Positions 1 to 64,000 of a stretch of DNA of 64,000 nt are shown here, in pieces. Within the stretch, counting starts at the first letter, position 1, and each line of letters begins with the position of its first letter. The notes under the pieces are model-generated. The model saw nothing but the letters and a program-made list of their open reading frames with translations, was not told the origin of the DNA and searched no databases. This DNA comes from Streptococcus parasanguinis (GTDB lineage: Bacteria > Bacillota > Bacilli > Lactobacillales > Streptococcaceae): positions 1,020,501 through 1,084,500 of the forward strand of contig NZ_CP134147.1 in NCBI RefSeq assembly GCF_032163505.1, in the 5' to 3' direction. A program made the translations under genes and the position numbers.

Positions 1-1068
1 TCTTTGATTGCAAGTGGGGCTGCTGCTGGTCTTGCCGCTGCCTTTAATGCACCTATAGCGGGGCTTTTATTTGTGGTTGAAGAGGTCTACCATCATTTTT
101 CACGTTTCTTTTGGATTTCGACCTTGGCTGCTAGTTTAACTGCTAATTTTATTTCACTCAATGTCTTTGGTCAAACACCAGTGCTTCATATGCCACAAAA
201 TATTCCGCCACTCCATCTGTCTCAGTACTGGATTTATCTTTTTCTTGGAGTCTTTTTAGGGGCAGCAGGTTATGTCTACGAAATAGTGGTGCTCAATATC
301 GGTCGCCTGTATCGTTTGCTAGAGAAGATTTTCCATGTTCCTTCTCATTATTCTTCCTTATTTGCCTTTGTCTTGATTCTTCCAATCGGCTATTTCCTTC
401 CCCAAATTCTTGGTGGTGGGAATCAATTGGTCTTGGATTTGGCTCGAGTACCGTATCCAGTGCTGACCATCCTTCTCTATTTTGCAATCCGTTTCATCTG
501 GAGTATGTTGAGCTATGGTAGTGGCTTGCCAGGTGGCATCTTCCTGCCCATATTAGCATTAGGATCTCTTTTAGGAGTCATCGTTGGAACCTTCCTCCAA
601 AACATTGGCTTTATCTCTCAAAACCAGCTACCTCTTTTCATTATTTTAGGCATGAGTGGGTATTTTGGGGCTATTTCAAAAGCGCCATTAACGGCTATGA
701 TCTTGGTAACAGAGATGGTCGGTGATATTCGCAGTTTAATGCCCCTAGGCATGGTGACCTTGCTAGCTTATATGATCATGGATCTCTTCCATGGAGCGCC
801 AGTCTATGAAGCCATGCTCGAGCAATTGTTGCCGGATAAGGCGCAAGAAGAAGGAGAGTTGACTTTAATTGAGATCCCTGTATCAGAAAAGATCGCAGGA
901 AAGCAAGTCCATGAACTGCACCTCCCTCAAGATATCTTGATCACCACGCAAATGCGAAGTGGTAAGAGCTATACGGTCAATGGTGCAACCCGCTTGTATC
1001 TAGGTGATAGTATCTTTGTGGTGGTTAAAGAATCTGAAATCGGACAGGTCAAAGATATTCTTTTGTAA
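1..1068 (+). CDS. ClC-family chloride channel/transporter, 5' partial
   Basis: The frame is open from the first base, so the N-terminal part lies outside the window. The visible part contains a Gly/Ala-rich helix followed by FNAPIAG, then the ClC pore motif GGIFLP near residue 178, and several hydrophobic segments. The last 65 or so residues, from about LTLIEIPVSEK, look like a TrkA-C (RCK_C) regulatory domain, a common tail on bacterial ClC proteins. The family exchanges chloride for protons across the membrane. The GREGP gating segment would lie upstream of the window, so channel versus antiporter cannot be judged. A weak CTGA/TCAG hairpin follows the stop, and the next gene has its own promoter. 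Confidence 0.9.
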   Translation, partial: SLIASGAAAGLAAAFNAPIAGLLFVVEEVYHHFSRFFWISTLAASLTANFISLNVFGQTPVLHMPQNIPPLHLSQYWIYLFLGVFLGAAGYVYEIVVLNIGRLYRLLEKIFHVPSHYSSLFAFVLILPIGYFLPQILGGGNQLVLDLARVPYPVLTILLYFAIRFIWSMLSYGSGLPGGIFLPILALGSLLGVIVGTFLQNIGFISQNQLPLFIILGMSGYFGAISKAPLTAMILVTEMVGDIRSLMPLGMVTLLAYMIMDLFHGAPVYEAMLEQLLPDKAQEEGELTLIEIPVSEKIAGKQVHELHLPQDILITTQMRSGKSYTVNGATRLYLGDSIFVVVKESEIGQVKDILL

Positions 1069-1118
1069 AAGACTGATTCTCAGAAAAGTTTTTCTATTAT
1101 TAAATTTTCAGACAATTA

Positions 1119-1147
1119 TTGAAAAATGAGAAAATATCTGGTAAAAT
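1119..1147 (+). promoter_or_regulatory. Promoter of the efe-tat operon
   Basis: TTGAAA (1119-1124), 17 bases, then TAAAAT (1142-1147) preceded by TGG (extended -10). A dyad TTTTCA...TGAAAA (about 1105-1125) overlaps the -35 box and could be an operator. The binding protein is unknown, and no good Fur box is visible. Confidence 0.7.
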
Positions 1148-1177
1148 AAGGGAAGAACAAATGAGGAGAAGTCTTTC

Positions 1178-2050
1178 ATGAAAAAATATAGTCTACTCTT
1201 ATTGAGTGTTGCTCTTTTAGCAGGGTGTGCGAATTCTACTAGCAAACAGTCGAGTCAAAAGACGCAAACCAGCTCAACGGTGCAGTTGTCAAAGGCTGAC
1301 CAGAAGACCTTGGACAATGCAACAGCTGAATACAAAGACTTTGTCGAAATGCAAATCGACCAATTGCTCAAGGATACAGAAGGTTTCCGAGATACCCTAA
1401 AAGCTGGGAATTTGGAAGAAGCTAAAAAACAATATCCCTTGATCCGCATGGCCTATGAACGCTCAGAACCGATTGCTGAAACCTTTGGGGAGTCTGATGT
1501 GAAGATTGACTATCGTTTGGTGGACTATGTGGATGAAAATAAATCAGAAGAAGGCTGGTCTGGCTTCCACCGGATTGAACGCATCCTTTGGGAAAACAAT
1601 ACCACAGATGGCACTGACAAATATGCAGACCAACTGGTAAACGATATCAAGGAGTTGAAAGCTAAGATCGCAACCGTTGATGTGACTCCTGATGTGATGC
1701 TAACTGGGGCTGTTGATCTGCTCAATGAAGTGGCAACGCAAAAGATCACGGGTGAAGAAGAAGTCTTCTCTCATACAGATCTGTACGACTTCCGTGCCAA
1801 TATTGAAGGAGCTGAAAAGATTTTCTCACTCTTTAAACCTTTGATTGAGAAAAAAGATGCCAAGTTGGTTAAAACCTTGGAAGCAGAATTCAAAAATGTC
1901 AATGATTTATTGGACAAACACATGACTGATGAAACAAATTACAAGTCATACACAGATTTGACCAAGGAAGATACCAAGGAATTGGCTGAAGCGGTGACCA
2001 AACTTGGTGAACCTTTGTCTCAAATGGGTGTGATTTTAGATGGGAAATAA
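1178..2050 (+). CDS. efeO: EfeO/EfeM iron-uptake lipoprotein (imelysin domain)
   Basis: First gene of the elemental-iron transport operon; it should bind iron outside the membrane and pass it to EfeU. The N-terminus is a lipoprotein signal with lipobox LAGC (lipidated Cys17), followed by a Ser/Thr/Gln-rich linker. The imelysin (M75-like) domain fills the rest, with the family GxHxxE motif seen as GFHRIE at residues 129-134. There is no N-terminal cupredoxin domain, so this is the short EfeM-like form. The start is fixed by GAGGAG about 8 bases upstream. efeB begins 5 bases after the stop. Confidence 0.92.
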   Translation: MKKYSLLLLSVALLAGCANSTSKQSSQKTQTSSTVQLSKADQKTLDNATAEYKDFVEMQIDQLLKDTEGFRDTLKAGNLEEAKKQYPLIRMAYERSEPIAETFGESDVKIDYRLVDYVDENKSEEGWSGFHRIERILWENNTTDGTDKYADQLVNDIKELKAKIATVDVTPDVMLTGAVDLLNEVATQKITGEEEVFSHTDLYDFRANIEGAEKIFSLFKPLIEKKDAKLVKTLEAEFKNVNDLLDKHMTDETNYKSYTDLTKEDTKELAEAVTKLGEPLSQMGVILDGK

Positions 2051-2055
2051 GAAAA

Positions 2056-3261
2056 ATGGCTGACGAAAAATTTTTAGATAAAAAAATGGACCGTCGTGAA
2101 TTTCTTAAAAAAGCAGGTATTGGAGGGGCTGGTCTAGCACTGGGCCTTTCTGGTGCATCTGCTTTTTTCGCTAATCAAGACAGTTCTAGTAAAAAAGCTT
2201 ATGATGGGGATGAAGACATCTCCTTTTATGGCAAGCATCAAGCCGGGATTACGACGGCCATGCAGAAGGCTTGCTACTTGGTGGTGCTGGATCTTCACAC
2301 GACGGACAAAAAAGAAGTTATCCAGCTTTTTAAAGACTGGACCGACTATAGTAGTAAATTAGTCGAAGGAGAATTGGTCAAAAAAGATGGTTCCAATGCC
2401 CTCTTGCCACCAACAGATACAGGTGAAACAGTGGGACTCAACCCCTATCGCTTGAGCCTGACGTTTGGGGTTTCAGCTTCCTTTCTAAAGAAACTGGGCT
2501 TGGAGTCCAAACGTCCCAAGCTCTTTCGTGATTTGCCTCCATTTCCAAAGGAGCAGTTGCAGGACAAATACACTGGTGGCGATATCGTCATTCAGGCCTG
2601 TGCCGACGATGAGCAAGTGGCCTTTCATGCGGTCCGAAATCTTATCCGCAAAGGTCGCAATACCATCACCATGAAGTGGAGCAAGTCCGGTTTTGCGGCT
2701 ATTGGCGACCGAAAAGAAACACCGCGTAACCTCTTTGGCTTTAAAGATGGTACAGCAAATGTCACGACGGAGAAGGACTTTGATAAGGTCGTCTGGACTG
2801 ACAGCAAGGACTGGATGAAGGGTGGTTCCTATATGGCTCTTCGCCTAGTCCAAATGCACTTGGAAACTTGGGACCGGACCAATTTGCAGGAACAGGAAAA
2901 TACCTTTGGTCGCTACAAGGAGTCCGGTGCTCCCTTTGGTAAAACCAACGAATTTGATGAAGTAGATTTATCTAAACTACCAGTTGATTCACATGTCCGT
3001 TTGGCCAAAGAAGTCGATCGACCGATTTTACGGCGGTCATATTCCTATTCGGATGGCATCAATGAACAGACTGGGCAATTTGATGCCGGCTTGATCTTTA
3101 TCGCCTTTCAAAAGGATCCGAACAGCTTTGTCAAAATCCAAACCAACTTGGGTGCAGTGGACAAAATGAATGAGTACATCACCCATATCGGAAGTGGACT
3201 CTTTGCTTGCTTTGCAGGCGTTGAGAAAGGAGGGTATCTTGGTCAAGCACTCTTTGAATAA
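2056..3261 (+). CDS. efeB: EfeB, Tat-exported DyP-type haem peroxidase/deferrochelatase
   Basis: Dye-decolorising peroxidase of the Efe system, proposed in the family to oxidise ferrous iron or take iron from haem. The N-terminus is a clear twin-arginine signal: RR at residues 13-14 in DRREFLKK, then a mildly hydrophobic Gly/Ala stretch ending near residue 38. The DyP motif GFKDGTAN starts at residue 228, and the likely proximal haem histidine is H313 in DSHVRL. At 401 residues it has normal family length. It lies 5 bases after efeO, and its 3' end overlaps efeU by about 23 bases. The tat genes that would export it are two genes downstream, which strongly suggests a dedicated exporter. Confidence 0.95.
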   Translation: MADEKFLDKKMDRREFLKKAGIGGAGLALGLSGASAFFANQDSSSKKAYDGDEDISFYGKHQAGITTAMQKACYLVVLDLHTTDKKEVIQLFKDWTDYSSKLVEGELVKKDGSNALLPPTDTGETVGLNPYRLSLTFGVSASFLKKLGLESKRPKLFRDLPPFPKEQLQDKYTGGDIVIQACADDEQVAFHAVRNLIRKGRNTITMKWSKSGFAAIGDRKETPRNLFGFKDGTANVTTEKDFDKVVWTDSKDWMKGGSYMALRLVQMHLETWDRTNLQEQENTFGRYKESGAPFGKTNEFDEVDLSKLPVDSHVRLAKEVDRPILRRSYSYSDGINEQTGQFDAGLIFIAFQKDPNSFVKIQTNLGAVDKMNEYITHIGSGLFACFAGVEKGGYLGQALFE

Positions 3262-4924
3262 ATTCTTGATCTTATTAGGTCTTCTTGCCTTGTTCTGGAC
3301 TCATCCAGTAGCTGCGGAATCTTATAGCGATCTCTTTATCAAGATCACAGATGCAACAACCGCTGTAGAAAATAAGAATCAGGATAAGGCCAAGGCATTA
3401 ATCGCTGAGATTCAGGCTGATTTTGAATCCAAAGACCACCATGATTCCAAGGCAGGGAAAAAAGTTAGCCAAGCCCTGGCTATAAAAGGGGAGGTAACCA
3501 AAAACGATCTTACAAAGATCTCATCTGCCTTGCTCGCTTTTGAAAAAGTGCAAAATCCGGTCGATTTAGAGGCGGAAAAAGATAAACTTGTCAGTCGCCT
3601 CGCTCCTTATTTTAAGAACCTACAAGATGCCATTACAGCTAAGGATCTGGATAAAACGCGTCAAACCTATGCAGATCTCAATAATACCTGGACGCGAAAC
3701 GAAGCGGTAGTAAGAGATCACAGCACAGCCTACTATGGCAAAATCGAGACGGCCATTTCGCTCTTACGCAGTAGTATTGAAACAGAGCCTACCGATTTTA
3801 CCAACATCCAGTCCTCTTATGATGACCTCAAAAATGGGATTGATGCCTTTGTAAAAGGCGAAGCCATTAGCAGTGCCAGTACGGATTTGACGCTGAACGA
3901 TGGGATCAAGCTTTTGGAGAAGGCGCAAAGCCAATTCCAATCCGGCGACGATAAATCTGCTGCAGCGACTATGAAGCAGTTCATCACGATCTGGCCAACT
4001 ATCGAAGGGGATGTCAGCACGACCAATACCAGTCTCTATACGCGCGTAGAGAGTGAATCCCCGGTTATAATGGTCAAGGGGAAAGAAAAAGCCTATCAAG
4101 AGAAATTACAAGCCTTGATCAGGGACCTTTCTGCGATCGATACGACAGCTTCTTACAATGCTTTTGATGCCATGTTGATTCTTCTGCGTGAAGGAGTAGA
4201 AGCCCTTCTGATCGTTATGGCGCTTGTGACGACCCTTAAGGCTGCTAAGATGAGGAAAGGCCTCAAATGGGTCTACGGTGGAGCTATTGCTGGTGTTCTT
4301 GCCAGTGCAGCGATCGCTCTTGTTTTGCAAGTAGCATTTCCAGCCGTTTCTTCGGGGACTAACCGGGAAATCATTGAAGGTGGCGTTGGGATTTTCGCTG
4401 TGGTCATGATGATCCTCATCGGAATTTGGCTCCACAGCAACTCTTCAGTCAAACAGTGGAATGCCTTTATGGACCGTCAAATGAAGACAGTGACGGCTAC
4501 TGGAAGCTTTGTCTCGATGTTTGCTCTCAGTTTCTTAGCAGTCTTTCGTGAAGGGGCTGAGACCATTCTCTTTTATGTCGGGATCATTCCGCGGATTACA
4601 ACTGCGAATTTCTTACTGGGAATCGGGCTTGCTATAGCCGTTCTCATCATCATTGCAGTGGCCATGACCAAGGCTAGTCAAGCTATCCAACCTCATCGAA
4701 TCTTTTTCATTCTGACATGGTTGATTTACGCCTTGGCTTTCAAGATGCTCGGTGTCAGCATTCACGCCCTGCAGTTGACCAATATCCTACCAAGCCATTT
4801 GGTCAATGGACTTCCAACTATCGATTGGGCGGGCATCTATCCAAGCTGGGAAGTTCTTCTTCCCCAACTAATCTTTGTGGCTTTGATCGCCCTTATCACG
4901 GTGAGACAACATGGCAAAGAGTAG
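3239..4924 (+). CDS. efeU: EfeU, iron permease of the FTR1 family with N-terminal extracellular domain
   Basis: Membrane permease of the Efe ferrous-iron system. I chose the TTG at 3239 because AAGGAGG (3227-3233) sits 5 bases upstream and the protein then begins with a signal peptide (hydrophobic FLILLGLLALFW, then AAES). The frame is open further upstream inside efeB but has no signal or ribosome site there. Residues 25-300 form a soluble, helical extracytoplasmic domain, as in Gram-positive EfeU. The C-terminal half has about seven membrane helices carrying both FTR1 iron motifs, REGVE (about 317) and REGAE (about 437). Product 561 residues. tatC starts 14 bases before the stop. Confidence 0.9.
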   Translation: MVKHSLNKFLILLGLLALFWTHPVAAESYSDLFIKITDATTAVENKNQDKAKALIAEIQADFESKDHHDSKAGKKVSQALAIKGEVTKNDLTKISSALLAFEKVQNPVDLEAEKDKLVSRLAPYFKNLQDAITAKDLDKTRQTYADLNNTWTRNEAVVRDHSTAYYGKIETAISLLRSSIETEPTDFTNIQSSYDDLKNGIDAFVKGEAISSASTDLTLNDGIKLLEKAQSQFQSGDDKSAAATMKQFITIWPTIEGDVSTTNTSLYTRVESESPVIMVKGKEKAYQEKLQALIRDLSAIDTTASYNAFDAMLILLREGVEALLIVMALVTTLKAAKMRKGLKWVYGGAIAGVLASAAIALVLQVAFPAVSSGTNREIIEGGVGIFAVVMMILIGIWLHSNSSVKQWNAFMDRQMKTVTATGSFVSMFALSFLAVFREGAETILFYVGIIPRITTANFLLGIGLAIAVLIIIAVAMTKASQAIQPHRIFFILTWLIYALAFKMLGVSIHALQLTNILPSHLVNGLPTIDWAGIYPSWEVLLPQLIFVALIALITVRQHGKE

Positions 4925-5630
4925 AGCAGATGAAATGACCATTGTTGAACATTTGGTCGAATTTCGAAAACGATTGATTGCAGTGGTCTTATGTTATATT
5001 ATCGTCTTTCTGCTGGCTTTTGTATTTGGTGGAGAACTCTACCAAGCCTTGACGGCTAGCCTCCATCAAAAACTGCTGGTACTGGGACCGAATGATATCC
5101 TCTGGATCTATGTATCGCTGGCTAATCTCACAGCTTTTAGCCTGACCTTGCCCTTTATTGTCTACCAGATTTGGCAATTTGTAAGGCCGGCTTTGAAGGA
5201 GAAGGAGGCGCGTGCAGTCTTTGCCTACATTCCAGCTAGCTTTATTTGCTTTGTACTGGGGCTTGCATTTGGTTATTTCTTTGTCAGCCCAGCTATTTTA
5301 GAGGTCTTGATGCGCTTGGGAGAAGGGCTGTTTGATACCCAATTGACGGCACAAAATTATTTAACCTTCTTATGGCACACCACCTTGCCTTTAGGGGTCT
5401 TGTTCGAGTTACCAGTTTTGGTCGCTTTTCTGACCTCGATTGGGCTCTTGACACCACAGTTTTTAATAACCTACCGACGTTACGCTTACTTTGTCCTGCT
5501 GGTCTTGGCCGTCGTGCTAACCCCTGCAGACTTTATCAGTGACTTGGCCATGACACTCCCTTTGATCCTCTTATTTGAAGTCAGTGTCGCCATCAGTAAA
5601 GTCATCTATTCAAGAAAAAGGAGAAACTAA
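4911..5630 (+). CDS. tatC: TatC, twin-arginine translocase receptor subunit
   Basis: Six-helix membrane protein that recognises twin-arginine signals and exports folded proteins with TatA. The N-terminus carries the family motif EHLVEFRKRL (residues 13-22, the HLxELR motif), followed by hydrophobic segments of typical TatC spacing; 239 residues is normal. The start overlaps efeU by 14 bases and the stop overlaps the tatA start (TAATG), so translation is coupled. Tat systems are uncommon in streptococci; linkage to efeB points to that enzyme as the main or only substrate. No other RR signal was noticed among the visible proteins. Confidence 0.95.
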   Translation: MAKSRADEMTIVEHLVEFRKRLIAVVLCYIIVFLLAFVFGGELYQALTASLHQKLLVLGPNDILWIYVSLANLTAFSLTLPFIVYQIWQFVRPALKEKEARAVFAYIPASFICFVLGLAFGYFFVSPAILEVLMRLGEGLFDTQLTAQNYLTFLWHTTLPLGVLFELPVLVAFLTSIGLLTPQFLITYRRYAYFVLLVLAVVLTPADFISDLAMTLPLILLFEVSVAISKVIYSRKRRN

Positions 5631-5827
5631 TGGGAATTTTACGTGATATTGGAGCACCAGGTTTGATCATCATCATCCTGGGCGCCCTCTTGATTTTTGG
5701 ACCAAAACGCCTGCCTGAGTTGGGCCAGTCTATCGGCAAAATGTTTGCTGAATTTAAGACAGCTGTCAATAAAGGCAGTGAAGAAGCAGATCAAGACGCC
5801 AAAGAAGCTAAAGAAGAAAAAGAATAA
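5630..5827 (+). CDS. tatA: TatA, twin-arginine translocase pore subunit
   Basis: 65-residue pore-forming subunit of the minimal TatA/TatC translocase. One membrane helix (about residues 9-24) is followed by the hallmark FGPKRLPELG hinge, an amphipathic helix (GQSIGKMFAEFKTA) and an acidic, lysine-rich tail. It overlaps tatC by one base. No TatB gene is present, as usual in Firmicutes. The stop is followed by an A/T dyad without a T-run and then a new promoter, so how the operon ends is unclear. Confidence 0.95.
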   Translation: MGILRDIGAPGLIIIILGALLIFGPKRLPELGQSIGKMFAEFKTAVNKGSEEADQDAKEAKEEKE

Positions 5828-5849
5828 TCAGACAATTTTCAAAATTCTA

Positions 5850-5878
5850 TTGAGTTCGATTGCATAAAAAGGTATAAT
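5850..5878 (+). promoter_or_regulatory. Promoter for the small membrane peptide gene
   Basis: TTGAGT (5850-5855), 17 bases, perfect TATAAT (5873-5878), 36 bases before the ATG at 5914. Confidence 0.75.
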
Positions 5879-5913
5879 AAGACAAGTACTTGCAATCGAC
5901 GAAGGAGGAAACC

Positions 5914-6024
5914 ATGATTATTACGATTTTGTCACTCATTTTCTATTTTAGCTATATCGGATTCTTATGCTGGTTGGTCGTAAAAATTGTCGAAAAATTG
6001 TTCAATTTCTTGTTGAACCGTTAA
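5914..6024 (+). CDS. 36-residue membrane peptide, function unknown
   Basis: A short reading frame with a very strong ribosome site (GAAGGAGGAA, 5901-5910) just before ATG, its own consensus promoter and its own terminator, so I regard it as a real gene. The peptide begins MIITILSLIFYFSYIGFLCW, is hydrophobic for about 25 residues and ends in a Lys/Arg-containing amphipathic tail (VVKIVEKLFNFLLNR). That layout fits a single-span membrane peptide. Possible roles include a subunit of a membrane complex, a stress peptide or a toxin-like peptide; I recognise no family. No antisense RNA promoter was identified opposite it. Confidence 0.6.
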   Translation: MIITILSLIFYFSYIGFLCWLVVKIVEKLFNFLLNR

Positions 6025-6033
6025 TGAAGAAAC

Positions 6034-6066
6034 AATCCATTTCACCCCGAGTGAGTGGATTTTTTG
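6034..6066 (+). terminator. Terminator of the small peptide gene
   Basis: AATCCA(T)TTCAC pairs with GTGAGTGGATT around a short loop (6034-6061), followed by five T. The stem has one bulged T and one G-T pair. Confidence 0.75.
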
Positions 6067-6540
6067 TGTCCAATTCAGTTAGAAAGATTCAAACAAAGAG
6101 GTTTTAACGGTCTCAGATTGAAGATAAAGTCATATAAAAAACTTTCCTTAAGTGAGTACGGACGTCAGCGAACTTATTAGAAGTTCCATGACTAAATCAA
6201 AATACAAAGGGCGTCTGCGGATAAAGTCAAAAGAGGAAATTAGAAAGCAAGTGAAACAACACAACAAAACCATCGTTTTACTGACTGTTTTGTTTATTGC
6301 TATGCTTTCCATTTAAATGTTTTTATATCTTTCAAATTCTAGTATTTCTTGTTACTAGTGATGGACTATATCGTTTGTTTTTCTTATTTATTTTATAAGA
6401 ATGTTAAGCTTAATAGAAATACAGTAATTACAAGATTGTAATATATTCTGTTATAGCTTTATGTGGCATGGGTATAAATTGATATGACTTTTATTATCTA
6501 TGGTATAATGAGATAAATTTGGAGTTGTAGAGGCGAGCAT
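6067..6540 (+). other. Gene-poor AT-rich stretch with a weak small ORF and a promoter at its end
   Basis: Only a 42-codon frame at 6188-6316 is seen: a basic N-terminus (MTKSKYKGRLRIKSK) and a hydrophobic end (IVLLTVLFIAMLSI) but no convincing ribosome site. It may be a gene remnant or a small membrane peptide. The rest is unusually AT-rich. Near its end TTGATA (6479-6484) and TATAAT (6504-6509, extended -10 TGG) form a promoter with a long 19-base spacer for the next gene. Confidence 0.4.
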
Positions 6541-7158
6541 TTGGAAGAACATAGACCTGATTTTAGAGATATAAAATCATTTGAAGAATTTAACAGATAC
6601 TACTGGTATCGAGAAGAGCTTTCACAAATTTGTAAGTACCTTGGATTAGAATACAGATGTACAAAAAAAGAATTAAATCATATTATAGAACAATATTTTA
6701 GGGAAAATAGAGTAGAAAAAGTTTTGAGGAAAAGAAACAAAAATCAAACCGAAATAATAACCCTAAATACATCATTACTTGAATGTGGGTTTTCCTTTAA
6801 TCAGAAATTTCGTGATTATTTTTCAGCTGTAACAGGTGTTAATCCGTTTAAGTTTAATGCTGATATGGCAACTGCTTGGAGAAAAGTAAAACGGGACAAC
6901 AACATAAATTTTACAATCCAAGATATGATTAAAATATACTATGGAGAGTCAGACTACGCCAAGTATGATAATTCAGCTTGCCAATGGAATCAATTTCTAA
7001 AAGACTTTTGTGCCGATGAATTTAGCAATCATTACTCCAACAAGTTAAAAGTTGCGGCTATCCTTTGGAATGAAGTTAGAGATTCAAAAAATAAAAAAAT
7101 TTATTCACGGGGACTTCTAAAAGAATATAGCTACAAAATAGAGGAGTACTGTAAGTAA
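6541..7158 (+). CDS. Hypothetical protein with N-terminal SAP-like segment
   Basis: 205-residue cytoplasmic protein with a TTG start; a loose ribosome site (GGAG, AGAGG) lies 5-20 bases upstream. Residues 8-60 (RPDFRDIKSFEEFNRYYWYREEL, then CKYLGLEYRCTKKELNHII) resemble the SAP-like helical segment of streptococcal proteins annotated as SAP-domain proteins, a fold often used for nucleic-acid binding. The rest is lysine-rich and has no motif I recognise. Codon use is much more AT-rich than the housekeeping genes around it, which suggests horizontal gain. It has its own promoter and a strong terminator. The SAP assignment is from memory of similar proteins and needs a profile search. Confidence 0.6.
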   Translation: MEEHRPDFRDIKSFEEFNRYYWYREELSQICKYLGLEYRCTKKELNHIIEQYFRENRVEKVLRKRNKNQTEIITLNTSLLECGFSFNQKFRDYFSAVTGVNPFKFNADMATAWRKVKRDNNINFTIQDMIKIYYGESDYAKYDNSACQWNQFLKDFCADEFSNHYSNKLKVAAILWNEVRDSKNKKIYSRGLLKEYSYKIEEYCK

Positions 7159-7203
7159 ACAACTTCAAGTTTGTCGAACGGAATATAAAGTATTAAAGAC
7201 GAT

Positions 7204-7232
7204 AGCACTCTGTTTTTGCAGAGTGCTTTTTT
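7204..7232 (+). terminator. Rho-independent terminator
   Basis: Perfect 9-bp stem AGCACTCTG / CAGAGTGCT with a short T-rich loop, then a run of T. It ends the gene at 6541. Confidence 0.9.
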
Positions 7233-7266
7233 GTTTTATAGAATATAAGAGAATGTGGGATACTTG

Positions 7267-7347
7267 CTTTCTCTGCTAGATGATCGAGCAGAGAAAGATT
7301 TATTAGATATGACATCAGTCAGCTAAACCCTTTTAGCTGGCTTTTTT
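7267..7347 (+). other. Two consecutive hairpins between genes
   Basis: The first is a perfect 11-bp inverted repeat, CTTTCTCTGCT (7267-7277) and AGCAGAGAAAG (7287-7297), with no T-run. The second, AGTCAGCTAAA (7317-7327) with TTTTAGCTGGCT (7331-7342), is followed by six T and looks like a terminator. The pair could be the tail of a small transcript or a leader for the gene at 7473; no start is obvious. Confidence 0.5.
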
Positions 7348-7472
7348 GTTAGCGACTCGGTCATTAACTTGCTTGTCAAAATATAATTCGGTATCATAGA
7401 TATATAATGTTTGGTAAGTAAGTCCTATTGTCAGTTCGGAACAAGTAGATAGGAGAAGGGGAGAAAAAACTA

Positions 7473-8009
7473 GTGAATAAAGACCAATTGATAGAGAAAC
7501 CAGAAATAAATATTGTTGGGGTTATTGCAAATCATCAGTTTAACTGGTATATTTGTTCAAACGAAATGTGGACAATGGATATCGATAAATATATTCAGGC
7601 ATACCAGGAAGCAGGTCTGGATGTTGATTTCTCCTATTTACCTGAGATTCAGCAGAATCTTCATGTGATTACAAAAAGCAATCTTGAGAGCTACTTAGAA
7701 ATGTATAAAGATGATTGGCTGAAGGTGACGGTTGAAGAATTGATCTCAATGATCAAACGTTCAATGGAAGAGGAGAACTTGAATTCAGAGATTATTCTGG
7801 AAGGAAAAGCCTTGCTTCCGGATCTTTTCATCGATTTTGATAAAGAAGAATTTTATTCAAACCATCTGGGGATGAAAAACTACGAAAGATATGTGCCAAA
7901 CGGATGGAAGTTTTTTTCAGGACGTTTTGATCATTTGATCCCCAAAGAGGAGCAATATTGGATTGAAGAGACCAAGAAAACTGAAGGAACTAGTCTTCTA
8001 TTCATATAA
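7473..8009 (+). CDS. Hypothetical acidic protein
   Basis: 178-residue soluble, acidic, aromatic-rich protein. GTG start with an A/G-rich ribosome region (AGGAGAAGGGGAG) upstream. I recognise no domain; the size and acidity would fit an immunity or accessory protein, but no toxin gene is adjacent, so that is speculation. It is flanked by a near-perfect inverted repeat (CGGAATATAAAG at 7179-7190, its complement at 8077-8088), which could mark a transferred unit. A weak hairpin (8027-8052) follows the stop. Confidence 0.6.
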   Translation: MNKDQLIEKPEINIVGVIANHQFNWYICSNEMWTMDIDKYIQAYQEAGLDVDFSYLPEIQQNLHVITKSNLESYLEMYKDDWLKVTVEELISMIKRSMEEENLNSEIILEGKALLPDLFIDFDKEEFYSNHLGMKNYERYVPNGWKFFSGRFDHLIPKEEQYWIEETKKTEGTSLLFI

Positions 8010-8026
8010 AAATAATACAGTTTAAA

Positions 8027-8060
8027 AGTATTTCATGAGACTGTGAAATGCTTTAAAATT
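8027..8060 (+). terminator. Weak terminator-like hairpin
   Basis: AGTATTTCA (8027-8035) pairs with TGAAATGCT (8044-8052) with one G-T pair, followed by TTAAAATTT rather than a pure T-run. Confidence 0.4.
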
Positions 8061-8124
8061 TCGCCACATTTCAAATCTTTATATTCCGTTTCGTTAGGAA
8101 TAGCGATGGAAAGCCAACCAAATA

Positions 8125-8133
8125 TGCTATACT
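8125..8133 (+). promoter_or_regulatory. Extended -10 promoter
   Basis: TGC followed by TATACT (8128-8133), 26 bases before the ATG at 8160; no good -35 box is visible. Confidence 0.5.
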
Positions 8134-8159
8134 GAAGTAGATAGAAGGAGGAGCGACTG

Positions 8160-8756
8160 ATGAGCAGAAAGTGGGTAAAGATCATTGCTATTTTAATTTT
8201 CATCCTATCCGGTAGTTACTTTGTCTACAATAAACTAACGAAGCCGAATCTTGGACCGAAAACAACAAAGCTCTATAAGCATGGTTTTCTTTTGCTAGAA
8301 GAACAAATCGGAACCTACATCAAAGAACACTATACTGGGATTGAGAAGATTGAGTTCTCCCCAATCTACGTTACTGAAGAAGGGTCAACATTCTCAAATG
8401 CCTATGTGCGTCCGACGATCTATGACAAGTATGGAAATAAAGCTACTCTGGGAGATAAAATAAAGAAATTTATTCCATTAAGTTATGGATTGATTTCAGA
8501 CATTGTTCTTGATTTTGATGGAGGTGGCAATGAAGTCATTGAGTTACTGGACTCAAATGGCAAACCTGTAGACGTTTCAAATGAGGAGCATTTGCCTAAG
8601 AGAGCTATACTCACAGAGGCAAGTAGTACAGATGAAAATATTGAATTATTAGTAGAAGATGGTCAGTTAATAGGAGTCGTAAAGGATGATAAAGGAAGCC
8701 CTGGTGCAGAAATTGTTTATAATACGGAACTCCATAAAGGAGACGCGAGAGAGTAG
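8160..8756 (+). CDS. Hypothetical membrane-anchored extracellular protein
   Basis: 198 residues. Strong ribosome site GAAGGAGGAGCGACTG before ATG. A basic start (MSRKWVK) is followed by a hydrophobic helix (about 8-24, IIAILIFILSGSYFVYN) with no lipobox and no clear signal peptidase site, so it is probably an N-terminally anchored surface protein. The outside part is mixed alpha/beta by eye; no motif is recognised. It resembles the small anchored proteins of unknown function common in streptococcal accessory regions. The gene lies 42 bases before the alpha/beta hydrolase gene, so they may be co-transcribed. Confidence 0.7.
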   Translation: MSRKWVKIIAILIFILSGSYFVYNKLTKPNLGPKTTKLYKHGFLLLEEQIGTYIKEHYTGIEKIEFSPIYVTEEGSTFSNAYVRPTIYDKYGNKATLGDKIKKFIPLSYGLISDIVLDFDGGGNEVIELLDSNGKPVDVSNEEHLPKRAILTEASSTDENIELLVEDGQLIGVVKDDKGSPGAEIVYNTELHKGDARE

Positions 8757-8798
8757 CGCTAACCAATGAAATAGAATGAAAAAGAAAGGACAAAACAC

Positions 8799-9524
8799 AT
8801 GCAGTATTATTTTATCGGTGGCCTAGGTGGTAATAGCTACCATCTGGCTCCACTAATGGATGAGCTAGGCTTTCCTGTGACCTTTCTAGATCCCTATAGG
8901 GAAATGATTCAGACAGAAAACGATCTTCGTGATTGGTTCCAAGGTCGGGTTGGCCAGGCTGAAGAGATCTGCTTATTTGGGCATTCCTTGGGTGGAGATT
9001 TGGCTCGTTATCTGGCTACTGAGTTTCCTCAGATCCAGTCTTTGATTCTCCTGGATGGGGGTTATCTGGATATGGAAAAGATCCTGCCTCTTGAAGAAGA
9101 ACTAGAAGGAACGGCGTCCTTCATGCAGCAGCAAGTTTTTGCAACTTTAGAAGAAGCCGTGTTATCAGAACTTGGTGATGGAGAAGATCCTACTCCTATA
9201 GCGCGAAAAGCAGTAGAGGCTAGCTTTCGCTGGAATCCAGCAAGTGAACAATATGAATTAAATCTGGATCTCGAAAAGGTCATGGCTTTATTGCGTCTAC
9301 GGCGTCGGATCAAGACTTACCAGATTCCACTGGCGGACCTGCCTGCCCTTTTTATTGGACCTCGGTACCAAGAAGAACCGGAATGGAGAAAAGACGCTCT
9401 GAAGCAACTAGATCCCCAGATCGAGCAAGTCTTACTAGATGGTTTGGGGCACGAACTGTATACAGAGTCGCCAGAAATTGTGGCTAGAGAAGTCAACAAT
9501 TGGCTCCAAAATGTTCATAAATAA
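8799..9524 (+). CDS. Alpha/beta hydrolase
   Basis: 241-residue serine hydrolase fold. The nucleophile elbow is GHSLGG with Ser63, an oxyanion-type GGLGG segment is at residues 7-11, and the likely catalytic histidine is in GLGHELY near residue 219. There is no signal peptide, so it acts in the cytoplasm. The substrate cannot be told from sequence; family members are esterases, lipases or thioesterases. AAAGGA lies 10 bases upstream of ATG, and a strong terminator follows. Confidence 0.85.
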   Translation: MQYYFIGGLGGNSYHLAPLMDELGFPVTFLDPYREMIQTENDLRDWFQGRVGQAEEICLFGHSLGGDLARYLATEFPQIQSLILLDGGYLDMEKILPLEEELEGTASFMQQQVFATLEEAVLSELGDGEDPTPIARKAVEASFRWNPASEQYELNLDLEKVMALLRLRRRIKTYQIPLADLPALFIGPRYQEEPEWRKDALKQLDPQIEQVLLDGLGHELYTESPEIVAREVNNWLQNVHK

Positions 9525-9555
9525 AACCTGTTTCTCTGTGTGAAACAGGTTTTTG
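9524..9555 (+). terminator. Rho-independent terminator
   Basis: Perfect 11-bp stem AAACCTGTTTC / GAAACAGGTTT (loop TCTGTGT), then five T. It starts in the stop codon of the hydrolase gene. Confidence 0.9.
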
Positions 9556-9597
9556 TCTTGTAATTTCCGAACGTTATTTCCTATAAAATCATTCCCA

Positions 9598-9626
9598 TTG
9601 CATTAGGTCCGTATCTTTGGTATAAT
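9598..9626 (+). promoter_or_regulatory. guaC promoter
   Basis: TTGCAT (9598-9603), 17 bases, TATAAT (9621-9626) with TGG before it. The leader of about 75 bases holds a small palindrome ATGCGC-TT-GCGCAT (9656-9669). Confidence 0.75.
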
Positions 9627-9706
9627 CTATCAAGGAAACGTCAAGAGACGTAGCGATGCGCTTGCGCATAGGTAGGTCAGTTTTTAGAAAAGAGATTTTT
9701 CAATCT

Positions 9707-10690
9707 ATGTTAAATGAATTTCCTATTTTCGACTATGAAGATATCCAGTTGATTCCCAACAAATGTATCATCAATAGCCGGTCAGAAGCAGACACAACCG
9801 TCCAATTTGGTAAGCATACCTTCAAGCTTCCAGTTGTTCCTGCCAATATGCAGACAATCTTGGATGAGAATGTGGCAGAGCAGTTGGCGCGTGGTGGTTA
9901 CTTCTACATCATGCACCGCTTTGATGAAGCAGGTCGGATTCCTTTTGTCAAACGTATGCATGAGCAGGGTTTGATCGCTTCGATTTCGGTCGGTGTTAAA
10001 GAATACGAATACGACTTTGTGAGTCAATTAAAGGCAGATGCACCTGAGTACATTACCATTGATATCGCACATGGTCATGCGGATAGTGTCATTCGGATGA
10101 TCCAACACATTAAGAAAGAATTACCAGATACCTTTGTCATTGCTGGAAATGTTGGAACACCTGAGGCTGTTCGTGAATTGGAAAATGCGGGAGCTGATGC
10201 GACTAAGGTCGGGATTGGTCCTGGTAAGGTTTGTATCACCAAAGTGAAGACTGGATTTGGTACAGGTGGTTGGCAATTGGCTGCTCTTCGCTGGTGCTCA
10301 AAAGCAGCGCGTAAGCCAATTATTGCGGACGGTGGGATTCGGACCCATGGTGATATTGCAAAATCGATTCGTTTCGGGGCGTCTATGGTCATGATCGGTT
10401 CTCTCTTTGCAGGTCATATTGAAAGTCCTGGTAAAACAGTCGAAATCGATGGAGAGTCTTTTAAAGAGTACTATGGATCTGCTTCAGAGTACCAAAAAGG
10501 CGCTTATAAGAACGTCGAAGGCAAGAAGATTCTATTGCCTGCCAAGGGTCATTTGCAAGACACCTTGACAGAAATGGAACAAGATTTGCAAAGTTCGATC
10601 TCGTATGCTGGAGGCCGAAAATTAGCAGATTTGAAACATGTTGACTATGTGATCGTTAAGAATTCCATCTGGAATGGCGATGCACACTAA
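9707..10690 (+). CDS. guaC: GMP reductase
   Basis: Converts GMP to IMP with NADPH, returning guanine nucleotides to the purine pool. The IMPDH/GMPR barrel is complete, with the catalytic loop GPGKVCITK (Cys176) and [11 protein letters not shown], and has the usual 327 residues when started at ATG 9707. The frame is open from 9656, but those 17 extra residues ([15 protein letters not shown]) are basic, not family-like, and overlap the leader palindrome, so I reject them. The ribosome site is modest (AAAGAGA, about 13 bases upstream). Its neighbours xpt and pbuX, behind a guanine riboswitch, make this a purine-salvage region. Confidence 0.93.
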
Positions 10691-10695
10691 TTGAA

Positions 10696-10762
10696 TTACT
10701 TATTTATTTCACGAATGGGCGTGATGTTTCTACAAGGTGCCGGAACACCTAACAATAAGTAA
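10696..10762 (+). promoter_or_regulatory. Guanine-type purine riboswitch aptamer
   Basis: P1 TTACTTATT (10696-10704) with AATAAGTAA (10754-10762); P2 TCACG/CGTGA (10709-10713, 10720-10724) with loop AATGGG; conserved junction GTTTCTAC; P3 AGGTG/CACCT (10735-10739, 10746-10750) with loop CCGGAA. The GG and CC in the two loops can kiss. The J3/1 strand reads TAACA; the C there indicates guanine or xanthine rather than adenine. It sits 100 bases before xpt and is expected to be an OFF switch. Confidence 0.93.
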
Positions 10763-10794
10763 GTCGAGATAAATCCTTTTGTGAGAGGATATTC

Positions 10795-10819
10795 AAGGCT
10801 TGCTTTGCAGGCCTTTTTG
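10795..10819 (+). terminator. Riboswitch-controlled terminator before xpt
   Basis: AAGGCTTGC (10795-10803) pairs with GCAGGCCTT (10807-10815), then a T-run. The alternative antiterminator is visible: AAGTAAGTC (10757-10765), which contains the 3' strand of P1, can pair with GGCTTGCTT (10797-10805) with two G-U pairs. Ligand-stabilised P1 therefore frees the terminator. Confidence 0.85.
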
Positions 10820-10864
10820 TGTTTTGTGAATAAGTAACGGATTTTATAGAAAGTAGGAGGAAGT

Positions 10865-11446
10865 ATGAAATTACTTGAAGAACGCATCTTAAAAGATGGC
10901 AACGTTTTAGGTGAGAATATCCTCAAGGTGGACTCCTTTTTGACCCACCAAGTGGATTTCAAACTCATGAAAGAAATTGGCCAGACCTTTGCGGACCGGT
11001 TCAAAGATGCGGGTATTACCAAAGTCGTCACCATTGAAGCGTCTGGGATCGCGCCAGCCCTTTATGTAGCAGAAGCACTAGATGTCCCTATGATTTTTGC
11101 GAAGAAAGCGAAAAACATTACCATGAATGAGGGGATTTTGACAGCTGAGGTTTATTCCTTCACCAAGCAAGTCACCAGTACGGTTTCAATTGCTGGTAAA
11201 TTCTTAGATCCAGCGGATAAGGTTTTGATTATTGATGATTTCCTTGCAAATGGCCAAGCAGCTAAGGGCTTGATTCAGATCATCGAACAAGCTGGTGCTC
11301 AAGTGGAAGCCGTTGGAATCGTCATTGAAAAATCCTTCCAAGATGGACGGGGATTATTAGAAGAGTTGGGATATCCAGTTGTATCCCTCGCGCGTTTGGA
11401 CCGTTTTGAAAATGGTCAGGTTGTATTTAAGGAGGCAGACATCTAA
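10865..11446 (+). CDS. xpt: Xanthine phosphoribosyltransferase
   Basis: 193-residue purine salvage enzyme that joins xanthine to PRPP to give XMP. The PRPP-binding motif [11 protein letters not shown] is present near residues 120-130. AGGAGG lies about 5 bases before ATG. The gene is controlled by the upstream guanine riboswitch and overlaps pbuX by one base (TAATG), the standard xpt-pbuX operon of Firmicutes. Confidence 0.96.
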
Positions 11447-12708
11447 TGCAAAAACAAGAAAGCCATTCACAGGCCGCTGTTCTAGGCTTGCAGCACTTAT
11501 TGGCCATGTATTCCGGTTCTATTTTGGTGCCGATCATGATCGCGGGAGCTTTGGGCTACAATGCTCATCAGCTAACTTACCTCATCTCTACAGATATCTT
11601 CATGTGTGGGGTCGCAACTTTCCTTCAAGTGCAGCTCAATAAATACTTTGGGATCGGTCTTCCGGTCGTCCTTGGGGTTGCCTTCCAGTCTGTGGCACCT
11701 CTTAGCATGATCGGGGCTAGCCATGGTAGTGGTGCCATGTTTGGTGCCTTGATTGTCTCAGGGATTTATGTCATCCTTGTCTCTGGTTTCTTCTCTAAGA
11801 TTGCTAATCTCTTCCCATCTATTGTAACGGGATCTGTTATTACAACCATTGGTTTGACTTTGATTCCAGTAGCGATTGGAAATATGGGAAATAATGCGCC
11901 AAAACCAACCGTTCAAAGCTTGATCTTGGCTGTGGTGACCATTCTCATCATTTTAGTTGTTAATATCTATACGACTGGTTTTATTAAATCCATTTCAATT
12001 TTGATTGGTTTGATTGCAGGTACTGCCATTGCGGCTTCTATGGGCTTGGTGGATTTCACACCTGTATCGCAAGCACCAGTGGTTCACGTTCCAACACCTT
12101 TCTTCTTTGGAGCTCCTAAGTTTGAAATCACCTCCATCTTAATGATGTGTATCATCGCAACAGTTTCTATGGTGGAATCAACAGGTGTCTATCTCGCTCT
12201 TTCTGATATTACCAAAGATCCAATTAATAGAACGCGCCTTCGCAACGGGTATCGCGCTGAAGGGTTGGCTGTTCTCCTCGGTGGTATCTTCAACACCTTC
12301 CCTTACACCGGATTCTCACAAAACGTTGGCTTGGTGAAATTGTCTGGTATCAAGACTCGTCTACCAATCTACTACGCGGCTGGTTTCCTTGTCCTTCTTG
12401 GTCTCCTTCCTAAGTTTGGAGCTCTGGCACAAATCATTCCAAGTCCAGTTCTTGGGGGAGCGATGCTAGTCATGTTTGGTTTTGTATCGATTCAAGGGAT
12501 GCAGATTCTTGCGCGTGTTGATTTTGAACACAATGAGCACAATTTCTTGATCGCAGCTGTATCGATTGCTGCAGGGGTTGGTTTGAACAACAGCACCCTC
12601 TTCAATGGCCTTCCAACAGGATTCCAAATGTTCTTTGCGAACGGAATTGTCGTTGCCAGTGTCTTGGCGATCGTTCTCAATGCTGTTTTAAACCGCAATA
12701 AACACTAA
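11446..12708 (+). CDS. pbuX: Xanthine permease (NCS2 family)
   Basis: 420-residue uracil/xanthine permease with about 12-14 membrane helices. It starts with the family-typical QHLLAMYSGSILVPIMI and has the conserved NVGLVKLSGIKTR segment (about residues 304-316). It imports xanthine for Xpt and is co-transcribed and translationally coupled with it under the same riboswitch. A strong terminator follows. Confidence 0.95.
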   Translation: MQKQESHSQAAVLGLQHLLAMYSGSILVPIMIAGALGYNAHQLTYLISTDIFMCGVATFLQVQLNKYFGIGLPVVLGVAFQSVAPLSMIGASHGSGAMFGALIVSGIYVILVSGFFSKIANLFPSIVTGSVITTIGLTLIPVAIGNMGNNAPKPTVQSLILAVVTILIILVVNIYTTGFIKSISILIGLIAGTAIAASMGLVDFTPVSQAPVVHVPTPFFFGAPKFEITSILMMCIIATVSMVESTGVYLALSDITKDPINRTRLRNGYRAEGLAVLLGGIFNTFPYTGFSQNVGLVKLSGIKTRLPIYYAAGFLVLLGLLPKFGALAQIIPSPVLGGAMLVMFGFVSIQGMQILARVDFEHNEHNFLIAAVSIAAGVGLNNSTLFNGLPTGFQMFFANGIVVASVLAIVLNAVLNRNKH

Positions 12709-12718
12709 TTACAGATGA

Positions 12719-12747
12719 ACCGGAGGTCCTTGGATCTTCGGTTTTTT
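12719..12747 (+). terminator. Terminator of xpt-pbuX
   Basis: ACCGGAGGTCC (12719-12729) pairs with GGATCTTCGGT (12732-12742), 11 bp with two G-U pairs, then six T. Confidence 0.9.
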
Positions 12748-12817
12748 GACTTTTAAGGAAACATATAGTAGAGTGGAAGAGGAGAAAATCTTATTTGATG
12801 AGAAGAGAGTTAGAATC

Positions 12818-14161
12818 ATGTATGCAACCTATCACTTTAAAGAGCGCTTGCGCTTGTTTTTGAGTCTATTTTTGCCGATTTTGATCTATCAATTGGCCAA
12901 TTATTCGGCCAGCTTTGTCGATACAGCCATGACCGGTCAGTACCGGACCCTTGATTTGGCTGGTGTTTCTACAGCTACCAGTCTGTGGAATCCATTTTTT
13001 ACTTTTCTGACAGGGATTGTCTCTGCGCTGACACCGATTGTTGGGCATCATTTAGGAAAGGGAAATAAAGAACGGATTGCTGGCGATTTTTACCAATTCC
13101 TCTATCTGTCATTTGGTATGGCCATTCTCTTAATAGGCTTTGTTTGGGGGATTGCACCCATGATTCTCAAGCAGATCGGCTTAGAAAATGTTGTTGCTCA
13201 AATAGCCATTCGCTACTTATATTTCCTTTCTCTAGGAATCTTACCTTTGTTGCTCTTTAGTATCGTGCGGACCTTCCTCGATACCTTGGGCATGACGCGT
13301 CTATCCATGTACTTGATGCTCTTGCTCTTGCCTTTGAATGCTTGTTTTAACTATATCCTGATCTATGGAGCATTTGGTTTTCCTGAGATGGGAGGAGCAG
13401 GAGCAGGTCTTGGAACCTCTCTGGCCTACTGGGTCTTGTTGGCCATTGCGGTTTTGATCTTGTGCAAACACCCCAAGGTAGCACCTTTCCAATTGTGGAA
13501 GCCTCAACCTTATGATTTTAAAGGGATGAAAGAAGTACTGCGCCTTGGGCTTCCAATTGGTGGAATTGTTTTTGCAGAAGTCATCATCTTCTCGCTGGTT
13601 GGTTTGTTAATGGCAAAATTCCCATCACTGACCATTGCGAGCCACCAATCGGCCATGAATTTTTCTACCCTGATGTATGCTTTCCCAGTTAGTATCTCCA
13701 GTACTATGGCGATTATCGTATCTTACGAACTGGGAGCAGGAAGACCAGAAGTGGTCAAACAATATTGCCGTTTGGGACGACTGACAGCCTTTGGTTTTGC
13801 CATTGTCACCCTCGTCTTTCTCTATACATTCCGCTTCCAACTAGCAGGACTATACGGGAAGGATCCAGTCTTTGTGCAGCAAACAGCGATTTTCATGACT
13901 TATAGTCTCTTTTTCCAAGTGGCTGATACTTTTGCAGCACCTCTACAAGGGATTTTGCGGGGCTATAAGGATACAACCGTTCCTTTCTTATTAGGTGTCT
14001 TTAGTTATTGGTGCATCTCTATCCCACTAGGGATTTTCCTTGACCATGTGACCAACTTGGGTCCATACGCTTATTGGATCGGCCTTATTTCTAGCCTTGT
14101 CGTGAGTGGAATTTGTTACCAACTTCGGCTCTGGCAGATCGAAAAAAAGCAAACAAACTAA
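12818..14161 (+). CDS. MATE-family multidrug efflux transporter
   Basis: Integral membrane protein of about 12 helices in two MatE repeats, using an ion gradient to export cationic drugs or metabolites. Family features are FVDTAMTGQY in the first helix pair, GAGAGLGTSLAYW, and a second repeat from about residue 245 (LRLGLPIGGIVFAEV). I start it at ATG 12818 (MYATYHFKERL, 447 residues); the frame is open back to 12746 but that part runs into the pbuX terminator. The ribosome site is weak (AGAGAG). It is related to the PdrM/NorM type, but no symbol is safe. It is flanked by terminators on both sides. Confidence 0.88.
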   Translation: MYATYHFKERLRLFLSLFLPILIYQLANYSASFVDTAMTGQYRTLDLAGVSTATSLWNPFFTFLTGIVSALTPIVGHHLGKGNKERIAGDFYQFLYLSFGMAILLIGFVWGIAPMILKQIGLENVVAQIAIRYLYFLSLGILPLLLFSIVRTFLDTLGMTRLSMYLMLLLLPLNACFNYILIYGAFGFPEMGGAGAGLGTSLAYWVLLAIAVLILCKHPKVAPFQLWKPQPYDFKGMKEVLRLGLPIGGIVFAEVIIFSLVGLLMAKFPSLTIASHQSAMNFSTLMYAFPVSISSTMAIIVSYELGAGRPEVVKQYCRLGRLTAFGFAIVTLVFLYTFRFQLAGLYGKDPVFVQQTAIFMTYSLFFQVADTFAAPLQGILRGYKDTTVPFLLGVFSYWCISIPLGIFLDHVTNLGPYAYWIGLISSLVVSGICYQLRLWQIEKKQTN

Positions 14162-14165
14162 AATG

Positions 14166-14189
14166 AAGTCTGGGAAACCAGACTTTTTT
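14166..14189 (+). terminator. Terminator after the MATE gene
   Basis: Perfect 8-bp stem AAGTCTGG / CCAGACTT with a GAAA tetraloop, then six T. Confidence 0.93.
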
Positions 14190-14224
14190 GTGTACCGTGA
14201 ATATTATAAATTTTCTGAAAGTTC

Positions 14225-14252
14225 TTGACAATTGATGTCAAAGTGGTAAGAT
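14225..14252 (+). promoter_or_regulatory. ilvD promoter
   Basis: Consensus TTGACA (14225-14230), 16 bases, TAAGAT (14247-14252). It lies so close to the gene that RNA would start near 14259, within the first ribosome site AGGAGG (14254-14259). Confidence 0.65.
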
Positions 14253-14264
14253 TAGGAGGTAGAA

Positions 14265-16007
14265 ATGAAGAATAAGAAGGAGAACAAGATGAGAAGTGAT
14301 ATGATCAAAATGGGGATCGACCGAGCACCAGCGCGTGGTCTCCTTTATGCAACAGGGCAAGTAAAATCAGCCAAGGATATGCAAAAGCCCTTTATTGCCA
14401 TTTGTAACTCCTATATTGATATCGTTCCAGGACATGTTCACCTGCGTGAATTAGCAGATGTTGCCAAGGAAGCTATTCGCGAGGCTGGTGGGATTCCTTT
14501 TGAATTTAATACCATCGGTGTCGATGACGGGATTGCGATGGGCCATATCGGGATGCGTTATAGTTTGCCATCTCGCGAGTTGATCGCAGATGCTGCTGAA
14601 ACAGTCATCAATGCCCACTGGTTTGATGGTGTTTTCTATATTCCCAACTGTGATAAGATTACACCAGGTATGATCTTGGCAGCCATGCGGACCAATGTGC
14701 CTGCCGTATTTTGTTCTGGTGGACCCATGAAGGGTGGCGTTGACATGACGGGGCATCAGGCGACTCTCTCGAGTTTGTTTGAAGCTGTCGGTACTTATCA
14801 AGCTGGTGATATGGGCATGGATGAACTGGATTTCTTGGAAAAAAATGCCTGTCCAACCTGTGGCTCTTGCTCTGGTATGTTTACTGCCAATTCCATGAAC
14901 TGTTTGATGGAAGTATTAGGCCTTGCTCTTCCTGGAAATGGTACCATCCTAGCTGTCTCAGATGAACGCCGGGAATTGGTTCGCCAAGCGGCCAAACAAT
15001 TGGTAGAGAATATTAAAAAAGGTATCCGCCCACGGGATATTGTGACCAAAGAAGCCATCGACGATGCGTTTGCGCTCGATATGGCCATGGGTGGTTCTAC
15101 CAATACTGTGCTTCATACACTCGCTATTGCACGTGAAGCAGGGATTGACTATGATCTCAAAGATATCAACGAAATTGCCAAGAAGACACCTTATCTTTCT
15201 AAAATTGCCCCTTCAAGTGTTTACACTATGCATGATGTGCATGAAGCTGGTGGTGTACCAGCCATTATCAATCAGTTGATCAAAAAAGGTGCCATTAAGG
15301 GTGATCGTATCACAGTTACTGGTAAAACCTTGAAAGAAAACGTAGCTGGTGCTGAAATCAAAAATGAAGAAATTATCCATCCAATCGAGCATCCGATTTC
15401 ACCTGTAGGTGGTTTGTCGATCCTCTATGGAAATATCGCTCAGGATGGGGCTGTTATCAAGGTCGGTGGGGTCGATCCATCTGTGACCACTTTCCGTGGT
15501 AAAGCTATTTGTTGTGATTCACAAGATCAAGCCCTTGAGTTGATTGACAATGGAACAGTTAAGAAGGGACATGTCGTTGTCATTCGTTACGAAGGTCCTC
15601 AGGGTGGACCTGGTATGCCAGAGATGCTAGCGCCAACCTCTAAGATTGTCGGACGCGGTCTTGGTAAGGATGTGGCACTGATTACGGATGGTCGTTTCTC
15701 AGGAGCTACTCGTGGGATTGCTATTGGTCACGTTTCTCCAGAAGCAGCAGAAGGTGGAAATATCGCCCTAATTGAAGATGGGGATGAAATCGTGATTGAC
15801 CTTCCAAATCGTACTATTGATTTGATTGTCGATGATGCCACTCTTGCAGAACGTCGCAAACATTTGAAACCTTTCAAATCAAAAATCTCCAGCGGTTGGT
15901 TGCGTCGCTATACAGCCTTTGCTAAATCAGCTAATGTCGGCGGAACCTTGATGAGTGACGAAGAATTCGAAGAACGGAAAGCAGAACGTCAAGCCCAAGA
16001 AAAATAA
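14265..16007 (+). CDS. ilvD: Dihydroxy-acid dehydratase
   Basis: Iron-sulfur enzyme of isoleucine, valine and pantothenate synthesis that dehydrates 2,3-dihydroxy acids to 2-keto acids. Cluster cysteines are seen in NCDKITPG and [10 protein letters not shown], and the C-terminal [16 protein letters not shown] segment is intact. It resembles the Bacillus-type enzyme ([24 protein letters not shown] region). Two starts are possible: ATG 14265 with AGGAGG, or ATG 14289 ([14 protein letters not shown], 572 residues) with AAGGAG 6 bases upstream. The promoter position would truncate the first ribosome site, so the second may be the real start. No other ilv genes are adjacent. Confidence 0.93.
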
Positions 16008-16008
16008 G

Positions 16009-16055
16009 AAAAAACCTTTCCTGCTATGTGATATCACAAGCAAGAAAGGTTTTTT
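16009..16055. terminator. Long bidirectional terminator between ilvD and the tautomerase gene
   Basis: AAAAAACCTTTC (16009-16020) pairs with GAAAGGTTTTTT (16044-16055). The interior is itself paired (GCT/AGC and the perfect palindrome TGTGATATCACA at 16027-16038), giving one long hairpin with small internal loops, with A- and T-runs for both directions. Confidence 0.9.
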
Positions 16056-16065
16056 AGTGGAACCA

Positions 16066-16248
16066 TTATTTGGTGCGCATTTCACCTTGAGGGAAGTAGG
16101 TTCCTTCAGGCATATCGTTAATGATGACGTGAACAGCTGACTGAGGAGCACCAGTATTGCGGACAACAGCTTCGGTTACTTCCTTGGCCAAGGCTTTCTT
16201 TTGTTCCAAGGTGCGTCCTTCAAATAGGTCAATTCGTACAAATGGCAT
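16066..16248 (-). CDS. 4-oxalocrotonate tautomerase family protein
   Basis: 60-residue tautomerase-superfamily protein, the size of a 4-OT monomer. The catalytic Pro follows the initiator Met (MPFVRIDLFEGRT), and Arg11 or Arg39-type residues could serve in binding. In streptococci this protein sits alone without an aromatic meta-cleavage pathway, so its substrate is unknown. AGGAGG is 6 bases before ATG. It is divergent from tdk and convergent with ilvD. Confidence 0.88.
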   Translation of the reverse strand: MPFVRIDLFEGRTLEQKKALAKEVTEAVVRNTGAPQSAVHVIINDMPEGTYFPQGEMRTK

Positions 16249-16317
16249 ATGGCCACCTCCTAAATTTTTTATAGGACTATTTTATCACATTTTGGGATAC
16301 AAAGCTTAGCAAAATTA

Positions 16318-16326
16318 TGGTAAAAT
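16318..16326 (+). promoter_or_regulatory. Extended -10 promoter of tdk
   Basis: TGG then TAAAAT (16321-16326), 37 bases before ATG; no clear -35 element. Confidence 0.5.
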
Positions 16327-16362
16327 GATAATGAAACACATTTTAGAGAGAACAGAAGGAAA

Positions 16363-16947
16363 ATGGCACAATTATATTATAAATATGGGACCATGAACTC
16401 AGGGAAAACCATTGAGATCTTAAAAGTGGCCCATAATTATGAAGAGCAAGGCAAGAGCGTCGTCATCATGACCTCAGCAATCGACACCAGAGATGGAGTA
16501 GGAGTGGTTTCTAGCCGAATCGGTATGAAACGAGAAGCCGTTGCAATTGAAGACGATACGGATATCTTTGGCTTTATTAAAAACCAAGCAATCAAACCTT
16601 ACTGTGTCTTAATCGATGAAGCTCAATTTTTGAAACGCCACCATGTCTATGACTTGGCAAGAGTCGTGGATGAACTGGATGTGCCGGTCATGGCTTTTGG
16701 CCTCAAAAATGATTTCCGAAATGAACTCTTTGAAGGTTCCAAACACCTCCTCTTATTAGCCGACAAGATCGAGGAGATCAAAACTATTTGCCAATACTGT
16801 TCCCGCAAGGCGACCATGGTCTTGCGTACCCAAGCGGGTAAACCTGTCTATGATGGAGAGCAGATCCAGATCGGTGGACACGAGACCTATATCTCGGTTT
16901 GCCGCAAGCATTATTTTAATCCAGACATACCAACCGAAAGCGTCTAG
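16363..16947 (+). CDS. tdk: Thymidine kinase
   Basis: 194-residue salvage kinase converting thymidine to dTMP. P-loop GTMNSGKT at residues 9-16, the Walker B-like LIDEAQF near residue 86, and the zinc-binding cysteines CQYC (near 145) and C in SVCRKH. It is the first gene of a long plus-strand housekeeping run through prfA, prmC, tsaC and glyA. AGAAGGAAA precedes ATG. Confidence 0.96.
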
Positions 16948-16968
16948 AACGTTTTAGAGAGGATAATA

Positions 16969-17448
16969 ATGTCTATTTGTTTAAAAGATATTACGATAGA
17001 GAATTATTTTGACGTTTTAAATCTAGAAGTTCATCCAAATCAAAGGAATTTTATTGCATCCAATTCCATTAGCTTAGCTGAAGCCTATGTATATGATAAA
17101 AATGGTGATTTTATAGCTCCCTTAGCAGTTTATGATAAGGAAGTATTAGTTGGTTTTGTTATGATTGCCTATGACCAGAAAATTGGGATCAGCAAGGGAA
17201 ATTACTTGTTATTTCGCTTTATGATCGATAAACGATTTCAAGGTTTAGGCTATTTTAAACCGACTATGGATGCAGTCATTGACTTTGTTCGAACAGAGCC
17301 AGCTGGAAAAGCAACAAGTCTTTGGCTATCTTATGAACCGGAAAATAATCAAGCGAGATCTTGCTATCTCCATTATGGATTTAAAGAAACTGGCGAAGTC
17401 ATAGAAAACGAAATTGTAGCAATCTATGATCTAACAACCAATAATTAA
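16969..17448 (+). CDS. GNAT-family N-acetyltransferase
   Basis: 159-residue acetyltransferase of the GNAT fold. The acetyl-CoA loop is RFQGLGY near residues 88-94 (R-x-x-G-x-G), and NNQARSCYLHYGFKETGE is the typical motif B. The N-terminal ITIENYFDVLNLEVHPNQ is reminiscent of polyamine acetyltransferases (BltD/PaiA type), so a small amine or polyamine substrate is plausible. It sits 21 bases after tdk and 9 before prfA, so it is probably in the same transcript. Confidence 0.85.
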   Translation: MSICLKDITIENYFDVLNLEVHPNQRNFIASNSISLAEAYVYDKNGDFIAPLAVYDKEVLVGFVMIAYDQKIGISKGNYLLFRFMIDKRFQGLGYFKPTMDAVIDFVRTEPAGKATSLWLSYEPENNQARSCYLHYGFKETGEVIENEIVAIYDLTTNN

Positions 17449-17457
17449 GGAGCAAAC

Positions 17458-18537
17458 ATGAATATCTATGATCAACTACAAGCTGTAGAAGACCGTTACG
17501 AAGAGTTAGGAGAATTACTGAGTGACCCAGATGTGGTCTCTGATACCAAACGCTTTATGGAGCTTTCAAAAGAAGAGGCTTCCACTCGTGATACGGTGAC
17601 AGCATACCGAGAGTACAAGCAAGTCCTTCAAAACATTGTTGACGCTGAGGAAATGATTAAGGAAGCAGGCGGCGATGCGGACTTGGAAGAAATGGCCAAG
17701 CAAGAGCTAAAAGATGCTAAGGCTGAAAAAGAAGAGTACGAAGAAAAACTGAAGATCTTACTTCTTCCAAAAGATCCAAACGATGACAAGAACATTATCT
17801 TGGAAATACGTGGAGCAGCTGGAGGAGACGAAGCCCAATTGTTTGCTGGTGACCTCTTACAAATGTACCAAAAATATGCGGAAAGCCAAGGCTGGCGCTT
17901 TGAAGTCATGGAAGCTTCCTACAATGGCGTTGGTGGGATCAAAGAAGTCGTAGCCATGGTTTCTGGGCAATCAGTCTACTCGAAACTCAAGTATGAATCT
18001 GGTGCCCACCGGGTACAACGCGTTCCTGTGACTGAAAGCCAAGGTCGTGTCCATACCTCAACTGCCACTGTTCTGGTCATGCCAGAAATCGAAGAAGTCG
18101 AGTACGACATTGATCCAAAAGACCTTCGGATCGACATCTACCACGCATCTGGTGCGGGTGGACAGAACGTCAACAAGGTCGCAACAGCCGTTCGTATCGT
18201 CCACTTGCCAACCAACATCAAGGTCGAGATGCAAGAAGAACGGACCCAACAGAAGAACCGCGAAAAAGCCATGAAGATCATCCGTGCGCGTGTGGCTGAC
18301 CACTTTGCTCAGATTGCCCAAGACGAGCAAGACGCTGAGCGGAAGTCAACCATCGGGACTGGTGACCGTTCAGAGCGGATCCGGACTTACAACTTCCCTC
18401 AAAACCGTGTGACTGATCACCGGATTGGCTTGACCCTTCAAAAATTGGACACCATCTTATCTGGTAAACTGGACGAAGTGGTCGATGCTTTGGTCTTGTA
18501 TGATCAAACACAAAAACTAGAAGAGTTGAACAAATAA
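17458..18537 (+). CDS. prfA: Peptide chain release factor 1
   Basis: 359 residues, full length. Reads UAA and UAG on the ribosome and releases the peptide. The stop-codon-reading PxT motif is PVT (190-192), followed by [13 protein letters not shown], and the catalytic GGQ is at 234-236 in [10 protein letters not shown]. No in-frame stop or frameshift is present. TAATG overlap couples it to prmC, whose product methylates the GGQ glutamine. Confidence 0.97.
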
Positions 18538-19373
18538 TGTTGTTGGGATCATTATTGGCCCAGTATGAAGAAGAATTAATATCCGTTGGAGAGGAAGCAG
18601 AAAGCCTCTCCTTCGCGTATCGTGCTTTAAATAACTGGACTTTTACAGACTTTGTCCTTGCCTTGCAAAAAGAAGTGGAAGTAGAGGATCAGGCCTTGCT
18701 TCTATCCATCTTTGAGCAGCTGAAACATCATGTTCCTGCCCAATATATTATTGGTAGCGCAGATTTTTTTGGCCATATTTTTACAGTGGATGAGCGCGTG
18801 CTGATTCCACGCCCAGAAACAGAGGAGTTGGTGGCTCTAATTCTCGAAGAAAACGATGAGAAAGCCTTACGAGTTCTGGATATTGGTACAGGAAGTGGTG
18901 CTATCGCTATTAGCTTAGCCCTTGCTAGACCTACCTGGCGGGTTCAAGCTAGCGATGTATCAGAAGAGGCTTTAGCCCTGGCTCAAGAAAATGCCAAGCA
19001 GTTAGAAGCTGTCCTTGAATTCAAGTCGTCAGATGTACTGGACGAACTAGAAGGTCCTTATGACCTGATTGTGTCCAACCCTCCCTATATCTCTCGGGAT
19101 GATGTAGAAGAGGTTGGAGCCAATGTTTTAGCCTCTGAACCCCACTTAGCTCTTTTTGCGGATCGTGATGGATATGCCATCTACGAAAAGATTGCCCAGC
19201 AAGCACCAAGTGTTTTAACACCAGACGGAAAGATCTATCTAGAAATTGGCTATAAGCAAGGAGCCAAAGTAAAAGAGCTCTTTCAAGAAGCGTTTCCTGA
19301 CAAACGCGTTCGCGTTCTGAAAGACCAATTTGGACAAGATAGAATGGTAGTAGTAGACAATGGATCACATTGA
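18537..19373 (+). CDS. prmC: Release factor glutamine methyltransferase
   Basis: 278 residues. Methylates the glutamine of the GGQ motif in release factors using SAM. The SAM-binding loop DIGTGSG is at 115-121 and the catalytic NPPY at 181-184, after a helical N-terminal domain. It overlaps prfA by one base and tsaC by 14 bases, so all three are translationally coupled. Confidence 0.96.
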   Translation: MLLGSLLAQYEEELISVGEEAESLSFAYRALNNWTFTDFVLALQKEVEVEDQALLLSIFEQLKHHVPAQYIIGSADFFGHIFTVDERVLIPRPETEELVALILEENDEKALRVLDIGTGSGAIAISLALARPTWRVQASDVSEEALALAQENAKQLEAVLEFKSSDVLDELEGPYDLIVSNPPYISRDDVEEVGANVLASEPHLALFADRDGYAIYEKIAQQAPSVLTPDGKIYLEIGYKQGAKVKELFQEAFPDKRVRVLKDQFGQDRMVVVDNGSH

Positions 19374-19971
19374 GAAAGAATTAGAAGCAGGCCGTGCGGT
19401 TATTCTGCCAACTGAAACAGTCTATGGTATTTTCGCTAAAGCTTTGGACCAAGAGGCAGTTGATTATATTTACGAATTAAAACGTAGACCTAGAGAAAAG
19501 GCTCTGAATTTAAATGTAGCCGATGAAGATACAATTCGAATTTATTCGAAAGATCAACCTAGCTATTTAACAAAACTGATTGATTCATTTTTACCAGGGC
19601 CTCTCACTATTATTCTTCAGGCAAATGAAAATGTACCTGGCTGGATTCATTCAGGCTTGGATACGGTTGGTTTCCGTATTCCGGCTCATCCAAAAACGTT
19701 AGAATTAATTCGTAAATATGGTCCTTTGGTTGGTCCTTCGGCCAATCTTTCAGGTCATGCAAGTGGAACAACGTATGAGGCTATTGTAAGCGAATTTGAC
19801 CAAGTGGTTCCTGGTATAGAGGATGATGATTTCTTGACTGGTCAAGATTCAACTATTTTGGATATCTCTGGTTCTAAAGCCAGGATTTTGCGGCAAGGTT
19901 CGATTACACAAGCTGATTTGCTTGCACAAGTGCCAGAGCTTTCCTTTGAGGATGATAAACTTCCTCAGTGA
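19360..19971 (+). CDS. tsaC: L-threonylcarbamoyladenylate synthase (Sua5/YrdC/YciO)
   Basis: 203 residues. Makes threonylcarbamoyl-AMP from threonine, bicarbonate and ATP for the t6A modification of ANN-decoding tRNAs. LPTETVYG (16-23) and the KRRPREK loop near 41-47 are the family signatures. It has only the YrdC domain and lacks the extra Sua5 C-terminal domain. Start ATG 19360 lies inside prmC. Confidence 0.92.
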   Translation: MDHIEKELEAGRAVILPTETVYGIFAKALDQEAVDYIYELKRRPREKALNLNVADEDTIRIYSKDQPSYLTKLIDSFLPGPLTIILQANENVPGWIHSGLDTVGFRIPAHPKTLELIRKYGPLVGPSANLSGHASGTTYEAIVSEFDQVVPGIEDDDFLTGQDSTILDISGSKARILRQGSITQADLLAQVPELSFEDDKLPQ

Positions 19972-20009
19972 TAATGTACATAAATAATTTTTTATAAAGG
20001 AGTAGACCG

Positions 20010-21266
20010 ATGATTTTTGATAAAGAAGATTACAAAGCCTATGATGCAGACCTATGGAATGCGATCGCTAAAGAAGAAGAGCGTCAACAAAACAATATTG
20101 AGTTGATTGCTTCTGAAAATGTCGTCTCTAAGGCAGTGATGGCTGCTCAAGGGTCTATTCTGACCAATAAATATGCCGAAGGCTACCCTGGTCGTCGTTA
20201 CTATGGCGGGACAGATGTGGTTGATGTGGTCGAAAGTCTCGCGATCGAACGGGCCAAAGAAATCTTTGAGGCTAAATTTGCCAACGTTCAACCGCATTCA
20301 GGAAGTCAGGCAAACTGTGCTGCCTATATGGCCTTGATTGAGCCTGGTGATACTGTTATGGGGATGGATTTAGCTGCCGGTGGGCATTTGACGCACGGAG
20401 CTTCTGTGAGCTTCTCTGGTCAAACCTATAACTTTGTGTCCTATAGTGTAGATCCTGAAACAGAGCTCTTGGATTTTGATGCCATCCTAAAACAAGCCCA
20501 AGAAGTGAAGCCAAAACTCATCGTTGCTGGTGCCTCAGCCTACTCTCATATTATTGATTTCTCAAAATTCCGTGAGATTGCGGATGCAGTAGGAGCTAAG
20601 CTCATGGTTGACATGGCCCATATTGCTGGTCTCGTGGCAGCGGGTCTTCATCCAAGCCCAGTTCCTTATGCCCATATCACGACTACGACCACTCACAAGA
20701 CCCTTCGTGGACCTCGTGGAGGCCTAATCTTGACCAATGACGAGGAATTAGCTAAGAAAATTAACTCTGCTATTTTCCCTGGTATTCAAGGAGGACCATT
20801 GGAGCATGTCATTGCAGCCAAAGCTGTCGCTTTCAAAGAAGCGCTGGATCCTGCCTTTAAAGAGTATGCAGCTAATGTGATTAAGAATAGTCAGGCCATG
20901 GCTGATGTCTTCTTGCAAGATCCTGATTTCCGCGTCATTTCAGGCGGAACAGAGAACCACCTTTTCCTTGTCGACGTCACTAAAGTCGTTGAAAATGGGA
21001 AAGTGGCGCAAAACTTGTTGGATGAAGTCAATATCACCCTCAACAAGAACTCTATTCCTTATGAAACCTTGTCTCCATTTAAGACCAGCGGGATTCGGAT
21101 TGGTGCAGCAGCCATCACAGCTCGTGGTTTTGGTGAAAAAGAAAGTCGCACCGTTGCTGAACTCATGATCAAAGCGCTGAAGAATGCGGACAAGCAAGAA
21201 GTATTAGACGAAGTGCGTAGTCAAGTCAAAGCCTTGACAGACGCCTTTCCACTTTACGAGGACTAA
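20010..21266 (+). CDS. glyA: Serine hydroxymethyltransferase
   Basis: 418-residue PLP enzyme interconverting serine and glycine with tetrahydrofolate, the main source of one-carbon units. The PLP lysine lies in [14 protein letters not shown] near residue 230; the N-terminal SENVVSKAV and YPGRRYYGG are intact. AAAGGAG is 9 bases before ATG. Only 8 bases separate it from the next gene, so the two are probably one transcript. Confidence 0.97.
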
Positions 21267-21274
21267 ACCATCTT

Positions 21275-22249
21275 ATGGATATTTACATAAAAAAAGCCAT
21301 CATTCATCAATTTAGCCCAGACGATACCGATCTCTATCTGGCAGATAAATTTCTCAATATCACGCCTAAAATCGAGGAATACTTGCGTAAGAAGATTGAA
21401 CGGGTCTATTCCGATGAAGCCAGGACCGGTATTTTCGAAGAGGACAATCCTTTTCTTGAGATGATATCAGATGATCTATTAGAAACTTCGGTCGCAGTAG
21501 CGAATCGCTGGAAGGAAGAATTTGTCGTCTCTGAGAATCAAAAGACCAACGATTTGGTGTTCATTCAATTCTCAAAAGAAGGGGTGGACCATTTTGCCTT
21601 TCTTCGGATCGCCTTACGGGAAACCTTGACGCATCTTGGTGGTGAAGTGGACAATCCGATTAAGTTGACGCAAAATAATCTACCTGGTTTTGGGACTGGT
21701 GCAGATGAAGCTTTGGTCATCAATCTTCAAAGCCGCAAATACCACTTGATTGAAAAACGGATCAAGTACAATGGGACGTTCTTGAACTATTTTTCTGAGA
21801 ATCTGTTGCAGGCGCAACCCAAGATCTCTCCTAAAAAATCGATCAAGGCACTAGAAAAAACAGCCCAGAAGATTGCGGAAAGCTTTAACACAGATGATTT
21901 TCAATTTCAATCAAAGGTTAAATCTACTATTTTTAACCATATTGAGGAAGAAAATAAACTCTCTCCTGAGAAATTAGCGGATGATCTCTTCGACGACAAT
22001 CTGACAGCTCGCCTTAGTTTTATTGACCAAGTAAAAGAAGCTGTGCCAGAGCCTGTCACCTTTGAAGAGATTGATGCCAGTCGCCAGTTGAAGAAGTTCG
22101 AAAATCAGAAATTGTCATTGTCAAATGGAATTGAACTGATCGTTCCGAATAATGTCTATGAAGATGCCGAATCTGTTGAATTTATTCTAAACGAGAACGG
22201 AACCTATTCTATTCTGATCAAAAATATTGAGGATATACAGAGTAAATAA
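21275..22249 (+). CDS. Nucleoid-associated protein (NdpA/YejK-like)
   Basis: 324 residues, resembling the 37-kDa nucleoid-associated protein family. The N-terminal [21 protein letters not shown] and the central [16 protein letters not shown] segment are typical of the streptococcal member that follows glyA in pneumococcus. The role in Gram-positives is not established; no enzymatic motif is seen. It overlaps the following lysozyme-like gene by one base. Confidence 0.82.
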
Positions 22250-22851
22250 TGATTAAACGTATAGTGAAGATCTTCTTATTCATCTTACTAATATTTGGAA
22301 TCTACAAGGGAATTCAGATCCACCATGACGTCAAACAAGTCATGCAGTACCGCTCCCTGGTTAGAGAAGTCCTTGCTGAAGAGGACACCACGGCCAATGA
22401 AAACCTCATTCTTGCTATGATCTATACGGAGACCAAAGGCAGAGAAGACGATGTCATGCAGGCGAGTGAGAGTGCAAGTGGTGAGACCAATACTATTAGT
22501 GATAATAAGGCCAGTATTCGCCAAGGTATTCAGACTCTTTCAGATGAGTTAAAAGAAGCCAAGAAAAAAGGCGTTGATAGCTGGACTGCGGTTCAAGCCT
22601 ATAATTTTGGAAAAGACTACATCGATTACGTCGCAAAACACGGTGGTACAAATTCCCTAGAGTTGGCCCGTGCTTATTCGCGGGATGTAGTAGCGCCAAG
22701 TCTTGGCAATGTAACCGGTGAAACTTATCTTTACCTCCACCCAATCTCTCTTTTAAACGGGATGGAACTCTACATTAATGGGGGCAATATTTATTATTCC
22801 CGTTTAGTAGAAACCAATATGACGATTATGAAGTTATTTTCATGGTTTTAA
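22249..22851 (+). CDS. Lysozyme-like membrane-anchored muramidase (PvaA type)
   Basis: 200 residues. N-terminal membrane anchor (about residues 5-18, [16 protein letters not shown]), then an SLT/lysozyme-like domain with the probable catalytic glutamate in IYTETKGR (residue 63) and [19 protein letters not shown]. It should cleave peptidoglycan near the membrane. Order glyA, nucleoid protein, this gene matches the pneumococcal locus containing PvaA. A strong terminator follows. Confidence 0.85.
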
Positions 22852-22860
22852 TCATTTTCC

Positions 22861-22882
22861 AAAGAGCCAATTGGCTCTTTTT
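22861..22882 (+). terminator. Terminator of the glyA operon
   Basis: Perfect 8-bp stem AAAGAGCC / GGCTCTTT around AATT, then T. Confidence 0.9.
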
Positions 22883-22973
22883 AAGTTGATCAGTACTACC
22901 TCCAATTTTGGGGGATAATAAAAATGTCATGCATTCTTAAAAAAACTGTAAGCTAGTTTTAAGAAATCAACTG

Positions 22974-23088
22974 TATAATGAAAATCGAAGTGGGTAAACT
23001 TTTTATTTACTTCTTTTTTCATCTCTAGTGAGGTGAGAAAGGTAATAAGAGATGCCCAGAGGTAATTTGAATTAGAAAGAAGAAAAAG
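22974..23088 (+). promoter_or_regulatory. Promoter -10 and structured leader of the DUF1002 gene
   Basis: TATAAT at 22974-22979 (no good -35) is followed by a leader of about 105 bases. It can form GAAGT...ACTTC/AAA...TTT (about 22987-23012), followed by six T like an attenuator, then a 7-bp stem CATCTCT (23020-23026) with AGAGATG (23048-23054) enclosing GAGGTGAGAAAGG. I do not recognise a riboswitch class. Confidence 0.5.
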
Positions 23089-24099
23089 ATGAAATTAAAG
23101 AAGATTGCATTGTTTGTAACAACGACTTTGGCTTTGTTTACAGGTGTCCCTCGGGTTTCTGCAGATAGCAATGTGCAGAAAGTCATTGATGAAACCTATG
23201 TCAAGCCAGACTATGTTTTGGGCTATTCGCTGGACCAAAGTCAAATCGAACAAACCTTGAGTCTCTTGAACTACGATAGTTCGAAAGATAAAGAAGAGTG
23301 GAAGACCATGACACCAGAGGTTTATTCTTCGATTATGAACGTTGCCAACGATGATAGTTTGGAACTTTATTCCTCTGTTAAAATTCAAAAATTAGGCAAA
23401 AATAAGCCACTAGAAGTGAATATCGTGACACCTCAAAATATCACCAAGGTCACTGCAGATATGTATCGTAATGCAGCCGTTACACTTGGATTGGAGCATG
23501 CTCAAATTACAGTAGCTTCACCTATACAAGTGACTGGAGAAAGTGCTTTAGCTGGGATCTATTACTCGCTTGAGAAAAATGGTGCCAAAGTTTCTCAAGA
23601 AAGCAAAGATCTGGCCCAAGAAGAGTTAAAGACTCTATCCGGGATCAATGAAGAAAACGCTGGTAAGAAAAACTTCGATGCGGATAAGTTAAACGTAGCA
23701 TTGACCGACATTAAAACAGCAGTAGCCAATGCTAAACAGAACAATCAGGATTTAAGCAAGGATGATATTCGAAAGATCGTCGAAGAAACCCTGAAAAATT
23801 ATAAGCTGGATACAACTGTAACAGGTGATCAGATTAATTTGATCGTGAATTTCGCAGTCAACCTCTCAAAGAGTAGTGTTATCAGTAGCAAAAGCTTTAC
23901 GAAGACCTTGTCGGATCTGAAAGATAGTATCGTGGATAAAGCAGGCGATACCTTTAACAATATCAATCTCAATTTTGATACAGATGCTATTCTAAAAGAC
24001 AGTGGAAACTTCTTTACAAATGCGTGGAATGCCATTGCCGGCTTCTTCGGCGCCATCTGGAATGCCATTGTCAAATTCTTTAGTGGTTTAGTTGGCTAA
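23089..24099 (+). CDS. Secreted DUF1002 protein
   Basis: 336 residues with a clean signal peptide (MKLKKIALFVTTTLALFTGV, cleavage near VSA-DS). The body matches the DUF1002 family (IVTPQNITKVTADMYRNAA, then GESALAGIYYSLEK). The last 25 residues form an amphipathic, Trp/Phe-rich helix with an internal repeat (NAWNAIAGFF, then AIWNAIVKFF), which could bind membranes or wall polymers. Function is unknown. It has its own promoter, leader and terminator. Confidence 0.85.
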   Translation: MKLKKIALFVTTTLALFTGVPRVSADSNVQKVIDETYVKPDYVLGYSLDQSQIEQTLSLLNYDSSKDKEEWKTMTPEVYSSIMNVANDDSLELYSSVKIQKLGKNKPLEVNIVTPQNITKVTADMYRNAAVTLGLEHAQITVASPIQVTGESALAGIYYSLEKNGAKVSQESKDLAQEELKTLSGINEENAGKKNFDADKLNVALTDIKTAVANAKQNNQDLSKDDIRKIVEETLKNYKLDTTVTGDQINLIVNFAVNLSKSSVISSKSFTKTLSDLKDSIVDKAGDTFNNINLNFDTDAILKDSGNFFTNAWNAIAGFFGAIWNAIVKFFSGLVG

Positions 24100-24109
24100 A
24101 AACAGCACG

Positions 24110-24145
24110 AAAGCACTCCTGACAAGATGTCAGAGTGCTTTTTGT
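24110..24145 (+). terminator. Terminator after DUF1002 gene
   Basis: AAAGCACTC / GAGTGCTTT (9 bp) enclosing a second stem TGAC / GTCA, then T-rich. Confidence 0.9.
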
Positions 24146-24201
24146 GTGTGATTTGCTACTTGAAGTTATTATGAAAATAGTTGCTACATAGCAGAAAAAA
24201 G

Positions 24202-24230
24202 TTGCAAAGAATTGAAAAAGATAGTATACT
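24202..24230 (+). promoter_or_regulatory. Promoter of the DUF805 gene
   Basis: TTGCAA (24202-24207), 17 bases, TATACT (24225-24230), 27 bases before ATG. Confidence 0.7.
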
Positions 24231-24256
24231 TTGAAAAGCAAATTAAAGGAGGAATT

Positions 24257-24631
24257 ATGTTAAAAGCTTATAAAAAATTTTGGGAGGGCTATGCAGATTT
24301 TACCGGTTACTCAACGGTATCAGAATACTGGTGGCCACACTTCATCCATTTGCTTATTACAATGCCATTGTTTTATGCATTAATTCAACTTCAAATCGAT
24401 CCTAATGATGTGTCTGCTTATCAATTGATTTTTTCGTTACGCCCACTTTATTCTGTATTTGGACTCATTATTTTCCTACCTTCATTAACTCTTTCAGTTC
24501 GGCGTCTAAGAGATGCAGGATTGCACTGGTTATATCTTCTTGTTGTCCTTATTCCATACGTAGGTTGGCTTTTCATGCTTCTTTTTATGATCCTACCAAC
24601 GAATCGAGACAATGAAGTAGAACCTGATTAA
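24257..24631 (+). CDS. DUF805 small membrane protein
   Basis: 124 residues with about three to four membrane helices. The N-terminal YKKFWEGYADFTGYSTVSEY-type segment, with aromatic and EYWW residues, is the DUF805 signature, and RRLRDAGLHW near residue 82 is the second conserved block. Function unknown. I start at ATG 24257 because AAAGGAGG (24245-24252) is ideally placed; the upstream ATG at 24212 would lie between the -35 and -10 boxes. Confidence 0.88.
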   Translation: MLKAYKKFWEGYADFTGYSTVSEYWWPHFIHLLITMPLFYALIQLQIDPNDVSAYQLIFSLRPLYSVFGLIIFLPSLTLSVRRLRDAGLHWLYLLVVLIPYVGWLFMLLFMILPTNRDNEVEPD

Positions 24632-24637
24632 GTGAAT

Positions 24638-24678
24638 AAAAGATCTTGAAATCTTTATCATTTCAAGATCTTTTATTT
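24638..24678. terminator. Bidirectional terminator after DUF805 gene
   Basis: Perfect 15-bp stem AAAAGATCTTGAAAT / ATTTCAAGATCTTTT (24638-24652, 24660-24674). Confidence 0.92.
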
Positions 24679-24684
24679 TATATG

Positions 24685-24790
24685 GCTTTACTATTTTTAA
24701 CTCGCTCTGTTATTGAAAAAAGGTCCACTGGACCTTAGACTCGCTTTACTATTTTTAAGCTCGTGAAAAAAAGGTCCCCCGGACCTTTTT
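24685..24790. repeat. Tandemly duplicated terminator unit after guaA
   Basis: GCTTTACTATTTTTAA occurs at 24685-24700 and 24743-24758. Each copy is followed, about 19 (first copy) or 12 (second copy) bases on, by an AAGGTCC/GGACCTT hairpin (24720-24736 and 24771-24787). The second hairpin, with its T-run on the minus strand, directly abuts guaA and is its terminator; the first is a diverged copy about 50 bases further on. Confidence 0.8.
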
Positions 24791-24791
24791 T

Positions 24792-26357
24792 TTATTCCCA
24801 CTCTACAGTTGCAGGTGGTTTACTTGTGATATCGTAGACGATGCGGTTGACGTGGTCAACTTCGTTTACGATACGGACTGAGATTTTTTGGAGGACTTCC
24901 CATGGAATCTTCGCAAAGTCTGCTGTCATTCCATCGATAGAAGTGATAGCGCGGATAGCGATAGTGTAGTCGTAGGTACGGCCATCACCCATAACCCCAA
25001 CAGAACGAACGCCTGTGTTGACAGTGAAGTATTGCCAGATATCGCGGTCAAGACCAGCTTTGGCGATTTCTTCACGAAGGATAGCATCTGATTCACGGAC
25101 TGTTTCAAGTTTTTCTTCAGTGATTTCACCCATGACACGGATAGCAAGACCTGGTCCTGGGAATGGTTGGCGCCATACGATGTGGTCTGGCATACCAAGC
25201 TCAGTACCAAGAGCACGAACCTCATCTTTGTAAAGAGTGTTGAGTGGTTCAATCAGTTCGAACTGCATATCCTCTGGAAGTCCACCAACGTTGTGGTGAG
25301 ACTTGATGGTTTGAGCAGTATCCGTACCTGACTCGATTACGTCTGTATAGAGAGTTCCTTGTGCCAAGAATTTCACATCTTTGAGTTTACTTGCTTCGTC
25401 ATCAAAGACATAAACAAACTCGTTACCGATGATCTTCCGTTTTTTCTCAGGATCAGATACACCAGCTAACTTATCAAGGAAACGTTTTGCAGCATCTGCT
25501 TTAACGATGTTCAAACCAAACTTACCACCAAGCATATCCATCACTTGATCGGCTTCGCCTTTACGAAGAAGACCGTGGTCTACAAAGATACAGATCAATT
25601 GATCGCCGATGGCTTTTTGAAGGAGAACCCCAACAACGGAAGAGTCAACACCACCTGAAAGACCAAGAAGAACACGTTTGTCTCCGACGGTTTCACGGAT
25701 TTTTTTGATCTGCATGTCAATGAAGTTGTCCATGGTCCAATCACCTTTAGCCCCACAGATGTTCAAGGCAAAGTTACGCAAGATATCATAACCGTGAACA
25801 GAGTGACGAACCTCAGGGTGGAATTGGATTCCGTAAATTTTCTTGTCTGGATTTTCAATGGATGCAAATGGACAGTCAGCAGAAGTACCAGTGCGGATAA
25901 AGTCAGCCGGAATTTCTGTAACAGCATCCCCGTGGCTCATCAAGACCAATTGTTTGTCTGGTGTGCCAGCAAAAAGAGCGGAAGATTCTGTCAAAGTCAG
26001 TTCGGATTGTCCATATTCGCGGTTACCAGCATCACCTGCAGGAACGACCTTCCCACCCAATTTATGGGTCAACAATTGCATCCCGTAACAGATTCCAAGG
26101 ATTGGAATACCGAGTTCAAAAATCTCAGGATCGATATCAAAAGAACCTTCCTCGTATACAGAGTTTGGTCCGCCTGAAAGAACGATCCCGACTGGATTGA
26201 TTGCACGAACTTCATCAGCAGAAATCTTATGGCTCTTCAACTCTGAGAAGACACCAATTTCACGAATCCGACGTGAAATAAGCTGATTGTATTGGCTACC
26301 GTAGTCAAGCACGATGATTTTTTCAACATCATGCAAATCAGTTGATAGGTTTGTCAT
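24792..26357 (-). CDS. guaA: GMP synthase (glutamine-hydrolysing)
   Basis: 521 residues. Amidates XMP to GMP. Class I glutaminase domain with Cys90 in GICYGMQ and HPEVRHS; ATP-pyrophosphatase loop LSGGVDSS near 234-241; and the C-terminal dimerisation domain ending [10 protein letters not shown]. It is one of only two minus-strand genes left of the terminus. Divergent from gntR with separate promoters. No riboswitch is visible in its leader. Confidence 0.97.
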
Positions 26358-26391
26358 CTTATCCCCTTCTTAAAGAAATTTACTTTCCTCT

Positions 26392-26457
26392 ATTCTAACA
26401 CAAAAGCCTTGTCTTTACCAATCTCTGATTGAAGAATTAGGAATTTTACGCTACAAT
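26392..26457. promoter_or_regulatory. Divergent promoters of guaA and gntR
   Basis: For guaA (minus): TTGGTA, 18 bases, TAGAAT with TGT before it (26421 down to 26392). For gntR (plus): TTGAAG (26429-26434), 17 bases, TACAAT (26452-26457). The -35 boxes are only 7 bases apart, so one regulator could affect both. Confidence 0.6.
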
Positions 26458-26485
26458 AGAGATAACACAGAGAAAGAGCAAGGTT

Positions 26486-27184
26486 ATGATTCCAGCTTAC
26501 ATTCAAATCCATGATCAGATTAAGTCTGAGATTGATCAAAAAATATGGAAAATCGGGGAGCGTCTTCCCAGCGAACGCGATCTAGCTGAGAAATTTCAAG
26601 TGAGTCGGATGACGCTTCGTCAGGCCATTACCCTTCTGGTTGAAGAAGGAGTGCTTGAAAGACGAGTAGGAAGTGGCACATTTATCACTAGCACGCGCGT
26701 CCAAGAAAAAATGCGAGGCACAACCAGTTTTACAGAAATTATGAAATCGCAAGGCAAGGAACCTTCTAGCCAAGTGATTTCTTACCGTAAAACTATTCCT
26801 AGCCTCCAAGAAGTGGACAAATTGGGCATTGATAAGACAGAAACCATCATTCGGATGGAGCGGGTCCGGTATGCCGATGGGATCCCTGTTGTTTATGAAG
26901 TGGCCTCTATTCCAGAGAAATTTATTAAGAATTTCAATCGTGAAGAGGTTACCAGCCATTTCTTCCAAACCTTGGAGCGTCATGGCTATAAGATTGGGAA
27001 GTCGCACCAGACCATCTATGCGCGATTGGCCAAGGATAAGATTGCGGAGTACTTACAGATTTCAAAAGGGCAGGCTATTTTAGGTCTGACACAGGTTTCC
27101 TATTTTGAAGATGGGACGGCTTTTGAGTATGTAAAAAGTCAGTATGTCGGCGAGCGCTTCGAATTTTATTTAGAAAATAACTAA
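26486..27184 (+). CDS. GntR-family regulator with UTRA domain
   Basis: 232 residues. N-terminal winged helix (residues 5-70: IPAYIQIHDQIKSEI, LPSERDLAEKFQVSRMTLRQ, GSGTFI) and a C-terminal UTRA ligand domain, so of the HutC type. Such proteins bind sugars, phosphorylated sugars or other small effectors. It is divergent from guaA and lies directly upstream of the five-gene biosynthetic cluster, so it could regulate either; a similar gene also accompanies guaA in streptococci that I believe lack the cluster. Confidence 0.9.
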   Translation: MIPAYIQIHDQIKSEIDQKIWKIGERLPSERDLAEKFQVSRMTLRQAITLLVEEGVLERRVGSGTFITSTRVQEKMRGTTSFTEIMKSQGKEPSSQVISYRKTIPSLQEVDKLGIDKTETIIRMERVRYADGIPVVYEVASIPEKFIKNFNREEVTSHFFQTLERHGYKIGKSHQTIYARLAKDKIAEYLQISKGQAILGLTQVSYFEDGTAFEYVKSQYVGERFEFYLENN

Positions 27185-27209
27185 GCTCGCAAATCGTAAA
27201 AATAGAAAA

Positions 27210-27262
27210 CTCTTCAAATGTGTGAGAGGCTCACTCTCTTTGGCATTTGGGAGCTTTTTTTA
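27210..27262 (+). terminator. Terminator after gntR
   Basis: Outer stem CTC(TT)CAAATG / CATTTG(G)GAG with an inner stem GTGAG/CTCAC, then seven T. Confidence 0.75.
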
Positions 27263-27412
27263 GGTTGAAATCATTCTTTCTAAATAGTGATAGTACGGTC
27301 AAAAATAAAAGATTTAAAAAAATTTTATTTTTTCTTCAATTTTTGATTTTTTTTACGAATTAATAGATAGAAGTTAGTTTTAGATCTAAAAAAAGATATA
27401 AGGCAGGAAAAA
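27263..27412 (+). promoter_or_regulatory. AT-rich control region with a 14-bp palindrome before the biosynthetic cluster
   Basis: About 150 very AT-rich bases. The perfect palindrome TTTTAGATCTAAAA (27378-27391) ends 21 bases before the first ATG and is a good candidate operator. The promoter is unclear; TATAAG near 27398 and TAATAG near 27361 are weak -10 candidates. Confidence 0.5.
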
Positions 27413-28690
27413 ATGAAAAAAATTAAAATCGATGTGGTAGCTGTTCCCTTGAGTGGGCATCTGTACCCAACTTTAAATCTCGTTAAACCCTTATTAGATG
27501 ATCCAACTATGGAAATCCGAGTTTTCACGGGTCCTCAGAAAAAAGCCGTCGCAGAAAGTCTCGGCTTCACGGTCGTTCCGATTCTAGAGGACAAAGTAGA
27601 AGAATTTGAACGTGTGGCTAATAACGATAAAAAATACAATCTCTTTTCAGCTTATCGGCAATTGTCTAGGAGTCTTGATTTGATTAATCATGTATCGGAT
27701 CAATTGCTAGAGGAGTGGCGTGTCAACCGTCCAGATATTGTCATTGCTGACTTTATCACTCTATCAGCAGGCTTTGTGGCAGAAGAGTTGGAAATTCCTT
27801 GGATTACCACCATGGCAACCCAATTTGCAATCGAAACTCCTTATGGTCCTCCTTGCTTCTTCGGAGGGATGGGAATCGCGCGCACGAAGAAGGAAGAGAA
27901 GATCCAAGCACTATGCCGTAAACTCACGCGCATTGGAAAATACTGTGGGGCTTTCCTCTTACGCAAACGCTTAAAACGTTACAATTTCAAGTTGTACAAT
28001 CAAAATGGAGTGGAGACCATCTACTCTCCTTATGCCATCTTTGGAATTGGTATGATGGAGCTAGAGTTGAAGACACATTTCCCTCATCAATATGCGTGGC
28101 TTGGCCCTTTGGGGACTTCTCTTGAAAAAGCAGAAGATTATCCTTTAGACATCAGTTCTTACGAGGACAAGACGAAGGTACTCGTGACATGTGGAACCCA
28201 GTTGCCTTGGGCAAAGGAGAATTTGCTAGAACAAACCAAGCAGTTGGCCAAAGAGCATCCAGAATGTCACTTTTTCGTCACCTTAGGAGATGGGGCAAAA
28301 GACTTTTCTGAAGAAGATGTAGCACCAAATGTGACGCTCGTCTCTTATCTGCCTTACAAAGAATATATTCCGCAGATGGACTATGTCATTCACCATGGAG
28401 GAGCTGGAATCTTTTATCAGTGTATCGAATTTAAAAAACCAGCCTTGATCTTGCCACATGATTATGACCAATTTGACTATGCGATTCGAGGAGTAGAAGC
28501 AGGAATTGCCTTTCAAGCTCATCGCAATCGCACCGAAGAGATTCAAGCAGGTTTTAATGCCCTATTAGAAAAAGAATCTTGGGAAAAGTTAGAAAGACTA
28601 AACAAACTTTCAAAAACCTACAAGCCGTTGGATACCTTGGAGTTTGAAATTCAACGATTATTAAGACGTGGAACGGATGGGAAACTATGA
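27413..28690 (+). CDS. Glycosyltransferase of the MGT/UGT (GT1) type
   Basis: 425 residues, GT-B fold without signal or membrane segments. The N-terminal half begins VVAVPLSGHLYPTLNL (His16 is the usual catalytic base position), and the C-terminal donor-binding motif is HHGGAGIFYQ at 327-336 followed by LPHDYDQFDYA (347-357), the D/Q pair that normally contacts the sugar of a UDP-sugar. The acceptor is unknown; relatives glycosylate macrolides, lipids and flavonoids. It overlaps the next gene by 4 bases (ATGA) and leads the five-gene operon. Confidence 0.88.
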   Translation: MKKIKIDVVAVPLSGHLYPTLNLVKPLLDDPTMEIRVFTGPQKKAVAESLGFTVVPILEDKVEEFERVANNDKKYNLFSAYRQLSRSLDLINHVSDQLLEEWRVNRPDIVIADFITLSAGFVAEELEIPWITTMATQFAIETPYGPPCFFGGMGIARTKKEEKIQALCRKLTRIGKYCGAFLLRKRLKRYNFKLYNQNGVETIYSPYAIFGIGMMELELKTHFPHQYAWLGPLGTSLEKAEDYPLDISSYEDKTKVLVTCGTQLPWAKENLLEQTKQLAKEHPECHFFVTLGDGAKDFSEEDVAPNVTLVSYLPYKEYIPQMDYVIHHGGAGIFYQCIEFKKPALILPHDYDQFDYAIRGVEAGIAFQAHRNRTEEIQAGFNALLEKESWEKLERLNKLSKTYKPLDTLEFEIQRLLRRGTDGKL

Positions 28691-29664
28691 AAATACTTGT
28701 AACAGGTGCGACTGGCTTCCTTGGAAAATATGTGATCGATGAGTTGTTGGCTCACGATTATACCATTGTAGCTTTTGGCCGAAACGAAAAAAATGGGAAA
28801 GCTCTGGAAAATGATCGCGTCCAATTTATCAAAGGGGATTTGAGCTCTATTGAGGAATTAAGACAAGCCTTTCAGTCTGTTGATGCTGTTGTTCATGCAG
28901 GAGCTTTATCTTCCGCCTGGGGACCTTGGAAGGCCTTCTATCAGGCGAATGTAGTTGGTACTAAAAATGTCCTTGAATTGTGTCGTGAATATGCGGTAAA
29001 ACGCTTGGTTTACGTTTCTTCTCCTAGTATTTACGCAGCTGGAAAAGATCAATTAAACATCAAGGAAAGTGATGCTCCAAAAGAAAATCACCTCAACAAT
29101 TACATCCGAAGTAAATTGGCGTCTGAAAAACTTTTTTCTGACTATTCAGATGTGCCAAGTATCATCTTGCGTCCTAGAGGATTATTTGGTGTGGGGGATA
29201 CCAGTATTTTGCCTCGTGTCTTACGCCTCAGTCGAAAAATTGGAATTCCTTTGATTCGAGGAGGAGAGCAGCTCATGGATATGACCTGTGTGGAAAATGT
29301 TGCCCTAGCCATTCGCTTGGCTCTGGAAGCAAAAGAAGCACACGGGCAGGTTTATAATATTACAAATGGGGAACCAAAGACCTTTAAGTATTTGATCGAA
29401 ACCACACTAAAGGGATTGGGAGAGCCGATTCGCTATCGGAAAATTCCGGCAGGTCTTGTAGCAGGTGCGGCCTATAGCCTTGAAGGAGTGTATCGATTAT
29501 TCCATCTGAAAACTGAACCTCCATTGACTCGCTATACCTATTATCTCCTTCGATATAGCCAAACCCTCGATATTCAAAAGGCCCAAACCGAACTTGGCTA
29601 CTATCCAAAAATGACCATTGAAGAAGGGATTGACAACTATGTCCACCATGATCAAGCGCATTGA
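28687..29664 (+). CDS. NAD(P)-dependent 3-beta-HSD-like reductase/epimerase (SDR)
   Basis: 325 residues. Extended short-chain dehydrogenase with the dinucleotide loop GATGFLG (7-13), the VSSPSIYA segment (110-117) and the catalytic Tyr139/Lys143 in NNYIRSK. The SSPS signature is shared with the 3-beta-hydroxysteroid dehydrogenase group, which includes OleD, the reductase of bacterial long-chain olefin synthesis. With the ketoacyl synthase and adenylating enzyme downstream, reduction of a beta-keto acyl product is the most attractive role (inference). Confidence 0.85.
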   Translation: MKILVTGATGFLGKYVIDELLAHDYTIVAFGRNEKNGKALENDRVQFIKGDLSSIEELRQAFQSVDAVVHAGALSSAWGPWKAFYQANVVGTKNVLELCREYAVKRLVYVSSPSIYAAGKDQLNIKESDAPKENHLNNYIRSKLASEKLFSDYSDVPSIILRPRGLFGVGDTSILPRVLRLSRKIGIPLIRGGEQLMDMTCVENVALAIRLALEAKEAHGQVYNITNGEPKTFKYLIETTLKGLGEPIRYRKIPAGLVAGAAYSLEGVYRLFHLKTEPPLTRYTYYLLRYSQTLDIQKAQTELGYYPKMTIEEGIDNYVHHDQAH

Positions 29665-30466
29665 TTATTTTCCAGCAGGCTATTGCAGTAGTCATTCCGG
29701 TCTCTTATTCAAAGGGATTCCGAATGAAAAAATGCAATTTCCAGCAAGTGTCTTTTTGATTCACCACCGTGAAAAAGGCTATATTTTGTACGATACCGGT
29801 TATCACTACGAGATTAAGGAAAAAGCTCGGTATTTTTGGTACCGTCTAGCCACCCCAATGCAGATGAAAAAAGAAGACCAGATCGATTATTTATTGCAAG
29901 AGCGTGGGATTGATCCAGCAGAAATTACTTATGTGATTCTTTCTCATTTGCACCCTGATCATCTCGGTGGAGCAGCCCTTTTTCCAAATGCTCATTTCTT
30001 TGTCAGTCAGGAAGTCTATGAGGTGTACCAAAAACCGAAATTTAAAGATCTAATTTTTAAAGAGTTTTTGCCAGATGATTTCAAAGATCGGGTAACTTGT
30101 CTCAAAGCAGATCAAAGGCATCCTGCTTTCCCCTATCGCCCGACCGCGGATCTTTTTGGAGATGGGAGCATCCTTGTTTCGTCCATCGATGGACATGCGA
30201 GAGGGCAAGGTTGTCTTTATCTGGATGAGCTCAAGCTCTTTATTGGGGCGGATCTTTCTTGGGGAGTAGACCTCTTGCCTTTCACACGGCAAATGCGTCT
30301 CATTCCTTCCTTGGTTCAGGATGATAAGAAGGCTTATTTAAAAGGAGCTGATTTGATGGAAACACTCTTGCAAGATGGTATTCAAGTTGTGGTTAGCCAC
30401 GACCCGCAAGAACGGATTGAAAGGATTTTAAATGAAAAAAACAGTCTTTCTAAAAACCTTTATTGA
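29639..30466 (+). CDS. Metallo-beta-lactamase-fold hydrolase
   Basis: 275 residues. Zinc-binding HxHxDH is HLHPDH at 103-108, followed by further histidines in DGHARGQG and SHDPQ and an acidic residue in GADLSW, so both metals can be bound. It resembles the lactonase-like branch (N-acyl homoserine lactonase type). I choose ATG 29639 with AAGAAGGG 10 bases upstream; an in-frame ATG at 29648 is an alternative. It overlaps the SDR gene by 26 bases and the next gene by 35, so the operon is tightly packed. In the cluster it could open a lactone or release an acyl thioester (inference). Confidence 0.85.
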   Translation: MSTMIKRIDYFPAGYCSSHSGLLFKGIPNEKMQFPASVFLIHHREKGYILYDTGYHYEIKEKARYFWYRLATPMQMKKEDQIDYLLQERGIDPAEITYVILSHLHPDHLGGAALFPNAHFFVSQEVYEVYQKPKFKDLIFKEFLPDDFKDRVTCLKADQRHPAFPYRPTADLFGDGSILVSSIDGHARGQGCLYLDELKLFIGADLSWGVDLLPFTRQMRLIPSLVQDDKKAYLKGADLMETLLQDGIQVVVSHDPQERIERILNEKNSLSKNLY

Positions 30467-31697
30467 AACTAGATGGTGCCATCGATTCCGTTCAAAAGAG
30501 GCCTTGAAGCGATACCAAGATAAACAATTGGCACGCTACCATGCATTTATCACTTCTCAATCCCCCTATTTTCAAACCCATTCTCCCGAATCCTTTGGAA
30601 CCATGGATAAATCGTTTATGATGACACATTTCAATGAACTCAATACCCTAGGGGTGGATCGAGATCAGGCTTTAGAAATGGCGATTCGCGGAGAACAGAC
30701 GCGAGATTTTACTGAGATGAATGGAGAAGTAGCAGTAGGCTTGTCTTCTGGGACTTCAGGCCACCGAGGAGTTTTTGTCACCACAGAAAAAGAAAGAAGT
30801 ATGTGGGCTGCAGCGATTCTAGCCAAGATGCTACCGAAAGGAAAACTGTTTGGTCATCGCATTGCCTTTTTCTTACGAGCGGACAATGAACTCTATCAAA
30901 CCATTAATTCAGGCCTTATTCGCTTGGAATATTTTGATATTTTCAAGGATAGCAAGGAGCATTTAGAGCGCCTCAAAGACTATCAACCAACCATTGTGGT
31001 TGCACCAGCTTCAACCTTGATTGAGTTGGCTAACTTTGTCAGCAATCAGCAACTTGCGATCCAACCCGTCAAGGTTGTCTCTGTCGCAGAGATCCTAGAA
31101 GATCGAGATGCACAGACCATCGCCAAAGCTTTTCAACTAGACAAGGTTGATCAGGTCTACCAAGCGACAGAAGGGTTTTTAGCTTGTACCTGTTCAGAAG
31201 GCAATCTACATCTCAACGAAGATATTTTGTATGTCGAAAAAGAGTATCTAGATGATAACCGCTTTTATCCGATTATTACGGATTTCAAACGAACGAGCCA
31301 ACCCATCTATCGCTACCGCCTCAATGATATTTTGGTGGAAGAAAAGTCCCCTTGCCCTTGTGGTTCCGTCTTTACTCGAATCGCAAAGATTGAAGGACGA
31401 TCGGACGATATCTTCTATTTCAAAAAAGAAGATGGCAGCAGCCAGATGATCTATCCGGATTTTATTCGCCGGTGCATTTTATTCGTCGAAAATATTCAGG
31501 ACTATCAAGTAACTCAGTTGGCAGATGGATCCATTACCATTGCCTTGAGTCACCGGACAGAGTCTATGGAGCAAGCAATCTTTGCTCAATTTGAACTCTT
31601 AGCTCAGCAAAAACAATTCATTCTCCCAAGTATTCAATTTATCGATTACCAATGGGACCCAACACGTAAATTAAAACGTGTTCAACGACTTCAATAA
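30432..31697 (+). CDS. Adenylate-forming enzyme, F390 synthetase/CoA-ligase-like
   Basis: 421 residues, related to coenzyme F390 synthetase and phenylacetate-CoA ligase. The phosphate-binding loop is GLSSGTSGHRG (103-113); YRYRLNDIL and the following CPCG (about residues 312-315) and KIEGRSDDIFYF form the second half of the active site. It should activate a carboxylate as an acyl-AMP. Streptococci make no F420, so the F390 name is only a family label. In the cluster it is the counterpart of OleC, which adenylates a beta-hydroxy acid to form a beta-lactone, although it belongs to a different branch. Confidence 0.82.
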   Translation: MKKTVFLKTFIETRWCHRFRSKEALKRYQDKQLARYHAFITSQSPYFQTHSPESFGTMDKSFMMTHFNELNTLGVDRDQALEMAIRGEQTRDFTEMNGEVAVGLSSGTSGHRGVFVTTEKERSMWAAAILAKMLPKGKLFGHRIAFFLRADNELYQTINSGLIRLEYFDIFKDSKEHLERLKDYQPTIVVAPASTLIELANFVSNQQLAIQPVKVVSVAEILEDRDAQTIAKAFQLDKVDQVYQATEGFLACTCSEGNLHLNEDILYVEKEYLDDNRFYPIITDFKRTSQPIYRYRLNDILVEEKSPCPCGSVFTRIAKIEGRSDDIFYFKKEDGSSQMIYPDFIRRCILFVENIQDYQVTQLADGSITIALSHRTESMEQAIFAQFELLAQQKQFILPSIQFIDYQWDPTRKLKRVQRLQ

Positions 31698-31709
31698 AAG
31701 GAGAATCCT

Positions 31710-32654
31710 ATGACTACTGTAAAAAGACATTTGCAAATTAAAGGCTATGGAACAGCGCTTCCAGCTCATACAGTGACTTTCAAAGACCAGACTCGTTACC
31801 GCGTGAAAGAAGGAGAAGAAACACAGATTGATCTTGCAGCCCGTGCGATCGAAGCTGCTTTAAACCATGCGGGTCTTGAAATGGCAGACATCGACTGCCT
31901 GGTTTCGGCTAGTGCAGTTGGTGTTCAGCCCATCCCTTGTACAGCTGCTTTGATCCATGAGCGCGTGGCCAAGGGACTGACGATTCCTGCCATGGATATC
32001 AATACTACCTGTACCAGTTTTGTATCTGCTTTAAGCACCGTTTCTTATCTGATTGAAGGTGGAGAATACCAACGGGTGCTGATTGTATCCAGTGAAGTAG
32101 GGAGCCTAGGGCTGAATCCTAAACAAAAAGAAAGCTTTGAATTGTTTAGTGATGGAGCTGCAGCCTTTATTTTTGAAGCAACAAAGGAAGATAAAGGAAT
32201 CATTGCCAGTATGCAACGTACCTGGTCTGAGGGAGCCCATGACACCGAAATTCGTGGTGGTTTGACAGCTTATCATCCGAAATTATACTCTGAAGCAACC
32301 AAGACTGATTTCATGTTTGATATGAAAGGGAAGAAGATCCTTTTACTTTCTGCCCGTGTTATTCCAGAAATGTTCCAAGAATTCCAAGAGAAATCAGGCA
32401 TTTCTAAAGATGCTGTAGACTATATTATTCCTCACCAAGCAAGTCGCGCCTTACCACTTGTCATGGACAAATTAGGCGTCGGCAAAGACAAGTACCTCAA
32501 TATTGTCAGTGATTATGGAAATATGGTTTCGGTAGCCGTACCTTTCGGACTAGCCTATGCACTGGATCATGGCTATGTGAAGGAAGGAGATACCATCTTC
32601 TTGATGGGAACTGCAGCAGGGATGACGGTCAATATGTTGGCACTGAAACTTTAA
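31710..32654 (+). CDS. 3-oxoacyl-ACP synthase III-like ketosynthase
   Basis: 314 residues. Thiolase-fold condensing enzyme with the FabH triad: Cys101 (NTTCTSF), His242 (IIPHQAS) and Asn271 (DYGNMVS). It is not inside a fab operon. The N-terminal KGYGTALPAHTVTF and the pairing with an SDR, an adenylating enzyme and a hydrolase suggest a secondary-metabolism ketosynthase such as OleA or a starter-unit enzyme rather than the housekeeping FabH. AAAGGAG is 6 bases before ATG. A terminator follows, ending the five-gene unit. Confidence 0.88.
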   Translation: MTTVKRHLQIKGYGTALPAHTVTFKDQTRYRVKEGEETQIDLAARAIEAALNHAGLEMADIDCLVSASAVGVQPIPCTAALIHERVAKGLTIPAMDINTTCTSFVSALSTVSYLIEGGEYQRVLIVSSEVGSLGLNPKQKESFELFSDGAAAFIFEATKEDKGIIASMQRTWSEGAHDTEIRGGLTAYHPKLYSEATKTDFMFDMKGKKILLLSARVIPEMFQEFQEKSGISKDAVDYIIPHQASRALPLVMDKLGVGKDKYLNIVSDYGNMVSVAVPFGLAYALDHGYVKEGDTIFLMGTAAGMTVNMLALKL

Positions 32655-32693
32655 TGATGAATCCTCTTATTTCAAGCTCAAAAAGCATCAAGT

Positions 32694-32719
32694 CCCGCTA
32701 GTCTTTAGCGGGCTTTTTT
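32694..32719 (+). terminator. Terminator of the biosynthetic cluster
   Basis: Perfect 7-bp stem CCCGCTA / TAGCGGG with loop GTCTT, then C and six T. Confidence 0.92.
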
Positions 32720-32727
32720 GATATAAT
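32719..32727 (+). promoter_or_regulatory. Extended -10 promoter of ylxM, overlapping the terminator T-run
   Basis: TGA then perfect TATAAT (32722-32727). RNA would begin at about 32734-32735, on the ATG of ylxM itself. Confidence 0.6.
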
Positions 32728-32734
32728 GAAAGGT

Positions 32735-33067
32735 ATGGAAATTGAGAAAACCAACCGAATGAATGCGCTCTTTGAGTTTTATGCAGCGCTCTTGACGGAC
32801 AAGCAGATGAATTATATCGAGCTCTATTACGCAGATGACTACAGCTTGGCTGAAATTGCAGAAGAGTTTGGAGTGAGCCGTCAGGCGGTCTATGACAATA
32901 TTAAACGTACAGAAAAGATTTTGGAAGACTACGAAATGAAACTCCATATGTATTCCGATTACATTGTTCGTAGTCAGATTTTTGATCAGATTTTAGAACG
33001 CTATCCGGAAGATACTTTTCTACAAGAGCAGGTTGAAATTTTATCAAGCATTGACAATCGAGAGTGA
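32735..33067 (+). CDS. ylxM: YlxM, SRP-associated helix-turn-helix protein
   Basis: 110 residues from ATG 32735 ([16 protein letters not shown]). Sigma-70 region-4-like helix-turn-helix ([28 protein letters not shown], about 28-55). YlxM is linked to ffh in Firmicutes and is reported to assist the signal recognition particle. The ATG at 32726 is part of the -10 box and is unlikely. There is no proper ribosome site at the right distance for 32735, so a leaderless message is likely. Confidence 0.93.
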
Positions 33068-33069
33068 TT

Positions 33070-33285
33070 ATGGGCAGTCTCGTCATTTATCAAGGAATAC
33101 CTTGCAAACTATTAGTCGCAGAGGAAGTATTTCCTACTCGACTACAGATTATCTCGCCCAATGATATCTCCCAAGCTATGCGAATAGGTTTTAGCTGTTG
33201 GGGATATCCAAATGAAATCATGAAAGAAGTCACACCCGAAGAACTAGAATGTTTGCAACATTTCGGACGATTTCCACTGAATTGA
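33070..33285 (+). CDS. Small conserved-looking hypothetical protein between ylxM and ffh
   Basis: 71 residues (MGSLVIYQGIPCKLLVAEEV...). It starts 3 bases after ylxM and ends 17 bases before ffh, so it is in the same transcript. A GTG at 33064 overlapping the ylxM stop is an alternative start. It is beta-rich at the start with a small helical end; no motif is recognised. Tight packing suggests a real gene. Confidence 0.65.
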   Translation: MGSLVIYQGIPCKLLVAEEVFPTRLQIISPNDISQAMRIGFSCWGYPNEIMKEVTPEELECLQHFGRFPLN

Positions 33286-33302
33286 AAAAATAGGAGAAAA
33301 TA

Positions 33303-34874
33303 ATGGCATTTGAAAGTTTAACCGAACGTTTACAAAACGTCTTTAAAAATCTTCGTAAGAAAGGGAAAATCTCTGAAGCAGATGTCCAAGAAGCGACCAA
33401 AGAGATTCGTCTAGCCCTCTTAGAGGCCGACGTTGCCCTTCCTGTTGTAAAAGACTTCATCAAACGGGTCCGCGAGCGAGCTGTAGGTCATGAAGTCATC
33501 GAAACCTTGAACCCTGCCCAACAAATCGTGAAGATTGTCGATGAAGAATTGACAGCGATTTTGGGTTCAGAAACAGCAGAAATTATCAAATCTCCAAAGA
33601 TTCCAACCATTATCATGATGGTCGGTCTTCAAGGGGCTGGTAAAACAACTTTTGCTGGGAAATTAGCTAACAAATTAGTCAAGGAAGAAAAAGCGCGTCC
33701 TTTGATGATTGCGGCCGATATTTATCGTCCAGCGGCCATCGACCAGTTGAAGACCCTTGGTCAACAGATCAATGTCCCTGTCTTCTCACTTGGTACAGAA
33801 GTCCCTGCAGTAGAGATCGTTCGCCAAGGTTTGGAGCAGGCAAGAGCCAATCACAATGACTATGTCTTGATCGATACGGCTGGTCGTCTGCAAATCGACG
33901 AAAAACTCATGGGCGAGTTGCGCGACGTCAAAGCCCTTGCCGAGCCAAACGAAATCCTCTTGGTTGTCGATGCCATGATTGGTCAAGAGGCAGCCAATGT
34001 GGCGCGTGAGTTCAATGAACAACTCGAAGTAACTGGGGTCATCTTGACCAAGATCGATGGGGATACCCGTGGTGGTGCGGCCCTTTCTGTCCGTCAGATT
34101 ACTGGGAAGCCAATCAAATTCACTGGTACTGGTGAAAAAATCACTGATATCGAAACCTTCCACCCAGACCGTATGTCTGGTCGGATCCTCGGTATGGGGG
34201 ATATGCTGACGTTGATCGAGAAGGCTTCTCAAGAATACGATGAGAAACGTTCGCTTGAACTCGCTGAGAAGATGCGAGAAAACACCTTTGATTTCAACGA
34301 CTTCATCGATCAGTTAGACCAAGTCCAAAACATGGGACCAATGGAAGACCTGCTCAAGATGCTTCCAGGCATGGCCAATAACCCAGCCATGAAGAACCTC
34401 AAGGTCGATGAACGAGAAATTGCTCGCAAACGTGCGATCGTATCATCCATGACACCAGCTGAACGGGAAAATCCAGATTTGTTAAATCCAAGCCGTCGTC
34501 GTCGGATTGCGGCTGGTTCAGGAAACAGCTTTGTCGAAGTCAATAAATTCATCAAGGACTTTAACCAAGCCAAACAGATGATGCAAGGCGTCCTCTCTGG
34601 CGATATGAACAAGATGATGAAACAAATGGGGCTCAATCCAAATAACATGCCGAAGAATATGCCTGGTGGCACGCCTGATATGTCTGCCCTCGAAGGCATG
34701 ATGGGACAAGGTGGCATGCCTGACTTGTCAGCTCTTGGCGGAGGCGCTGGAATGCCTGACATGAGCCAAATGTTTGGCGGTGGTCTCAAAGGAAAAGCCG
34801 GTGAATTTATGATGAAACGGGCGATGAACAAGATGGCCAAACAAATGCGCAAAAATAAGAAAAAACGGAAATAA
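33303..34874 (+). CDS. ffh: Signal recognition particle protein Ffh (SRP54)
   Basis: 523 residues. N domain, then G domain with GLQGAGKTT (about 107-115), DTAGRLQIDE and TKIDGDTRGG, and a methionine-rich M domain (from about residue 300) that binds SRP RNA and signal peptides. The C-terminus has an extended Gly/Met repeat (GGMPDLSALGGGAGMPDMS) and a basic end. Targets nascent membrane proteins to SecYEG. AGGAG precedes ATG. Confidence 0.97.
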   Translation: MAFESLTERLQNVFKNLRKKGKISEADVQEATKEIRLALLEADVALPVVKDFIKRVRERAVGHEVIETLNPAQQIVKIVDEELTAILGSETAEIIKSPKIPTIIMMVGLQGAGKTTFAGKLANKLVKEEKARPLMIAADIYRPAAIDQLKTLGQQINVPVFSLGTEVPAVEIVRQGLEQARANHNDYVLIDTAGRLQIDEKLMGELRDVKALAEPNEILLVVDAMIGQEAANVAREFNEQLEVTGVILTKIDGDTRGGAALSVRQITGKPIKFTGTGEKITDIETFHPDRMSGRILGMGDMLTLIEKASQEYDEKRSLELAEKMRENTFDFNDFIDQLDQVQNMGPMEDLLKMLPGMANNPAMKNLKVDEREIARKRAIVSSMTPAERENPDLLNPSRRRRIAAGSGNSFVEVNKFIKDFNQAKQMMQGVLSGDMNKMMKQMGLNPNNMPKNMPGGTPDMSALEGMMGQGGMPDLSALGGGAGMPDMSQMFGGGLKGKAGEFMMKRAMNKMAKQMRKNKKKRK

Positions 34875-34890
34875 TCGTTTCTAATAAGGG

Positions 34891-34919
34891 CCTGGAACAC
34901 ACTGTTCTGGGTTCTTTTA
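34891..34919 (+). terminator. Probable terminator after ffh
   Basis: CCTGGAACA (34891-34899) with TGTTCTGGG (34903-34911), 9 bp with two G-U pairs, then a mixed T-rich tail. Confidence 0.6.
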
Positions 34920-34940
34920 GAAACTACTACTAGAGGAAAC

Positions 34941-35708
34941 ATGTTAAAAAAACTATTTCAACAACTCATTCGTTTCTTTGCAAGATTGTTTTCTTCGCAC
35001 AGCAAGCCCTTTGAATTCCCAAAAGGGTCGAAGAAACCACCGATTAGACCAATCATCTTTGTACCTGGGAGTTCAGCCAGTATACAGCGATTCAACGGAA
35101 CCATTCGCATGCTCCATCGCTTTTCTAGAAAAAAGCAGAGTCTCTTAAAAATAAAAGTCAACAAAGATGATTCTATAGAGATGGAAGGAAGACTAAATAC
35201 AAAAGAGCCGAATCCGATGATTGTGATTGGCTTTGAGAACAATCGAGATGGCTACAGCAATATCAAGCAGCAAATCGAATCCCTTAAGATAGCTCTAACC
35301 TACCTTCTTGATCACTATCATTTTACAGACTTCAAGGCAGTAGGGCATTCTAATGGTGGACTGGTTTTGACTGGTTTATTGGAAAGTGGCTTTTTAGAGA
35401 AAAAGAAGGTAACCGTAACCAAGTTGGCTATTATTGGAAGTCCTTACCGTTTCAATCAAGAGATGTATGACGATTTTCAAACATGGAAGCATCGTCTGGG
35501 AAAAGAAGTAGAAGTTCTTAATTTTGTTGGTAGCTTTGCTGGAAAATCAGATGGCATCGTTCCTCTCTCTAGTGCACAAGCAGCACAATCTATTTTTGAC
35601 AATCAGGCCTATACAGAAGTGAATTTAAACGGTCGCAACGCTCATCATTCAGCTTTACCCACTAATCCAGATCTAGTGAAACAATTAAGTCTATTTTTGA
35701 ATCTATAG
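34941..35708 (+). CDS. DUF915-type alpha/beta hydrolase
   Basis: 255 residues with a basic, weakly hydrophobic N-terminus (MLKKLFQQLIRFFARLF), possibly a membrane anchor. Nucleophile elbow GHSNGG (Ser near residue 136), oxyanion segment FVPGSSAS, likely Asp in GKSDGIVPL and His in NAHHSAL. This matches the DUF915 group of cell-surface hydrolases in lactic acid bacteria. Substrate unknown. Confidence 0.82.
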   Translation: MLKKLFQQLIRFFARLFSSHSKPFEFPKGSKKPPIRPIIFVPGSSASIQRFNGTIRMLHRFSRKKQSLLKIKVNKDDSIEMEGRLNTKEPNPMIVIGFENNRDGYSNIKQQIESLKIALTYLLDHYHFTDFKAVGHSNGGLVLTGLLESGFLEKKKVTVTKLAIIGSPYRFNQEMYDDFQTWKHRLGKEVEVLNFVGSFAGKSDGIVPLSSAQAAQSIFDNQAYTEVNLNGRNAHHSALPTNPDLVKQLSLFLNL

Positions 35709-35709
35709 C

Positions 35710-35741
35710 AAAATTACATAATTTCGGTTATGTAATTTTTG
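35710..35741 (+). terminator. Terminator after the DUF915 gene
   Basis: AAAATTACATAA pairs perfectly with TTATGTAATTTT around TTTCGG, followed by T. Confidence 0.9.
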
Positions 35742-35749
35742 TTTGTCTC

Positions 35750-35794
35750 TTGCAACCCTTAAGTAAATATGGTACATTTTTGGTAGCGATTACA
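35750..35794 (+). promoter_or_regulatory. Promoter and cre site of the acetyl esterase gene
   Basis: TTGCAA (35750-35755), 17 bases, TACATT (35773-35778) with TGG before it. TGGTAGCGATTACA (35781-35794) matches the CcpA cre consensus TGWNANCGNTNWCA at all but the third position and overlaps the expected transcription start, so repression on preferred sugars is expected. Confidence 0.75.
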
Positions 35795-35813
35795 CATACC
35801 TAAGGAGGATTTT

Positions 35814-36797
35814 ATGAAAGATCCTAAATTACTAGAGACAATGAAAGTATACAAGGGACGGGATGAGGTTCCCGTAGATTTTGATGCTTTTTGGGATCAA
35901 GCCCTAGCAAAGATGACTGAACTTCCTGAATACAAGCTTGAAGAACGAGATTTCAGCATTCCAAATGTTGCTTGTTATGAATTAACATTTAAAGGAACCA
36001 GAAATGGCCTTGTCTATTCAAGAATGATCCTTCCAAAAACGGACCAAAAGGTTCCAGTTATTTTCCATTTTCACGGCTATATGGGTCGTTGTTGGGATTG
36101 GGCTGATATGTTAGCTTATACAGTAGCCGGCTATGGTGTTGTATCAATGGACGTGAGAGGCCAATCAGGTTATTCAACAGACGGAGATCGCTCACCGCTT
36201 GGAAATACCGTAAAAGGACAGATTATCCGCGGAGCCGTGGAAGGTCAGGACCAGCTCTTTTATAAGGATGTCTATTTAGATCTTTACCAGTTAATTGAAA
36301 TTGTAGCCATCCTCCCTCAAGTAGATGACAGCAAACTTGCCAGCTACGGAGCATCTCAAGGCGGTGCCCTTGCTCTGGTTGCTGCTGGATTAAATCCCCG
36401 AATCCAACGAACAGTCGCCATTTATCCATTCTTATCGGATTTCAGACGGGTATTAGAGATCGGAAATACCAGTGAGGCCTATGACGAGCTTTTCCGTTAT
36501 TTCAAGTTCCATGATCCATTCCATGAAACGGAAGATCGTTTGATGCAGACTTTGGCCTATATTGATGTAAAAAATTTTGCCCATCGTATCAAAGGACAGG
36601 TTCACATGATTACAGGTCTAGATGATGATGTCTGTTATCCTGAAACGCAGTTTGCCATTTATAATCGATTAGAAGGTCCAAAAGAGCATTTAATCATGCC
36701 AGAATATGCCCACGAAGCTATGAATGTTCAAGTCAATGATCGAGTCTATAATTGGCTCTGTGGTAGCAAGATTCCATTTCGATATGTAGAAAAATAA
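35814..36797 (+). CDS. axe1: Acetyl esterase/cephalosporin-C deacetylase (CE7 family)
   Basis: 327 residues, the usual CE7 size. Nucleophile elbow GASQGG (Ser near 183), the CE7 RGQ motif in DVRGQSG (about 105-111), catalytic Asp in GLDDDVCYP and His in YAHEAM. It removes acetyl groups from xylo-oligosaccharides, sialic-acid-type or other small acetylated sugars in the cytoplasm; no signal peptide is present. The cre site at the promoter fits a sugar-use gene. The family assignment is firm, the physiological substrate is not. Confidence 0.88.
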   Translation: MKDPKLLETMKVYKGRDEVPVDFDAFWDQALAKMTELPEYKLEERDFSIPNVACYELTFKGTRNGLVYSRMILPKTDQKVPVIFHFHGYMGRCWDWADMLAYTVAGYGVVSMDVRGQSGYSTDGDRSPLGNTVKGQIIRGAVEGQDQLFYKDVYLDLYQLIEIVAILPQVDDSKLASYGASQGGALALVAAGLNPRIQRTVAIYPFLSDFRRVLEIGNTSEAYDELFRYFKFHDPFHETEDRLMQTLAYIDVKNFAHRIKGQVHMITGLDDDVCYPETQFAIYNRLEGPKEHLIMPEYAHEAMNVQVNDRVYNWLCGSKIPFRYVEK

Positions 36798-36813
36798 GTT
36801 AGAAAAGAAAAAC

Positions 36814-36847
36814 AATCAGTAAATCCATGAGATTTGCTGATTTTATT
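36814..36847 (+). terminator. Terminator after axe1
   Basis: AATCAGTAAATC (36814-36825) with GATTTGCTGATT (36831-36842), 12 bp with one G-U pair, then TTATT. Confidence 0.85.
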
Positions 36848-36908
36848 GTGTTTAAAAGGGATCTAGTATAGAAAGGGATACAAAACAGTCCTATAGATAC
36901 CCTATGAC

Positions 36909-36940
36909 ATCTTTCCGAAAAACTATAATTTTCTTGAAAA
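36909..36940 (+). other. dif: Chromosome dimer resolution site (difSL-like)
   Basis: About 32 bases, left arm ATCTTTCCGAAAAACT and right arm ATAATTTTCTTGAAAA, matching my memory of the streptococcal/lactococcal difSL site used by the single recombinase XerS. It lies 50 bases before xerS, the normal arrangement, and at the point where gene orientation switches. Confidence 0.85.
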
Positions 36941-36953
36941 ATATATCTAGCTA

Positions 36954-36962
36954 TGCTATACT
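36954..36962 (+). promoter_or_regulatory. xerS promoter -10
   Basis: TGC then TATACT (36957-36962), 28 bases before ATG. It is inside a CTATAC/GTATAG inverted repeat (36956-36972). Confidence 0.6.
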
Positions 36963-36990
36963 ACTAGTATAGAAAGATTTGGAGAAAAAC

Positions 36991-38061
36991 ATGAAACGCG
37001 AAATCTTATTAGAACGGATTGATAGACTCAAACAAGTCATGCCTTGGTACGTCTTAGAATATTACCAATCAAAACTGGCCGTTTCATACAGTTTTACAAC
37101 TTTGTACGAATACTTAAAGGAATACGATCGATTTTTTACCTGGGTTTTGGAATCTGGTATATCGGATGCTGACACCATGGCCGAGATCCCCTTAGACGTT
37201 CTGGAGCACATGACCAAGAAAGACATGGAATCCTTTATTCTTTACTTACGTGAACGTCCTCTGCTCAATGCCAATACGACAAAAAACGGGGTTTCCCAAA
37301 CAACGATTAACCGTACCCTTTCTGCATTATCTAGTCTTTATAAGTATTTGACTGAGGAGGTTGAAAATGAGCAAGGTGAACCTTATTTCTATCGAAATGT
37401 TATGAAGAAAGTTGCTACCAAGAAAAAGAAAGAAACCTTGGCGGCTCGAGCTGAAAATATCAAGCAAAAACTCTTTTTAGGGGATGAAACAGAAGGTTTC
37501 CTTAACTATATCGACCAGGAGTACCCACAAACACTCTCAAACCGCGCCTTATCCTCTTTTAATAAGAATAAAGAACGAGATTTAGCCATTATAGCACTTC
37601 TTCTCGCTTCTGGTGTCCGTCTCTCTGAGGCAGTCAACTTGGACCTTCGTGACCTTAATCTTAAGATGATGGTGATTGATGTCACACGAAAAGGTGGAAA
37701 ACATGACTCGGTTAATGTTGCTGCCTTTGCTAAGCCTTATCTAGAGCAATATCTTGCTATTCGAGACAAACGTTATAAGACAGAAAAGACTGATACAGCC
37801 CTCTTTCTGACCCTGTATCGAGGTGTTCCAAACCGAATTGATGCTTCTAGCGTTGAAAAAATGGTGGCCAAGTATTCAGAAGACTTCAAAGTCCGCGTGA
37901 CACCCCATAAACTTCGCCATACATTAGCAACTCGTCTCTATGATGCTACTAAATCGCAAGTTTTGGTCAGCCACCAGCTGGGACATGCTAGCACCCAAGT
38001 TACCGACTTGTATACCCATATTGTTAATGATGAACAGAAAAATGCCTTGGATAGTTTGTGA
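36991..38061 (+). CDS. xerS: Tyrosine recombinase XerS
   Basis: 356 residues. Resolves chromosome dimers at dif, activated by FtsK at the septum. Catalytic residues seen: Arg in ASGVRLSE, Lys in TRKGGK, HKLRH, HQLGH and the nucleophile Tyr in TDLYTHI. N-terminal SAM-like DNA-binding domain in residues 1-120. ATG 36991 is chosen because GGAG lies 6 bases upstream; the upstream TTG at 36979 precedes that site. No phage genes surround it, so it is the housekeeping enzyme. Confidence 0.96.
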
Positions 38062-38063
38062 TA

Positions 38064-38092
38064 TTACATAACGTAAATTATGTAAATTATTT
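38064..38092 (+). terminator. Terminator of xerS
   Basis: TTACATAA (38064-38071) with TTATGTAA (38078-38085), perfect 8 bp, then ATTATTTTT. Confidence 0.75.
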
Positions 38093-38101
38093 TTGTGTTA
38101 G

Positions 38102-38145
38102 AAAAAGAGCGTAGATTTTTATATGGAATCTTACGCTCTTTTATT
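38102..38145. terminator. Bidirectional terminator between xerS and the SseB-like gene
   Basis: AAAAAGAGCGTAGATT pairs with AATCTTACGCTCTTTT with one bulged base; A/T runs on both sides. Confidence 0.88.
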
Positions 38146-38149
38146 CTTT

Positions 38150-38791
38150 CTATAAAAATTCAATCCAATAATTACGGTGTGGCTCAATAATGACTGGTTT
38201 TCCCCAAAATGATTTTAGATAAGCCATATTTGCTGGGGTGACCGGTCTTTTTTCACCATTATACTTTTCTGCACTTTCTTCCGTTAAAAAGCATTTAACT
38301 GCTTCATATGGTGTTCCGTCACTCGCTGTACGATCAATACCCATATAAGCAATTTCATCACCGGCCTTCGGAAAATCTGTAAATAGTTTACCAATAAAAT
38401 AAACCGTCTTATCTTTCATTAATTCATAAGCTTTACTATTTTCCAATCTGTTATTCGCTGCAGCGTACATAATACAAAAGCTATCCACGATATCTTTCAA
38501 AGGCATTAATTCTTCTTTGCTAACGATTATTTCCTCAGGAGCAAGTCCACCAATGATTAAGTTTTCATAATGAGGTTGCTGGATGACGTTATCTAAAGCC
38601 ATTCCTAATGGTAGTTGGACAGCTTGATAGCCTAATGGTTCTAGCACTTGCTTTTTCTGGTCAAGGTGTCCTTGTGTAATACTGACATTCAAATCATAAG
38701 GACTTAAAGATTGTTGCTTTCTAAAAAAAGGCACTACTATACGATCTAACTGTTCAAATAGACCAAGATTTTCCACTGGAATTTTCATCAT
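38150..38791 (-). CDS. Hypothetical protein, possibly SseB-like
   Basis: 213 residues, cytoplasmic, no signal peptide. The C-terminal part (YEAVKCFLTEESAEKYN, then PVTPANMAYLKSFWGKPVIIEPHRNYWIEF) resembles the SseB N-terminal domain layout, a guess by eye only. The N-terminal half has no recognised motif. First minus-strand gene right of dif. Confidence 0.6.
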   Translation of the reverse strand: MMKIPVENLGLFEQLDRIVVPFFRKQQSLSPYDLNVSITQGHLDQKKQVLEPLGYQAVQLPLGMALDNVIQQPHYENLIIGGLAPEEIIVSKEELMPLKDIVDSFCIMYAAANNRLENSKAYELMKDKTVYFIGKLFTDFPKAGDEIAYMGIDRTASDGTPYEAVKCFLTEESAEKYNGEKRPVTPANMAYLKSFWGKPVIIEPHRNYWIEFL

Positions 38792-38865
38792 CGAATATGA
38801 TCCCCTTTTTGTTCAGATTTCCTCTATATTGTACACTCATGGTTTTCGAATATCAAGTTTAAGAT

Positions 38866-38897
38866 AAAAGATATCCATTTAACATGGATATCTTTTA
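38866..38897 (-). terminator. Terminator of the pdh-lplA operon
   Basis: AAAAGATATCCAT (38866-38878) with ATGGATATCTTTT (38884-38896), perfect 13 bp; T-rich on the minus strand after lplA. Confidence 0.85.
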
Positions 38898-38899
38898 CT

Positions 38900-39889
38900 T
38901 TATTCCACCACTGCTTCAGCAATTTCTTCTGCAGTGATACCTGCAAAGTAACGACCTAGGTTAATGGTTTGAAGGGCATTGAGGACGTCTTCACGTTCGT
39001 ATTTAACGCCACGAAGAACATCTTCTACTGCTGCAACATCTTCGATACCAAAGAAGTCACCATAAATCTTGATGTCTTGGATTTTTGATTCAATGACGTT
39101 TGCGAAGATTTCAACCTTACCGCTAGGGAATTTAGTGCCACGACGGACATTGTATTCAGGAGACTTTCCATAGTTCCAATCCCAGGTACCAAACTTGGTT
39201 TCCTTGATACGATTAATTTCAGCCAATTCTTCATCCGAGAAGACATATTCTGTCATCTCAGGGTATTCTTTCTTCATGTAGTCCAAAAGTAGGTCACGGA
39301 ACTCTTCCACCGTGATTTTTTCTGGCAATTCATCGATGATATTGGTCACACGTGCACGAACCGATTTAACCCCTTTAGACTCAAACTTGTCTTTAGACAC
39401 CTTGAGTGCATTAGCAAGGACTGACAAATCCACGTCAAAGAGAAGGCAACCATGGTGCATTATCCGACCATTGATGTAAGCTTGGGCATTTCCACAGAAT
39501 TTCTTACCATCAATTTCCAAATCGTTACGACCAGTGAATTCAGCCTTCACTCCAAGCTGAGCCAAGGTGTTGATCACAGGAGTTGAGAAGCTCTTGAAGT
39601 CAAAGGCCTTATTTTCGTCTTCTTTTGAAATAATGGTGTAGTTGAGGTTGTTCAAATCGTGATAAACAGCCCCACCACCACTGATCCGGCGAACCACTTC
39701 AATCCCATGCTCCCGAACGTAGTCGCGGTTGATTTCTTCGATGGTATTTTGGTGGCGACCAACGATAATCGATGGTTTGTTAATCCAGAGAAGGAAGATT
39801 TGATCCTCATCTAAAAGGTGCTTAAAAGCATACTCTTCTAAAGCAATATTAAAAGCAGTATCATTTGAATAATTAATAATGTATTTCAT
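38900..39889 (-). CDS. lplA: Lipoate-protein ligase A
   Basis: 329 residues. Activates free lipoate (or octanoate) with ATP and attaches it to lipoyl domains. RRISGGGAVYHD (about 73-84) is the lipoyl-AMP binding motif and GRHQNTIEEIN lies before it; the C-terminal accessory domain is present. Position just after lpdA, whose product carries a lipoyl domain, makes LpdA Lys43 the obvious target. Confidence 0.95.
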   Translation of the reverse strand: MKYIINYSNDTAFNIALEEYAFKHLLDEDQIFLLWINKPSIIVGRHQNTIEEINRDYVREHGIEVVRRISGGGAVYHDLNNLNYTIISKEDENKAFDFKSFSTPVINTLAQLGVKAEFTGRNDLEIDGKKFCGNAQAYINGRIMHHGCLLFDVDLSVLANALKVSKDKFESKGVKSVRARVTNIIDELPEKITVEEFRDLLLDYMKKEYPEMTEYVFSDEELAEINRIKETKFGTWDWNYGKSPEYNVRRGTKFPSGKVEIFANVIESKIQDIKIYGDFFGIEDVAAVEDVLRGVKYEREDVLNALQTINLGRYFAGITAEEIAEAVVE

Positions 39890-39907
39890 AAGATTCCTTT
39901 ATATACG

Positions 39908-39949
39908 ATAGAGACTGGTCCAGCATTTGCTGTCCAGCCATTCTATCAT
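39908..39949. other. Long hairpin between lpdA and lplA
   Basis: GATAGAGACTGGTCCAGC and GCTGTCCAGCCATTCTATC can fold into a long imperfect stem with loop ATTT. There is no T-run, so it may mark RNA processing or partial termination inside the operon. Confidence 0.55.
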
Positions 39950-39957
39950 TTCAAATA

Positions 39958-41664
39958 TTATTTCTTCTTAGGTGAGTGAACCGCCAAGCCAAGTACATCC
40001 GCAAAAGCTTCGTACATTACTTCTGAGAAGGTTGGGTGACCATGAATGGTCTTGAGCATTTCTTCTACAGTGATTTCCATCTCAATGATAGTAGAAGCTT
40101 CGTTGATCAATTCAGCAGCTGCTGGACCAATAATGTGAACCCCAAGAACTTCACCATATTTCTTGTCTGCAATGACCTTAACAAAACCTTGAGCCGCATC
40201 TGATGCAATGGCACGTCCGTTAGCCGCAAAGTTGAATTTACCGATTTGGACATCATATTTCTCACGAGCTTGTTCTTCTGTCAAACCAACAGCCGCTACT
40301 TCTGGAAGTGTGTAGATAGCTGCAGGAGTTAAGTTCAATTTGGCAACAGCATGATTTCCCTTAAGAGCATTTTCGGCCGCTACTTCACCCATACGGAAGG
40401 CAGCGTGAGCCAACATCTTCGTACCATTGATATCACCTGGTGCATAGATACCTGGAACAGATGTTTCCATGTATTCATTGACCTTGATACGACCACGATC
40501 CAATTCAAACTCCACTTCTCCGATTCCTTCAAGATCTGGAACACGACCGATTGAAAGAAGAGCTTTGTTTGTAATGATATCGTCTTTTCCTTCAACCTTG
40601 ATACGGAGTTTGCCATCTTCTTCAATGATTTCTTGCAGTTTAGTATCAGTCAAGATGGTCATTCCCTTGCGTTCAAGAATCAAACGAAGGTTCTTAGAAA
40701 CTTCCGCATCCATAGCTGGAACAATGCGGTCCATCATTTCAATAACCGTTACTTTTGAACCAAAGGTCATAAAGGCTTGACCAAGCTCGATACCGACAAC
40801 CCCACCACCAATGATTACGAGACTTTCTGGGACTTCATTCATATCCAAGATGTCATCACTCGTCATGACAAGGGATGATTCCATGCCAGGAACGTTAATC
40901 TTGCTGACTTTTGAACCACCAGCGAGGATAATCTTCTTAGTTTCAAGTAACTCAGAACCATTGACCAAAACATTCTTATCTTTCGTAATGGTACCGATCC
41001 CCTTATGAACATCAACTCCGTAGCTACGAAGAAGTCCTGCAACACCACCAACCAAAGTATTTACGACCTTGTTCTTAGTTTCAAGAACCTTGTCCATATC
41101 TACTGTGAAGCTAGGATTGTCAATGATGATCCCACGGTTTGCCGCATGACCGATATTTTCAATGATTTCAGCGTTGTGTAGGTAAGTCTTAGTTGGGATA
41201 CATCCGCGGTTCAAGCAAGTTCCACCAAGTTCAGATTTCTCAACAAGCGCAACTTTACCACCCAATTGAGCTGCTTTGATAGCAGATACGTAACCAGCAG
41301 GACCACCACCGATCACTACGATATCATAAGCATCATCGCTCTTATTGTCATCATTTGAAGCACTTGTTGCAGCTGGTGCAGGACTCGCTTCTGGTGCTGC
41401 TGCTCCAGCAGTTGGGATGTTCTCCCCTTCTTCACCAAGGTAACCAATCACTTCTGTTACAGGAACAGTCTCGCCGTCCCCTTTTAAGATAGCAATCAAG
41501 TAGCCATCTTCTTCAGCTTCCAATTCCATGCTGACTTTATCTGTCATGATTTCAAGGAGAATTTCTCCTTCTTTTACAAATTCGCCGACTTTTTTATTCC
41601 ACTGAACGATTTGTCCTTCGGTCATATCTACGCCGGCTTTTGGCATAATTACTTCTAAGGCCAT
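39958..41664 (-). CDS. lpdA: Dihydrolipoamide dehydrogenase (E3) with N-terminal lipoyl domain
   Basis: 568 residues, about 100 longer than a plain E3. Residues 1-78 are a lipoyl domain with the target lysine in TDKVSM (Lys43), followed by an Ala/Pro linker (about 85-105). The E3 part has GGGPAG (119-124) and the redox disulfide Cys150/Cys155 in GGTCLNRGCIPTK. It reoxidises dihydrolipoamide with NAD and, unusually, carries the lipoyl arm that the E2 subunit lacks. Similar E3 proteins are known from pneumococcus. Confidence 0.96.
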   Translation of the reverse strand: MALEVIMPKAGVDMTEGQIVQWNKKVGEFVKEGEILLEIMTDKVSMELEAEEDGYLIAILKGDGETVPVTEVIGYLGEEGENIPTAGAAAPEASPAPAATSASNDDNKSDDAYDIVVIGGGPAGYVSAIKAAQLGGKVALVEKSELGGTCLNRGCIPTKTYLHNAEIIENIGHAANRGIIIDNPSFTVDMDKVLETKNKVVNTLVGGVAGLLRSYGVDVHKGIGTITKDKNVLVNGSELLETKKIILAGGSKVSKINVPGMESSLVMTSDDILDMNEVPESLVIIGGGVVGIELGQAFMTFGSKVTVIEMMDRIVPAMDAEVSKNLRLILERKGMTILTDTKLQEIIEEDGKLRIKVEGKDDIITNKALLSIGRVPDLEGIGEVEFELDRGRIKVNEYMETSVPGIYAPGDINGTKMLAHAAFRMGEVAAENALKGNHAVAKLNLTPAAIYTLPEVAAVGLTEEQAREKYDVQIGKFNFAANGRAIASDAAQGFVKVIADKKYGEVLGVHIIGPAAAELINEASTIIEMEITVEEMLKTIHGHPTFSEVMYEAFADVLGLAVHSPKKK

Positions 41665-41705
41665 TTTATTTCCCTCTTTTTCTTGTTTCTATTCTCTCTA
41701 GTTGA

Positions 41706-42749
41706 TTAGACCAACATTGAAATCGGGTCTTCAATCAAGGCTTTCAAGTCTTTCATGAATTTGGCACCAGCCATACCATCGACAACGCGGTGGTCAATGG
41801 TCAAGCCCAAGCTCATGATTGGACGAATGACGATTTCACCATTAACTACAACTGGTTTTTCAACAGTTGCGCTAACCCCAAGAATGGCAGAGTTTGGCTG
41901 GTTGATAATCGGTCCAAAAGATTGAACACCAAACATCCCCAAGTTACTGATAGTAAAGGTTGAATTTTGCAATTCGCTTGGAGCAAGCTTACCATCCAAG
42001 GTACGTCCGATAACGTCCTTGAAGGCTACCACCAACTCTGATAAAGTCATCTTTTCTGCGTTATAGACAACCGGTGTCATCAGCCCATTGTCCATCCCAA
42101 CCGCCATAGCCAAGTTGACATAGTTGTGAGTGATAATGGTTTTGCCATCCTCCGTCAATGACGCATTGATGTATGGGTGTTTCATCAAGGTCTTAACAAC
42201 CGCAAGAGAAAGCAAATCTGTTACAGTGACTTTCTTGCCAGTTGCTTCCATGATTGGATCCAATACCTTCTTACGAAGGGCCAACATTTGAGACATATCA
42301 ACGTCATAGTTCAAAGTAAAGGTTGGTGCTGTCAAGTAAGATTCCACCATCCGTTGAGCGATCACCTTACGCATTGGTGTCATCGGAATCCGCTCGATCT
42401 CACCATAAGGTGTCACATTATCTGGAGCTTCCTCCACCTTCTCGATTTGAGCAGGTGACTTAATGGTCTCATTCTCGATATTTTCAGGAAGGAAAGCAAG
42501 GACGTCCTTCTTCATGATCTTGCCACAATGACCAGTTCCTTGGATTTCTTGCCAAGCAATATTGTGTTCTAAAGCAATTCGTTTTGCAAGTGGTGAAATG
42601 CGAACCACATTTGTGTCTTTATATGTTTCCACGTCTTCTTTGTGGACACGACCGTTTGCGCCTGAACCAGAAACATCATAGAGGTTGATCCCTAGATCAT
42701 CCGCCAATTTTCTAGCCGCAGGAGTCGCTCTTAGCTTATCATCAGCCAT
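41706..42749 (-). CDS. pdhC: Dehydrogenase complex E2 acyltransferase lacking a lipoyl domain
   Basis: 347 residues. It begins directly with a peripheral-subunit-binding domain (residues 6-43, RATPAARKLADDLGINL to EDVETY), has a second one (about 50-90, RISPLAKRIALEHNI to KKDVLAF), then the catalytic domain with HRVVDG near the C-terminus. No lipoyl domain is present; it is on LpdA instead. Transfers the acyl group to CoA. Could equally be called acoC. Confidence 0.92.
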   Translation of the reverse strand: MADDKLRATPAARKLADDLGINLYDVSGSGANGRVHKEDVETYKDTNVVRISPLAKRIALEHNIAWQEIQGTGHCGKIMKKDVLAFLPENIENETIKSPAQIEKVEEAPDNVTPYGEIERIPMTPMRKVIAQRMVESYLTAPTFTLNYDVDMSQMLALRKKVLDPIMEATGKKVTVTDLLSLAVVKTLMKHPYINASLTEDGKTIITHNYVNLAMAVGMDNGLMTPVVYNAEKMTLSELVVAFKDVIGRTLDGKLAPSELQNSTFTISNLGMFGVQSFGPIINQPNSAILGVSATVEKPVVVNGEIVIRPIMSLGLTIDHRVVDGMAGAKFMKDLKALIEDPISMLV

Positions 42750-42756
42750 GACCTCT

Positions 42757-43078
42757 CCTATTCTATACTAAGATATTAAGGACGAAGAGGGCAATGAAAA
42801 AATAGGAGATTGACGATGTGTTCGATGAACACAAGGAAATCTATCTTTTTTTCACAGACCTCCGTCCGAATTCAATTACATGATACTAAGGGCGTTTAAA
42901 AGCGACCGAAAAATAGGAAATCAACGCAGACTTAGATGAAGTCAAGGAGATTTATCTTTTTTCCGAGCTTTTAGCCCGTGCTCTAATCTAAGATATCAAG
43001 GACGCAGAGAACTTTGCATCTTAAAGATACAAAGTTTCCTCGTCTGATTCAATAGATACTACATAATTTAAATTATGT
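42757..43078 (-). repeat. Structured tandem repeats in the gap between the E1-beta and E2 genes
   Basis: The 330-base gap between pdhB and pdhC holds two related units (about 42775-42860 and 42880-42963) and a fragment of a third (ATATCAAGGACG, about 42992-43003). Each full unit has AAAAATAGGA followed by a two-step hairpin: AGATT..GTGTTC-GAACAC..AATCT (42807-42842) and AAATC..GACTT-AAGTC..GATTT (42918-42953). The paired bases differ but stay complementary. The gap ends at pdhB with the perfect palindrome ACATAATTTAAATTATGT (43061-43078). Confidence 0.75.
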
Positions 43079-43079
43079 G

Positions 43080-44072
43080 TTATTCTTTATTATACGTTTT
43101 CCGAATGTCATCTTTGATGCTTTCAACTGTCGGAATCATTGCATTCTCAAGATTTTGTGCGTAAGGCATTGGCACATCTTCCCCCGCACAACGGCGGATC
43201 GGTGCATCCAAGTAATCAAATGCTTCTGATTCAGAAATGATAGCTGAAATTTCACCGATATAGCCACTTGTTTTGTGGGCATCATTGACAAGGACTACTT
43301 TTCCTGTCTTCTTGACAGAATTAATGATGATCTCTTTATCGAGTGGGACCAAGGTCCGTGGGTCTACTACTTCTACTGAGATGCCTTCTTCTGCCAATTC
43401 TTCAGCTGCTTGCATCACGCGACGAAGCATTTTCCCGTAGGTTACGACAGTGACGTCAGTTCCTTCGCGTTTGATTTCTCCGACACCAAGTGGAATCGTG
43501 TAGTCTGGGTCAACTGGCACTTCCCCTTTTTGGTTGAATTCTGATTTGTATTCAAGAATGATAACGGGGTTGTTATCACGGATAGATGACTTGAGCAATC
43601 CCTTCATATCCGCTGGCGTACCAGGAGCAACAACTTTCAAACCAGGAATATGAGTAAACCATGATTCCAATGATTGTGAGTGTTGAGCCGCAGAACCTAC
43701 TCCGTTCCCAGCAGCACAGCGAATGGTCATCGGCACTTGACCTTTACCACCAAACATGTAACGAGTTTTAGCGGCTTGGTTGACGATAGCATCCATGGCA
43801 ATAACAGAGAAATCCATGAAGGTCATATCAACGATTGGACGTAGCCCTGTCATAGCAGCACCAGCTGCTGCACCTGAAATTGCAGCCTCAGAAATCGGAC
43901 AGTCACGGACACGTTCTGGACCGAATTCCTCAAGCATTCCTACTGAAGTTCCGAAGTCTCCACCGAAAACTCCGACATCTTCTCCCATCAACAATACATT
44001 TTCGTCGCGACGCATTTCCTCAGACATAGCAAGGATAATGGTATCGCGGAAAGACATTAATTTAGTTTCCAT
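43080..44072 (-). CDS. pdhB: Pyruvate/acetoin dehydrogenase E1 beta subunit
   Basis: 330 residues. Transketolase-like E1-beta with LMGEDVGVFGG, the conserved PISEAAISGAAAGAAMTG and the C-terminal domain starting near VVTYGKMLRR. With E1-alpha it decarboxylates the 2-keto acid using thiamine diphosphate. Acetoin versus pruvate-type specificity cannot be settled by eye; annotated as acoB in relatives. It starts 16 bases after pdhA. Confidence 0.94.
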   Translation of the reverse strand: METKLMSFRDTIILAMSEEMRRDENVLLMGEDVGVFGGDFGTSVGMLEEFGPERVRDCPISEAAISGAAAGAAMTGLRPIVDMTFMDFSVIAMDAIVNQAAKTRYMFGGKGQVPMTIRCAAGNGVGSAAQHSQSLESWFTHIPGLKVVAPGTPADMKGLLKSSIRDNNPVIILEYKSEFNQKGEVPVDPDYTIPLGVGEIKREGTDVTVVTYGKMLRRVMQAAEELAEEGISVEVVDPRTLVPLDKEIIINSVKKTGKVVLVNDAHKTSGYIGEISAIISESEAFDYLDAPIRRCAGEDVPMPYAQNLENAMIPTVESIKDDIRKTYNKE

Positions 44073-44088
44073 AATTCTCTACTCCCCC

Positions 44089-45057
44089 TTAGTCTGCGTA
44101 AATATCTTCGAAAGCTGATTCAAGTGGAGGGAATGGGCTTTCTTCCGCAAATTTCACTGAAGCTTCCACTGCTTCTTTTACTTCTTCTTGGATCTGATCC
44201 AATTCTTCTGCGCTCGCAATCACATTTTCAAGGAGATACTTGCGAAGGTTTTCGATTGGATCTTTCTTCTTCCACTCTTCTACTTCTTCACGAGTCCGGT
44301 ATTTACCAGGGTCAGATGAAGAGTGACCAAGCCAACGATAGGTGACACTTTCAATCAAGACAGGTCCTTTACCAGAGCGGACGTGTTCAACAGCTTTTTG
44401 GAATCCTTCATAGACATCGATAACGTTATTTCCATCAGGAATAAACATTCCAGGAATGCCGTAAGCAGCACTACGTTCGTGGATATGCTGGATATTGGTC
44501 ATTTTCTTGATGTCAGCAGAGATTCCATAACCGTTATTGATACAGTAGAAAATTACCGGAAGATTCCAAATAGAAGCCATATTCACCGCTTCGTGGAAGA
44601 CACCTTCGTTGGTTGCTCCGTCCCCAAAGAAGCAGACGACAATCTTACCAGTCTTTTTCATTTGTTGAGTAAGGGCAGCACCTACTGCAATTCCCATACC
44701 ACCACCAACGATCCCGTTAGCACCAAGGTTACCAGCATCGAGGTCAGCGATATGCATGGAGCCACCCTTCCCTTTACAAGTACCCGTATATTTCCCCAGG
44801 ATTTCTGCCATCATGCCATTCAAATCGATTCCTTTAGCAATGGCTTGTCCGTGACCACGGTGGTTAGATGTCAGCAAATCATCATCGTTCAAAGCCAACA
44901 TCGCGCCAACGTTAGCCGCTTCTTCCCCAACAGAAAAGTGCGTCATTCCTGGCACTTTCCCTTTTTTTACTAACTGTGCAATTTTTAAGTCCATGCGACG
45001 GATTTCTTCCATTTTACGGAACATTTCCAATAAGAGACTTTTATCTAATGTTGCCAT
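44089..45057 (-). CDS. pdhA: Pyruvate/acetoin dehydrogenase E1 alpha subunit
   Basis: 322 residues from the second ATG (MATLDKSLL); two ATG codons are adjacent (45060 and 45057) with AAAGGCG upstream. Thiamine-diphosphate motif GDGATNEG...NN (FFGDGATNEGVFHEA to CINN, about 165-195) and the phosphorylation-loop region GHSSSDPGKYR are present. First gene of the operon pdhA-pdhB-pdhC-lpdA-lplA, with a consensus promoter. Often called acoA in streptococci. Confidence 0.95.
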   Translation of the reverse strand: MATLDKSLLLEMFRKMEEIRRMDLKIAQLVKKGKVPGMTHFSVGEEAANVGAMLALNDDDLLTSNHRGHGQAIAKGIDLNGMMAEILGKYTGTCKGKGGSMHIADLDAGNLGANGIVGGGMGIAVGAALTQQMKKTGKIVVCFFGDGATNEGVFHEAVNMASIWNLPVIFYCINNGYGISADIKKMTNIQHIHERSAAYGIPGMFIPDGNNVIDVYEGFQKAVEHVRSGKGPVLIESVTYRWLGHSSSDPGKYRTREEVEEWKKKDPIENLRKYLLENVIASAEELDQIQEEVKEAVEASVKFAEESPFPPLESAFEDIYAD

Positions 45058-45093
45058 CATTTCGCCTTTCTTAGCATTTATTCATTCTCTTTC

Positions 45094-45122
45094 ATTCTAG
45101 CCAAAAATGAAAGCACTGTCAA
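45094..45122 (-). promoter_or_regulatory. pdh operon promoter
   Basis: On the minus strand TTGACA (45122-45117), 17 bases, TAGAAT (45099-45094). Two copies of AAGTTTGTGAAAT (minus strand; 45139-45151 and 45200-45212) lie upstream and may bind a regulator. Confidence 0.85.
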
Positions 45123-45238
45123 AAATAATGCTCAAATGATTTCACAAACTTTATTCCTTGGAAGATGGTTTTATAAGCTTTTTAAAATTCAAATACAATA
45201 TTTCACAAACTTATCACTCATGACTTTGCTATACATAT

Positions 45239-45268
45239 AAAAAAACCGATAGGATCCTATCCTACCGG
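45239..45268 (-). terminator. Terminator of the esterase/ATP-grasp operon
   Basis: On the minus strand CCGGTAGGA pairs with TCCTATCGG (loop TAGGA), then seven T. Confidence 0.9.
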
Positions 45269-45276
45269 TCATCATC

Positions 45277-46443
45277 TTATGATTGGCGTTGGCCAAAGTC
45301 ATGAATCATTTGTTCCAATTCTTCACGACTAGGTGTAGTAAGCATATAGAGGTAATCTCCCTGAAGTTCCGCAAAGGCCGCTGGCATGTCTTTCTTGACA
45401 CGGAATTGATCATGGTATTTAGCCAAAACTTCATCCTCTGAAAGGACATAGGCTGCATTTGCACGACGAGAAGTTGCCAAGCAATAAAGGGGCTCAAACT
45501 CAGAAGCTGGGAAAGGTTCTCCTGCTACGATGGCAGCATAGCCACGGTACAAATCAATCGAGTGAGCGTAGTTGTAGACATCGATGGTAAAGCCACCTGC
45601 AGGGCGATTATTGTACTCGATCGCAATATAGTCATCCCCATCGCGGAAGAACTCAATGTGGAAGAAACGTTCCTTCATGCCAAAAGCTTTGACAATGGCT
45701 TCCCCGTATTGACGCAATTTTGGATCCATCTCTTTGAGGACATAATAAGAATTGTCCATCTTGTAGAGCATCAAATCGAGTGGCGTATAGGCATAGTCAA
45801 AAGTAGTCGAAAAGACAATATTACCATCGCGATCGACCAGACCATCAAAGGTACAAATCTCGCTAGAAGTGACAAATTTCTCAAAGAAGTACTCTGTATG
45901 GCCATCCCACTCAGCCTTGAAATGGTCCACATCTTCTGGCGTTTCGATCTTGAAGATAGCTGCTGCTCCTACCCCATTGTCAGGCTTAGCAATCAATGGC
46001 AACCCAATCTTCTTCACAGCCTTATCAATGTCTTTTTCTGTTTTAACTACTGCACCAGGTACGACTGGGACTCCAGCCTTCTTGAAGAGTTTCTTCATTT
46101 CTGATTTGAACTTGGTTTTCTTCAGATCTTTTGGCTTAGCCCCGAAGACATTGAATTGCTCCCGAAGCGCCGCATCCAATTCCAACCAGTATTCATTGTG
46201 GGATTCGATACGGTCGATTGGACCATGTTTGTAAAAGAGAAAGGCTACCGCACGCTTCACTTCATCCAGATTTTCCAAATTTTCAACACGGAAATATTCT
46301 GTTAAGCTGTTGCGCAAAGGCTCATCTAACTGTTCATATGGCTCTTGACCAATTCCCAAGACAGTGATCCCTTTATTAGCCAATTCAATTGTAAATTGTT
46401 GGAAGTTTTGTGGGTAATATGGTGAAATAACGATATAATTCAT
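45277..46443 (-). CDS. ATP-grasp carboxylate-amine ligase
   Basis: 388 residues with the ATP-grasp fold: KPDNGVGAAAIFKI near 153-166 is the flexible phosphate-binding loop, EKFVTSSEICTFDG the adenine side, and EFFRDGDDYIAIEYNNRPAGG (about 258-278) the metal-binding end. Such enzymes join a carboxylate to an amine or amino acid via an acyl phosphate. It is not a known purine or peptidoglycan enzyme. Third gene of an operon after two esterases, 22 bases from the second, suggesting a small pathway making or processing a peptide-like or ester-linked molecule. Confidence 0.85.
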   Translation of the reverse strand: MNYIVISPYYPQNFQQFTIELANKGITVLGIGQEPYEQLDEPLRNSLTEYFRVENLENLDEVKRAVAFLFYKHGPIDRIESHNEYWLELDAALREQFNVFGAKPKDLKKTKFKSEMKKLFKKAGVPVVPGAVVKTEKDIDKAVKKIGLPLIAKPDNGVGAAAIFKIETPEDVDHFKAEWDGHTEYFFEKFVTSSEICTFDGLVDRDGNIVFSTTFDYAYTPLDLMLYKMDNSYYVLKEMDPKLRQYGEAIVKAFGMKERFFHIEFFRDGDDYIAIEYNNRPAGGFTIDVYNYAHSIDLYRGYAAIVAGEPFPASEFEPLYCLATSRRANAAYVLSEDEVLAKYHDQFRVKKDMPAAFAELQGDYLYMLTTPSREELEQMIHDFGQRQS

Positions 46444-46464
46444 TGAGGTCTCCTCCCTTTTTAC

Positions 46465-47205
46465 TTAAAGATGCATTTGGCCTAGGAAGTATGGCATTTG
46501 TTTGCGCCACCATTCCCAATCGTGGGCAACATCATGTCCCCATTCAGCGAACCATGCAGGAATATTTTTGTGATCAAAGGCTTCTTTCAGTTTGTAGAAA
46601 GATGGAAGTCCATCTTGTTCCCAAGCTCCTAAACCAGTACAAATAACGATTTCGGCCTGACGGTAACGATCGATAAACCAGCCATCATTTTGGTTCCAAA
46701 TATAATCAGATGGAGAGTTTTGGTAAATGGCTTCATCGCCTCCAAAGTCACCAACAAAGAAACGTGCGTCATAGACTCCACTCAAGGCAATCACTTTGTT
46801 AAAGACATCTGGATGTTGCAAGAAGAAGTTGAGCGCGTGGTAGGCCCCCATAGAGCAACCAGTTGTCATCATCGGGTCAAACCAGCCTGTTTTGTGCTTG
46901 ATAAAAGGAATGGCTTCTTCAATCACATAGCGTTCATAAGCTCGGTGCATTTCTGCTCGATCGTGAGGATTCTTCCAATTACAAAGCCAGCTCTCACTAT
47001 CCACACTAGAAAGGGTAAAGAATTGTACCCGTCCTTCTTCGATAAACTGAGCACAAGCATCAATCATACCAAAGTCATAGTACTCGTTATGGCTTCCACC
47101 TGATGAAGCGAAGACCACAACAGGAATACCAGCATGTCCATAGCGGTTCAGATACATTTCACGGTTGAGTTGGCCACTCCAGTGGCTTAAATGTTCAATA
47201 TTCAT
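46465..47205 (-). CDS. Esterase of the EstD/Fes family (PF00756-type)
   Basis: 246 residues. Nucleophile elbow TGCSMGAYHA (Ser near 117) and the likely catalytic His in WGHDVAHDW near 228. No signal peptide, so it is cytoplasmic. Related proteins hydrolyse S-formylglutathione, siderophore esters or acyl-glycerides; the substrate here is open. Second gene of a three-gene operon. Confidence 0.85.
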   Translation of the reverse strand: MNIEHLSHWSGQLNREMYLNRYGHAGIPVVVFASSGGSHNEYYDFGMIDACAQFIEEGRVQFFTLSSVDSESWLCNWKNPHDRAEMHRAYERYVIEEAIPFIKHKTGWFDPMMTTGCSMGAYHALNFFLQHPDVFNKVIALSGVYDARFFVGDFGGDEAIYQNSPSDYIWNQNDGWFIDRYRQAEIVICTGLGAWEQDGLPSFYKLKEAFDHKNIPAWFAEWGHDVAHDWEWWRKQMPYFLGQMHL

Positions 47206-47243
47206 AAGTTTCCTCTTTCCTTTATTTCTTTATTTACAGTCTA

Positions 47244-48071
47244 TTAATCCCAATTTTCAGCCAAAAAGCGAAGGCACTCAGGTAAATGCTCTGCCCAGGC
47301 TTCTTCATGGTGGATAGCCCCAGATTGAATCCGAATGGCGATATTTTCTAAAGCAACTCCTTGTTGAATGACATCATGATAGTAACGAAGAGATGAGTCA
47401 ATATAGGCTTGCTTGATATTCCCTGCCATCAGGGTTTTATCTGTATCATCAGCCTCTTCAGTCCCCACATAGATGTAAATGCGTTGATCTGCATATAATT
47501 TTTTACGCTCGATATAATGATTGAAGGCATCTTGATGCAGCCAGTTAGCGGATGAAAAGACCCCTAAACAACCGATTTGATCTTGGTATTCTAGCCCCAA
47601 AAATTGTGTAATATTTCCACCAAGCGAAGAGCCAATCATGGCTGTATGTTCTCTGTCAGCAAGAGTCCGGTATTCTTGGTCAATGAAAGGTTTGACCACT
47701 TCCATAACGAACTCTCCGTACTCAACGCCCTTGCCACCAAATTGCATTCCAGGAATATTAGATTCCTTGTATTTCCAGGCAGAGTATTCATTCATGCGTT
47801 GGAAACCATCATTATCGATCGCAACGACAATCATGCGGCTAATATCAGGATTCCGCTTAATGGCTGGAATCACCTTCCAGGAATGACCTGCAAAAGCTTC
47901 CTTGCTATAGAGAACATTCTGGCCATCATGAAAATAGACAACAGGATAGCGTCGATCAGTATCTGTTTCATAATTCTTAGGTAATAAGACTCTCACACGA
48001 CGGAGTTTTCCGGTATAAGGCACTTTCAATTCGTGTGTCTTCATATCTAAATAAAAATAGGATTTGTTCAT
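47244..48071 (-). CDS. Esterase of the EstD/Fes family, first of the operon
   Basis: 275 residues, same superfamily as its downstream neighbour but clearly diverged. VYFHDGQNVL is the oxyanion strand, IGSSLGGN the nucleophile elbow (Ser near 149), and GAIHHEEAW contains the probable catalytic His. This layout is typical of enterochelin-esterase-like proteins. It is 38 bases upstream of the second esterase gene. Confidence 0.85.
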   Translation of the reverse strand: MNKSYFYLDMKTHELKVPYTGKLRRVRVLLPKNYETDTDRRYPVVYFHDGQNVLYSKEAFAGHSWKVIPAIKRNPDISRMIVVAIDNDGFQRMNEYSAWKYKESNIPGMQFGGKGVEYGEFVMEVVKPFIDQEYRTLADREHTAMIGSSLGGNITQFLGLEYQDQIGCLGVFSSANWLHQDAFNHYIERKKLYADQRIYIYVGTEEADDTDKTLMAGNIKQAYIDSSLRYYHDVIQQGVALENIAIRIQSGAIHHEEAWAEHLPECLRFLAENWD

Positions 48072-48124
48072 TGTCAGAAAACTCTCTATATTCTAAATTT
48101 TATTCATTATACCATTTTTAGAAG

Positions 48125-48153
48125 AAAAAGTCTGGATTTTCTCCAAACTTTTT
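48125..48153 (-). terminator. Terminator of trmFO
   Basis: AAAAAGTCTGGA (48125-48136) with TCCAAACTTTTT (48142-48153), one G-U pair; T-run on the minus strand. Confidence 0.85.
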
Positions 48154-48164
48154 CCTTTCTTGGG

Positions 48165-49499
48165 TTATTTTTCCATAAACTGAGCCAAATCTTGCAAGGA
48201 ACGTTCGGCAATTTTCTCATAACGTTCCTTTTTATCCCGAATGCGTGGACCTTCTAGCTCCTTGATAATCCCAAAGTTAACATTCATAGGTTGGAAATGT
48301 TTGCTGTCGGCATGAGTGATATAGTGGGCCAAGCTTCCGATAGCAGTTGTTTCAGGGAAAATAGCTGCTTCTTCTCCTTTAAAGAGGCGAGCTGCATTGA
48401 TCCCAGCAACTAAGCCAGAAGCTGCAGATTCAACATAGCCCTCCACTCCTGTCATTTGACCTGCAAAGAAGAGGTTTGGTTGTTTCTTCGAACGATAAGT
48501 TTGTTCAAGCAGGTTTGGAGAGTCCATGTAAGAATTGCGGTGCATGACGCCGTATCTCACAAATTCTGCATTTTCCAAACCTGGGATCATTTGGAAGACC
48601 CGTTTTTGTTCGCCCCATTTAAGGTGCGTTTGGAAGCCAACGATATTGTAAAGGCTGGCAGCCGCATTGTCTTGGCGCAACTGAACGACTGCGTAAGGTG
48701 TCTTAAACTCCCCATCACGTGGCCCTTTGTAATCATCTGGATACTCGAGCCCAACTGGCTTCATAGGGCCATAGAGCATGGTTTTGATGCCTCGTTTGGC
48801 CATGACTTCAATGGGCATACAACCTTCAAAATACTTTTCTTTTTCAAAAGAGTTGAGCGGGGCTTCTTCTGCATTGACCAAGGCCTCGTGGAAATCCATA
48901 AATTCTTGTTTGGTCATGGGGCAGTTGAGATAGGCTGCTTCTCCCTTGTCATAGCGTGACTTGAGATAGACCTTGTTCATATCAACGGTATTGACATCGA
49001 TAATCGGAGCTGCTGCATCATAGAAATAGAAACCATCGCCACCATTGAGAGAATGGATCTTTTCTGCCAAGGCATCACTGGTTAGAGGGCCTGTTGCGAC
49101 CACTGTGATGGCATCTGTCGGCAATTCCGTAATTTCATCGCGAATCACTTCAATGAGAGGGTGTTGGGACACCTTCTCCGTCACCCGGCTAGCAAAGCCT
49201 TCTCGGTCCACTGCCAGCGCTCCACCAGCCGGCACGCGAGTCGCTTCCGCTGCTTCAAGGATGACAGAACCCAGACGGCGCATTTCTTCTTTGAGGAGCC
49301 CGACAGCATTGGTGAGAGAATCCCCACGAAGAGAGTTGGAACACACTAACTCAGCAAAGTTGTCTGTTTTATGTTGCGGAGTAGATTTGACCCCACGCAT
49401 TTCATAAAGCTTGACCGGAATACCCTGTTGGGCAATCTGATAAGCTGCTTCAGAGCCTGCAAGGCCCGCACCGATCACATTGATATAAGATTGAGACAT
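48165..49499 (-). CDS. trmFO: tRNA U54 methyltransferase TrmFO (folate/FAD)
   Basis: 444 residues. Makes ribothymidine at tRNA position 54 with methylenetetrahydrofolate and FADH2. FAD loop [13 protein letters not shown] at the N-terminus, CSNSLRGDS and the C-terminal [19 protein letters not shown] are intact. ATG 49499 ([12 protein letters not shown]) is chosen, with AGAGG upstream; the open frame extends 19 residues further but starts with unrelated sequence. Confidence 0.95.
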
Positions 49500-49604
49500 G
49501 ACACTAATACCTCTTTGGGTATCAAAACACCCTGCTGGACTGTTTGACACCCACAAATCTTTCTAATTTTCTACTTGCTCCATTATACCAAAAAGCCAAA
49601 TAAA

Positions 49605-49633
49605 AAGACAGGAAGGCTTTTCCTTCCTGTCTT
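49605..49633 (-). terminator. Terminator of the satD operon
   Basis: Perfect 12-bp stem AAGACAGGAAGG / CCTTCCTGTCTT; T-run on the minus strand. Confidence 0.93.
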
Positions 49634-49653
49634 AGACTTTACTATTTATTTTC

Positions 49654-50358
49654 TTATAGACACAACCAAGCTGCTAAGAGGGCAGATAGGATACTGAACA
49701 AGGACCCGATCAAGTAATACTCCGCAAAGGCTGGATTTTCCGAAATTTTATTATAGCGGGCAATGGATTTGGCTGTAAACACCAGACCGATCGAAGCAAA
49801 TTGCCCATAGATGAGACAGGCACCAATCACCAAACGCTCTAAAAAGCCAATCATGGAACCAGCCCCAGTGATCGTATCCATTTTCTTCTTGCTGGTGGGT
49901 TGATACTTGGCAAACAGAATTTTAAAGGCAATATTGCTTGGTTTCCCAACTAGGAGGACATAAAAGATTAGATTTAAAATGTCCAAGGGTAGATAGGTCG
50001 TGCCATTCTTCGCTCCCATAAGGACCAGACAAGTTAGGATACCAATATGCAAGACTTGATCCAATGCAAAAATCCAGGCTTTTGGTAATTTCAATCCCTT
50101 CTGCACGATCGGTTTCAAGAAATCTATTCCAGCATGAGTTAGTAAAATGACCAAGCAAATCCACCACAAGGCTAGATGAAAGAGCGAAACAATGAACAAA
50201 GGCAAAGCCACATATAGAATGTGAAGCCCGAGCACCTTCTTATCCTGATCCTTGCGATCCGCCATCTTTTGACTTTGAAAATAATAATCCGATAACAAAT
50301 GACAAATCAACAAGAGGATCAAGTATGGATTCATTACGATACTAGACAATCCGCTCAT
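49654..50358 (-). CDS. DUF3307 membrane protein (SatE-like)
   Basis: 234 residues with five to six hydrophobic helices. LLICHLLSDYYFQSQKMADRK is the DUF3307 signature, with a histidine and aspartate that may bind metal. ATG 50358 is preferred because AAAGGAG sits 6 bases upstream; it overlaps satD by 17 bases, so the two are coupled. Function unknown. Confidence 0.82.
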   Translation of the reverse strand: MSGLSSIVMNPYLILLLICHLLSDYYFQSQKMADRKDQDKKVLGLHILYVALPLFIVSLFHLALWWICLVILLTHAGIDFLKPIVQKGLKLPKAWIFALDQVLHIGILTCLVLMGAKNGTTYLPLDILNLIFYVLLVGKPSNIAFKILFAKYQPTSKKKMDTITGAGSMIGFLERLVIGACLIYGQFASIGLVFTAKSIARYNKISENPAFAEYYLIGSLFSILSALLAAWLCL

Positions 50359-51019
50359 GGGCCTCTCCTTTCTCTAAGTTTTGAATACAAGCTAGTGCTG
50401 CTGCTCGTCCCCGTAAATAAACACGAATACTGCTACTCTTTAAGCGCTTGGACAGGGCGCTTGGGTTGATGGCTAGCGCTTGGGCCAATTCCTGTTGGCT
50501 AAAGCTTTCACTATAGACAGATCTCTTTAGCAGATTGAGCAGAATCTCTTCCTGACTCTCTCGCCAACCCGAACGTATGGCTTCTCCGGAAGCGATGAGC
50601 GCATTCACCACTAAGTCCTGGCTGTCATTACCGCTCAAAAAATAGATCTGGGTATTGCCATAATCATTTTTCTGATGGACCAGATTAATAGCTGCACGTG
50701 CATTCCAATAGGCTGGTCCATCTGCACCGATACTTTGCAGAGGATCGATATCCGTTACAATCTCCCCTAGGCCAATGCCGAAACGAAGCTGAGTCGGCTT
50801 TAATTCTGAACGCAGGGTATCAATGATTTGAAAAACCGGAGCATCCACTTTTAAAAGGGCCTGAAACTCATCGCCCAAAGTTAAGGTAAAAGCCGATGCT
50901 AGGCAGTCTTTAAAAATCTCATTGATCTTTTGAAGCGTTTTTTCTAACTGTTTTTGCAGGTCAAAACGTTCTTGTACGATTTTGGAATCAATCACATCTG
51001 CAATCAAAGCAAGATACAT
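50342..51019 (-). CDS. satD: SatD-family protein with C-terminal helix-turn-helix
   Basis: 225 residues from ATG 51019 (MYLALIADVIDSK), placed by AAGGAGG 9 bases upstream; the frame runs 21 residues further but through the operator. The N-terminal SatD domain (LTLGDEFQALLK, FGIGLGEI) resembles a nucleotide-cyclase-like fold. Residues about 175-205 (SQQELAQALAINPSALSKRLKSS) form a likely DNA-binding helix-turn-helix. SatD is named from the S. mutans secretion and acid tolerance locus. Three operator-like repeats lie upstream, so autoregulation is likely. Confidence 0.82.
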   Translation of the reverse strand: MYLALIADVIDSKIVQERFDLQKQLEKTLQKINEIFKDCLASAFTLTLGDEFQALLKVDAPVFQIIDTLRSELKPTQLRFGIGLGEIVTDIDPLQSIGADGPAYWNARAAINLVHQKNDYGNTQIYFLSGNDSQDLVVNALIASGEAIRSGWRESQEEILLNLLKRSVYSESFSQQELAQALAINPSALSKRLKSSSIRVYLRGRAAALACIQNLEKGEAHERIV

Positions 51020-51035
51020 AAAGCCCACCTCCTTA

Positions 51036-51109
51036 TGTCTATTATAACGAAAAAAATAAAAAATGTCTATTATAACAGACATTTATAAAAATTGCCGTTA
51101 TAATAGACA
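51036..51109 (-). promoter_or_regulatory. satD promoter with three copies of an operator
   Basis: TGTCTATTATAAC occurs at 51036-51048 and 51064-51076 and inverted (GTTATAATAGACA) at 51097-51109. On the minus strand, each of the first two contains TATAAT; TAGACA in the middle copy and TATAAT in the nearest copy form a promoter with 17-base spacing. Confidence 0.75.
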
Positions 51110-51126
51110 TTGAATTATTTGAAAGC

Positions 51127-53208
51127 TTATTTCACTTTTTCTTCTTCGTAGTCGCCGTTGCTACATACGACTTGTTTGCCGCCACCACGAACTTTTTTCT
51201 CAACTAAGTAGTGGCCACATTTTGGACAATCCCGACCGATCGGCTTATCCCAAGAGGTAAATTCACACTCTGGATAGCGATTGCATCCATAGAAGATACG
51301 GTTGCGCTTGGTTTTGCGTTCGATGATTTGTCCCTGATGACAGTCAGGACACTCCACGCCGATTTCTTTGACAATGGCCTGGGTATGACGACAATCTGGG
51401 AAATTACTACAAGCATAGAACTTACCAAAACGTCCTAATTTAATCACCATCGGGCTACCACAAACTTCACAATCAAAACCAGCTGGTTCGTCTTTAATTT
51501 GGATTTTTTCCATCTCTTCTTCAGCCTTTGCGACTTCCTTAGAGAATGGTTTGTAGAAGGCATCGATGACTTTTTGCCACTCTTCTTTTCCGAGTTCGAC
51601 ATCATCGAGTTTCCCTTCCATCTCTGCTGTGAAGGTTACATTGACAATATCTGGGAAGAATTCAACGATCAGTTTATTAACGATTTCCCCTAACTCTGTT
51701 GGTTCAAAGCGTTTGGCTACCAGCTTCACATAATAGCGTTTTTGAATGGTCTCAATCGTCGGAGCATAGGTTGAAGGACGACCAACACCGTTCTCTTCCA
51801 AGGTCTTAATCAAGGTCGCTTCAGAATAACGAGCTGGTGGCTGAGTAAAGTGTTGCTCCGGTTTGCTATTGACCTGCTTGACGATATCGCCTTCTACCAT
51901 GTCCGGCAACATCTTGTTTTTGTCTGAATCATTATAAATCGCCAAATAACCGTCAAACTTTACCTGACTCCCATTCGCTGTATATTGAACCCCATTTTGA
52001 CCTAAACGGACATTCATAGTATCAAAAACAGCTGCCGTCATCTGGCTAGCGACAAAACGATTCCAAATCAAGGTGTAGAGTTTCAATTGGTCTTTGTCCA
52101 AGTATTTAGCAATGCTCTCAGGAGTATTGAAGACGCTAGACGGACGAATCGCTTCGTGGGCATCTTGGGCACCAGAAGCATTCTTCACACGGCTTCCATG
52201 CTTAGAATATTTCTCACCGAAGCGATCCACGATAAAGTTAGCTGCCTCATTTTGCGCAACCGGACTGATCCGTGTGGAGTCGGTACGCATATAGGTAATC
52301 AAACCTTGAACACCAGAGCCGATATTGATTCCTTCATACAACTGCTGGGCGACCATCATGGTCTTACGTGTACGGAAGTTGATCTTATTGGCAGCATCCA
52401 TCTGCATGGAAGAGGTGGTGTATGGAAGTGGCGCATTCCGACGACGTTCTTTCTTTTCAACTTTTTCAACGGTAAAATCTTTGCCATCTAAGCGTTCAAG
52501 AACAGCTTTCACCTCTTCATTGGTGTTGAGCTTCATCTTCTTGCCATCAATCCCATAGAAGCTAGCTTGGAATTGCTTGGTCCCTTTTTTAAAGACACCA
52601 TCAATGGTCCAGTATTCTTCCGGCTTGAAATCATTTATCTCATTTTCACGATCAATGATTAATTTGAGGGCAACTGATTGCACGCGCCCTGCAGAAAGTC
52701 CTTTTTTAACCTTTTTCCAAAGAATAGGCGAAATTGAATACCCTACAATCCGGTCCAAGACCCGACGTGCTTGTTGGGCATCGACCAAGTCCATATCGAT
52801 TTGGCGCGGTTCTTTAAAGGCATTTTTAACGGCATCCTTGGTGATTTCGTTAAAGACCACACGGTTTTTTTCTTTGGCATCCAAGTTCAAAATATGCGCT
52901 AAATGCCAAGAAATAGCTTCTCCCTCGCGGTCCGGGTCACTTGCGAGAAAGACTTGTTTGGCTTTTTTAGCTTCTTTTTTCAAATCATTGATCAAGGGAC
53001 CTTTTCCGCGAATATTGATATACTCCGGTTCATAGTTATTGTCGAAGTCAATAGACATCGTAGATTTTTTCAGATCCCGAATATGGCCAACACTAGCCAT
53101 GACTTTGTAGTTACGACCAAGGTATTTTTCGATTGTTTTCGCCTTAGCAGGAGACTCCACAATCACCAAATTTTTCTTGGTTGTACTGCTTTTCTTTTTT
53201 GTTACCAC
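51127..53208 (-). CDS. topA: DNA topoisomerase I
   Basis: 693 residues. Relaxes negative supercoils. Toprim domain ([16 protein letters not shown] and [14 protein letters not shown]), active-site tyrosine in [12 protein letters not shown] near 310, and three C-terminal zinc-finger-like units ([24 protein letters not shown]). GTG start at 53208 with AGAGGGAT 5 bases upstream; no closer ATG fits. Confidence 0.97.
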
Positions 53209-53241
53209 GTTTTATCCCTCTGTATTGTATAAATCTCATTG

Positions 53242-53270
53242 AGTTTAATACATTTTAAGAAAGATGTCAA
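53242..53270 (-). promoter_or_regulatory. topA promoter
   Basis: On the minus strand TTGACA (53270-53265), 17 bases, TAAACT (53247-53242). Confidence 0.8.
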
Positions 53271-53294
53271 CTAGGAACTTCTCCTATAGGAAAA

Positions 53295-54143
53295 TCACAA
53301 TTCGTATTTCAATTCATCAAGAATGTCCTGGCCTGAGGTGACAAGCTTTGCACCTTCTTGAATCAGATGATGGCAGCCTGCAGATTTTCCATCTAAAATG
53401 TTTCCTGGAATAGCAAAAACGTCTCGGCCTTCTTCCATAGCGCGCTCACAAGTAATCAAACTCCCTGAACGGAGTCGCGCCTCTGCCACAATTACAGCCT
53501 GACAGAGGCCTGCAATGATGCGGTTTCGCTCAGGAAAATGAAACTTAAGTGGTGCCTGACCTGGACCATACTCGCTCAAGATCAGATGGTGTTCCCCCAT
53601 ATGCGCCTGCAGTCTTTGATTGCTCTTAGGATAAAAGACATCCAGTCCCGTTCCTATCACTCCGATGGTCTTGCCACCATTTCGTATACTGGCATAATGA
53701 GCTGTCGCATCAATTCCCTTAGCAAGTCCACTAACGATAACCAACTCATTCCCAAGTTCCTTAATAATCTTCTCTACAGAACGAACCCCTTCTCGCGTGG
53801 TCTCCCGAGCTCCTACGACTGCAATCTTCGGTCTGGTTAACAATTCCAAATCTCCCTGGTAAAAAAGGAGTACAGGAGGATTGTAGATCTGTAGCAATTC
53901 CTCAGGGTATTCAGGATCAAAAATGGATAGAGATGGGAACCGTTCAAACTCCTTGTGTAAATGGTCTTCATCCAGCTGCCGGTATTTGTCTACAAAATGA
54001 AGAGTGCTGCGACAGCGAGCGATCCTTGCTATCTCTTCTAAACATGGTAAGGCTTGGTCTTTCCTACAGTAGTCCAAGACTCTTAAGACTTGTTCATTTG
54101 ATAAACCGGCTTCTTTTAATTTAAAAATTTCAAATTTCTCCAT
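53295..54143 (-). CDS. dprA: DNA processing protein DprA
   Basis: 282 residues from ATG 54143, with GAAGG 6 bases upstream (a GTG two codons earlier is also open). Loads RecA on incoming single-stranded DNA during natural transformation. The Rossmann-like core has VVGARETT, SGLAKGIDATAH, GTGLDVFYP and PERNRIIAGL, all expected. No com-box is seen upstream. The streptococcal order dprA-topA is kept. Confidence 0.94.
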   Translation of the reverse strand: MEKFEIFKLKEAGLSNEQVLRVLDYCRKDQALPCLEEIARIARCRSTLHFVDKYRQLDEDHLHKEFERFPSLSIFDPEYPEELLQIYNPPVLLFYQGDLELLTRPKIAVVGARETTREGVRSVEKIIKELGNELVIVSGLAKGIDATAHYASIRNGGKTIGVIGTGLDVFYPKSNQRLQAHMGEHHLILSEYGPGQAPLKFHFPERNRIIAGLCQAVIVAEARLRSGSLITCERAMEEGRDVFAIPGNILDGKSAGCHHLIQEGAKLVTSGQDILDELKYEL

Positions 54144-54194
54144 GGTCACCTTCTACTTCCTCTCACTTATTTATTCGCAAAAGAAAGGAAAAAA

Positions 54195-54216
54195 AGCTCT
54201 ATTTCTAGAACTTTTT
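54195..54216. terminator. Terminator at the end of the ROK kinase gene
   Basis: AGCTCTA (54195-54201) with TAGAACT (54206-54212), one G-U pair; on the minus strand the loop is GAAA and seven T follow. It overlaps the ROK stop codon. Confidence 0.85.
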
Positions 54217-55134
54217 TTCATTTGTAGATGAATAAAAGTAAGATGCGGCACCAATCAAGTTACTTTCATTATGGAAGCGAGCCGATTGGATGGGCAAGGC
54301 CTCAAATTGTTTATGCCCTTTTTGAGAGAGCAGGTCATGGTATTGGTGATTGATTTCATCGATTAGTAGTGGTTGGCTACTAATGCCTCCTCCAATTGTC
54401 ACCTTCTCAAGTAACAGCAAAGATTGAAGATTAAAAATCAGAATTGCAATATCATGGCAATAGGCCTGAAACAAGGATGTCAGCTCCGCATGGCCCTCTT
54501 GATCAAGAGCCTTGAAAACAGCTACACCATCTGCCTTTTCTAGGTTCAAGATGTGACTAGCTTTCTCAATAAATTGAACAGCAGAACCGGTGTTTTCCAA
54601 AAGATTGGAAATGCCTTGCAAAAAAAGTTCGCGATGAAAGCGGCGATTTTCTGGTTTTCTTTCTGTCTTATCAATAGACCGAATGTATTCTGTCAGTTGC
54701 CATCCTCTCAATAGGTCACCGTTAGAAAGAAGAGCAAGGCCAACTCCTGTCCCTAAGACCAGGGTCGCACCGCAAGGACAAGCTTTTAGGTTACCAAGCC
54801 TTGCTTCCGCTAGACCAGCAGCTTCTCCATCATTGAGAACAGTGACAGGGACTTGAAATGTTCGTTCGAGTCTACTTGCTAGAGGAATGCCGCGCAAATA
54901 TGGAATGAGACCACCTCGAAAGACAAAGCCAAGGCTCTTTTGGATCTCACCAGGGCATGAAATGGCGATTCCCTCGATTTCTTCCCGTACAGGAGCAACG
55001 ATTTCTTCTAATCCTTGCCAAAACTCCTCAATCGTAGATGGTGTTGAAATCTTGTCTGTATGAACCAATTGATAGTCCGCATCCATCAGACCATACTTTA
55101 TAAAGGTTCCTCCGATATCGATGGTAAATAGCAT
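54205..55134 (-). CDS. ROK-family sugar kinase
   Basis: 309 residues. ATP-binding loop DIGGTFIKYGL near the start and LVLGTGVGLALL (about 129-140) after the acceptor domain. The usual ROK zinc motif (CxCGxxGCxE) is absent; only ACPCGATL precedes the glycine loop. It could phosphorylate glucose, fructose, allose or an amino sugar. It lies 3 bases after rnhB and is therefore probably co-transcribed. Confidence 0.88.
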   Translation of the reverse strand: MLFTIDIGGTFIKYGLMDADYQLVHTDKISTPSTIEEFWQGLEEIVAPVREEIEGIAISCPGEIQKSLGFVFRGGLIPYLRGIPLASRLERTFQVPVTVLNDGEAAGLAEARLGNLKACPCGATLVLGTGVGLALLSNGDLLRGWQLTEYIRSIDKTERKPENRRFHRELFLQGISNLLENTGSAVQFIEKASHILNLEKADGVAVFKALDQEGHAELTSLFQAYCHDIAILIFNLQSLLLLEKVTIGGGISSQPLLIDEINHQYHDLLSQKGHKQFEALPIQSARFHNESNLIGAASYFYSSTNEKKF

Positions 55135-55137
55135 AGC

Positions 55138-55905
55138 CTAATCCTCACACATTGATTTGATAGGTTCAAATGAACGCCGATGAATAGGTGTCACTCCCAG
55201 CTTGTCGAGGCCAGCCAGATGCTTAACCGTCCCATAGCCAGCGTTCTGAGCAAAATCATAACCTGGATATTCTCGATCAAACTCTTCCATCATCTGATCC
55301 CGAGTTACCTTAGCTACGATGGATGCTGCAGCAATGGATAAGGAGTTGGCATCCCCTTTGATGATACTAGTTTGGGGAATCGGAAGATCTAACTTCATGG
55401 CATCAATCAAAAGATGCTGGGGTTGAGGCTCTAGCTGACCAATAGCTTCCATCATGGCTAGCTTCGTAGCTTCATAGATATTAACCTGATCAATCACTTG
55501 ATTGTCCTTGATGCCGATTCCGATCGCAACGGCGTTTTGGAGCACAGCCTCATAGATTTCCTTGTGTTTGGATTTTGGAATCTTTTTACTATCGTTGAGT
55601 CCTGAAATCTTACAATCTTCCGGCAGAATGACGGCTGCTGCGACGACAGGGCCAGCCAGAGGACCTCTCCCTACTTCATCCACACCTGCAATAAGCTGAA
55701 TCCCTTGAGTATAAAGTTCTTTCTCATAGGCTAGCATTTTTTCCAAACGCAAGTCTTCATCCACTTGTTTTTGGAGTTCGCGTTTTCGTTTTGCGATCGC
55801 TTGGATCACACCAGATCGGCTATCCTGTTCCAATTCAGCCAATAAAGGATCGTCTAACCGCTGGATGTTTGCTAATTGTTCTTTAATTTCCTTAATGGTT
55901 GCCAT
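55138..55905 (-). CDS. rnhB: Ribonuclease HII
   Basis: 255 residues from ATG 55905 with AGGGGA upstream. Removes RNA from RNA/DNA hybrids and single ribonucleotides. The catalytic [19 protein letters not shown] block (Asp and Glu near 74-75), DSKK and the later DAMKLDLP are present, preceded by the N-terminal extension typical of RNase HII in Gram-positives. The start overlaps rbgA by 14 bases. Confidence 0.95.
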
Positions 55906-56743
55906 CAATTTCCCCTACGCGATCCAGCGTATACCGTCCCAATTTCCCATCGCGAACATCTTTAACAAAGAGTTGGTAAAAACGGTCGTAATCCTCACGA
56001 AATCCTAATTTCTGGGTCATTTCCATAATGATTTCAGGAGCTTCTTGTTCCAGATCCATTTGTTTAAAACGTTCCTGCAAAACAGCTGGATAGTGCTTTT
56101 TGAAATAGTTAAGACCAAAGATGGTCACTTCATCCATTGGAAGCAACTGGTCTTTGATGGCGCCTGTTAAAGCAAGTTTTAAGGCCACTTCTTCATCTTC
56201 AAACTTAGGCCAGAGAATCCCTGGGGTATCCAAAATTTCGAGATCCTTATTGGTTTTCAACCATTGTTGCCCCTTGGTTACCCCCGGTTTATTTCCGACA
56301 ACAGCAATCTTTTTCCCTGCTAAGCGGTTCATCAAAGTTGATTTCCCAGCATTAGGAATCCCGATGATCATGGTCCGAAGGGTTTCAATCTGAATCCCCC
56401 GTTCCTTTTGACGGGCAATTTTATCGGCCATCAAGCTCTTAGCAGCATCTGTTACTTTTTTTACCGTAGATTGCTCTTTGGAGTTGATAGCCAAGGTTTT
56501 GATCCCTTGTGACTCAAAATAATCCTGCCATTCTTTTGTTGCCACAGGATCTGCCAAGTCTACCTTGTTCAAAATCATTAATTTGGGCTTATCACCAACA
56601 ATTTTCGTTAACATGGGATTTTGGCTTGATAGGGGCAAACGAGCATCTACCAGAACCGTCACAAAATCCACAAATTTTAAATTTTCTTGTACTTGTCTTC
56701 TAGCTTTGGACATGTGTCCAGGAAACCATTGTATAGTTGCCAT
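55892..56743 (-). CDS. rbgA: Ribosome biogenesis GTPase RbgA (YlqF)
   Basis: 283 residues, circularly permuted GTPase: NKVD (about 63-66) precedes the P-loop GIPNAGKST and DTPGILWPK. It assists late 50S assembly. ATG 56743 ([11 protein letters not shown]) is chosen by family length and GGAG upstream; ATG 56752 is an alternative. It forms a coupled pair with rnhB as in other Firmicutes. Confidence 0.95.
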
Positions 56744-56819
56744 GTTCTCCATTCCTTTCCAGTTCAATCTCTTCTATTATACCATGTTTTCTGAAATCAC
56801 TGTGATTAAGAAAAATACT

Positions 56820-56845
56820 AAAAAGAAGCTACCGAAGTAACTTCT
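56820..56845 (-). terminator. Terminator of the ATP-cone gene
   Basis: Minus strand AGAAGTTAC, TTCG tetraloop, GTAGCTTCT (one G-U pair), then T-rich. Confidence 0.9.
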
Positions 56846-56854
56846 ATTAGTATT

Positions 56855-57193
56855 CTAGCGAATTTGCTCAAAATGCAAATGCACGGCGATATGATCACCA
56901 TAGCCACTCCGTTCCAAATCACGTTGCAAGCGATAAGAAATGTAGTGTTCTGCAATGGTAATATAACCCGCTCCCAGCAAACGTTGTTCCACTAATGATT
57001 GGATCATACTGATGGTTGCGCGTTCTACTTGGGCTTCATCCAAATCCATAGCAACTTTCTTGGTCACTTGAGCTAGGTTTTGTCGCAAATCATCTGTCAA
57101 AACATAGACAACTTGCGCAGCTTTCAAAATAGCTTGGTAAATTTTATCTGGGTTGAATTCAACCACTTCTCCACTACGTTTAATGACTTCCAT
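56855..57193 (-). CDS. Stand-alone ATP-cone domain protein
   Basis: 112 residues, almost entirely one ATP-cone (VIKRSGEVVEFNPDKIYQAILKA to the VERATISMIQSLVEQRL helix). ATP-cones sense ATP/dATP in ribonucleotide reductases and NrdR, but here no catalytic or DNA-binding domain is attached and no zinc ribbon precedes it, so it is not NrdR. The last segment (ISYRLQRDLERS) is the usual end of the fold. It may act by binding another protein. Confidence 0.85.
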   Translation of the reverse strand: MEVIKRSGEVVEFNPDKIYQAILKAAQVVYVLTDDLRQNLAQVTKKVAMDLDEAQVERATISMIQSLVEQRLLGAGYITIAEHYISYRLQRDLERSGYGDHIAVHLHFEQIR

Positions 57194-57336
57194 CGGAGTC
57201 TCCTTTATGTTTAAATTTTCATGAATACTCCATTTCCCTTAGAAAGAAATGAAGACCTACTACTTTATTATATAATTTTTTTGCCAAGAATCAAAGCTCT
57301 TTTCAGGACTTAGAGTAGATGATTGGATGAAAAAAT

Positions 57337-57966
57337 CTAACGATCACTTTTTTCCATGACCACATCTTCTTTTTTATAGCTGTAGGTCAATCTCCAAAGA
57401 TGGTCAGAGACATGATCCAAACGGAAGGTCTTCAAAATTTTCTTCAGAGCTAACTTCTCCATCTCTACTTTTCTAAGGAGTTCCACGAGTAGTTCACCAC
57501 CAGCATTGACCGCAATCAGCTGATCTTCGTCACTATCATATTGGAGAAGGACTGTTTTAGTCGGTTTATAGAGAACATTATAGAGATTGTAGGCTCTATC
57601 AACTTCAAAATGTTTATCCTTGTCGGCTTCTCTCGAGTAGCGGTGAATCGTAAGGGGACCAGTTTGAAAAGCTCCTGCTAAACTAAAAATAAATCCTAAA
57701 GCTGCTACCGTTTCCCAAAGAAGATTGAGTAACTTGGAATCGAAATCAAATATGAAATGAAGGAGCAATAAAATAATTCCTGTACCAAATCCAATTAAAA
57801 GTAAGAGAGCGCCGATGCATCCAGCTTTTTCGCCTGTTTTAATGGTCGGTTTATCATGGATCATCACACCATCTAACTTTTCAAGACCATGACGTTCTTT
57901 AAATTTTTCTAGTTCTGATTTTTCTGAATCCGTTTTTTCTAACTCTGTTTTCTCTAACTCTGACAT
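57337..57966 (-). CDS. Hypothetical membrane protein with ELEK repeats
   Basis: 209 residues. The N-terminus repeats SELEKTELEKTDSEKSELEK, a charged helical stretch encoded by near-identical DNA copies. Two hydrophobic segments follow (about 52-70 and 80-100), then a soluble C-terminal domain. No family recognised. Likely a membrane protein with its ends in the cytoplasm. It lies 21 bases after dapA, so it may be co-transcribed. Confidence 0.7.
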   Translation of the reverse strand: MSELEKTELEKTDSEKSELEKFKERHGLEKLDGVMIHDKPTIKTGEKAGCIGALLLLIGFGTGIILLLLHFIFDFDSKLLNLLWETVAALGFIFSLAGAFQTGPLTIHRYSREADKDKHFEVDRAYNLYNVLYKPTKTVLLQYDSDEDQLIAVNAGGELLVELLRKVEMEKLALKKILKTFRLDHVSDHLWRLTYSYKKEDVVMEKSDR

Positions 57967-57987
57967 ACATTCCTCATGACAATTTTA

Positions 57988-58923
57988 TTAATAATCCGGA
58001 CGAAGGACTCCCGTAATGATCTCTTTAGTAGCATGGTAATCCCCATCTACTACAACCTTGATGATACGTTTCGCTTCTTCTGCCGGTGCTGGCACCAATG
58101 GCAAACGAGTTGGCCCTGCTTCAAAGCCCATATAGTTTAAGACAGCTTTGACAGGAGCTGGGCTTGGATAAGAGAAGAGAGCATTGACTTTAGGGATAAA
58201 TTGACGTTGGATAGCCGCAGCCTTTTTAATATCGTTGTGTTCAATCGCTTGGAACATCTCATGCATTTCATCTCCATTTGTATGAGAAGCCACTGAGATC
58301 ACTCCATCAGCTCCAAGGTTCATCGCATGGAAAGCATCTCCATCTTCCCCTGTATAGATGAGAAATTCTTCTGGCTTGTGTTCAATCAAATAGGCCATAT
58401 TAGCAAGGGTTGTACACTCTTTGACCCCGATGATATTTGGGTGCTCTGCCAAACGAAGCATGGTTTCAGGTGTCATTTCTACTACCACGCGCCCTGGAAT
58501 ATTGTAGATAATAATCGGAAGATTAGATGCATCCGCAATCGCTTTAAAGTGTTGATACATTCCTTCTTGGGATGGTTTATTGTAGTAAGGGACGATAGCC
58601 AATCCTGCTGCAAAGCCACCAAAAGCATCCACTTCTTTAACGAACTCAATCGAGTCACGGGTTTCATTGGTTCCGACACCAGCGATCAAAGGGACCCGTC
58701 CATTGACAATCTTTTGAACGGCCGCAAAGAGTTGCAATTCCTCATCGTGGGTCAGAGTTGGACTTTCTGCAGTCGTTCCAGCTAAGAGAATCCCATCTGT
58801 ATGATGTGCCAAGAGGTGCTCGATCAAGGCAGGAAGAGCGTCAAAATTAATGGTTCCATCTTCATGGAAGGGAGTGATAAATGCAGTGATGATTTTACAA
58901 TCTTTCAAATCATTATAAGACAT
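57988..58923 (-). CDS. dapA: 4-hydroxy-tetrahydrodipicolinate synthase
   Basis: 311 residues. Condenses pyruvate with aspartate semialdehyde in the lysine/diaminopimelate pathway. The Schiff-base lysine is in IIGVKEC (about 167), [14 protein letters not shown] and GTTAESPTL are intact. asd lies upstream on the same strand, giving the pathway order asd, dapA. Confidence 0.96.
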
Positions 58924-58943
58924 AGAAAAAACCTTTCTCTATA

Positions 58944-59062
58944 TAAGAAAGAGGCTGGGGCCTGCTTGCCTTTGCCTCATGATCTGTTTATAAAACAAGT
59001 TGATTTGCTAGTTAGCTAAGGAGAAATCAAACTCTTCGAGTTACTGATTTCTGTTTTGCTCC
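58944..59062. repeat. Intergenic structured element between asd and dapA
   Basis: Contains GAGGC...GCCTC with inner GGGC/GCCT (about 58950-58978), then AGAAATC-AACTC-GAGTT-GATTTCT (59022-59052), a two-step hairpin like those in the pdh operon. It looks like a streptococcal intergenic repeat. Confidence 0.5.
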
Positions 59063-60139
59063 CTATTTCAATTCAAACTTCAATTCAGCTGTTGGTCGTA
59101 CGAGTCCACGTTCATGAAGGGTTTCTGCGATTTGGACTGAGTTCCAAGCAGCTCCTTTAAGGAGGTTATCTGAAACCACCCACATGTGGATTCCTTTTTC
59201 AGCATCCAAGTCTCTACGAATCCGTCCAACGAAGGTATCACGTGAACCTACAGCATTGACTGCTTGAGGATAGATTTGGTGAGCAACATCATCTTCAAGG
59301 ACTGCACCTGGAAATTCTGCAATAGCAGCTTTCACTTCGTCAATTGGTGCCACTTCTTTTGTTTCAATGTAGACTGACTCTGAGTGAGCTGACAAGACTG
59401 GAATCCGCACACAAGTTGCTGAAACAGCAATGCTATCGTCTTCCATAATTTTCTTAGTCTCGTTTGTCATCTTCATTTCTTCGTATGTGTAGTCATTATC
59501 TGTGAAGACATCAATTTGTGGAAGAGCGTTGAAGGCGATTGGATAGTGTTTCTTATCTCCACCTGAAGGTAAGATTTCTGCTTTAACATCACGTGGATTA
59601 ACTCCATCATTTAAGACTTCTTTCAACTCACGTTGGGTTTCAAGAATAGCTCCCATACCAGCACCTGAAACAGCTTGGTAAGTAGATACGATGATACGGT
59701 CCAAGCCCCATTTTTGACGAACTGGCTCAAGAGCTACCATCATTTGAATGGTTGAACAGTTTGGACAAGAGATGATTCCGTTGTGAGCATCAAGAGCATG
59801 GGCATTCACTTCAGGAACAACCAAAGGTACATCCGGATTTTGACGGAAATAAGAAGTGTTATCAACCACTACTGCGCCTGCTTTTACCGCATAAGGTGCA
59901 TATTTGGCAGATGTTGAACCACCAGCTGAGAAGAGAGCAATATCAACCCCTTCAAAAGCATCTTCAGTCGTTTCCTCGATGGTCACGTCTTGCCCTTTAA
60001 ATTGCAAGACATTTCCTGCAGAACGTGCTGACGCAAGGTAGCGAATTTTATCGATTGGAAGAGTAGATTCTTCCAACATTTTGATCATTTGAGCACCAAC
60101 GGCACCTGTAGCACCGACAACAGCAACTGTGTATCCCAT
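59063..60139 (-). CDS. asd: Aspartate-semialdehyde dehydrogenase
   Basis: 358 residues from ATG 60139 ([15 protein letters not shown]), chosen by GAGG 8 bases upstream; a longer open frame adds 27 unrelated residues. Reduces aspartyl phosphate for lysine, threonine and methionine synthesis. NADP loop GATGAVG, catalytic Cys128 in ISCPNCST and the C-terminal [16 protein letters not shown] are complete. Confidence 0.96.
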
Positions 60140-60228
60140 AGTAAATCCTCTTTCAAAATTTTCTAAAAATTGAGTATTTGTACCATTATACAATTTTTTG
60201 GCATAAATGAAAAGTACCAACAGTAGGA

Positions 60229-60255
60229 AAAAATCCCGATTCTAAGACCAGGATT
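60229..60255 (-). terminator. Terminator hairpin after lemA, upstream of asd
   Basis: Minus strand AATCCTG...CGGGATT, then six T. The plus strand AAGACCAGGATT is identical to part of the terminator of the RNA at 61941. Confidence 0.75.
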
Positions 60256-60284
60256 GTTGATGGTTATTTATCATAAATAGCTCG

Positions 60285-60839
60285 TTAGTTCAGGTCATAG
60301 TTCAAGTCACTTAAATCTTTCTTACCTTGTGTTTCTTCAGCAAGAAATGGAACTTGATGGATCCCCTTTACACCTGCTACGATAGACGCCGGAAAGGAAA
60401 CAATTTCTTGATTGATATGGCTGACATTACTGTTGACAATTCGCTTCGCTGCAGCAAGATCTTCATTTTCGTCAGCAATTTCCTTTTGCAAGGCCAAGAA
60501 TTGGTTAGAAGACAAGAGCTCTGGATAGTTTTCACCGACTGCACGAATTTGTGCCAAGACATCATTTTGATTGGTAATGACTTGGTTGGATTCTTGAATA
60601 GTCGCTCCTTGGCGTAAAGCAACTAAATCAGTAAAAATCTCTTGCTCGTGTTTGGCATAGGCTTTGGCTACTTTTAGCATTTCCGAAATGGTATCATAGC
60701 GTTTTACGAGAACGATATCAACCGTTCTCTTTGATTCTTCGATGGTTACTAGATAACGATTGAGGCGATTTCCTACACTAATAAACCAAATGGCCAATAG
60801 GGCAAGAAATAATAGGATGATTCCAATAATGAGATTCAT
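60285..60839 (-). CDS. LemA-family membrane protein
   Basis: 184 residues. One N-terminal membrane helix (LIIGIILLFLALLAIWFI) followed by a long helical LemA domain (VGNRLNRYLVTIEESKRTVDIVLVKRYD and QEIVSFPASIVAGVKG). The function is poorly known. It starts inside the stop of the preceding gene (ATGA, 4-base overlap), so the two proteins are probably made together. Confidence 0.9.
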   Translation of the reverse strand: MNLIIGIILLFLALLAIWFISVGNRLNRYLVTIEESKRTVDIVLVKRYDTISEMLKVAKAYAKHEQEIFTDLVALRQGATIQESNQVITNQNDVLAQIRAVGENYPELLSSNQFLALQKEIADENEDLAAAKRIVNSNVSHINQEIVSFPASIVAGVKGIHQVPFLAEETQGKKDLSDLNYDLN

Positions 60840-61837
60840 GATGCTTCTCCTTCAAAAATTGCTGTTATTTCCTTAATTAAAGCTAGTTCTTTGCATAATT
60901 TATGATATTCAGATACCAAAGATAGTTGATCAATATCTTCCGGTTTTTGGGGCGTCGGAAAGATATAGCGATCGGTATACAAAGAAATAAATAGTTTCTT
61001 GTCTTTCAAAAATACACACATGGCATTTTGAGAAATTTGTCGATCAAACCATTCCAACATCTTAGGGGTGAGAAATTTACGGGCAGACAGTTCATCCGTG
61101 CAGTAGATATTGTAATTTTCGTTATTGCGAATATCCTCTGTTTCAATCTGAACTTCATCCCCTCTGGCTCCAGGATAAACCCCATTCACCTCCCTCTTAA
61201 AAAGAAATGATTTCTTGGTCGGAACCACCCGAAGATGACCCGAGAAATTGATCGGTAGACATAAAGAGAACACTTGTCCAAGGAAATCTGTAACTTCCAC
61301 ATGTTCCGTCCTCGTATGACCATTAGATGTCCGGTAACGAGTCTCTGTATGATGGGCATAGAGATTTGACACCGTCAGCTCTTTGTCATCATGAAATGAT
61401 AGCTCTTTGAAACACAGAAAATCAGTCGACCGAGGACATAAATGCGAGAGAGCTTCAGAAGGGATGGAACCGTCCTCTTTGATCGAAGCCTTAGGAAAAA
61501 CTTCCTTTAATACAGGCGACAAGATATCATCAAGATAGATTTCATCGTTCGAACGAATTCGATCCCCAAACAAGGCTTTTCTTTTTTTATATTGTGGCCA
61601 ATAATACAAACCAACAACTAAAAGGATCAAAGGAATAGCTGCAAAACGCAATAAAATGAGAGACAGTATGGCGCAAATAATACCAAAAGATCGCAAAACA
61701 TTCCACTGAAGATTGTTCTTCATCTGTTCTCGAATCAATCCGATGGCATCCTGAAATTGTTTGGAGTTTTCAAGATCCTCAATTTTCTGCGAATAGTCTG
61801 TAGATGCTGAATCATTAGAATGATAGAAATCTCCCAA
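60836..61837 (-). CDS. DUF3137-like membrane protein paired with LemA
   Basis: 333 residues. Two adjacent hydrophobic segments (about 48-82: VLRSFGIICAILSLILLR, FAAIPLILLVVGLYYWP) followed by a large soluble domain with THRT/TSNGHTRTEHVEVTDFLGQVF, a layout of DUF3137 proteins that are commonly linked to LemA. Function unknown. Confidence 0.8.
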   Translation of the reverse strand: MGDFYHSNDSASTDYSQKIEDLENSKQFQDAIGLIREQMKNNLQWNVLRSFGIICAILSLILLRFAAIPLILLVVGLYYWPQYKKRKALFGDRIRSNDEIYLDDILSPVLKEVFPKASIKEDGSIPSEALSHLCPRSTDFLCFKELSFHDDKELTVSNLYAHHTETRYRTSNGHTRTEHVEVTDFLGQVFSLCLPINFSGHLRVVPTKKSFLFKREVNGVYPGARGDEVQIETEDIRNNENYNIYCTDELSARKFLTPKMLEWFDRQISQNAMCVFLKDKKLFISLYTDRYIFPTPQKPEDIDQLSLVSEYHKLCKELALIKEITAIFEGEAS

Positions 61838-61940
61838 TCAACTCCACTCCTTTCTGACACGAGGCACTTTACTATATTATAACACCAACATAACTTTGTA
61901 GCAACTGTATTATAATAGTTTTCATTTCTTAAAAGGTACA

Positions 61941-62095
61941 AAAAAATCCTGATCCGAAGACCAGGATTCGAGGCACCTTTCAGTGAGAACAGCCGGTTCA
62001 CACAACTGTTCAAGGTCCGCTCCTGCGTTACAATTGAATGTAGACCTCCTCAGCGCAAAAGGCTCCTAAGAGCCAATCGACTCATCGCATAAATC
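61941..62095 (-). ncRNA. Free-standing structured RNA, possible asd-type RNA
   Basis: No protein gene lies here, but a strong promoter and terminator bracket about 150 bases. In transcript order there is GGCTC-TTAG-GAGCC (62075-62062), a three-way junction closed by AGGTC/GACCT containing TACA/TGTA and CGC-AGGA-GCG (about 62046-62012), a long GAACAG/CTGTTC hairpin (62010-61986), and terminator AATCCTG(G)TC-TTCG-GATCAGGATT then T. The size and nearness to asd recall the lactic-acid-bacterium asd RNA motif. Confidence 0.65.
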
Positions 62096-62096
62096 T

Positions 62097-62126
62097 AGTT
62101 TACCATGAACATCCACAAACTGTCAA
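62097..62126 (-). promoter_or_regulatory. Promoter of the structured RNA
   Basis: Minus strand TTGACA (62126-62121), 18 bases, TAAACT (62102-62097) with TGG before it. The -35 box overlaps the stop codon of the AlkD-like gene. Confidence 0.8.
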
Positions 62127-62782
62127 GAAGGTAGGTACTTGCTTCCTTCTCGAATACTCAAAGGAGATAACTGCTCTCGATAGCGGTCGATAAAGGCCCC
62201 TACCCAATCCGGATTAACCTTAGAATAATTGCGTAAACTCCAGCCGATTGCCTTATTTATAAAGAACTCGCTTTGACCTAGATTATTGAGGATCACTTTT
62301 TCTAACAAATCCGTATCTGTTTTTTCTTTCCTCATAAGCTGGTGATCAATGGCAATCCGCCTCAACCAAAAGTCCTGATCCCTACTCCAATCCAGCATAA
62401 CCTGCTTTGTTTCTGGATAGTGAAAAGTAATCTCTCCGATGATAAGGTCCAATTGATCTATACTGTCCCACCATGATTTGGTTTGAGCCAATTCCTTTAG
62501 CTTTGGAAAATCTTCAGGTCTAAGCTCCTTCTTCTTTTTATCCAGATAATCCATAGCAATATATTGGAACTCACGGTAGGGTTGCTGCCAACACTCTTCC
62601 ACAAAAGCCCAATCAATTGGATTCTTTATGAAAAGCTTAAAAAAATCTCTTTCAATCTTTTTGAGAATTGGTTTTTGAACGCCAAGAAAGCTGAATTTAT
62701 TTTTCATATAAGCTTCCATTGCTGGGACTTTCGCTGGATCAGCTTGGTCTTCTAACAATTTCAAAAGAATTTTTGTATCCAT
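62123..62782 (-). CDS. AlkD-like DNA alkylation repair protein
   Basis: 219 residues made of HEAT-like helical pairs, with KSWWDSIDQLDLI and DFWLRRIAIDHQL typical of the AlkC/AlkD family of DNA glycosylases for positively charged alkylated bases. No membrane segment. AAGGAGG precedes ATG. It is 15 bases after the cardiolipin synthase gene. Confidence 0.9.
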   Translation of the reverse strand: MDTKILLKLLEDQADPAKVPAMEAYMKNKFSFLGVQKPILKKIERDFFKLFIKNPIDWAFVEECWQQPYREFQYIAMDYLDKKKKELRPEDFPKLKELAQTKSWWDSIDQLDLIIGEITFHYPETKQVMLDWSRDQDFWLRRIAIDHQLMRKEKTDTDLLEKVILNNLGQSEFFINKAIGWSLRNYSKVNPDWVGAFIDRYREQLSPLSIREGSKYLPS

Positions 62783-62797
62783 ATGATTCCTCCTTTT

Positions 62798-64000
62798 TTA
62801 CATCAAAGGTCCAATCAGAGAAAAGAGATAACCACCTAGACGATGAGCCATAGGCATTTTTGACAAACTTTCCAGAGTAACTTCCTCTGAGAGAGCCTGG
62901 GTTTTCTCAAAATCTTCTTCAATTTTAAGCACTTCCAGATTATTGTAGAGATAAACCCCATCTTCGAAATTTTGATAGAGACTTCGGTAGTCTGTGTTAA
63001 TGGTTCCTACAACAGCTTGTTGGCTATCAGAAACATAAACCTTAGCATGGACAAAGCCTGGGGTATAACGGAAAATACGGACCCCAGCATCCAAGAGGGC
63101 TTTAAAATAGGTCGTCGCAATATCAAAGGCATACTGTTTATCTGCAATCCCTGGCATAATGATACGAACATCCACACCTCGTCTGGCCGCAAATGTCATG
63201 GCTCGAACCAATTCATCATCCAAGATCAGATACGGCGTCATGATATAGACATAATTAGTAGATGTATTCAGAAGATGTAAATAAACATTTTCTGCAACCT
63301 TGTGGTAGGTCAACGGTGAATTGCCATAAGGAAGAACCAAGCCTTGACCCTCTCTTTTTTGAGGTTTTTCTTGTAGATAGTGCTCCATATCCGTTTTATC
63401 CTCTATTCCAGTCACTTTCCACATGGTCAAAAAGAGAGCTTTCAGCGATTGAACTGCTGAACCATCTAATCGAAGGGCCGTATCCTTCCAATGACCAAAG
63501 CGTTCTAGTTTATTGACATACTCATCAGCGATATTAACGCCACCAGTATAAGCAACTTGACCATCAATCACTGTAATCTTTCGATGGTCTCGGTAATTGT
63601 AATAGGTTGATAGAATGGGCTTGACTGGTGAGAAGGTCTGAGCTTTTATCCCAACCTTGTGCAATCGCTCGATATAATCGTAGGACAAGGTAGTCATCTC
63701 ATTCATCCCATCAAACATGACACGAACATCCAGACCTGCCTTGGCCTTCTCCTCCAAAATGGCTAAAATCTCGCCCCACATGATCCCTTCGTCAATAATG
63801 AAATATTCCATAAAGATATAACGTTCCGCCTTTTTCAAATCCTCCAACAAGGCTGGTAGCATGTCATCTCCAAGTGGAAAATAGGTGACCTCTGTGTCTC
63901 TGTAGATAGGAAACTGGGCTGGACTATGCTCCAGAAAATAAGCTAATTTCTGTAATTGGCTATCACTTTGGGATAAATAATCAGCAACTTCTGGATCGGT
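62798..64000 (-). CDS. cls: Cardiolipin synthase, 5' partial
   Basis: The frame is open to the window end; the protein reads ...PIYRDTEVTYFPLGDDM before the first internal ATG at 63862, which is clearly inside the family sequence, so the gene starts outside. Two phospholipase-D motifs are seen: DHRKITVIDG and VHAKVYVSD. It joins phosphatidylglycerol molecules into cardiolipin at the membrane. Confidence 0.94.
   Translation of the reverse strand, partial: TDPEVADYLSQSDSQLQKLAYFLEHSPAQFPIYRDTEVTYFPLGDDMLPALLEDLKKAERYIFMEYFIIDEGIMWGEILAILEEKAKAGLDVRVMFDGMNEMTTLSYDYIERLHKVGIKAQTFSPVKPILSTYYNYRDHRKITVIDGQVAYTGGVNIADEYVNKLERFGHWKDTALRLDGSAVQSLKALFLTMWKVTGIEDKTDMEHYLQEKPQKREGQGLVLPYGNSPLTYHKVAENVYLHLLNTSTNYVYIMTPYLILDDELVRAMTFAARRGVDVRIIMPGIADKQYAFDIATTYFKALLDAGVRIFRYTPGFVHAKVYVSDSQQAVVGTINTDYRSLYQNFEDGVYLYNNLEVLKIEEDFEKTQALSEEVTLESLSKMPMAHRLGGYLFSLIGPLM

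Follow-up and report, generated by a model that had tools for sequence, protein, structure and literature searches.

A conserved core of four enzymes and its exchangeable decorating gene in Streptococcus parasanguinis, a candidate pathway for a lipid of two joined acyl chains

The OleABCD enzymes, a ketosynthase (OleA), an alpha/beta-hydrolase (OleB), an adenylating enzyme (OleC) and a 3beta-HSD-like reductase (OleD), are encoded in one operon. According to one study all but two of the aligned OleA proteins possess Glu117 followed by a proline (PMC7064751), and another reports that the Firmicutes yielded no ole cluster (PMC7158056). Ketosynthases joining two acyl chains are also known from the myxobacterial antibiotics myxopyronin (MxnB) and corallopyronin (CorB); this group connects two beta-ketoacyl chains, each held on a carrier, and has two tunnels. 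N-acyl-homoserine lactonases such as AiiA, AhlX and AttM represent the closest described metallo-hydrolases, and the TIGR02304 family of adenylating enzymes is related to F390 synthetase by name, its model naming no pathway. We know of no product of a gene set combining these four enzyme types, and to our knowledge oral streptococci are not known for secondary lipids. No publication on the TIGR02304 family or on the four-gene cluster was found in a search that covered a minority of the subscription journals, and a search on glycolipids returned nothing relevant by title.

The window analysed here is a stretch of 64,000 nucleotides from Streptococcus parasanguinis, and five open reading frames were confirmed on its plus strand at 27413–32654. 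The first encodes a GT-B-type glycosyltransferase (GT, 27413–28690) similar to EryCIII-like_C and macrolide glycosyltransferases, followed by an extended 3beta-HSD/OleD-like NAD(P) reductase (SDR, 28687–29664), a lactonase-like hydrolase of the metallo-beta-lactamase fold (MBL, 29639–30466), a PaaK-like adenylate-forming enzyme (ADE, 30432–31697) and a ketosynthase of the KAS III fold (KAS, 31710–32654). GT and SDR overlap by 4 bases and SDR and MBL by 26, provided that MBL starts at the ATG at 29639, which was our choice (the list of reading frames has a TTG at 29618). MBL ends 35 bases inside the ADE gene, and 12 bases separate ADE from KAS. A purine-rich stretch resembling a ribosome-binding site was read by eye upstream of each of the five starts. 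After KAS lies an intrinsic terminator common to the operon (32694–32712, plus strand; 8-pair stem, 3-base loop and T-run), which has the longest stem among 12 terminator-like sites in the region 25000–34500, where shuffled sequence averages 8.5 such sites. The preliminary description of five overlapping or nearly touching genes with one terminator therefore holds. Its complete motifs were found again in KAS, MBL, ADE and SDR, whereas GT is recognised by its Pfam matches (PF06722, 39.9 bits; PF04101, 32.5 bits) and scores 59 bits against TIGR01426, below the cut-off of 260. The GntR gene upstream (26486–27184) was matched in 15 of the 80 named loci (the best 80 of 463), always with an adjoining guaA (521 aa); it therefore looks local and was not counted as a member of the unit.

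The conserved unit is a core of four enzymes, SDR, MBL, ADE and KAS, to which an exchangeable decorating gene is added. Of 110 loci that have a strong TIGR02304 gene, a number which includes two pairs that are one locus each (L204=L077, L205=L124), 108 contain all four core genes side by side, and the two loci without the full core are 3.8-kb contigs. Among 247 streptococcal genomes, one per species, the ADE gene and KAS are present in the identical 66, about a quarter. The core recurs in Fusobacteriota and Enterococcus; the 80 named loci, being the best of 463, are rich in streptococci. This grouping is far beyond chance, the Fisher p-values ignoring shared ancestry. A relative of GT exists in 65 of the 66 core-bearing genomes and in 3 of the 181 others, and the genes are found together in other genomes too. 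In 11 of the 108 core loci, of which seven carry the name S. sanguinis, no decorating gene was recognised alongside. For this reason the unit is one of four and not five genes, and of the originally proposed set only the core is fixed, GT lying outside it. Other lineages have beside the core either an ATP-grasp ligase, commonly accompanied by a GNAT transferase, or an NRPS-like module (the NRPS mark at locus L105, a match to a nearby AMP-binding gene, is tentative).

Judged from its sequence, KAS appears closest to the ketosynthases that join two acyl chains. It groups with MxnB and CorB in the tree (98/96), which are its nearest relatives in sequence at 27–29% identity, and MxnB is also the best match in the structural comparison. 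KAS and this group share the Cys-His-Asn triad (Cys101/His242/Asn271, present in 109 of 109 relatives) and the lack of a glutamate at the OleA position, which is occupied by Ile in 102 and Leu in 7 of the 109, followed in every case by Pro. In the control OleA proteins Glu-Pro is found in 10 of 10, the ten control ole loci being defined by this pair together with an OleD a few kb away. A stretch around 'TEIRGG' is likewise common to MxnB, CorB and KAS and shortened in the FabH of Staphylococcus aureus. The two myxobacterial systems differ in that no type I PKS was seen next to the core at these loci, where KAS is instead linked to a reductase, an adenylating enzyme and a metallo-hydrolase. The OleA clade (100/100) and the FabH clade (100/98; 16 rows, 13 of them paralogues assigned as FabH by BLAST) both stand apart in this tree, from which seven divergent paralogue rows (L255, L270–L275) were left out. 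A quick tree with these rows supports the cluster KAS at 96 and a group of cluster KAS, MxnB/CorB, OleA and L271 at 81 (SH-aLRT). Neither an OleA nor a housekeeping FabH was accepted as the identity of KAS: the former is contradicted by the missing Glu117 and the separate clade, the latter by the clade and by the genome's own FabH, which adjoins a PP-binding gene (G000:C1:465581). With the conservation of the core this bears out the view of a dedicated acyl-chain-type pathway rather than a housekeeping function.

From these relationships we infer, tentatively and with somewhat less than even confidence, that the core and its decorating gene make a lipid in which two acyl chains are fused head to head. 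KAS would take one chain from the acyl carrier protein of the cell onto Cys101 and join it to a second chain that is already in beta-keto form or malonyl-activated. This step is proposed because KAS has no Glu base and the streptococcal type is without the FabH segment which holds the CoA-binding Trp. SDR would then reduce the keto group so formed to a hydroxyl, the TIGR02304 enzyme would turn the carboxylate into an adenylate ready for ring closure or transfer, MBL would open the lactone or free the product, and GT would put a sugar on the hydroxyl or carboxyl group. In other lineages the last step may be replaced by the ATP-grasp ligase, often with GNAT transferase, or by the NRPS-like module. 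The idea of a two-chain ketosynthase would thereby gain a compact system that is open to genetic work.

MBL (PF00753, 71 bits) is predicted to have a lactonase-type fold with the corresponding metal ligands (HxHxDH, His, Asp, His). The residues H103, H105, D107, H108, H186, D205 and H254 are invariant in 33 of 33 sequences, and with an AF2 model (pLDDT 94.9) as query lactonases take the first 26 places among the 50 Foldseek rows shown. The fold and the dinuclear-type ligands are shared with the N-acyl-homoserine lactonases, but identity is 18–23%, scores lie far below the NCBIfam cut-offs (AttM 75 of 390 bits, AiiA 55 of 375 bits), and a conserved Trp208 takes the position of the catalytic Tyr of AiiA. 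These data also bear on an unlikely though still credible alternative, in which KAS adds a malonyl unit to a single activated acid, SDR reduces it, MBL serves as thioesterase and GT yields a glycosylated 3-hydroxy acid. Its logic parallels PqsA/PqsD/PqsE or rhamnolipid synthesis; an adenylating enzyme, a KAS III and an MBL also make up the PQS set, GT belongs to an RhlB-like class, the Cys-His-Asn triad of KAS is intact and Foldseek ranks FabH rows first for KAS. Against it stand the position of KAS outside the FabH clade, the Trp segment missing from the streptococcal type and the resemblance of MBL to lactonases, with PqsE coming fiftieth among the 50 rows shown.

ADE clearly belongs to TIGR02304, an NCBIfam equivalog (535.6 bits, cut-off 251.9), and reaches about 30 bits with PaaK models, so that an enzyme of a known degradation pathway is not indicated. 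The model gives a name only, whereas ADE here sits in a fixed four-gene unit, for which TIGR02304 is a ready marker in genome mining. No Pfam family was matched at 1e-3; the sequence contains SSGTSG, TEG and GRSDD, which we take to be adenylating-enzyme motifs, and a C-terminal Lys. The next NCBIfam model is FlxY of flexirubin (51 bits). A PaaK-like or F390-synthetase-like enzyme of this kind might activate an aromatic or short acid instead of a fatty acid, and the small polyketide formed would later be glycosylated or joined to amino acids. The weak resemblance of GT to macrolide glycosyltransferases and the NRPS-like, FabF and ACP genes beside the core in Lachnospiraceae are consistent with such a product. 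We regard it as improbable, since the best PDB match of ADE, the PaaK-type ligase 4r1l, scores 36.8 bits, too low for the substrate to be read from it, and since the neighbouring GT21-type and SDR genes in Enterococcus appear to act on lipids.

SDR (PF01370, 143 bits; PF01073, 117 bits) has GATGFLG and YxxxK, presumably the SDR motifs, and its best PDB match is NSDHL (6jkg, 98 bits). Among NCBIfam models it is nearest to OleD (NF042422, 219 bits, cut-off 580; next non-OleD model 109). The control OleD proteins score 262–314 bits, also below 580, hence this cut-off alone is strict. However, the ten OleD form a separate clade (100/100) with the cluster SDRs (90/69) outside, and SDR was not accepted as a true OleD. 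ADE is likewise no OleC, as it is PaaK-like and has no Pfam match, whereas PF00501 was found at 136–147 bits in the OleB-OleC gene between OleA and OleD of the controls (5 of 7 frames scanned; the frames of L235 and L237 gave SDR alone, and L238–L240 lay outside the scan). The locus resembles ole operons in its four enzyme classes and in SDR, but differs in KAS, in ADE, in having MBL in place of an alpha/beta-hydrolase and in extra decorating genes. A real ole cluster, the Ole-type descent of the preliminary description, was rejected; its condensation of two acyl units stays plausible via an MxnB/CorB-like enzyme, not one of the OleA type. That distant or unrelated enzymes nevertheless substitute for OleABCD and form a beta-lactone or olefin, MBL acting for OleB, is very improbable: each Ole activity class has one enzyme here, SDR is nearest OleD, MBL is lactonase-like and a substitute is conceivable in Firmicutes, where PMC7158056 gives no ole cluster, but KAS has no Glu117, ADE is no PF00501 enzyme, and the glycosyl, ATP-grasp and GNAT genes associated with the core speak for a polar product rather than a hydrocarbon.

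The joining of two chains by the MxnB/CorB-type KAS could belong to a longer pathway. This genome has a second block of four genes at another position, and in other bacteria the block is fused with the core. The order SDR2-GT21-hydrolase-GT-SDR-MBL-ADE-KAS makes up a single putative operon in Enterococcus, in Leptotrichia and in one Streptococcus; in S. parasanguinis the core and the second block are separate loci with about 70 kb between them, and in S. sanguinis they likewise occupy two loci. It is a rather doubtful extension that eight or nine genes, in one operon or at two loci depending on the host, make an undescribed glycosylated two-chain lipid of oral bacteria, mycolate- or ceramide-like, with the chain-fusing KAS giving the skeleton and head-group modules (sugars, ATP-grasp/GNAT, NRPS) interchanged by lineage. 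Were the product a glycolipid of the cell surface, an influence on plaque adhesion, co-aggregation or recognition by the host would be conceivable. The linkage of the second block with the core is not strict, as GT21 is absent from 44 of the 66 core-bearing genomes and present in 2 of the 181 others. The Enterococcus SDR2 scores best with a mycolate reductase model (127 bits); this assignment was not relied on, because the copy in this genome reaches 82 bits there compared to 102 for a generic SDR. A protein of 222 aa in the second block matched no Pfam or PDB entry; a guess by eye is that the conserved Ser, Asp and His in it resemble those of an alpha/beta-hydrolase.

The cluster at 27413-32654 of the window consists of five open reading frames on the plus strand. 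Successive frames overlap by 4, 26 and 35 bases or, once, leave 12 bases between them, and one terminator follows (32694-32712, plus strand); the preliminary description likewise gave overlapping or nearly touching genes with a shared terminator. The cluster lies between gntR (Pfam-type match) and a guaA-like frame on the 5' side and ylxM and an ffh-like frame on the 3' side, guaA and ffh being read by eye; the source genome comprises 2.13 Mb in two contigs. The glycosyltransferase (GT) matches the Pfam families EryCIII-like_C and GT28_C, the reductase (SDR) Epimerase/3Beta_HSD with NSDHL as top PDB match, and the metallo-hydrolase (MBL) Lactamase_B with AHL lactonases as nearest relatives. 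The adenylate-forming enzyme (ADE) scores 535 bits against TIGR02304 and matched no family in the Pfam search. The ketosynthase (KAS) matches ACP_syn_III and is nearer in the PDB search to the chain-joining enzymes MxnB (127 bits) and CorB (120 bits) than to FabH of S. aureus (117 bits); a separate FabH gene is present elsewhere in the source genome.

Loci were read for the best 80 of 463 and for 35 stretches from further genomes, 115 together, two of the 35 duplicating loci among the 80. Among the best 80, the ADE of S. parasanguinis records is 97-98% identical to that of the window. A strong TIGR02304 relative is present in 110 of the 115 loci, and in 108 of these SDR, MBL, ADE and KAS lie on one strand with the order SDR-MBL-ADE constant; the two exceptions (L131, L143) are 3.8-kb contigs. 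KAS stands 3' of ADE in 83 core loci and first in 25, every one with an ATP-grasp gene. Strict co-occurrence holds for the four-gene core; GT adjoins it in 66/108 loci. By tblastn, core genes were not found around the five weaker relatives (L193-L197); in L193 and L194 the relative exceeds the cut-off narrowly, at 290 and 282 bits, and other core genes were not found nearby.

Other decorating genes are an ATP-grasp gene (26/108 loci, a GNAT transferase accompanying it in 17), an NRPS-like gene together with FabF (3/108), the genes SDR2-GT21-hydrolase without GT (1/108; also present in six of the GT loci) and a putative AMP-binding match as sole candidate (1/108), while none was recognised beside the core in 11/108. 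The ATP-grasp, GNAT and NRPS-like identities rest on Pfam matches of representative genes, which range from weak to clear. In other Bacilli-class genomes (L173-L192 and others) the ATP-grasp gene, with or without GNAT, substitutes for the glycosyltransferase. In three Lachnospiraceae loci (L119, L121, L127) the NRPS-like gene precedes the core and a FabF-type ketosynthase follows it; in L121, which was scanned, an ACP gene lies between these two. These neighbours hint that the core acts on carrier proteins.

ADE and KAS were found in the same 66 of 247 streptococcal genomes, the KAS match in G067 spanning 229/314 residues. A GT relative occurs in 65 of these 66 vs 3 of the 181 others; the one core-bearing genome without it (G033, locus L200) shows ATP-grasp- and GNAT-like matches in its place. 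In sampled sets, TIGR02304 exceeded its cut-off in 57/348 genomes of the class and 8/348 of the phylum. The core is found between guaA-gntR and ylxM in S. parasanguinis, beside genes for an Fe-alcohol dehydrogenase and a cardiolipin synthase in L078 and similar loci, and 3' of rpsD in S. sanguinis (L102), and therefore looks like a portable unit. The streptococcal genome G128 retains a GT remnant of 121 residues that contains a stop (L279:6635-6997), other core genes not being found in the surrounding 15 kb, which is a sign of cluster loss.

A second block, SDR2-GT21-hydrolase-like-GT, lies outside the window at about 974198-978005 of the source contig (L276:6199-10006), about 70 kb before the cluster, and its GT is 42% identical to the cluster GT. 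It stands directly upstream of the core in six loci (L115-L118, L172, L206) from Enterococcus, Leptotrichia and two further genomes, one a streptococcus (G130); in Fusobacterium (L123) it adjoins the core without GT. The block is likely the other half of the core pathway. GT21 occurs in 22/66 core-bearing vs 2/181 core-less streptococcal genomes; the association is strong but not strict, because G135, where the block itself was read, and G192 have GT21 without ADE or KAS. Eleven S. sanguinis-type genomes have a GT relative far from the core only, and each of them carries GT21 (block itself read in one, G046); in G070 GT is unlinked to the core and GT21 is missing.

Ole-type descent of the proposed pathway is contradicted by both ketosynthase and reductase. 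Controls were ole loci of ten Micrococcales genomes (OleB-OleC in 5/7 frames scanned). At the Glu117 position of OleA, all ten controls have Glu vs 0/109 cluster KAS, which carry Ile (102) or Leu (7) and keep the adjacent Pro (109/109). SDR has two OleD families as top NCBIfam models (219 and 194 bits; next HpnA, 109), yet stays under their cut-off of 580 each and outside the OleD clade. OleA and OleD form separate clades of their own (100/100 each), the cluster SDRs (18 rows, 90/69) grouping with OleD, NSDHL and two other paralogues, split from sugar epimerases (100/98). In a published survey, 1082 genomes had ole clusters, and Firmicutes had none (PMC7158056).

In a Foldseek search with the MBL structure model (pLDDT 94.9), matches 1-26 of the 50 shown are lactonases, two so named via a separate search only, and the 50th is PqsE; seven metal ligands are unchanged in 33/33 relatives. 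Model and ligands together suggest that MBL hydrolyses a lactone or ester. KAS would fuse two acyl chains, the keto group would be reduced and the carboxylate adenylated, a lactone might then be opened or the product released, and a sugar may be added. Malleicyprol is a further chain-fusing route, and the source describing it counts CorB/MxnB among very few known examples of head-to-head joining (PMC12304814). A search of the available literature for the TIGR02304 family or the cluster found no paper. The individual enzymes are all members of known superfamilies; what is new, as far as can be seen, is that they occur in a fixed set with an MxnB-like ketosynthase. Elsewhere in the window, a minus-strand gene run includes an orphan ATP-grasp-like protein (45277-46443, minus strand; weak family matches, best 37 bits), and a 354-aa cardiolipin-synthase-like protein (62798-63862, minus strand) aligns only to the C-terminal 350 of the 483 model positions.
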